Part shown: positions 1 through 24,379 of the stretch, piece after piece
Position numbering within the stretch: position 1 is the first letter of the stretch
Layout of the letters: the number at the start of each line of letters is the position of its first letter
IMG/VR virus record: IMGVR_UViG_3300025264_000112
Coordinates: 1 to 24,379 of that record
Origin: a virus
Length of the DNA stretch: 24,379 bases
Strand: one strand, 5' to 3'
The notes under the pieces: model-generated
Database searches by the model: none
The model's input: the letters and a program-made list of their open reading frames with translations, nothing else
Told to the model about the DNA's origin: nothing
Program-made: the position numbers and the translations under genes

Positions 1-85
1 CGATTGAGAACCTTTCAATCACTCACTCCTGACCTACTGGCAAGACAGTATCATGCAAGAGTGGCGAGTGTCAACCATGTATCGG

Positions 86-101
86 GTATCCCTAGGGATA
101 C
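86..101. repeat. 16-bp perfect palindrome
   Basis: GTATCCCTAGGGATAC reads the same on both strands. Perfect symmetry ends at the next base pair on either side (G85 against T102). With no loop it is more like a dimeric protein-binding site than an RNA hairpin. No protein can be assigned to it from this window. Confidence 0.55.
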
Positions 102-261
102 TAGACAAGCCCGAATGTGCCTTTTCTCACACCCTTGTGACGACCCAACAAGACACCATCGCCATTGCCAAGCCATGACGGGTCACCACTCGCCTATGCA
201 TTCGACCCAAGGGATTTTTCCGAATCTTTCCGAGACGCCCCACGAGCCTTGATTTTCCGAC

Positions 262-283
262 CCCCCAAAAAAAATTTTGGGGG
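262..283. repeat. 9-bp inverted repeat, CCCCCAAAA / TTTTGGGGG
   Basis: Arms 262-270 and 275-283 pair perfectly around a four-base A loop. Neither strand shows a run of T directly after the stem, so it does not meet the usual form of an intrinsic terminator. It could still end a transcript from upstream or bind a protein. Two weaker copies of its A/T-then-GGGA pattern follow at 295-306 and 322-335. Confidence 0.45.
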
Positions 284-393
284 TGCTTCAAAGTAAAAAT
301 TTGGGACTCTCAAATATTTTCAAAAATTTTCGGGATTATCATCATAATGAATATTTTCCATCGTCATCCCATATATTCCAGGTCGCTTCTATA

Positions 394-435
394 GAGACTC
401 TAAAAAACAATATAATAATATTTTTTTATAGTCTC
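394..435. repeat. 14-bp interrupted inverted repeat next to the terL promoter
   Basis: The left arm 394-407 (GAGACTCTAAAAAA) pairs with the right arm 422-435 (TTTTTTATAGTCTC) with one mismatch (C400 against T429) around a 14-base AT-rich loop. The right arm ends three bases before the -35 box of the promoter at 439-467. It could be an operator, a partial terminator for transcription from upstream, or part of a packaging site. The sequence does not decide between these. Confidence 0.45.
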
Positions 436-438
436 CTC

Positions 439-467
439 TTGTGATATAGGTATTTATAGTGTATAAT
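439..467 (+). promoter_or_regulatory. Sigma70-type promoter before terL
   Basis: A -35-like TTGTGA (439-444) lies 17 bases before a consensus -10 TATAAT (462-467). The sequence around the -10 (GTGTATAATAGT) resembles the two other promoters of the window at 2019-2046 and 5582-5610. The predicted transcription start, near 474, coincides with the ATG chosen for terL, so transcripts from here would have almost no leader. Confidence 0.55.
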
Positions 468-473
468 AGTATT

Positions 474-2012
474 ATGGAGAATCTTCAAAATAACTATATA
501 GAGTCTTACATAGATCTTCAAGGCTTGTTGGCAATGCAGGTGGAAGAACAATGTAATAATGATTTCCTTTCATTTGTACGTCTGGTAGCTCCTTCCATTG
601 TCTCCGGTTTCAAGATGGGAAGACACATAGAAGTTATATCAGAAAAACTACAACAAGTAGAAGATGGAGAGCTGAAGAGGTTGATGGTCTTTCTCCCTCC
701 CAGGTCTTCCAAGTCTGTCATATGTTCCAAGCTATTCCCGGCATGGTACATAGGTCGCAACCCTGAACATGAAATACTGACTGTCTCCCACAGTGACCAA
801 CTCAGCAGTGACTTTGGTCGTTCCGTCAGAGACATTGTAAATACAGAGGAATTCCAGAAGATCTTCCGGGGTGTCGCCCTGAAGAGCGATGTCCGGGCCG
901 CTGGCAAGTGGAAGACAAATCAGAACGGTACTTACTATGCTGCTGGTGTCCGTTCCCAGATTGCTGGCCGGGGCGCTCATGTGGCGATACTGGATGATGC
1001 AATGTCCGAGGAAGATGCCATATCCTCTGCCGGTCGCAGGTTCATAAAGGAATGGTATCCGGCAGGACTCAGAACTCGTATCATGCCTGATGGTGCCATT
1101 GTCATAATCAACACTCGCTATCACTATGATGATCTGTGTGGATGGCTTCTCAAGCAGCAGGAGGACATGTCAGACTATGAGATAATTCCCTGGGAAGTTG
1201 TGAAAATCCCAGCATGGCTAGATGAAGAGGCATCCGAGCTTCTAGATTTACCCCAGGGACACAGCTACTTTCCAGAGTGGAAACCAGATCATGTCCTGCA
1301 AATAGATGAGAATGAAATAAAAGCCAGCAATGGGGCGAGATACTGGAATGCCCTGTACATGCAAGACCCAACCCCGGAAGAGGGTGGTCTAATAAAGAAA
1401 AGGTGGTTGCAAGATTGGAATGAGTCTGAACCTCCCACCTGTGATTTCATAATACAAACATATGATACTGCCTTCTCCACCCGGACAACAGCAGACTTCA
1501 GCGTTATTCAAACATGGGGTATATTTCATCTCTACGATCAAGATGAGGGAGGATATGAAAATTTTGCTTCCAATCTGATTTTGCTAGGTAATATAAAGGG
1601 TCGCTTTGAATATCCCGAACTTAGAAGACTAACGCAGAAATTATATAATAAACATAAGCCGGATGTTTGCATGGTGGAGAAGAAAGCCAGTGGACAGTCC
1701 CTCATCCAAGATATGCGAAGAGCGGGACTCCCAGTACTGGAATATAACCCTGATCGGGACAAGGTAGCCAGGGTCTATGCAGCTTCCCCTCTCATGGAAG
1801 CGGGTCGTCTCTGGATACCCAAAGGTAAGAAGTGGGCTGATGATCTCATTGAAGAACTGATAAGATTTCCCAATGCGGCTCATGATGATCAGGTGGATGC
1901 CCTCACAATGGCTGTACACTACCTGAAAGAGTCCTGGCATCTGACACATCCCGATGACCCGGAATATGAAGATCAACCCAAAGAAAAAAGAGCAACCTAC
2001 TGGAACGTCTAA
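474..2012 (+). CDS. terL: Terminase large subunit (packaging ATPase and nuclease)
   Basis: Motor protein that docks on the portal, pumps DNA into the prohead with ATP and cuts the concatemer. Counting from an in-frame GTG at 459 (517 residues), the ATPase half shows a Walker A-like PPRSSKS (80-86, Lys85), Walker B VAILDD (175-180) and the coupling motif INTRYHYDD (217-225). The nuclease half shows Asp336 in TYDTAF, Glu407 in MVEKKASGQS and the closing HDDQVDALTMA with Asp476, Asp477 and Asp480. Length is normal for TerL. The start is uncertain: GTG 459 overlaps the promoter, ATG 474 lies at the predicted transcript start, and ATG 534 has a weak AAGG ten bases upstream and fits the usual short N-terminus of this family. 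No small subunit gene is visible. Confidence 0.93.
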   Translation: MENLQNNYIESYIDLQGLLAMQVEEQCNNDFLSFVRLVAPSIVSGFKMGRHIEVISEKLQQVEDGELKRLMVFLPPRSSKSVICSKLFPAWYIGRNPEHEILTVSHSDQLSSDFGRSVRDIVNTEEFQKIFRGVALKSDVRAAGKWKTNQNGTYYAAGVRSQIAGRGAHVAILDDAMSEEDAISSAGRRFIKEWYPAGLRTRIMPDGAIVIINTRYHYDDLCGWLLKQQEDMSDYEIIPWEVVKIPAWLDEEASELLDLPQGHSYFPEWKPDHVLQIDENEIKASNGARYWNALYMQDPTPEEGGLIKKRWLQDWNESEPPTCDFIIQTYDTAFSTRTTADFSVIQTWGIFHLYDQDEGGYENFASNLILLGNIKGRFEYPELRRLTQKLYNKHKPDVCMVEKKASGQSLIQDMRRAGLPVLEYNPDRDKVARVYAASPLMEAGRLWIPKGKKWADDLIEELIRFPNAAHDDQVDALTMAVHYLKESWHLTHPDDPEYEDQPKEKRATYWNV

Positions 2013-2018
2013 AATTAT

Positions 2019-2046
2019 TTGGTATTCCCGAAAAGTGTGGTATAAT
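2019..2046 (+). promoter_or_regulatory. Extended -10 promoter before the portal gene
   Basis: TTGGTA (2019-2024), a 16-base spacer and TATAAT (2041-2046), preceded by TGG, which makes an extended -10 element. The 14 bases 2036-2049 (TGTGGTATAATAGA) are identical to the promoter at 5600-5613. It lies in the short gap between terL and the portal gene. Confidence 0.65.
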
Positions 2047-2078
2047 AGAGTATGTCTTTTTATTGCATAGGATAGAAA

Positions 2079-4799
2079 ATGGCAACAGAACGTAATCCCT
2101 TTGAGATGATATCTGAGCAAGTTGGTAATGTTGTACCTCTGCCTGATATGACAGAGACTGCCGATGCTACTTTTGAGGTAGATCCCACAGATGGTGGTAT
2201 TATCGTGGACTTCTCCGAAACTGTGGAAATGGAAGCTACCCAAAATGTTGCCAAGTGGTATGGGGATCTGTCAGAAACTCTGGATGAGGAGGCTCTGGGG
2301 GATATTGCCAATGATGTTATAGATAACTATCAGGCTGACAAGGACTCCCGTGCAGATTGGGAATCCATGTTTGAGAGAGGCTTCGATCTGCTAGGTCTAA
2401 AACTTGAACAAGGATCGGAACCCTTCGACGGTGCTTGCACGGCTGTGCATCCTCTCCTGATTGAGTCGGCTGTCAAGTTCCAGTCCAAGGCTTCAGGAGA
2501 ACTGTTTCCTGTGGGTGGTCCTGTCAAAACCCAGATACTGGGCAAGTCCACTCCAGAGAAAGAGATGCAAGCCAATCGAGTTCAGAACTTCATGAATTAT
2601 CAACTCACGGAGCAGATGCCTGAATATTTCGATGAGTTTGAAAGAATGCTGTTCCATCTGCCTTTGATTGGATCGGCCTTCAAGAAATTATATTATGATG
2701 CTACCTTGAAACGTCCTGCCTCCGAGTTTATTCCCATTGATCAGTTCTATGTGTCTTACTATGCAACCAATCTGCGTAATGCAGACAGATATACACATGT
2801 AATATATCGCAGTCCTGTGGAAATTGCCAGAGATATCCGGGCAGGTGTTTATCAAGAAGTGGATCTTCCCACACCCTCAATGGGAGATGTGCCAACTTTC
2901 ACAGAGAAGATGGATACTATTCTTGGTTTGTCTCCCTCTTCAGATCATGATCCACAATATATTTTATTGGAACAGCATTGTTATCTGGATATCGAGGATG
3001 ATGATGTGTCGCTTCCCTACATTGTAACTGTGGAGCAACAGTCTCGACAGGTATTGAGTATCCGTAGAAACTATAAGCAGGATGACCCGAACAAAGAAAA
3101 AATAAGCCACTTTGTGCATTACAGATTTGTTCCGGGCTTTGGGTTCTACGGCCTAGGTCTTATTCATTTTCTGGGTAATCTGACAATGAGTGCCACAGCA
3201 GCCATGCGTTCTTTGATTGATGCTGGGCAATTTGCCAATCTACCTGGAGGATTCAAGGCCAAGGGAGTCAGGATGGTTGGTGACAATGATCCTATCGCAC
3301 CCGGTGAATTCAAAGAAGTGGAAGCAACCGGAATAGATCTTTCCAAGGCTATTGTGACTCTTCCTTATAAAGAACCTTCTGCCACGCTACATCAAATGCT
3401 TAATTTTGTCACCGTGGCTGGACAGAAGTTTGCGGATAGTACCGAACAGGTTATTTCCGATGCGGCTTCATATGGTCCTGTGGGAACTACAATGGCTTTA
3501 CTGGAAGCCAGCAGCAAGTTCTTCTCGGCTATTCATAAGAGAGTACATAAATCTCAGAAAGATGAATTCAATATACTTGCCCGTATTGATTATGATTATC
3601 TTCCCAGGGAATATCCTTATGATGTTCCCAATGAAGATCGAAGTATATTCAAGAAGGATTTTGACGGTCGTATTGATGTTTTACCTGTGTCTGATCCCAA
3701 TATTCCCAGCAACGCACATCGCATGATGATGGCAAATATGGCTCTGCAAATGGCACAGCAGTCACCCCCAGGCATGTTCAATCTGGAAGCTCTCAACAGA
3801 ACGATTCTGAATGCAGCCAATATGCCAAACATAGAGGAAATACTTCCTCCCAAGATTGAGCCGAAACCAATAGATCCTGTCTCGGACATAATGGCAGCTA
3901 CCAAGGGTATTCCCATTGCGGCCTTCCCCGGCCAAAATCATGATGCTCACATACAGGTAAAGACAGCCTATCTGCAAGATCCTATGAATGGTGCTAACCC
4001 AATCATGGAACGTATTCGTCCTATTTTGGAATCTAATATTCAAGAACATTCCGTCATGAAATATCAAGAACAAATGAATGGCCTTTCCCAGCAGATTATG
4101 CAGGGATCGCCAGATAATCCTGCTGTCTTGGAAATGGCTCTGGCACAAGCTGCCCAGCAAGTCATGAATGCAAATCAGGCGATGGGTCAAGCACAGTCTC
4201 CTGAACAACAACTTGTTGCACTGGAACAGGCCAAGGTTGAACTGGAAAAACAAAAAATACAATATGATACCGAAGCACAAGCTGCTGAAATGGTTCTGAA
4301 AAATAAAAAGCTTGAGCTGGAAGAGAATGATCAAATTATCAAGATGATGGAATCCAGTGCTGCCGAGAACTTTAAAACAAACAAGGATGAGGAAGACAGA
4401 TTACTCAAGGCCGGATTAAAATCTGTGGATGTAATTACCCAAGCAGAAATGAAACAACATGAAATGGCACATCAAAAAGAACTCAAAGAAATGGAAGTGA
4501 TGGCCAAGAGTATAGATGAGAAAGCTAAGTTGGAAATAAAAGAACATGAAATGGACCATCAAAGAGAAATGAAAGATCATGAGATAGATCATGAAAGAGA
4601 AATAAAAGAAATGGAGTTGATGATCAAAGATATGATTGAGGAGCGAAGACTTGACTTTGAGGTTCAGAAAGAAGTTTCCAGAGTAGTCAATGAAAACCTG
4701 AAGAATAATTCTGAGAATATTGGACAACAAGAATTAAATCTTATGATTCAAATAGCAATTGATCAAGTAGAGGAGAATGAAAATGATGAAGAAGGGTAA
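2079..4799 (+). CDS. Portal protein with long helical C-terminal tail
   Basis: Subunit of the ring at one head vertex through which DNA enters and leaves. The assignment rests on position (directly after terL, before scaffold and capsid genes), length (906 residues, in the range of large podovirus portals such as P22) and the region 117-260 (GACTAVHPLLIESAVKFQSK, QFYVSYYATNLRNADRYTHV), which I recognise from this portal type. From about residue 707 to the end the protein is almost all charged helix (Glu, Lys, Gln, Met, His) with imperfect repeats of the kind HEMxHQxE, near 4454-4640. This would extend the portal barrel inside the head or form a coiled coil. AGGA at 2069-2072 sits six bases before the ATG. 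The promoter at 2019-2046 drives it. Confidence 0.88.
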   Translation: MATERNPFEMISEQVGNVVPLPDMTETADATFEVDPTDGGIIVDFSETVEMEATQNVAKWYGDLSETLDEEALGDIANDVIDNYQADKDSRADWESMFERGFDLLGLKLEQGSEPFDGACTAVHPLLIESAVKFQSKASGELFPVGGPVKTQILGKSTPEKEMQANRVQNFMNYQLTEQMPEYFDEFERMLFHLPLIGSAFKKLYYDATLKRPASEFIPIDQFYVSYYATNLRNADRYTHVIYRSPVEIARDIRAGVYQEVDLPTPSMGDVPTFTEKMDTILGLSPSSDHDPQYILLEQHCYLDIEDDDVSLPYIVTVEQQSRQVLSIRRNYKQDDPNKEKISHFVHYRFVPGFGFYGLGLIHFLGNLTMSATAAMRSLIDAGQFANLPGGFKAKGVRMVGDNDPIAPGEFKEVEATGIDLSKAIVTLPYKEPSATLHQMLNFVTVAGQKFADSTEQVISDAASYGPVGTTMALLEASSKFFSAIHKRVHKSQKDEFNILARIDYDYLPREYPYDVPNEDRSIFKKDFDGRIDVLPVSDPNIPSNAHRMMMANMALQMAQQSPPGMFNLEALNRTILNAANMPNIEEILPPKIEPKPIDPVSDIMAATKGIPIAAFPGQNHDAHIQVKTAYLQDPMNGANPIMERIRPILESNIQEHSVMKYQEQMNGLSQQIMQGSPDNPAVLEMALAQAAQQVMNANQAMGQAQSPEQQLVALEQAKVELEKQKIQYDTEAQAAEMVLKNKKLELEENDQIIKMMESSAAENFKTNKDEEDRLLKAGLKSVDVITQAEMKQHEMAHQKELKEMEVMAKSIDEKAKLEIKEHEMDHQREMKDHEIDHEREIKEMELMIKDMIEERRLDFEVQKEVSRVVNENLKNNSENIGQQELNLMIQIAIDQVEENENDEEG

Positions 4800-4968
4800 G
4801 GGATATCCTGAACATGTCGTAAATAAAAGTAAGACATATGGTAATTCGTTTGCGGCAGATGTTGTAGGGCCACGCAGTAGACGTGCTGTTCTGAATGAAT
4901 GGCCCGACTATGCATGGAAAATGCCGGAACCAGCAAAGAAATCACGTAAGAGTACTCTCTTTGGCTGA
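4783..4968 (+). CDS. Small basic hypothetical protein
   Basis: Product of 61 residues, unknown function, with many Lys and Arg residues and the segment GYPEHVVNKSKTYGNSFAAD. It overlaps the end of the portal gene by 17 bases. Three ATGs lie together (4777, 4783, 4786). AGGAG at 4771-4775 is seven bases from ATG 4783, the best spacing, so that start is chosen. The stop TGA shares a base with the next ATG (4968). The location between portal and co-chaperonin suggests a role in head assembly, but nothing in the sequence proves one. Confidence 0.7.
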   Translation: MMKKGKGYPEHVVNKSKTYGNSFAADVVGPRSRRAVLNEWPDYAWKMPEPAKKSRKSTLFG

Positions 4969-5162
4969 TGGATATCTGGGATGAAATCGTTCAAGAACTT
5001 AACCAGGAAATTAATCAGCTTAGAATAACTATAGGTAATGGTTCTGCGGAGGATTATCCGCATTATCGCCAAGTTGTAGGTTCAATCTCCGGTCTGGAAT
5101 GGGCCAGAGACAATCTCACAAGTATAGTAAAGAAACGCATATACATGGAAGAAGAGGAGTAA
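4968..5162 (+). CDS. Small hypothetical head-operon protein
   Basis: 64 residues, acidic and predicted mostly helical (DIWDEIVQELNQEINQLRI, then EWARDNLTSIVKKRIYMEEEE). It starts inside the stop codon of the previous gene (TGATG), so translation is probably coupled, and it ends just before the GroES-like gene. I recall similar small helical proteins next to co-chaperonin genes in marine phages, but I cannot name a family. A helper of capsid assembly is possible. No catalytic motif is visible. Confidence 0.7.
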   Translation: MDIWDEIVQELNQEINQLRITIGNGSAEDYPHYRQVVGSISGLEWARDNLTSIVKKRIYMEEEE

Positions 5163-5163
5163 A

Positions 5164-5580
5164 ATGCAACAGATAAATTTAGGTGGTGCTATAAAGAATG
5201 ATTTGTGGGTGACAGATCTGGAGGAACAACCCGATCCGTCTCCCTTGCCAGAACTTCCGGGTTTTAACATACTGGTAAGACCTGTATCGGTAAAGGGTGT
5301 AACCAAGGGTGGTATTCTCATACCGGACTCAACCAAGGATGACATGGCATATCTAACTACGGTAGGAAAAGTTTTGGCTATGGGTGATCTGGCCTATCTC
5401 GATAAAGATAAATTTCCTGCCGGAGCTTGGTGTACTGTGGGAGACTACATTTGTTATGGCAAGCATGTAGGGTCCAAGCTTTTCTATAAGGGTGTGAGGC
5501 TTATTCTTTTATTTGATGATCAGATTATCATGCGTGTGGAAGATCCCAAAGATCTTGATCCAACTTTTAATCTGGGCTGA
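5164..5580 (+). CDS. GroES-like co-chaperonin (Cpn10 family)
   Basis: Expected to cap the host GroEL ring and help fold phage proteins, as known for T4 gp31 and other phage GroES substitutes. Residues 31-126 follow the Cpn10 pattern: GFNILVRPVSVKG, a short mobile-loop equivalent with the hydrophobic tripeptide of GGILIP (49-54) that in GroES contacts GroEL, TTVGKVLAMG, then TVGDYICYGKHVG and ILLFDDQIIMRVEDP. At 138 residues it is longer than bacterial GroES (about 97) because of an N-terminal extension of 30 residues and an insert around 75-90 (LAYLDKDKFPAGAW). No GroEL gene is in the window. It sits between portal and scaffold, which fits a role in folding capsid protein. Confidence 0.9.
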   Translation: MQQINLGGAIKNDLWVTDLEEQPDPSPLPELPGFNILVRPVSVKGVTKGGILIPDSTKDDMAYLTTVGKVLAMGDLAYLDKDKFPAGAWCTVGDYICYGKHVGSKLFYKGVRLILLFDDQIIMRVEDPKDLDPTFNLG

Positions 5581-5581
5581 T

Positions 5582-5610
5582 TTGGGAAACTCACTATAAT
5601 GTGGTATAAT
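5582..5610 (+). promoter_or_regulatory. Extended -10 promoter before the scaffold gene
   Basis: TTGGGA (5582-5587), a 17-base spacer and TATAAT (5605-5610) with TGG directly before it. The 14 bases 5600-5613 match 2036-2049 exactly. A second TATAAT at 5595-5600 lies ten bases upstream without an equally good -35. A small hairpin (AAACG 5616-5620 with CGTTT 5626-5630) would be at the 5' end of the transcript. Confidence 0.7.
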
Positions 5611-5655
5611 AGAATAAACGTAAATCGTTTGTGTCGTTAACAGCGGAGAGTAAAA

Positions 5656-6594
5656 ATGGATGAAAAAGATGAATGGGAAACTGTAGAGGTTTCCAGCGAT
5701 GATGTTCCTTATGAAATCGAGGAAGAGGAAGAAGTAACGGAAAGTGCTCCCACCCCAGAACCAGAGGAGGTTGCCTCCAAACAAACTGAAGAAGCTCCTA
5801 CAGAACTGGAAGGTATTAATACCAGGGGAGCAGAGAAGCGTATCCGGCAACTTATAAGACAACGTAAGGAGCGGGATGAGCAGATTCAACAGTTAATGCA
5901 AAGTAATGAAGATCTGACAAATACACTTCTTGAAAAGAATCAGGAAGTAAATTCCATAGCAAAACAGAGTCTGGATGCCAGTGAGAAACAATTAACGGAT
6001 AAAATGGATTTAGCCAGATCTGTCTATATGGAAGCTTTTGAAGAAGGTGACAAGGAAAAAGTTCTTAAAGCTCAAGAAATGTTGAATGATGCTCAATCAG
6101 ATTTAAAAACGGTTCATATATATAGAGCTAATAATGAAGAGCAGGAAGAAGAGGAATACTATTCAGAACCTATAGAAGAATCCTTTGTACCTGCTCCTGT
6201 TTATGATCCAAGGGCCAGAGATTGGGCCGAAGATAATGAATGGTTTGGAGCTGATCATGTAATGACCGCTGCTGCTTTGGCAATTGATAATCAATTAAAG
6301 GAAGAAGGCTATAATCCAAATGATCAAGAATTTTATCAAGAAATTGATAGTCGAATCAAAGAAGCTTTTCCGCAAAAGTTTGGAAAAGTTCAAGAACGTG
6401 CGCAGGAAAACACGACGGAACCTGCTCAAGTGGTGTCGGGGGCTTCACGCTCGTCTCCGAATTCTTCCAAGAAAGTTAAACTTTCTAAAGAAGATATAAG
6501 ACTTGCCCAGAAGTGGGGCATTCCACTTGAATACTATGCTGCCGAAAAGCTTAAAGTTAGTAAAGCTGACGGCGAATATACCAATATTAATTAG
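5656..6594 (+). CDS. Probable capsid scaffolding protein
   Basis: Forms the temporary core around which the capsid shell is built. There is no catalytic motif. The call rests on position (between portal and capsid genes) and build: 312 residues, close to the P22 scaffold (about 300), a very acidic N-terminus (EIEEEEEV and following), a charged coiled-coil-like middle (about 55-130), another acidic patch EEQEEEEYYSEP, and a basic C-terminal end (SSKKVKLSKEDIRLAQKWG) like the coat-binding tails of known scaffolds. GGAGAG at 5645-5650 is five bases before the ATG. Its own promoter at 5582-5610 suits a protein needed in large amounts. Confidence 0.8.
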   Translation: MDEKDEWETVEVSSDDVPYEIEEEEEVTESAPTPEPEEVASKQTEEAPTELEGINTRGAEKRIRQLIRQRKERDEQIQQLMQSNEDLTNTLLEKNQEVNSIAKQSLDASEKQLTDKMDLARSVYMEAFEEGDKEKVLKAQEMLNDAQSDLKTVHIYRANNEEQEEEEYYSEPIEESFVPAPVYDPRARDWAEDNEWFGADHVMTAAALAIDNQLKEEGYNPNDQEFYQEIDSRIKEAFPQKFGKVQERAQENTTEPAQVVSGASRSSPNSSKKVKLSKEDIRLAQKWGIPLEYYAAEKLKVSKADGEYTNIN

Positions 6595-6611
6595 GCGTGG
6601 AGGAAAGAAAC

Positions 6612-7103
6612 ATGACAATACGAAATGAATCACGTAGCGAGACGCTTCGGGAAAATCAACAGCGAGAAGAGGAATGGACCTTTGAAGAGCCAGATGCCTT
6701 GGCAATACCGGAAGCTGTGGAAGCCCGGTTTACTGCCGAGGGACTGTCTCTACGTTGGATACGTATATCCGTGAAGGGCCAGGAAGACAAGGCAAATATT
6801 GGCAAGAAACAGCAAGAAGGCTGGATTTTTGTCGCTCCTGAAGAGGTTCCTGAAATGAATTTAACTTCCTTCGTGGGGGAAGAGGGTCGGTCAGAAGGCG
6901 CAGTCTGTCGTGGTGACTTGGCATTGGCCAAGATGCCCACCGGCAAAGTAAAGGCTCGACAGAAATTTTACGAGGATAAGGCAAATAAAATGATGGATGC
7001 AGTGAATGCACAGCTCATGAAAAATTCTGATTCTCGTATGCCTATTTCTAATTCGAGCCGCTCAGTAACAACCAGAGGGAGACAACCTTCTTTTCAAGAT
7101 TAA
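6612..7103 (+). CDS. Conserved phage head-region protein, function unknown
   Basis: 163 residues, charged. The pattern GLSLRWIRISVKGQEDKAN followed by EGWIFVAPEEVPE and, near the end, ANKMMDAVNAQLMKNSDSRM is one I recognise from many marine phages, always in the head-gene block near scaffold and capsid. No biochemical role is known to me. GGAGG at 6599-6603 lies eight bases before ATG 6612; an in-frame GTG at 6597 overlaps that ribosome-binding site and is rejected as start. A minor virion protein or assembly factor is the likely role. Confidence 0.78.
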   Translation: MTIRNESRSETLRENQQREEEWTFEEPDALAIPEAVEARFTAEGLSLRWIRISVKGQEDKANIGKKQQEGWIFVAPEEVPEMNLTSFVGEEGRSEGAVCRGDLALAKMPTGKVKARQKFYEDKANKMMDAVNAQLMKNSDSRMPISNSSRSVTTRGRQPSFQD

Positions 7104-7129
7104 CTCCCTCCAAGTAAAGGAGATGAAAC

Positions 7130-7744
7130 ATGTCTACTACTAAAGCATTTCGTGGTTTCGTTCCTGCTCGTATGAAAGGCGGCGCTTATAATAATGAGGC
7201 TGTCACTGACATGATCACGCTTACCTCCACAGGTCAAACGGGATCACCAACTAACAACATTTTCACAGGTGATCCGGTAGTGATGCCGGGGGCAAACTTT
7301 GCCACTATTTCACCTTATGTTGCTGGTACCCTAAAGCCTTCGGGCGTTTTTATGGGTTGCCAATATGTGGAAAATGGAGAACAGAAGTTCTCTCGTTTTT
7401 GGAATGGCGGAACGAGCGCCACGGATATCAAGTTCTTTGTGATAACTAATCCTGATCAGACTTATCATATTCAGGCTTCTTTGTCGCTCTCGGCGGCTGA
7501 GTTGTTAATCGTGAAGAATTATAATGTAACTGTAAGTTCCACTGCTTCTTCGGGTAGTACTACCACTGGTCAGTCCAGTTATTATCTGGATGGAGCTTCT
7601 GGAACTGAAGCAACGGCCCAAGTTCGTGTCATTGGCAAGGCCAAGTATCCTGACGAAAAGGATTCTGATGCCTATCCAATCGTGGAGGTCTGGTTAAATC
7701 AACACCGTGACCGATATGTAACAGCCACGGCTTCAACGGCTTAA
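7130..7744 (+). CDS. Probable head decoration or minor capsid protein
   Basis: 204 residues directly upstream of the major capsid gene with a strong AAAGGAG site. The sequence looks like an all-beta structural protein: rich in Ser, Thr and Gly, few charges, no catalytic motif. It contains GDPVVMPGANFATISPYVAG, FSRFWNGG and a conserved-looking end EVWLNQHRDRYVT. Proteins with this end occur next to capsid genes in other phages known to me, usually without a named function. Decoration of the shell is an inference from position and composition. Confidence 0.7.
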   Translation: MSTTKAFRGFVPARMKGGAYNNEAVTDMITLTSTGQTGSPTNNIFTGDPVVMPGANFATISPYVAGTLKPSGVFMGCQYVENGEQKFSRFWNGGTSATDIKFFVITNPDQTYHIQASLSLSAAELLIVKNYNVTVSSTASSGSTTTGQSSYYLDGASGTEATAQVRVIGKAKYPDEKDSDAYPIVEVWLNQHRDRYVTATASTA

Positions 7745-7759
7745 TAGGGAGGATTTATC

Positions 7760-8692
7760 ATGGCTATTAATAGAGCTAGTATTAGTAAAGAACTCCTTCC
7801 CGGTCTTAATGCTGTTTTTGGGTTGGAGTATGGTGAAGTAAACAACGAGCACAAAGTTCTTTATGAGGTAGAGAATTCAGATCGGGCATTTGAGGAAGAA
7901 GTCCTCTTCACCGGATTTGGAACTGCCCCAACAAAGGGCGAAGGTGCTGCTGTTTCCTATGATGATGCACAGGAAAGCTACACGGCCCGGTACACTGCCG
8001 AGACCGTGGCGTTGGCCTTTGCTATCACCGAGGAAGCAATGGAAGATAACCTGTATGATACGTTTGCAAAGCTTCGTGCCAAAGGTTTGGCCCGTGCGAT
8101 GGCAAATACCAAACAGGTCAAGGGTGCCAATCTTTTCAATAATGGTTTTACTGCCACTATTGGTGATGGTGTTGCGTTCTTTTCAGCTTCGCATCCCACC
8201 ATTGCAGATGGTAATCAGTCGAATCTGATGGCGGCTTCCGATCTTTCAGAATCTACCTTGGAGACAGCTCTTACCAATGTACAGAAGATCAAGGATGATC
8301 GTGGTATTCTGGTTGGTGCGAGTGCTGTTTCTCTACATATCCCAGTTGATTCGTGGGCAATTGCAGATCGTATTCTTTCCAGTCCTGGTAATACTCAAGC
8401 CAGTGCTGCGTCAGGTGCTACTTCTGGTGGCTTCAATACGAATGCAATCAATGCTACTCGTCATATGGGTATGTTACCTGAAGGTTATCATATCAATCGT
8501 CGTTTCTCTGATACGACATCCTATTTCATCAAGACTGATGTTCCGAACGGTACCAAGATGTTTATTCGTTCGCCTCTTCAGACCAAGATGGAACCGGATT
8601 TTGATACTGGCAATCTTCGCTTCAAGGCACGGGAGCGTTACAGCTTCGGTGTTTCCGATTGGCGGGGTTTCTTTGGAAGTCTCGGTTCTTAA
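7760..8692 (+). CDS. Major capsid protein, Mu gpT-like
   Basis: 310 residues forming the head shell. The segments ALAFAITEEAMEDNLYDTF, ARAMANTKQVKGANLFNNGF and VAFFSASHPTIADGNQSNLM, together with the late RERYSFGVSDWRGFFGS, match the Mu gpT type of capsid protein, which has the HK97 fold. The N-terminus has no long delta domain and no prohead protease is seen nearby, so a separate scaffold (5656-6594) is expected to guide assembly. GGGAGGA directly upstream is the best ribosome-binding site in this operon, and a terminator-like hairpin follows the stop, both typical for the most abundant virion protein. Confidence 0.9.
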   Translation: MAINRASISKELLPGLNAVFGLEYGEVNNEHKVLYEVENSDRAFEEEVLFTGFGTAPTKGEGAAVSYDDAQESYTARYTAETVALAFAITEEAMEDNLYDTFAKLRAKGLARAMANTKQVKGANLFNNGFTATIGDGVAFFSASHPTIADGNQSNLMAASDLSESTLETALTNVQKIKDDRGILVGASAVSLHIPVDSWAIADRILSSPGNTQASAASGATSGGFNTNAINATRHMGMLPEGYHINRRFSDTTSYFIKTDVPNGTKMFIRSPLQTKMEPDFDTGNLRFKARERYSFGVSDWRGFFGSLGS

Positions 8693-8700
8693 TAAGAGTA

Positions 8701-8730
8701 GGGAGAGTGGTGTAGTGCCACTCTCTCTTT
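8701..8730 (+). terminator. Terminator-like hairpin after the capsid gene
   Basis: Arms 8701-8710 and 8718-8727 form a 10-bp stem with one G-T pair around a seven-base loop, followed by TTTATCTT. The T-run is short and interrupted, so termination is probably partial. This would give high expression of the capsid gene and lower expression of the genes after it. No promoter is obvious between here and the next gene. Confidence 0.7.
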
Positions 8731-8748
8731 ATCTTGGGAGAAAAATTT

Positions 8749-9297
8749 ATGGCTAACAAAAAGCTTAAAGACGTTCCACATATACGTCCTGATTTATTGA
8801 CTAGAGTACTAACTGGAGAGGGTAGTCCCACTATAGGAGATCTTCCACAAAAGGGAATATTGGGAAGTCATATAGCACCTCGACAAGCCAGAGTCCAACA
8901 TAAAACTTCAGTACGAAATTTTAAGAGGGGACTACAGGCAGAAGGTCGCCGAATAATGAGGTTAGAGAAGAAATGGAAAAATAATCGTGATCCTGATGAT
9001 TATGATGCTTTACAAAAAGCTATACAAGGATTTCATAATACTTTAGCTAGAGAAGAGGAACGACTAAATCCTGAAGCTGGGATGAAAGAACCTGGAGATC
9101 CAATAGGAACAGGTGGTCACCCTCTAATGATGGGAACAGTTGGTCGAGGTTCCCCACCCCAGTCTAGTCGAAAAAGAGGTGGCGCTGCTGGTTCTAAGGC
9201 TGCTAAAACTAAGTCTATTAAGAAACGAAAAAAGAAAAGTAAAGCTTTTTCTGGTGATGATTTTGTTCGTGAAGTCAATAACTACAAGGAAATGTAA
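8749..9297 (+). CDS. Lys/Arg-rich hypothetical protein
   Basis: 182 residues, strongly basic, with no recognised domain. The middle (about 55-105) is charged and helical; residues 140-170 are almost pure Lys, Arg, Ala, Ser and Gly (KSIKKRKKKSKAF). The end, GDDFVREVNNYKEM, faintly resembles the GNKxVASLYD tails of two later basic proteins. GGGAG at 8736-8740 is eight bases before ATG 8749; an upstream in-frame TTG (8734) is not needed. A DNA-binding internal head protein is conceivable from charge and position, but unproven. Confidence 0.72.
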   Translation: MANKKLKDVPHIRPDLLTRVLTGEGSPTIGDLPQKGILGSHIAPRQARVQHKTSVRNFKRGLQAEGRRIMRLEKKWKNNRDPDDYDALQKAIQGFHNTLAREEERLNPEAGMKEPGDPIGTGGHPLMMGTVGRGSPPQSSRKRGGAAGSKAAKTKSIKKRKKKSKAFSGDDFVREVNNYKEM

Positions 9298-9636
9298 ATG
9301 GCAACAAATATTAAAGCTGCAATAGCAACTGGTGATGCAGTTCTGACATATGTAGAGGATGATACCACGGTTGGTGCCAATGGCGGTAATAATTTCCAGC
9401 CCAGCACTACTCGTATTCTAGCTCTACACGCCTTGGCTACTGCTGCCGGATCGTATTCAATTAAAGGACAGAGACAAATTACCAACAAGACGGCGGAAGG
9501 GACAGCAATCAAGTTTCAGGTAGCTGCCAATGAAGCCACCGATATTTATATGGGTGAGCTGGGTGTTCCCGTCTATGGTGTGGTTAGTGTTTCCGGTCCT
9601 ACAGATGGTTGTGTTCTGACTGCTTTTATAGGCTAG
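9298..9636 (+). CDS. Small beta-rich structural protein
   Basis: 112 residues, small uncharged side chains, no Cys until near the end, pattern of short beta strands (AVLTYVEDDTTV, SYSIKGQRQIT, GVVSVSGPTDGCVLTAFIG). It begins right after the previous stop, with AAGGAA five bases before the ATG. Function is not recognised. Between capsid and adaptor genes, a small decoration or head-completion protein is plausible. Confidence 0.65.
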   Translation: MATNIKAAIATGDAVLTYVEDDTTVGANGGNNFQPSTTRILALHALATAAGSYSIKGQRQITNKTAEGTAIKFQVAANEATDIYMGELGVPVYGVVSVSGPTDGCVLTAFIG

Positions 9637-9638
9637 TC

Positions 9639-10316
9639 ATGGTCGCTTATTCGTATTTGAAGGCGGACCTGATCAACTCGTCTGAGAATGACTCCACTGA
9701 TTTTGAGGCTCAGATTCCTTATTTTGTGGAGAAGGCAGAGTTACGTCTAACCAAGGATTTGGATGATGTCGGGCTAGATGAATATTCTTCAATAACTCTG
9801 ACTGCCGGTACTGCCACTGTTAGTCTGAATGATCGAGTTCGTATTGTACGCAATGTGAACTATACTACCAGTGCGTCCAGCATCAAGACAAATCTTCTTC
9901 AAAGAACAATAGAATATGCGAATGATTACTGGCCTGTCAGTGCATCCACAGGTACACCCAGATATTATTCCAGAAAAAATAATTCATCTATTTTTGTTGT
10001 TCCTACCCCAGCATCTACCTTGACTGGGGAAATCCAAACAGTTTCTCGTCCGCTTGCTCTTGCTTCCGCAACGGGTACAAGTGTGACAACCAGTAATTAT
10101 TTCAGTGAATATTGTTATGATGCCCTTTTCTATGCTTCCATGATTGAGGCAACCATGTACATGAAAGATTGGAATACATTACAAACATGGCAACAACAAT
10201 ATCAGGTTGCCGTGGATACACTTCGTAATCAGGCTCGCAGGACCAGACAGGACGATATGGCCGTGGCAGCAAGTCCAGCGGGTGGTCCAGACACACTAAT
10301 ACAGGGAGGAAGTTAA
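9639..10316 (+). CDS. Head-tail adaptor protein, SU10-type
   Basis: 225 residues; expected to form the ring attached below the portal. Visible features of this family are the N-terminal YSYLKADLINSSENDSTDFE, the helix with PYFVEKAELRLTKDLD, a central beta part ending in GTPRYYSRKNNSSIFVVPTP, and a long C-terminal helical segment (FYASMIEATMYMKDWNTLQT, then QYQVAVDTLRNQARRTRQDD). An in-frame TTG lies at 9609 inside the preceding gene; ATG 9639 is chosen because it follows the preceding stop. The gene ends in TAATG, overlapping the next start by one base. Assignment is by pattern and place in the order, without alignment. Confidence 0.8.
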   Translation: MVAYSYLKADLINSSENDSTDFEAQIPYFVEKAELRLTKDLDDVGLDEYSSITLTAGTATVSLNDRVRIVRNVNYTTSASSIKTNLLQRTIEYANDYWPVSASTGTPRYYSRKNNSSIFVVPTPASTLTGEIQTVSRPLALASATGTSVTTSNYFSEYCYDALFYASMIEATMYMKDWNTLQTWQQQYQVAVDTLRNQARRTRQDDMAVAASPAGGPDTLIQGGS

Positions 10317-10957
10317 TGGCAGCATGGTTAATACCAGTAGGTGTTGGCGCTTCAGCAGTAGCTAAAACACCAATAAGATATTTAGTTAAATGGATAACCC
10401 CAACTGGAAAGACAGCAACTAAATCAGTAGGAAGTAAAGAGGCTGGCATTAAAGCTCTAGGACAGAAAGGTTTTAAACCTAGTGATATTAAAGTAGAAAC
10501 AGGTAAGGGTGTTAGAGCCAAGGGAGCGGAACCAAAAAAGACTAAGTCATCTGGAAGGTGGGAAAAATTTAGAAAGCATGGAAGTCAGGTCGAAGGATCA
10601 GAAAAGGCTAGAGCAGAAGATGGAGGTAAGACTATGAAAAAGCAACACGGTGGTATGACTCATGTTGGTTTGTATCCTGCTGAAGAACGTGGAGAGGATA
10701 TATCAAGATCAACTGGTACTTTATCCCAGGCTAAACGAAAACGATATATGAATAAGGGTGGTATAGTAGGTGATAAGAAGCAGGGCTATAAGGCTCGTAA
10801 AGATGAGTCGATTGCCGAGAGAGTGAAGAAGAAGCGTACCAAGAAACAGCTTGTGGCCAGTCGAGATGAGTCTTATGGTAAGTGGGGTAAGGGTAAAGGT
10901 AAGGGTAAGATTAATCAAACTGATGGTAATAAGCTTGTAGCTTCTCTCTATGATTAA
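10316..10957 (+). CDS. Basic hypothetical protein with C-terminal GNKLVASLYD tag
   Basis: 213 residues with high Lys and Gly content, function unknown. The short N-terminal part (RYLVKWITPTGKTATKSVG, then EAGIKALGQKGFKPSDIKVE) looks like a small folded domain; the rest is low complexity with RKHGSQVEGSEKARAEDGGK and MNKGGIVGDKK. The last residues GNKLVASLYD recur almost exactly at the end of the next gene, though the rest of the two proteins differs. GGGAGGA precedes the ATG, which overlaps the adaptor stop. It could be a DNA-binding or ejected virion protein; this is inferred from charge and neighbours. Confidence 0.72.
   Translation: MAAWLIPVGVGASAVAKTPIRYLVKWITPTGKTATKSVGSKEAGIKALGQKGFKPSDIKVETGKGVRAKGAEPKKTKSSGRWEKFRKHGSQVEGSEKARAEDGGKTMKKQHGGMTHVGLYPAEERGEDISRSTGTLSQAKRKRYMNKGGIVGDKKQGYKARKDESIAERVKKKRTKKQLVASRDESYGKWGKGKGKGKINQTDGNKLVASLYD
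10923..10957 (+). repeat. Copy 1 of a 35-base repeat encoding a shared C-terminal tag
   Basis: Matches 11475-11509 at 32 of 35 bases, including the stop codon. Two differences are silent and one changes Leu to Phe. Confidence 0.85.
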
Positions 10958-10981
10958 GGATAAAGGTAAAGGAGATAATTA

Positions 10982-11509
10982 ATGTATTTACAAACAGGTT
11001 CAAAAATTTTTAATCTTTTAGGTGGCCGTGCAGCAGCAAAGAAAGCATATGAGATGATTAAAAATTATATGGGTAGTGATGTTAGGGTAATTTCAAAGCC
11101 TACCACAGCTCAAAAAAAAGCCGCAACAGAATTATCCTCTTCTCGTAGTCACGCTGTACAAACTCTACGAAAAGTAGGGGAAGAGGCACAAGGACAAAGG
11201 AATATTAAGTATTGGGATAGAATTATAAATCCTCCTAAACAAACTAAAGGTATAAAAACACAATCAGGTGAAAGAGGAGAAGGTTTAACAGAAGCACAAA
11301 AGGCTGCACGTAGTAGAGCAAGTCAACAACAATTTCTGAAGGCAGAGAGACCTGCTCGTCAGAGGCAAGAAGGAATACAATCTGCAAGGGAGAAGAGACG
11401 TTGGGCAGAAAGAGATGCTGAAAGAAACAAAGGTGGTCAAGTAGGTAATAAGAAGAGTTCTAATAATCATGCAAATGGTAACAAGTTTGTAGCTTCTCTT
11501 TATGATTAA
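10982..11509 (+). CDS. Basic helical hypothetical protein with C-terminal GNKFVASLYD tag
   Basis: 175 residues, rich in Arg, Lys, Gln, Ala and Glu; no family recognised. The N-terminus (YLQTGSKIFNLLGGRAAAKK) may form an amphipathic helix. Residues about 95-150 (EAQKAARSRASQQQFLKAER, then QSAREKRRWAERDAERNKGG) are highly charged helix. The tail NKGGQVGNKK followed by GNKFVASLYD parallels the preceding protein. AAAGGAG at 10968-10974 is seven bases before the ATG, an excellent site. By neighbours it may be an internal or ejected virion protein. Confidence 0.72.
   Translation: MYLQTGSKIFNLLGGRAAAKKAYEMIKNYMGSDVRVISKPTTAQKKAATELSSSRSHAVQTLRKVGEEAQGQRNIKYWDRIINPPKQTKGIKTQSGERGEGLTEAQKAARSRASQQQFLKAERPARQRQEGIQSAREKRRWAERDAERNKGGQVGNKKSSNNHANGNKFVASLYD
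11475..11509 (+). repeat. Copy 2 of the 35-base C-terminal tag repeat
   Basis: Second copy of the stretch at 10923-10957; see that entry. Both copies end in TATGATTAA, so the ATG at 11502 inside this copy may be a by-product of the repeat and not a true start. Confidence 0.85.
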
Positions 11510-11534
11510 TCGAGCCAGTGTGGGACAAGAGATT

Positions 11535-11744
11535 ATGAAAGCACCCAAGAAACGTCAGAGTGGTAAGAAGTGGATTCAAGGAGCTATCAAGCGACCAGGA
11601 GCTTTACGAAAGAAACTGGGAGTGAAGCCTGGAAAGAAAATAACAGCGGCTCAATTAAGAAAAGCTTCCAAGAGCAAGAATCCTAGAACACGTAGACAGG
11701 CTAACTTAGCCAAGACACTAAAAAAGATGAACAGGAAAAGTTAA
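11535..11744 (+). CDS. Small very basic protein with KPGALRxxLGV-type motif
   Basis: 69 residues from this start, about one third Lys or Arg. The pattern WIQGAIKRPGALRKKLGVKP, then GKKITAAQLRKASKSKNPRT and RQANLAKTLKKM, is one I recognise from small proteins of many phages; their function is not established to my knowledge, and DNA or capsid association fits the charge. The start is uncertain: ATG 11502 overlaps the previous gene and has no ribosome-binding site, while ATG 11535 follows a weak AAGAG. The gene ends in TAATG with the next start. Confidence 0.78.
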   Translation: MKAPKKRQSGKKWIQGAIKRPGALRKKLGVKPGKKITAAQLRKASKSKNPRTRRQANLAKTLKKMNRKS

Positions 11745-12610
11745 TGAGTAGTATGTTCAGACCTTACGATCCTAGTATGGGAATTACCCAAGATCAATAT
11801 TCGCAACGGATTGCCCAAGCGAATAAACAACTCTATGGTGGTGGTCTAAGTAGTCTTTCTGGTAGTCAACTTAGTACTCAAGGACCAAGGTCTATTCCGG
11901 GAACAGGTGGTCCGGCGCAACACTTTGCATATATTCCTTTTCCAGGGGAACATATTGGCAGACCCAGATTACCTTCATTTGATGATAGATATATGGATTG
12001 GAGAAGAGACGAGCCTTGGATCAATAAAGAAACTGGAGAACCTTGGAAATCTCAAGGTCGGGGGGATATGCCTCCGGGATCTAGGGCTGGTCCAAATGAT
12101 GCACCAGAACCTTGGCCTGATGATCCAAGATTAGCTGCGTATGAGCAGGGGCCAACGGAGAGTTCAATTGATTTTCCGGGTCATGCAATAACACTACCTT
12201 GGAGACCAGATACTTATCCGCCAGACGTTTTAAAACCGATGCCACTTCCGAAACCACCTGTGATGCCACCTCAACCACCTGTGACACCTACTCCGCAACC
12301 ACCTGTGATGCCACCTCAACCACCTGTGACACCTACTCCGCAACCACCTGTGATACCTGATTGGCAGAGAAGAAGGCCAGGACATGAAATCCAGGCTGAT
12401 TTAGCAAGAGCTAGGGCAGCTTCTTCTGTTGGAATACCACCCGTAAGTCCAACACCGCCACCCCAACTTCCTGCAAGTACACAAATGCCGACTCCATATT
12501 CACCGGCACCAGCACCAGTCTTTCGTCCACCTGCAATTCAACTAAGACATGGTGGTTCTCTAACAGAATCTATTTTAAGTATATTAAGAAATTTATCAAA
12601 GGAGAATTAG
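11744..12610 (+). CDS. Proline-rich hypothetical protein
   Basis: 288 residues, function unknown. The first half is rich in Pro, Gly, Trp and Asp without a recognised fold. Residues about 165-205 are a polyproline stretch made by a perfect 45-base tandem repeat (2.2 copies) with unit PPVMPPQPPVTPTPQ. After another Pro-rich stretch the protein ends in RHGGSLTESILSILRNLSKE, a short amphipathic helix behind a GG pair like the tails of neighbouring proteins. AGGAAAAG lies before the ATG, which overlaps the preceding stop by one base. A flexible linker or extended structural protein is likely. Confidence 0.68.
   Translation: MSSMFRPYDPSMGITQDQYSQRIAQANKQLYGGGLSSLSGSQLSTQGPRSIPGTGGPAQHFAYIPFPGEHIGRPRLPSFDDRYMDWRRDEPWINKETGEPWKSQGRGDMPPGSRAGPNDAPEPWPDDPRLAAYEQGPTESSIDFPGHAITLPWRPDTYPPDVLKPMPLPKPPVMPPQPPVTPTPQPPVMPPQPPVTPTPQPPVIPDWQRRRPGHEIQADLARARAASSVGIPPVSPTPPPQLPASTQMPTPYSPAPAPVFRPPAIQLRHGGSLTESILSILRNLSKEN
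12254..12354 (+). repeat. 45-bp perfect tandem repeat, 2.2 copies
   Basis: Units 12254-12298 and 12299-12343 are identical, followed by 11 bases of a third. Each unit encodes 15 residues, mostly proline. Perfect identity at third codon positions points to a recent duplication. Confidence 0.92.
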
Positions 12611-12611
12611 A

Positions 12612-12761
12612 ATGGAAAATAAAGTTGCCGATACTGTAAATAAATTACCTGAAATGGGAGGTGGTATTATGGACCATTGGATAGGAATAGTTGTGGGTCT
12701 AGTTGTGGTATGTGCTGTTGGTTACATGATTTGGAAGAAAATGAAGAAGAAGGGATTGTAA
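12612..12761 (+). CDS. 49-residue single-span membrane protein, holin-like
   Basis: A short gene with strong support: AAAGGAG at 12598-12604 stands seven bases before the ATG. The product has a polar N-terminus with GGG, one membrane segment at 23-41 (WIGIVVGLVVVCAVGYMIW), and a basic tail KKMKKK, which by the positive-inside rule keeps the C-terminus in the cytoplasm. Single-span holins and spanin-like peptides have this size and shape, and a lytic transglycosylase domain is encoded 180 bases downstream. Against a lysis role is the location inside a block of virion genes; it could instead be a small membrane protein of the virion or of DNA entry. No family is recognised. Confidence 0.75.
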   Translation: MENKVADTVNKLPEMGGGIMDHWIGIVVGLVVVCAVGYMIWKKMKKKGL

Positions 12762-12762
12762 T

Positions 12763-12939
12763 ATGCATGGACCACATACATTAATTAAACGACCACATAA
12801 TCTTGATGATTTGGTGGGACGCCCCACAGGTCAAGGCTATGGCGCTGCCAGGAAAGGACCGGATGTGAAGGGTCCGCCCCAGGATGTAGTTGTAGATGAA
12901 GACTATCAACAAGGCAAAGCTTTTAAAATAGAAGACTAA
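12763..12939 (+). CDS. 58-residue hypothetical protein
   Basis: Starts one base after the previous stop, with AAGGG eight bases upstream of the ATG, and ends two bases before the next gene. The product has a basic first part (MHGPHTLIKRPHNLDDLVGR), a Gly/Pro-rich middle (GQGYGAARKGPDVKGPPQ) and an acidic end (DVVVDEDYQQGKAFKIED). It looks soluble and partly disordered. I do not recognise it. The tight fit into the gene chain is the main reason to accept it. Confidence 0.65.
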   Translation: MHGPHTLIKRPHNLDDLVGRPTGQGYGAARKGPDVKGPPQDVVVDEDYQQGKAFKIED

Positions 12940-12941
12940 AC

Positions 12942-14930
12942 ATGGCCTATCCAAAACTAACTCCACAAAATGCTAAAGAAAGGGCTTTTATACGTTCTAT
13001 TCAAGATGGAGAGGTAGGACATTTACCTAAAAGTAAGTGGGGTCTTGCTGTTAGCCCTGATGGCGCTAAAGGACCAATGCAAATAATGCCCAAAACTTAT
13101 AAAGACGTTATGGGTAGTATGAAGGGTTGGGATAATCCTAAAAAATTAGAAGAGGCTGGAATAACATATGCTCTAACACAGTATAGAGCTTTTGATGGTA
13201 ATGTTAGACGAGCGGCAGGAGCTTATGTAAGAGGTCCGTCAGATGAAAGAAAGAGAAAACCTCTGGGAGATAGATCAAAGTATTATGTTAATAGAGTTAA
13301 TACCACATACAAGACACTAATGGCTGATACTTCAGGTCAACCAGTGGCTAGACCAACAAAAAGGGAAACATCTCAAATGGCAACAGATAAATGGAAAACA
13401 CATCCATTGTATAGGCAATGGGTAAAAGCCAATAAATTAGATCGGACCAAGGCAGAGGGACAACGAAGGGATCTCTATAATCAGGCCAGAAGAGCTGTAA
13501 ATGAGGAAAATAAATTAAAAAAGAGAGGCATTATTATTCCACCTCGTATAGCTAATTCTGCTTCGGCTGGTAGACAGATAGTAAAGGCTTATGAGGCTAA
13601 ACCGCCCACAGCGGCTGAGATAGCAGGAATGGCAAAGGGCGTTGTTGACTACTGGACATATGCTACACTACCAGCATCTATAGGAGGAATTGTATCTCTT
13701 GGTAGAGGAGCTTACAGATTATTTAATGCAGCCGGTAAACAATTTGGAAAAGTATTTAAAAGTAAGGCGGCGGCTCTGGAAGCAGGGAGAAAGGCAAAAC
13801 CACCTCCAAGTGCTGCTCCTCCACAACCACCAAGAATTGCTAGTCCAGACAGAGGGTTTTTTGGTAGGCCGATACAAAAAGCAAAAGATCAACCTAGAGT
13901 AAGGGCAGCAGAAAAAGTTAAACAACAAAAAGAAAAGGCAAGAGCTGCCAGAGAGGCACGTGAAGCAAGAGAAAGAGCCGAAAATGAACGGATACTGGAA
14001 CTTAGTCGTGGACCAACACCACCTCCAGTACCTCGACCACCTCCAAAGACACCAACGAGAACTGCTCGTCCAGGCGAAGGTCTTTATGGTGGGACAACAA
14101 CACAAGCATCAAAGACACAGCCACGGCCAGCACCAAGGCCACAGTCAAGGCCAAATGGAAAGCCAAAGCCACAGCCGAAGCCGAAGAAACGGCTGAATAA
14201 ACTGGCAAAGGCACACCCTGTTCTAGGAACAGCAGCGGTATCGCTGGCATTAGGTATTCCCGCTGCTTTTATTACTAAAGAACTAATGGATAGATATAAG
14301 GTAAATCCTGAAAGTGCTCAACGAAAGGCTAATCAGATAAAGAAACAAATAAATCAGGTTAATAATAAACTTCCAGATAATGCAAGAAAAGTGACGACAC
14401 CACAAAATTTAGAAACACTACAAAAACGTTATGGACTTCATTCATCACAAACAGGACCGATAAAGAAGGTTAAAAAAGTAAAAGATTCATATGATTTTGG
14501 AGCTACACCACCTATATTTGAAAGTAAAGTCCCAACAAATCAAAAAGTAAAGGATACGAAAAAACCGGGTTGGCTTCCTTGGGATTGGATAAAGAAATCT
14601 GGACCAGATACTAGCGCCCCAGCAAAACGAGTATATATAGCTCCATTTGGAGAAGTGACTGTAGGAGAAGATCCAGAGGAGACAGCTCGAAAAGAGAGAG
14701 TATTTCAAGAAACTAACTATAAAAGGGGTGGTCAGGTTAGAAAGGGTCCGAAGAAAACTAAAGCTCGCAGGGTTAAAACAAAACCACTAACATTAAAACA
14801 AAGAAGTGCTTTGAAACAGCATTCTCAGAAACATACATCAAAACATATGATATATATGCGTGATCGTATGAAGCAGGGAGATACTTTCAAAGATGCTCAT
14901 CGAAAAGCTACAAGAAGGGTAGGCAGATAA
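12942..14930 (+). CDS. Lytic transglycosylase-like virion protein fused to a basic C-terminal domain
   Basis: 662 residues. The N-terminal 130 resemble an SLT-type lytic transglycosylase, which cuts peptidoglycan: EVG with likely catalytic Glu24, AVSPDGAKGPMQIMPKTY, AGAYVRGP and YYVNRVNTTYK. Next come a basic helical region, a moderately hydrophobic stretch (226-258), long Pro/Lys/Arg-rich linkers with two similar segments (RIASPDRGFFG and RTARPGEGLYG), and a likely membrane segment (about 424-441, VLGTAAVSLALGIPAAFI). The end has a GGQV motif and a basic domain, LKQRSALKQHSQKHTSKHMI and GDTFKDAHRKATRRVG, which I recognise as a separate small protein in many viruses. This build suggests a protein that is packaged, ejected and opens the cell wall during DNA entry, comparable in role to T7 gp16. 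The function is inferred. Confidence 0.75.
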   Translation: MAYPKLTPQNAKERAFIRSIQDGEVGHLPKSKWGLAVSPDGAKGPMQIMPKTYKDVMGSMKGWDNPKKLEEAGITYALTQYRAFDGNVRRAAGAYVRGPSDERKRKPLGDRSKYYVNRVNTTYKTLMADTSGQPVARPTKRETSQMATDKWKTHPLYRQWVKANKLDRTKAEGQRRDLYNQARRAVNEENKLKKRGIIIPPRIANSASAGRQIVKAYEAKPPTAAEIAGMAKGVVDYWTYATLPASIGGIVSLGRGAYRLFNAAGKQFGKVFKSKAAALEAGRKAKPPPSAAPPQPPRIASPDRGFFGRPIQKAKDQPRVRAAEKVKQQKEKARAAREAREARERAENERILELSRGPTPPPVPRPPPKTPTRTARPGEGLYGGTTTQASKTQPRPAPRPQSRPNGKPKPQPKPKKRLNKLAKAHPVLGTAAVSLALGIPAAFITKELMDRYKVNPESAQRKANQIKKQINQVNNKLPDNARKVTTPQNLETLQKRYGLHSSQTGPIKKVKKVKDSYDFGATPPIFESKVPTNQKVKDTKKPGWLPWDWIKKSGPDTSAPAKRVYIAPFGEVTVGEDPEETARKERVFQETNYKRGGQVRKGPKKTKARRVKTKPLTLKQRSALKQHSQKHTSKHMIYMRDRMKQGDTFKDAHRKATRRVGR

Positions 14931-15016
14931 TGACAGATAAATCCTGTTCTGGATGTAAGTGCGATTGCCACTGTGATAAAGAAAAATGTGAGAATTGTAA
15001 ATGCGGAAGTGAGTAA
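14930..15016 (+). CDS. 28-residue cysteine-rich peptide, metallothionein-like
   Basis: Eight of 28 residues are Cys (6, 9, 11, 13, 15, 20, 23, 25), plus His14 and no aromatic residue. The spacing gives one CxxC followed by four CxC-type steps, then a second cluster with CxxC and CxC, the pattern of metallothioneins that bind Zn, Cu or Cd through thiolates. The ATG overlaps the previous stop by one base (TAATG), and its own stop overlaps the next ATG in the same way, just as in the neighbouring genes; AGG at 14921-14923 is six bases upstream. This fit on both sides makes chance unlikely. It is far shorter than usual bacterial metallothioneins (about 50-60 residues). A disulfide- or zinc-stabilised structural peptide is the alternative. 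Confidence 0.7.
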   Translation: MTDKSCSGCKCDCHCDKEKCENCKCGSE

Positions 15017-15690
15017 TGGCAGTTTCGTCTACATATAATTTTAACCTTGATATAGATGAGGTTATACAAGAAGCAATGGAAATGATCGGAGGGGAAGATA
15101 CTCTAGGTCATGAGCCAGCTTCTGCTCGACGTTCAATTAATCTCATGCTCAAGGACTGGCAAAATAGAGGTATTCTTCTGTGGAGTACTTCTGTTTCCAG
15201 TGTAACTGTGGCTGCAAGTGTTACCGCATATAGTCTGGATTCCTCAACTGTGGACGCTCTGGAAGTTGTTCTAGGTCGAGACGACACAGACATACAACTT
15301 ACTCGTATATCTCCAGAGGAATATCTTCTTATTCCAAATAAAACCCAGACAGGCCGACCTATGCAATACTCTATTCGGAGAGGTATGGCCAATCCTACCA
15401 TGTCTGTCTGGCCTATTCCTGAGAATTCCACGGATGTTCTTAAAATAGAGGTTATTAGCGAATTAATGGATGTAGATAAATCTGCTGGACAAAATGCAGA
15501 TATGCCAAAGAGATTCCTTCCACCTCTTACGTGTGGACTATCTTATTACATGTCAATGAAACGTCCTGGTGTTCCTCCTGAAAGGATATCGATGCTGAAA
15601 ACTAATTATGAAGAGATATTGTTCAGAGCTATGCAGGAGGATCGAGAAAGAGCTTCCATGCGTGTTGTACCCAGATTAGGATATATCTAA
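15016..15690 (+). CDS. Neck protein, P22 gp4-like (packaged-DNA stabilisation)
   Basis: 224 residues, expected to form the ring below the portal or adaptor that closes the head. Features typical of this family: an N-terminal helical part with LDIDEVIQEAMEMIGGED and RRSINLMLKDWQNRGILLWS, a central beta region with DALEVVLGRDDTDIQLTRIS and RPMQYSIRRGMANPTMSVWP, then the PPLTCGLSYYMSMKRPGVPP helix and a basic end (RERASMRVVPRLGYI). In P22, gp4 follows the coat protein and is the first neck protein added. It overlaps its neighbours by one base at each end. Assignment is from pattern and order, so a second adaptor role is the alternative. Confidence 0.78.
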   Translation: MAVSSTYNFNLDIDEVIQEAMEMIGGEDTLGHEPASARRSINLMLKDWQNRGILLWSTSVSSVTVAASVTAYSLDSSTVDALEVVLGRDDTDIQLTRISPEEYLLIPNKTQTGRPMQYSIRRGMANPTMSVWPIPENSTDVLKIEVISELMDVDKSAGQNADMPKRFLPPLTCGLSYYMSMKRPGVPPERISMLKTNYEEILFRAMQEDRERASMRVVPRLGYI

Positions 15691-16016
15691 TGGCAAGTAA
15701 TAGAAATGCTCTGGCTGTATGTGATACATGTGGATTTGTATATCCACACAGAGTAATGCAGATGAATAGTTACGGTATGCTGGTTTGTCCGCAAGACTTT
15801 GAAGGTCAGTACGATCTGAAGAACAGTCCTTTAAATAAGATACCGGATGTACGAGATAATCCAGCAATTTTGAATCCAAGACCCGATTATTTGGGGGGAC
15901 GAGGAGTTATGTGGAATAAGAGTAAAACATGGATAACAACTAATCCTGTAACCTTGGCAGAAACAACGCATACTACCAAATGGGATGATGCTAACAGAAG
16001 TTGGAACACAATATGA
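15690..16016 (+). CDS. Small phage protein with CxxC motif
   Basis: 108 residues. The N-terminal part has Cys11 and Cys14 (CDTCGFVYP) and Cys33 in LVCPQDFEGQYDLKN. Three Cys could bind zinc with one more ligand, such as His20, or the motif may be a remnant of a zinc ribbon. I recall similar proteins beside gp4-like genes in marine phages, without known function. The C-terminal half is polar with several Trp. The ATG overlaps the previous stop (TAATG) and the stop overlaps the next ATG (ATGA), so it is translated in the same coupled chain. Confidence 0.75.
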   Translation: MASNRNALAVCDTCGFVYPHRVMQMNSYGMLVCPQDFEGQYDLKNSPLNKIPDVRDNPAILNPRPDYLGGRGVMWNKSKTWITTNPVTLAETTHTTKWDDANRSWNTI

Positions 16017-19000
16017 CAGATCTAACAGGTAATTTAATATCAGAAACATATAAGCAAGTTCTGCTTATCAATGCCAGTACTACCAATAGTGGTGTTGATA
16101 CCTCTCTGGTGAATGTACAGACAGGAGATGGAACTAATAGTGCTTTGCAAGTTGCAACTAATGCAGTGAAGGTTGCTGGTACGTTTGCAGTATCCGGAGC
16201 GGTTTCACTGGATGGTAATATGCATGTGGATGACAAGGTATGTGCCTCGGCATTCTACGGAGATGGCTCTAATATTACTGGAGTGACTGCCACGATTGCA
16301 GGTAACATCTCTGTGAGTAATGTAACAATTGGTGGGACTTTACATGTTGCTGGTATTGCCACATTAGCTGGTGCTACGCATCTTAAGAGTACGGTCACAG
16401 TAGGTGGTGCAGCTAACTTTGGTAGTACAGTTACCGTGGTAGGTGCTGCTCATCTGCAAAGCACAGCTTCCATAGGTGGAGCCGCCACGTTTGCCAGCAC
16501 AGTCACGGTTGTGGGAGCAGCCGCACTAAAAAGTAATGTATCTGTTGGGGGTACTCTGGCAGTAGCCGGAGCAGGTACATTCACATCCAAGGCAGAATTC
16601 AAGGACGATGTATCAATTAGTGGTAATTTAGATGTAGCTTCTGCTGCATGTATAGGTGGCACTTTCATGGCAGTTGGAAATGCTACTTTCGATGGGGATG
16701 TCTCTGTAAGCGGTGGTCTGGTAGTTGGTGGTACGGTAACTATTGTAGGAACTAATGTACAAGCTGCTAATGCCAGAGTATGTGCATCTGCATTCCACGG
16801 GGATGGTTCTAATTTAACTAATATAGCTGGCTCGGCGATCTCAGGTAATATCTCTGTTAGTAATATCAGTGCGGGAGGTGATCTCAATGTAGCTGGTGGA
16901 GCTTCCATAGTAGGTACTGTGACAATAGTCGGAGCTAATCTACAAGCTACCAATGCCAAGGTATGTGCGTCTGCATACTATGGTGATGGTTCTAATCTTA
17001 CTGGAGTTGTGGCGTCTATTACAAGTGGTGTTATAGCTAATTTATCTATAACTTCCAATTTAGATGTTGGAGGTAATACTTCCATAGGTGGTACTTTTAA
17101 ATCTACAGGAGCAGGTACATTTGCATCCACGGTTACAGTTGTAGGTGCTGGTACATTTAAAGATGATGTATCAGTTAGTGGTAATACTGTTCTTGGTGGA
17201 ACATTAAGAGTTGCAGGAGCAACCTCTCTTGAAGGTGCAGTTGATCTTAATAGCACACTTACTGTAGCAGGAGCAGTATCACTTGCATCAACACTATCAG
17301 TTGGAGGTGCTTCACACTTTGCTTCTACAGTTACTGTAGCAGGAGCCTCTCACCTTCAAAGTACAGTATCTATTGGAGGTGCTGCTACATTTGCTTCGAC
17401 AGTTACTGTAGCAGGAGCAGCTATATTTGAAGACAGTGTTTCTGTTAGTGGTAATTTAGATGTTGCTGGTAATGTATCAGTAGGTGGAACTGTCTTTGCT
17501 GCTGGTGGTATTACATACGATGGAGATGTTTCTGTTAGTGGTAATCTGGCTGTGGGAGGTAATACTTCCATAGGAGGGACACTTAGTGTTACAGGAGCGG
17601 TAAGCCTAGCTTCTACTCTTAGTGTTGGAGGTGCTGCTTCATTTTCTTCAACAGTTGCAGTGGGAGGTACTACAAATCTACTAGCAGATGTTTTAATCTC
17701 AGGAGATGCTGTCGCTGCTGGTACTTTCCAACCTCAAGGTGATACTGCCTCTGGAGATGATGCAGCTATAGGATACACATCTGGGGAAGGTCTTATTCTT
17801 ACAGGACAGGGAAGTACCTCAGATATTACACTAAAGAATGATGCCGATGGTACGGTATTCACGGTTCCAACTGGTACTGATGATATTCTTTTCCCCGATA
17901 GTGCCAAAGCTATGTGGGGAGCTGGTAGTGATCTTCAAATTTATCACGACGGCTCCAATAGCTATATTGATGATTCTGGTAGTGGTCTGTTACATATAAG
18001 AGGAAGCCAGATTAATATTAATAAGTACACTGGCGAAAACATGGCAACATTAGTTGCAGATGGTGCTGTTACACTTTATTATGATAATAGTGCAAAACTT
18101 GCTACAGCATCTGGTGGTGTAGATGTAACAGGAGATTTAACTGCTACTGGAACTATTGAACCTGCTGGAGATACAGCCGCTGGAGATAATGCTGCTATAG
18201 GTTATACTAGTAGTGAAGGCCTTATCCTAGCTGGTCAAGGCAGTACAGGTGATGTCACTATAAAGAATGATGCTGACACTAATATATGTTATGTTCCCAC
18301 TGGAACAAATTATCTGCGCTTTACCGATAGCAGATATTTATCGTTTGGCGATTCCGATGATCTTCAAATTTATCACAATGGTACTGATAGTTATATTACG
18401 GATGTAGGCACAGGCGTTCTTAAAATTACATCTGATGGTGGCTCAATTAGTTTCCAAAAGAGTAATAGTGAAGTTATGGCAACAATGGCAACAGATGGTG
18501 CTGTTACACTTTATAATGATAATGCTATAAAACTTGCTACAGCCTCTACTGGCATAGAAGTAGGAGCATCAGGTGTAAATGCTACTATTAAGACTCACAG
18601 TGCTGGAAGTAGTAATTTAACATTGGGTGTTAATGCAGGTAATACTATCGAATCAGGTGGTAATTATAATACCTTGGTAGGCGACGAAGCTGGCACGGCT
18701 ATCACAACAGGCGATAATAATGTTGCTGTGGGTTATGGAGCCTTGGATGCTGGCACGACGGCATCTTACATCACAGCAATTGGTTATAATGCTCTTGGTG
18801 CTAATACGACGGCTAATAACTGTGTAGCGGTTGGTAATACTGCTCTTGCTGCGAATACGACAGGAGCACATAATGTAGGGATTGGTCATCAAGCCCTTAA
18901 TGCAAATACTACGGCTGCGAATAATGTGGCTGTTGGTAAAAATGCTTTACTTTTAAATACCACCGGATATTCCAACGTAATGGTAGGGACAGATGCTGGC

Positions 19001-21259
19001 GATGCCATAACTACGGGACCACTTAATGTGGGAGTGGGCCATAACGCATTAGGTACAGTCGTAACGGGCCAAGAAAATACGGGTATTGGGTATAACGCCC
19101 TATCTCTAACAACTGTTTCAGACAACACAGGTATTGGAGCTTATGCTGGTGATGCTCTGACAACCGGAGCTAACAACACCTGCGTGGGAGCTTACTCTCT
19201 TAGTGCGGCTACTACCGGCGCTTCAAATGTGATGGTTGGGGCTTGGGCAGGAGATGTTCTTACTACAGGATCAGATAATACTGGTATCGGCATACATTCT
19301 CTTGGTGCTTTAACGACTGCTGGCTCTAACACAGCGGTAGGCGCTAGTGCCGGGATAAATACAACTACCGGCGATTCAAATACATCGCTTGGTGCAAGTG
19401 CGTTTGCAGCAAATACAACCGGAGCATCGAATGTTGCCGTAGGTGTTCAGGCTCTTGATGCCAACACGACGGCTGCTGGTAACACCGCTCTGGGCTACCA
19501 AGCTATGAGTGCAAATACGACCGGAACAGGTAATGTTGCGGTGGGTTATCAAGCTCTGGATGCCGTCACAACGACATCTGGGCATACTGCTGTAGGATAT
19601 TCTGCTCTTGGCGCAGCAACCGACAGTGGCAATACCGCCGTTGGTTATCTTGCTTGTCGTGACACTGCTGGGGGCGCTTATAACGTAGCTGTGGGTCACG
19701 AAGCTCTACTAGTAAATACAAGCGGGGTGTACAATGTTGCCGTAGGTAATGGTTCTCTTGATGCTAATACTTCGGGAGGTAATAACACTGCTGTAGGCCG
19801 TCTTGCTCTAAGTGCAAATACAACGGCTTCTGATAATGTTGCCGTAGGATCTACTGCTCTTGATGCCAATACAACGGCTTCTTATAACACAGCAGTAGGC
19901 AGTTCTGCATTAAGTGCAACCCAGACCGGCGCTCAAAATACCGCCGTAGGCACATATGCTCTACAAAATGCCCTTGAGGACAATAATACAGCAGTTGGCT
20001 ACGCAGCAATGCAGAACTGCACTACCGGCGAGTATAATACAGCCGTGGGACATGCGGCTCTTGATGCAACTGTAACTAGCGACTACAACAATGCATTTGG
20101 TGTTAGTTCGTTAACCACTCTTACAAGCGGGGCAAACAATAATGCTTTTGGTTCTTCTGCTGGTCAGGCATTAACAACTGGCGGGAGTAATGCATTCTTT
20201 GGCGGAGGTGCTGGGTACACTCAAACTACAGCAGGTTCCTGTGCATTCTTCGGGCATAATGCTGGGTATTATAATAATGGGGCTAATAATAGTGCTTTTG
20301 GGGCTACTGCTGGAGATGCCATTACTACAGGAACTCTTAATGTTGCCGTAGGCGCTACTGCTCTGACTGCCAATACAACGGCTTCTTATAACACAGCAGT
20401 GGGCTATGGTGCTATGGCGGCAAATACGACGGGAACATTCAATACAGCAGTGGGTTATGGTGCTCTGGATGCTTGCACTACAACAAGTCAGAATACTGCT
20501 GTTGGGTACAATGCTATGGGTGCATGTACTGGATCTGGAAATGTTGCCGTTGGTGATCAGGCTATGCTTGTTGCTGTTGCCGCAAGTTATAATGTAGCTG
20601 TGGGTGATCATGCAGGAGATTCCATTACAGACGGCACAGGCAATCAATTACTGAGTTATTATGCTGGCGCTGGCATTACAACTGGTGATTATAACGTCTG
20701 TATTGGATATAATTCCGGAACGCATAGTGTAGCCACGACCACTGGATCAGGAAATGTGTTCATCGGCAATGGCGCACATTCTTCTGCTGTTGGTGTGAGC
20801 AATGAAATGGTTATTGCTTCTAGTGCGAATATTCAAGGTAAGGGTGCTAGCACTGGTTTCATAAATGCTAACACTGGTGGCAATTATGCCGGTAATAACT
20901 CAGCCGATTGGTCAACAAACTCCGATAGACGAATTAAAAAGAACATCGTTGATAGTCCAAAAGGACTTGCTGAGATCCTCACGGTCGTTCCGAAGAACTT
21001 CCTCTATAAGAGCGATGAAGAACTTCAAGAAGATTTCCCCGGTGCTCAAGAGGGTCTGCCGCAAGATGTTTTGACAACGAGTGCCATTGCACAGGAGTTG
21101 CAAGAAGCATTCCCGGAAGCAGTCACCGAACGGAGTGATCATGGAATATTATCGGTAGATCGTGGCCCTGTGGTTTGGGCAATGATTAATGCAATAAAAG
21201 AACTATCCGCTGAAATTGATGAACTGAAGAAATGGAAAGAAGAACACACTAGTAAATAA
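16013..21259 (+). CDS. Giant tail fibre with YadA-like repeats and S74 chaperone
   Basis: 1748 residues, probable receptor-binding fibre, presumably trimeric. Regions in order: N-terminal anchor (1-40); short beta repeats with three KVCASAFYGDGSN-type modules and many STVTVxGA units (about 60-565); a tandem pair of 143-residue modules (570-712 and 713-855) with DLQIYHDGSNSYI and MATLxADGAVTLY; some 40 repeats of the kind NTAVGxxALxANTT (about 876-1610), as in the heads of trimeric autotransporters (YadA, Hep_Hag); and a C-terminal S74 intramolecular chaperone (1637-1748). The last begins SDRRIKKNI and is expected to cleave itself before Ser1637 by a Ser/Lys pair (Lys1642), with IAQELQEAFPEAV following. 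ATG 16013 is chosen within the ATGA overlap with the previous gene; an upstream in-frame TTG is ignored. Confidence 0.92.
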   Translation: MTDLTGNLISETYKQVLLINASTTNSGVDTSLVNVQTGDGTNSALQVATNAVKVAGTFAVSGAVSLDGNMHVDDKVCASAFYGDGSNITGVTATIAGNISVSNVTIGGTLHVAGIATLAGATHLKSTVTVGGAANFGSTVTVVGAAHLQSTASIGGAATFASTVTVVGAAALKSNVSVGGTLAVAGAGTFTSKAEFKDDVSISGNLDVASAACIGGTFMAVGNATFDGDVSVSGGLVVGGTVTIVGTNVQAANARVCASAFHGDGSNLTNIAGSAISGNISVSNISAGGDLNVAGGASIVGTVTIVGANLQATNAKVCASAYYGDGSNLTGVVASITSGVIANLSITSNLDVGGNTSIGGTFKSTGAGTFASTVTVVGAGTFKDDVSVSGNTVLGGTLRVAGATSLEGAVDLNSTLTVAGAVSLASTLSVGGASHFASTVTVAGASHLQSTVSIGGAATFASTVTVAGAAIFEDSVSVSGNLDVAGNVSVGGTVFAAGGITYDGDVSVSGNLAVGGNTSIGGTLSVTGAVSLASTLSVGGAASFSSTVAVGGTTNLLADVLISGDAVAAGTFQPQGDTASGDDAAIGYTSGEGLILTGQGSTSDITLKNDADGTVFTVPTGTDDILFPDSAKAMWGAGSDLQIYHDGSNSYIDDSGSGLLHIRGSQININKYTGENMATLVADGAVTLYYDNSAKLATASGGVDVTGDLTATGTIEPAGDTAAGDNAAIGYTSSEGLILAGQGSTGDVTIKNDADTNICYVPTGTNYLRFTDSRYLSFGDSDDLQIYHNGTDSYITDVGTGVLKITSDGGSISFQKSNSEVMATMATDGAVTLYNDNAIKLATASTGIEVGASGVNATIKTHSAGSSNLTLGVNAGNTIESGGNYNTLVGDEAGTAITTGDNNVAVGYGALDAGTTASYITAIGYNALGANTTANNCVAVGNTALAANTTGAHNVGIGHQALNANTTAANNVAVGKNALLLNTTGYSNVMVGTDAGDAITTGPLNVGVGHNALGTVVTGQENTGIGYNALSLTTVSDNTGIGAYAGDALTTGANNTCVGAYSLSAATTGASNVMVGAWAGDVLTTGSDNTGIGIHSLGALTTAGSNTAVGASAGINTTTGDSNTSLGASAFAANTTGASNVAVGVQALDANTTAAGNTALGYQAMSANTTGTGNVAVGYQALDAVTTTSGHTAVGYSALGAATDSGNTAVGYLACRDTAGGAYNVAVGHEALLVNTSGVYNVAVGNGSLDANTSGGNNTAVGRLALSANTTASDNVAVGSTALDANTTASYNTAVGSSALSATQTGAQNTAVGTYALQNALEDNNTAVGYAAMQNCTTGEYNTAVGHAALDATVTSDYNNAFGVSSLTTLTSGANNNAFGSSAGQALTTGGSNAFFGGGAGYTQTTAGSCAFFGHNAGYYNNGANNSAFGATAGDAITTGTLNVAVGATALTANTTASYNTAVGYGAMAANTTGTFNTAVGYGALDACTTTSQNTAVGYNAMGACTGSGNVAVGDQAMLVAVAASYNVAVGDHAGDSITDGTGNQLLSYYAGAGITTGDYNVCIGYNSGTHSVATTTGSGNVFIGNGAHSSAVGVSNEMVIASSANIQGKGASTGFINANTGGNYAGNNSADWSTNSDRRIKKNIVDSPKGLAEILTVVPKNFLYKSDEELQEDFPGAQEGLPQDVLTTSAIAQELQEAFPEAVTERSDHGILSVDRGPVVWAMINAIKELSAEIDELKKWKEEHTSK
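16238..16282 (+). repeat. Fibre module VCASAF-GDGSN, copy 1
   Basis: 45-base coding module (VCASAFYGDGSNITG). Related copies of the same length lie at 16778-16822, 16961-17005 and, in the second fibre gene, at 22745-22789. The first 14 bases here are identical to those of the copy at 22745. Confidence 0.85.
16778..16822 (+). repeat. Fibre module VCASAF-GDGSN, copy 2
   Basis: Encodes VCASAFHGDGSNLTN. It is followed, as in copy 1, by a GNISVSN segment. Confidence 0.85.
16961..17005 (+). repeat. Fibre module VCASAF-GDGSN, copy 3
   Basis: Encodes VCASAYYGDGSNLTG. It is 183 bases after copy 2, while copies 1 and 2 are 540 bases apart. Confidence 0.85.
17720..18577 (+). repeat. Diverged 429-bp tandem duplication in the fibre gene
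   Basis: Two modules of exactly 143 codons (17720-18148 and 18149-18577). Aligned landmarks are GYTSxEGLIL, the GQGST segment, DLQIYH and DGAVTLY; each is 429 bases from its partner. The copies have diverged mostly in the middle of each module. Confidence 0.85.
18640..20850 (+). repeat. YadA-head-like repeat array in the fibre gene
   Basis: About 40 imperfect repeats of some 14-19 codons centred on NTAVG/NVAVG and ALxANTT. The array includes long exact DNA matches, the clearest being 33 bases shared by 19864-19896 and 20368-20400. The repeats are coding; no separate element is implied. Confidence 0.85.
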
Positions 21260-21278
21260 CTTAACCAAGGAGAGAAAA

Positions 21279-21542
21279 ATGGATAATGAACCTACTGCTG
21301 AAGAGATTGCTGCACATTTCTCAGCTATGGATGATAGTGTTAATCTGATTAATGCTACTATAGCTGATGATACAGAAGCTATGCAAATGTTTGGAACAGC
21401 AGCGGAAGTGAAACTTATGGTAACTCGGAATACTGATCATCTTGAAATTCAAGCTGAGAAAGATTGGTATAAGGATTCCTCGAATAGCAAAACATCATAT
21501 GACGATGCCGTCACGGCTGGTAAAGCCTACGTGGCCGCATAG
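21279..21542 (+). CDS. Small acidic hypothetical protein
   Basis: 87 residues, acidic, predicted mostly helical (EPTAEEIAAHFSAMDDSVNL, then EVKLMVTRNTDHLEIQAEKD). AAGGAGAG is placed well before the ATG. It follows the large fibre and precedes another small helical protein, so a fibre-assembly helper or tail component is possible. No family is recognised and no motif points to an activity. Confidence 0.72.
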   Translation: MDNEPTAEEIAAHFSAMDDSVNLINATIADDTEAMQMFGTAAEVKLMVTRNTDHLEIQAEKDWYKDSSNSKTSYDDAVTAGKAYVAA

Positions 21543-21556
21543 AAAGGAACATATTT

Positions 21557-21802
21557 ATGACTGAAGAAAGTAATGTAATCAATATCAATGGTAATGATTA
21601 CGATCAATCTGATTTAACGGATCAGCAAAAGTATTGGATTACTCAAGTACAGGATTTACAACAGAAGCGTCAGGCTACTCAATTTCAACTAGATCAAATT
21701 GTTATAGCATCAGACTCTTTTATGAATATCCTAATCCAAAGCTTGTCTGAGAAGCCCGAACCTGTGGAGAATCCCCTAGATAAACTGGCAGGAACGGCCT
21801 GA
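21557..21802 (+). CDS. Small conserved phage protein, DUF6447-like
   Basis: 81 residues: a short beta hairpin (VININGNDYDQSDLTDQQ) followed by one long helix (YWITQVQDLQQKRQATQFQL and onward). This layout, an ING-x-Y start, a D-L-T/S turn and a coiled helix, is one I recall in small proteins encoded among tail-fibre genes (I believe the DUF6447 type). Function is unknown to me. AAAGGAA precedes the ATG. A chaperone for fibre assembly is a reasonable guess only. Confidence 0.7.
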   Translation: MTEESNVININGNDYDQSDLTDQQKYWITQVQDLQQKRQATQFQLDQIVIASDSFMNILIQSLSEKPEPVENPLDKLAGTA

Positions 21803-21822
21803 GATCCAGAAGTGGAGAGGCA

Positions 21823-22200
21823 ATGTTCTTAAAAATTATTTGTGTGATACTGGGAATCTTTCTTTTTACTGGGACTGCTTATGCACAAGAAGAAGGTCTA
21901 CTATTAAGACAGTCTCCTGAAGTAGTCAATACTTATTGTGGATTGGCGGAAAAACTAAACGAAGCCCAGAAAGATGAAACAAAGATTTTCATGGGATTTA
22001 TAGATCAGTCTAATGTTTTACAGGTATCAACAGGAGAAAATGGGTTCTGGAATATCACAGTTGAGAATGCAAGCGGTATATCGTGTGTATATTTCATGGG
22101 ACAGATGGGAACTGTTTTGATAGAACAAAAGCCAAAGAAAGATGCAGACTTACAAGGGATTATTAGGAGAGAAGTAAATGGCAGCAACATACACAAGTAA
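21823..22200 (+). CDS. Exported protein with signal peptide
   Basis: 125 residues. The N-terminus is a clear signal peptide: MFLK, a hydrophobic core (IICVILGIFLF) and an AYA motif for cleavage after residue 21. The mature part has Cys39 and Cys88, which could form a disulfide in the periplasm, and a beta segment NGFWNITVENASGISCVYFM. Similar exported proteins occur in marine phages and Alphaproteobacteria as far as I recall, without known function. GGAGAGG lies before the ATG. The last 23 bases overlap the next gene. Lying between two fibre genes it could act in the host envelope, for example against superinfection or in lysis; that is speculation. Confidence 0.78.
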   Translation: MFLKIICVILGIFLFTGTAYAQEEGLLLRQSPEVVNTYCGLAEKLNEAQKDETKIFMGFIDQSNVLQVSTGENGFWNITVENASGISCVYFMGQMGTVLIEQKPKKDADLQGIIRREVNGSNIHK

Positions 22201-23257
22201 TCTTCGTCTGACCAAGCAAGGTGATGGAGATAATCCTAATACGTGGGGACAAGTTCTTAACGATGGGGTTATCAGTCTGGTAGATGATGCGGTAGCTGGC
22301 TATGCAACTCTATCTATTGGCAGTACTGTCAGTGTTACTCTAACCAATAACCAAGGTTCCGGTGATCAGGCTCGATCTGCTATACTAGAACTTACTGGTT
22401 CTATTGGTGGAGCACATACATCTATCTTTGTCCTTATTCCCAATAACTCCAAATCATATGTAGTTCGTAATTCCGTATCAAATAATGCTTCCGACGATGC
22501 TGTTATCTTACGAGTTGCCGGTAATACTGGAGTAACTATTCCTCCCAGTTCAAATACTTTTGTAATCACAAATGGAACTTCGGTCTATAATGTTGCTCCT
22601 GCAACTTTCGGATCGGCTATAACTGTGGAGGGTGCAGCAACTTTTGAATCAACCGTTTGTGTGTCTGGGGCTGCTAATTTCACAGGAACAGTTACTGTGG
22701 GAGGAGATGTAGTAGTCGAGAGTAATGTTCATGTAAGCAGTAAGGTATGTGCCTCGGCCTTCTATGGGGATGGTGCTAATATAACAGGACTTCTTCCTAC
22801 GGGAGCTATCCTACCTTATGGTGTTACAGCAGCACCAACTGGGTATAAATTATGTGATGGTTCTGCTCATACTCGTACTGGTACTTCAACTTCTGCCTTG
22901 TTTACTGTGATTGGGACTTTATATGGAGTTGGTAATGGATCAACTACATTTAATGTTCCTGATCTTGCTGGTAAATTTATGGCAGGAATTGGCTCTGGAT
23001 TAACTAGTGTAACAGCAGGAATGATTGTTGGAACTACCATAGGTAATACTGGTGGTGTTCAAGCTGTAACATTGACAGAGGCACAAATGCCAGCTCATGA
23101 ACATGGATTGGCAACACAAGGACCATTTGTAGGGGGTGGTTCATCCAATCTTGCATATACTTCAGGAACTAATGTTAATACAGGATCAACTGGTGATACT
23201 GGTGCACACAGTAATATACCTCCTTCATTGATTGTACAATTTATTATCAAGCTTTGA
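22178..23257 (+). CDS. Tail fibre protein with phage tail-collar domain
   Basis: 359 residues. The N-terminal part (YTSNLRLTKQGDGDNPNTWG, VLNDGVISLVDDAVAGY) is the virion-binding region of many marine phage fibres. Residues 145-205 carry STVTV-like repeats and a KVCASAFYGDGANITG module shared with the giant fibre. Residues 207-270 form a tail-collar domain (GAILPYGVTAAPTGYKLCDG, TFNVPDLAGKFMAG), and the end has the usual MPAHEHG and NIPPSLIVQFIIKL. Such collar tips often contact the receptor. AGGAG at 22165-22169 is eight bases before the ATG, which lies inside the previous gene. Confidence 0.88.
   Translation: MAATYTSNLRLTKQGDGDNPNTWGQVLNDGVISLVDDAVAGYATLSIGSTVSVTLTNNQGSGDQARSAILELTGSIGGAHTSIFVLIPNNSKSYVVRNSVSNNASDDAVILRVAGNTGVTIPPSSNTFVITNGTSVYNVAPATFGSAITVEGAATFESTVCVSGAANFTGTVTVGGDVVVESNVHVSSKVCASAFYGDGANITGLLPTGAILPYGVTAAPTGYKLCDGSAHTRTGTSTSALFTVIGTLYGVGNGSTTFNVPDLAGKFMAGIGSGLTSVTAGMIVGTTIGNTGGVQAVTLTEAQMPAHEHGLATQGPFVGGGSSNLAYTSGTNVNTGSTGDTGAHSNIPPSLIVQFIIKL
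22745..22789 (+). repeat. Fibre module VCASAF-GDGAN, copy 4
   Basis: Encodes VCASAFYGDGANITG. It is the only copy outside the giant fibre gene and is followed directly by the collar domain. Confidence 0.85.
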
Positions 23258-23258
23258 T

Positions 23259-24379
23259 ATGACAGCAGAATTAAAAAAATTTAATTTTCAGCAAGGTTTC
23301 AATAGAGAAACTACGCAATATGCGGAAGAAGGCCGTTGGTATGACGGTAACCGTGTGCGGTTTCGTGCTGGTCGTCCTGAAAATATGCGTGGCTATGAGG
23401 TAAGAACCAGCACTGTCTTTGATGGATCTGGAAGAGCTTTGATTAGTTGGACGGGTACAGATGTCAAAGCCAGAGCAATCTTTGGTACTCCTGATAAACT
23501 ATATGAACATGAAGGAGATCAGATATATGATATAACACCACTAACATCTTCTGTGGCATTGACAAACTGTTTTGGTACTTCATCAGGCTCTACCAGAGTA
23601 TGTTGTTCTGATGCTGCTCATGATCGAGCTGCGGGAGATTATGTGTATTTCACAGCAACTTCGGCTATTGGAAGTAGCAATGTAAGTCTGAGTGGAAATG
23701 TTTATCCTATTACATCTATTGTGAGTGGAGCTGTATTTACAATTAGTGTTACTGGAAATGCAGATAGTACGGAGTCTGCCAAAGGAAAGGCCACATTCAA
23801 TTACTACATTCCCACAGGTAGTTCTGTGGCTGCTGCTGGGGTAGGCTATACGGCTGCTGCATATAATGCAACCGAGCCAACATCAGTGGGAATTAGCAAA
23901 ATATCTACAAACGCAGGTAATACACTGGTAACTGTCTCTTGTGCTGCTGCTCATAATGGAGTTGCCAATGATACTGTAATATTTATACCTGTGAGTGCGG
24001 CTGCTCATCCAGTCACTGTAGGAGGTAATCTTATTCTGAGTCAATCTTCAGTAGGATCTGTTAATGTGGGAGGACCAGAATTTACCATCGTGTCGATAGC
24101 TAGTACTCAGATTATTGTGAGTGTTAATACGGCTGCATCAGCTACGGAGAATGCCACATCTAATCTGGCAATGACTGCCCGGATCTATCCTCAAGTAGCA
24201 GGAAGTATAGGCTCTCCCTACAGGGCTTGGGATGAACCTGCCTCTGCAAGTGCATCAGGTCTTAAAATTGAAATTGGACAGTGGAGCCTGGATAACTGGG
24301 GTGAGGATGTAATAGCCAATCGGAGAGGAAGTAATATATTTTATTTTGATACAGATGCTTCTGTAACTCCCACCAGAGC
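23259..24379 (+). CDS. Neck or tail structural protein, incomplete at the window end
   Basis: At least 373 residues; no stop before the window ends. It starts one base after the fibre stop. The start FNFQQGFNRETTQYAEEGRW with YDGNRVRFRAGRPENMRGYE, then IFGTPDKLYEHEGDQIYDIT and, later, WSLDNWGEDVIANRRGSNI, is a pattern I know from a large family of podovirus-type structural proteins. Between the last two lies a Ser/Ala/Gly/Thr-rich beta region with repeat-like character (about 110-330). By gene order it may play the role of the P22 gp10 neck/tail-hub protein, but I cannot show homology to gp10. The ribosome-binding site is weak, so translation may depend on the preceding gene. Confidence 0.8.
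   Translation, partial: MTAELKKFNFQQGFNRETTQYAEEGRWYDGNRVRFRAGRPENMRGYEVRTSTVFDGSGRALISWTGTDVKARAIFGTPDKLYEHEGDQIYDITPLTSSVALTNCFGTSSGSTRVCCSDAAHDRAAGDYVYFTATSAIGSSNVSLSGNVYPITSIVSGAVFTISVTGNADSTESAKGKATFNYYIPTGSSVAAAGVGYTAAAYNATEPTSVGISKISTNAGNTLVTVSCAAAHNGVANDTVIFIPVSAAAHPVTVGGNLILSQSSVGSVNVGGPEFTIVSIASTQIIVSVNTAASATENATSNLAMTARIYPQVAGSIGSPYRAWDEPASASASGLKIEIGQWSLDNWGEDVIANRRGSNIFYFDTDASVTPTR

Follow-up and report, generated by a model that had tools for sequence, protein, structure and literature searches.

What does it mean that two adjacent phage genes, encoding basic proteins of otherwise different sequence, close on nearly the same ten residues? The locus lies in a linear IMG/VR fragment of 24,379 bases, analyzed over its whole length and referred to here as the window, whose genes include those for a terminase, a portal, a GroES-like protein, a capsid protein and tail proteins. 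The original prediction had described two neighboring basic proteins that end in GNK[L/F]VASLYD, and both are present as described (Table 1), with 35-base 3′ ends (10923–10957 and 11475–11509) that agree in 32 bases, stop codon included. The tag pattern occurs twice in the whole window and not once in 100 shuffles; the shuffles and the background of internal 10-mers given below rule out chance as the source of this shared ending, hereafter tag A.

Table 1. Features of the window at and around the tagged locus (positions in the 24,379-base stretch).
Feature	Coordinates	Strand	Remarks
182-aa basic protein	8749..9297	+	ends SGDDFVREVNNYKEM; possible decayed tag, marginal
Ring gene 1	9639..10316	+	phrog_2941 virion structural protein; 5′ border of tagged block
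213-aa basic tagged protein	10316..10957	+	slot directly after ring gene 1; ends GNKLVASLYD
Linker NKGGIVGDKK	10751..10780	+	in 213-aa protein
Module QGYKARKDESIAERVKKKRTKKQLVASRDESYGKWGKGKGKGKIN	10781..10915	+	in 213-aa protein
Tag A copy 1, GNKLVASLYD + stop	10925..10957	+	C-terminus of 213-aa protein
175-aa basic tagged protein	10982..11509	+	ends GNKFVASLYD
Linker NKGGQVGNKK	11426..11455	+	in 175-aa protein
Tag A copy 2, GNKFVASLYD + stop	11477..11509	+	C-terminus of 175-aa protein
80-aa very basic protein	11502..11744	+	N-terminus MINRASVGQEIMK resembles capsid protein N-terminus MAINRASISKEL
SLT transglycosylase-domain protein, 662 aa, untagged	12942..14930	+	inside block; best PHROG hit "internal virion protein with endolysin domain"
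Ring gene 2	15016..15690	+	phrog_12985; relatives annotated tail, portal or Pam1 adaptor; 3′ border of tagged block

One reading is that the two window proteins are ordinary paralogues, i.e., diverged copies of one another. They do have in common, upstream of the tag, a linker of the form NKGG[IQ]VG[DN]KK that the original prediction did not mention, and their N-terminal parts preceding this linker align with a score of 57, where shuffled sequences average 36 (sd 6.5). This score is reached by 8 of 1000 shuffles and both proteins are Lys-rich, so that it hints at similarity only weakly at best; an unfiltered BLASTP comparison of the two returns 26% identity in an alignment covering the tag and Lys-rich stretches. 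The earlier statement that the bodies do not align by eye agrees with the absence of convincing body homology, to which the shared linker and the weak score have to be added. Against diverged copies, no relative bridges both proteins, the 175-aa protein has no relatives and is confined to the present phage and a near-identical contig, L007, and the tag is carried by about 35 body clusters (see below); we give ordinary paralogy next to no credence. The 213-aa protein is itself modular, consisting in order of a GLYPAE-like module, the linker, a QGYKARKDESI..DESYGKWGKGKGKGKIN module and tag A, and its predicted structure, obtained with shallow alignments, is read as disordered (mean pLDDT of 45.7). 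Following tag copy 1, ATGATTAAGG is left where relatives such as L011 begin their next gene, as if the second tagged gene had been inserted after copy 1.

To place the shared ending among other phages, relatives were gathered via the 213-aa protein, via the capsid protein (a sample blind to the tag) and via DNA patterns, and were scored position by position over ten residues, a protein being called tagged when it reached at least 12 bits within eight residues of its C-terminus. The best C-terminal scores are bimodal, and 218 ORFs from marine phage contigs reach this threshold, corresponding to 146 distinct proteins; among internal 10-mers, 18 of 463,523 reach 12 bits and none reaches 18. The search pattern takes the form G-x-x-[VLF]-V-x-x-x-Y-D, at the C-terminus or up to eight residues from it, with a consensus of G-[GND]-x-[VLF]-V-[AD]-[SA]-x-Y-D in which Tyr (136/136), Gly (135/136) and Val or Ile (131/136) are conserved. 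The tag is the exact end of most tagged proteins and is followed by one to eight extra residues in the others; the GNAT protein of L122, a 106-aa protein of L129 and the variant of L038/L054 are weak, doubtful members. An independent scan, with Y-x-M-[ST]-G-G-Q-V-V as the pattern, covered 2.9 million viral contigs and found 109 sites. Of these, 108 are C-terminal, with the stop 14 to 16 codons further on, and each of the 108 proteins terminates in Y[DE] plus zero to two residues, although Y[DE] lies outside the search pattern. The tag has no match among 50,697 phage records, and at tblastn E-values of up to 10 no cultured phage carries it. Bacterial and archaeal genomes totaling 257 Gb, searched with GN[DKEN]FVAxxY, gave 28 hits, which we take as chance matches, as they fall in unrelated, scattered taxa, many in short open frames, with no Lys/Gly-rich lead-in; nonmarine viral hits to P|GNEFVAC were likewise set aside, having only one to three open codons upstream. 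A survey of marine phages for GNxxVASLYD-like C-termini and for their clustering had been suggested as a check; it reveals wide recurrence within one gene block, and neither of the two outcomes named beforehand as refuting the idea, ordinary paralogy or a lack of recurrence, was obtained. We regard the tag observation as confirmed, real and general. The tag is undescribed as far as our sources tell, in that no description of it in these phages was found in the open-licence literature, which is weak evidence. The carriers form a family of uncultured marine phages related to short-tailed pelagiphages.

The proteins that carry the tag are heterogeneous. At an E-value of 1e-4, 133 bodies fall into 35 clusters, the largest of which is chained through small modules and composition, and 59 long members align with a mean identity of 9%, both invariant columns of that alignment (Gly and Tyr) falling in the tag. 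Tagged bodies have a mean net charge per residue of +0.17, as compared with −0.06 to +0.01 in core virion proteins. The recurrent domains among 59 tag A proteins are LysM (7/59) and dockerin-type repeats (3/59), with no others found to recur; beyond LysM/endolysin families these 59 proteins have no Pfam or PHROG match to T7 or P22 ejection protein families, and tag A proteins have no PADLOC match to anti-defence families. Dockerin/EF-hand-like loops (DLTGDGEVTKADIL) also recur in small proteins of L055, L109, L074 and in HTVC027P gp44. The tag usually sits on a Gly/Lys-rich tail; in a LysM member of 554 residues, positions 513 to 554, tag included, fall below a pLDDT of 50, and tagged tails are apparently disordered, as judged from low-confidence models with shallow alignments.

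The sequence of the tag is constrained at the protein level: tags that use the same residue do so with different codons in 38% of pairs. An alternative is translational coupling, in which YD-stop is kept since TATGATTAA supplies the start codon of the next gene. This start indeed lies within the end of the tag in 28 of 62 stop-ending tags, including copy 2 in the window, where the ATG of the next gene lies inside its TATGATTAA. However, most of the remaining 34 tags lack such an overlap, the Tyr is retained in tags that carry extra residues, TAC encodes the Tyr of some tags, and the upstream G..V is left unexplained. Coupling may have caused the choice of TAT-GAT codons, but as a full account of the tag it is already contradicted and we assign it very little probability.

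Tagged genes are confined to one structural-gene block. On contigs that contain the anchors, ring gene 1 is always upstream of the tagged gene (130/130) and ring gene 2 always downstream of it (76/76); 85 tagged genes are immediately adjacent to ring gene 1, and 32 contigs bear two or three tagged genes. Tagged genes occupy slots 1 to 7, with differing downstream neighbors. Among the capsid-based sample plus isolates, the slot right after ring gene 1 is tagged in 20 of 64 contigs, and many of the others have a second tag there (tag B, below). The anchor genes themselves, for capsid, portal, putative scaffold (5656–6594) and ring proteins, are untagged, except for two small basic members of the p80 family, and the capsid and ring proteins have no solved relatives by sequence. 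We dropped the labels "adaptor" for ring gene 1 and "nozzle" for ring gene 2, as annotated relatives name the latter adaptor. The untagged SLT protein within the block matches phrog_342, and its last ~60 residues (KPLTLKQRSALKQHSQKHT...VGR) form a separate small gene in L011 and L052, suggesting a fusion or a split. The 182-aa protein upstream had been credited with a weakly similar end, and SGDDFVREVNNYKEM does resemble a MSGDDLVRSCYD variant found in relatives, but only with a two-residue gap; because 3 of 2415 tails without a tag do equally well, it is only a possible decayed member. A separate observation is a 1752-aa fibre-like protein (16001–21259) that contains long repeats and whose C-terminal end by eye resembles an intramolecular chaperone domain.

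The same block harbors a second C-terminal tag on unrelated proteins, RGVGxALRGYGKA (tag B), carried by L073, L102, L105, L106, L016 and about 70 other contigs. With a looser pattern, 115 occurrences are C-terminal and one is internal; ring gene 1 precedes 84 of 84, and ring gene 2 follows 51 and precedes four; in an independent scan, all 101 sites are C-terminal, with 45/45 after ring gene 1 and 44/44 before ring gene 2. LysM is found in 6 of 69 tag B proteins. Judged by sequence and position, tag B behaves like tag A. A third type of label may be N-terminal: the starts of the 80-aa protein (11502–11540) and of the capsid protein (7760–7795) are similar, as they are in many relatives, and a capsid-like start of the form INRASIxKEL, at a score of at least 10, is found in 37 of 2559 N-termini and at 18 of 388,981 internal positions. 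Some small basic proteins carry both this N-terminus and tag A, and it is possibly a mimic that docks on the capsid. Strict covariation of the N-termini of small proteins with that of the capsid protein is suggestive in L076, L070 and L078 but inconsistent overall, and was discarded. The 80-aa protein also has a weak similarity to fusellovirus VP2 (E-value of 0.0076, below the curated cut-off). Further endings shared by block proteins are [HP]NRLY on different proteins of L073, L077, L085, L089, L090 and L104, QNRLYM in L099 and L110, and RNPYNYxPRAI in L052 and L067.

Comparison of closely related contigs reveals that the tag is retained while the bodies are swapped. Ring protein 1 is at least 80% identical in 672 contig pairs, and in 531 of these the next slot encodes unrelated bodies whose tags are on average 72% identical. 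In L218 and L225, the DNA of ring gene 1 is 99.9% identical over 674 nt and the bodies that follow are unrelated, with identical tags; homology ends at the start codon of the slot, is back ~60 nt before the stop and then continues nearly unbroken downstream as far as the compared DNA reaches. L134/L166 and L172/L220 have the same pattern, and in such swapped pairs, with a neighboring gene 99 to 100% identical, the body is replaced and the last ~40 to 65 bases are kept. This resumption of homology, and the 32 of 35 bases shared by the two window copies, would also fit a constant 3′ end that is nothing but a homology arm for cassette exchange, with no function in the protein. Synonymous variation across lineages with an invariant Tyr speaks against such a bare border, as do the occurrence of tags at slots 1 to 7 with differing neighbors downstream, the extra residues that follow some tags, and the module QGYKARKDESIAERVKKKRTKKQLVASRDESYGKWGKGKGKGKIN, which precedes tag A in most contigs but tag B in L038. 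In HTVC027P gp47 and L033 the module has no tag after it. We consider this explanation improbable; as the tag DNA does coincide with the homology border in swaps, recombination could nonetheless help to hold the tag constant.

A strictly C-terminal position, constraint at the level of the protein, many unrelated bodies, a single structural-gene block and retention through swaps together make a sorting signal, as originally proposed, well supported. We propose that GNKLVASLYD represents one form of a C-terminal tag that sorts cargo to the virion: basic proteins whose bodies are exchanged as cassettes would be loaded by it and then ejected. We put the probability of this reading at roughly 0.58. 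Proteins encoded between the two ring genes would carry the tag, usually on a flexible Gly/Lys-rich tail, where a constant assembly partner (scaffold, capsid interior or portal) most likely recognizes it and would load the basic proteins into the procapsid alongside the DNA, from which they would be ejected into the cell. As only the tag would have to be kept, the bodies are exchanged as cassettes. Packaging into the head, or docking, is suggested by gene position, basic charge, predicted disorder, LysM domains and precedent, and the cargo is probably made up of ejected proteins.

The flanking of the block by two ring genes and the recurrence of LysM, which also suits a tail position, could reflect a tag by which accessory proteins and those that act on peptidoglycan are held to the ring/tail complex, outside the head. 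The strongly basic bodies and the disorder of their low-confidence models fit an internal location better, however, the capsid-like N-terminus of some tagged proteins favors the interior, and most tagged bodies lack a wall-binding domain; docking on the tail or neck, which with the bare recombination border is a chief competitor of the cargo reading, is in our view unlikely. Short C-terminal degrons are a known kind of signal, and a short C-terminal tag on disordered proteins might likewise be recognized by a protease or act as a host degron. Its restriction to one structural block, its absence from other phage proteins and the lack of a known resemblance to ssrA-type tags make a degradation or processing signal very improbable. 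That tag A imitates a core protein was also considered and dropped, as the best conserved look-alike, GSAFKKxYYD of the portal, is not above chance by a rough count. Returning to sorted cargo, a broader picture can be offered tentatively, as possible rather than probable: tag A, tag B and the capsid-like N-terminus would be interchangeable labels that load fast-changing proteins, their bodies swapped like cassettes, into the virion as an injected arsenal.

Through these findings, a large number of marine phage proteins that lack names can be approached by their sequence. Block proteins that end in G-x-x-[VLF]-V-x-x-x-Y-D or RGxGxAxRGYG are testable candidates for cargo delivered by the virion, and the cassette pattern marks where these phages may hold changing factors of first contact. 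If the cargo reading is true, the tag corresponds, at the C-terminus, to the targeting signal of T4, such a signal is compatible with rapid exchange of bodies, and a small loading tag becomes available for phage particles.

Several known systems offer comparisons. Gp47 of the Pelagibacter phage HTVC027P has the QGYK.RKDESI...DESYGK module in common with the 213-aa protein (84% over 32 residues), but its gene is located elsewhere and the protein stops before the tag. The ejection proteins of podoviruses (T7 gp14–16; P22 gp7/16/20) are mosaic and poorly conserved and have wall-acting domains (PMC8954989), and are not known to share a terminal tag. Wall-acting domains are also found here, as LysM in tagged proteins and in the SLT protein of the window block; the tagged bodies have no detectable homology to the ejection proteins. 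Encapsulation peptides of microcompartments and encapsulins are terminal peptides that load unrelated cargo, as tag A may do, but into a different shell. The capsid-targeting sequence of T4 is N-terminal and is cleaved by the prohead protease. T-even internal proteins are highly diverse, with only a short targeting peptide constant (PMC3012670). As with tag A, a constant short signal is placed on diverse proteins of a variable locus. The T-even internal proteins are basic and packaged with the DNA; the tagged bodies are likewise basic, and are proposed to be packaged. In contrast to the N-terminal signal of the T-even phages, the marine phages have a C-terminal one, with no relatedness seen between the two, and have an additional tag class in tag B. 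By analogy, tag A would work like the N-terminal targeting signal of T4 without being homologous to it.

Follow-up and report, generated by a model that had tools for sequence, protein, structure and literature searches.

What does a frame of only 28 codons, rich in cysteine and wedged between virion genes, do in a phage genome? The question arises in the window that we analyzed, the entire 24,379-base record of a virus (GC 43%). Its plus strand carries at 14930-15016 an ATG-to-TAA frame with the product MTDKSCSGCKCDCHCDKEKCENCKCGSE, which has eight Cys, one His and no aromatic residue; start, stop, frame and sequence agree with the earlier note that drew attention to it. The frame and its surroundings comprise the following features.

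12942..14930, plus strand: upstream 662-aa gene with a transglycosylase (SLT) domain; phrog_31838 matches its 46 C-terminal residues
14912..14919, plus strand: possible ribosome-binding site AAGAAGGG, within the end of the upstream gene, as suggested by reading the sequence
14930..15016, plus strand: metallothionein-like 28-aa gene; evidence from its sequence, a peptide at 25/107 adaptor sites, and pN<pS in 189/190 long-form pairs
14945..14977, plus strand: core motif C-x2-C-x-C-x-C-H-C-D, common to a wider phage family
15005..15009, plus strand: GGAAG in the last codons of the peptide, a possible ribosome-binding site for the adaptor gene, likewise read from the sequence
15016..15690, plus strand: downstream SU10-type adaptor gene (PF24175, E 1e-8), the anchor for finding relatives
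15690..16016, plus strand: three-Cys protein, present independently of the peptide

The ATG at 14930 overlaps the TAA of the 662-aa gene (14928-14930) by one base, and the TAA at 15014-15016 overlaps the adaptor gene's ATG at 15016 to the same extent. The window contains a single ATG ORF of 20-45 aa that has at least eight Cys and at least 25% Cys, and none of 400 dinucleotide-preserving shuffles of the window gives any; the motif C..C.C.CHCD likewise occurs once in the window and in none of 100 shuffles. The 28-residue, eight-Cys gene is real, conserved and beyond chance.

Relatives were sought through the adaptor gene. Three adaptor searches of viral contigs, each represented by the best 80 of about 600, were pooled with loci from further searches into 107 distinct sites, the window's own included. 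A Cys-rich peptide ends at the adaptor start at 25 of these sites and is absent from 82 (counts under differing grouping were 24/107, 28/113 and 25/107). When the stop was allowed to lie up to about 20 bases from the adaptor start, all 24 positives were found at the exact overlap. The peptides are 19, 28, 32-33 or 41 aa long, with 5, 8, 9-10 and 10 Cys, respectively; a 15-base unit, present twice in tandem in locus L001 and missing from the window form, alters the Cys number among them. The strict motif CxCxCHCDKE was found in 29 viral stretches (including L004, L010 and L067), in all 29 directly before the adaptor start.

The earlier note had pointed out the one-base overlaps at both ends. 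Both are present in the window; the start overlap, however, is not conserved, being absent in L009 and L020, and at 77 of the 82 peptide-less sites another upstream frame makes the identical one-base overlap with the adaptor. The latter overlap is therefore a property of the slot and not of the peptide, and we rejected TAATG as evidence for the peptide gene. At 64 of the 82 peptide-less sites the frame before the adaptor belongs to one unrelated family; the remaining sites fall into frame groups of 6, 4, 2, 2, 2 and 1, and one has no ORF. On a quick adaptor tree built under a simple model, the label of peptide presence or absence needs at least five changes, compared with 22 in shuffles, and three of these changes are forced by well-supported branches. 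The variety of families that fill the slot and the changes on the tree together point to an exchangeable slot with optional cargo. Absence from so many adaptor sites also marks the peptide gene as dispensable, and a profile search of six peptide-less records of 56-59 kb found no copy elsewhere in any of them. A further proposal, that the peptide supplies metal to the three-Cys protein at 15690-16016, was rejected: where 1000 or more bases follow downstream, that protein is found at all 77 peptide-less sites (76 of them with the full set of three Cys) and at 22 of the 24 peptide-bearing sites.

Several other elements were observed around the slot and elsewhere in the window. The L031 group has two further Cys-rich small ORFs before the adaptor (L031 3656-3799 and 3537-3677), one containing MCNNEECSNSHCTCDPCICRIENLCECC and the other MITCKNCGYDSHCG...CKYCRCGKC; one of the two has a weak profile match (E 0.002) and so probably represents another type of Cys-rich peptide close to this slot. 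The C-terminal 46 residues of the upstream protein (window 14787-14924, HSQKHTSKHM...FKDAHRKA) match the 51-aa phrog_31838, and stretches like them occur as small ORFs of their own in L011 and L199 and, in L030, in a different frame; this end of the protein is a movable His-rich domain. In L009 (3861-4001) the start of the His-rich domain is continued without a frame change by the Cys-rich peptide, whose Cys part is preserved, as if the two had been joined by a deletion. The adjacent proteins at window 10316-10957 and 10982-11509 have a common C-terminal motif, GNK(L/F)VASLYD, perhaps a sorting or assembly tag, and window 16001-21259 holds a 1752-aa repeat-rich frame whose end, we presume, resembles an endosialidase chaperone domain.

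The peptides found before the adaptor are part of a wider viral family. The looser motif C..C.C.CHCD occurs in at least 120 viral stretches, which include at least 104 new loci; by eye, 97 of 104 encode short Cys-rich proteins and seven look like chance frames (L243, L247, L262 and L304 among the first 71, of which 67 were kept, and L313, L317 and L325 among L311-L343). A second half, C.C..C.[CH], lies outside the search pattern and follows the core after a linker of variable length; it is present in 56 of the first 60 distinct peptides, compared with a mean of 0.19 in shuffles, and in 78 of 89 distinct peptides over all of the at least 104 loci. Eleven distinct peptides are without it: the three chance-like L313, L317 and L325, four that meet a contig end (L256, L287, L330, L331), and four that differ (L272, L291, L318, L324). 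From this material we assembled a family profile of 49 rows, 42 of them hand-picked from 56 Met-starting distinct peptides and seven linked to the adaptor. The window peptide fits the family pattern, with the core C..C.C.CHCD and a short second half C..C.C (profile E 3.2e-6, the window being itself a profile row).

Only L284 among the 104 looser-motif loci precedes an adaptor. Gene neighbors vary among the 67 loci compared, with either a DNA polymerase gene and a protein matching phrog_3704, whose label 'ferredoxin' we leave aside, or portal and GroES-like genes. Some members have conserved tails (ECESCQ, DMSFENE), and the N-termini of L297, L261 and the HTVC023P copy are hydrophobic or amphipathic. 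A plain scan for Cys-rich frames was too noisy and was repeated after removal of frames overlapping large ORFs, a filter that also lost known members such as L009, L020 and L067; it returned 19 distinct peptides, of which 15 belong to the family, three (of two kinds) to the L031 group, and one (L124) is a stray. A bacterial origin was considered and, on the two patterns searched, rejected: the peptide pattern gave 63 stretches in genome_contigs, none of them confirmed, and the strict motif gave a single one, L236, without an ATG start, which by our estimate is about what chance would yield.

Degenerate forms are found in cultured SAR11 phages, where they are annotated as hypothetical or not at all. 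The 49-member profile finds one copy per genome in Gjalp (7e-14), HTVC041P (3e-11) and KM23-C739 (3e-9), none of them profile rows; among 14 further records it matches the window and L284 (both rows), HTVC023P (4.3e-4) and the L031 record (0.002), and nothing in the other 10. The expectation that so small a gene would be missed by annotation is borne out, as the copies in HTVC023P, HTVC041P and KM23-C739 are unannotated, three out of five among the named phage records that carry one. In Gjalp, Eyrgjafa, HTVC041P and KM23-C739 the related ORF lies between scaffold and capsid genes. Gjalp_gp42 and Eyrgjafa_gp_29 have the core spacing and second half of the phage family, but are 54 aa long, have His in place of one core Cys and Lys after CHC, and occupy this site in T7-like phages. 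In HTVC041P (OR420753.1, 17811-17960) the member has no ATG before the core, which could reflect a non-ATG start or a frame fault. The frame in HTVC023P (MN698239.1, 28783-29178) has hydrophobic stretches and carries its Cys/His core at the end; the frame, whose start is putative, shares sequence with the end of gp44, an annotated purM-like gene.

The pelagiphages were pointed to by weak tblastn matches of two longer members (best E 0.02 and 0.08). BLAST of window DNA 14000-16100 against cultured phages gave no match, that of the 33-aa form and the 32-aa L299 peptide gave none either, perhaps because of low-complexity masking, and that of L264 gave matches at E 1 or worse only. HTVC033P and HTVC103P were rejected as carriers, the match being confined to a non-Cys tail and the profile finding no copy. 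Because the tblastn matches are weak by themselves, the relatedness of the pelagiphage copies rests on profile and pattern, and convergence of Cys-rich peptides may lie behind the likeness. The label 'marine' for the family comes from the named relatives. The nearest phage records of the window's terminase are HTVC027P, 023Pt_psg01, DSL-LC04 and HTVC023P, at 38-40% identity, and two of the four are pelagiphages. The GC content of cultured pelagiphages is given as 31.5-32.7% in the accessible part of PMC8163748; with its 43%, the window virus may or may not share the host of these phages.

Is it the peptide itself that selection maintains? The earlier note would have been refuted by a lack of conservation of the frame or of its Cys spacing in close relatives; both are conserved. 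Among 20 long forms adjoining the adaptor, all distinct in DNA and aligned by codon, pN is below pS in 189 of 190 pairs, with a median ratio of 0.38 (the ORFs are short, and the pairs not independent of each other), and the Cys spacing persists in peptides as little as 43% identical to that of the window. Seven columns hold Cys in all 20 forms, and TGT and TGC alternate at most of these columns; the His of CHC is also fixed in all 20, with both CAT and CAC in use, and the spacer residues vary. Nineteen of the 20 retain the Asp after CHC, and the last Glu is fixed, which may be due in part to the ribosome-binding site of the adaptor. The conserved residues are thus the presumed metal ligands and the spacers are free, as judged in the adaptor-anchored set and at positions 27-34 of the 49-row alignment (positions 4-14 are fixed by the search pattern itself in its 42 pattern-found rows). 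Ligand positions also swap Cys for His: column 34 is Cys in 37 and His in 12 of the 49 rows, a swap that depends on the alignment, since the His of the 41-aa forms meets column 34 in the 49-row alignment only and falls in an insert column of the 20-row alignment, where four of the 20 rows then have Val at the last Cys column. L200 has His at a Cys column of the long-form alignment, and the third core Cys is His in Gjalp, Eyrgjafa, HTVC041P and HTVC023P. This exchange favors metal coordination over a disulfide or redox role.

Likeness to metallothioneins, which the earlier note had proposed, holds in composition, in conservation confined to ligands, and in the absence of a predicted fold. The peptides are small and high in Cys, arranged in CxC and CxxC arrays (C-x2-C-x-C-x-C-H-C and C-x2-C-x-C), and have few or no aromatic residues: none in the window form, one Trp in the 41-aa forms, and Tyr, Phe or Trp in many wider members. 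From the 49-row alignment AlphaFold2 predicted no fold with confidence (mean pLDDT 55), which may weakly favor a fold that depends on metal. Searches of the 49 members against Pfam, PHROGs and NCBIfam returned stray single-member matches only (PF12749 at 0.014, TIGR00372 at 0.0032, phrog_11927 at 0.0031, phrog_19517 at 0.091 and phrog_23502 at 0.094). No PHROG profile matches across the core; the three PHROG families match one member each, with a best E of 0.0031, and the phrog_11927 match is limited to residues 2-15 of L264. The SmtA/BmtA family PF02069 matched the Synechococcus elongatus genome used as a positive control, and it matched neither the window's record nor, at E<=0.1, any of the 49 members. 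The peptides have no convincing match to any metallothionein family, a sequence search of the PDB gave no matching chain, and comparison with zinc ribbons and knuckles gave no good-scoring match.

How close, then, do known metallothioneins come? One of the 49 members scores E 0.014 against the eukaryotic family PF12749, but this is a lone weak match of the kind that Cys-rich composition can give, and we did not accept membership. MymT of Mycobacterium tuberculosis is small and Cys-rich like the phage peptide, and we take the two to resemble each other in motif style. The accessible part of PMC7387436 describes MymT as a copper metallothionein crucial for copper detoxification, and the PflQ2 MT of Pseudomonas as binding zinc in a Zn3Cys9His cluster. 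Like the SmtA/BmtA type, to which PflQ2 MT belongs, the phage peptides are short and Cys-rich and have His ligands, and the core shared by the full-length phage forms, nine Cys and one His, equals the ligand set reported there for PflQ2 MT (PMC7387436); they differ in having no PF02069 match (E<=1), and the window form has 28 aa and eight Cys. In the accessible part of PMC3974807, metallothionein is a row in a table of bacterial genes. As far as can be judged, the phage peptide is metallothionein-like, yet it falls into no family tested.

The explanation that we favor, with a modest lean, is a stand-alone thiolate-cluster peptide that would act late in infection as a buffer or scavenger of Zn(II) or Cu(I). 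The phage gene would yield a free-standing metallothionein-like peptide whose eight Cys and one His (C-x2-C-x-C-x-C-H-C-D, then C-x2-C-x-C) could wrap a small Zn(II) or Cu(I) metal-thiolate cluster. Because the gene lies among virion genes, the peptide is presumably made late; it would then buffer or scavenge soft metal ions freed or taken up in the dying cell and so shield phage and host enzymes and thiols until lysis. That spacers are free, that the Cys number varies, that the gene is optional and that it occurs at several places in the genome all suit a metal buffer acting in trans more than a fixed structural component. Against the buffer stand the 19-aa form, whose five Cys are few for a cluster, and the Asp after CHC, the conserved tails and some of the N-termini, which hint at a partner or a membrane site.

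The latter features would suit a zinc-stabilized mini-domain, in which the metal is structural and the peptide binds a host or phage partner such as a polymerase, nuclease, membrane or assembly factor. Retention of the Asp in nearly all long forms, the conserved tails and the hydrophobic N-terminal extensions all speak for it, and a structural zinc site predicts Cys/His exchange equally well. However, the residues between the ligands are little conserved, the core is followed by a linker of variable length and the 15-base repeat shifts the Cys number, neither a fold nor a good ribbon or knuckle match was obtained, and the window form has no aromatic residue. We consider the mini-domain rather unlikely, and the metal buffer remains our preferred reading.

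The earlier note had also offered a thiol-rich virion peptide. Made together with the adaptor by translational coupling, the product would be a virion component or an assembly peptide, as the exact one-base coupling, the placement of every viral strict-motif copy directly before the adaptor start, and the T7-like pelagiphage relative between scaffold and capsid genes would suggest. This idea has lost ground: the family occurs in several unrelated gene neighborhoods, although some of these are virion gene clusters. Moreover, most sites with the same adaptor do without the peptide, the six longer peptide-less records hold no copy anywhere, unrelated genes in the slot show the same coupling, and a single looser-motif locus of 104 precedes an adaptor, many lying near a DNA polymerase gene. 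A virion role is accordingly improbable. Still less credit can be given to a leader or spacer ORF whose translation merely hands ribosomes to the adaptor gene; GGAAG in the last codons and the stop overlapping the next start are what it predicts, but selection acts on the identity of Cys and His, unrelated genes also fill the slot, and most members elsewhere do not precede an adaptor, which makes it very unlikely. An untranslated chance ORF, for which the shortness of the frame and the unannotated relatives in some records might be cited, is hardly credible against the shuffles, the pN<pS bias and the retained Cys spacing.

We thus describe a family of tiny Cys-rich phage proteins that probably bind metal and are apparently uncatalogued. 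With members of about 19-73 residues and a biased composition, the family is nearly invisible to annotation. Among the matches listed in the open-licence, partial literature that we searched, we found no paper on a phage metallothionein, and cataloguing among the small phage genes of Fremin 2022 is possible; phage control of metal looks little explored in that literature. Here gene callers overlook phage genes of a kind that recurs, as the three named records with unannotated copies illustrate. A family found in SAR11 phages and at more than 100 uncultured loci, and kept by selection mainly for its presumed metal ligands, would allow phage control of zinc or copper to be tested with phage-host pairs already available, namely HTCC1062 with Gjalp, Eyrgjafa or HTVC023P. 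Tentatively, and at somewhat less than even confidence, phages of the sea, those of SAR11 among them, may carry an uncatalogued and widely exchanged metallothionein family that would control the zinc or copper of the infected cell.
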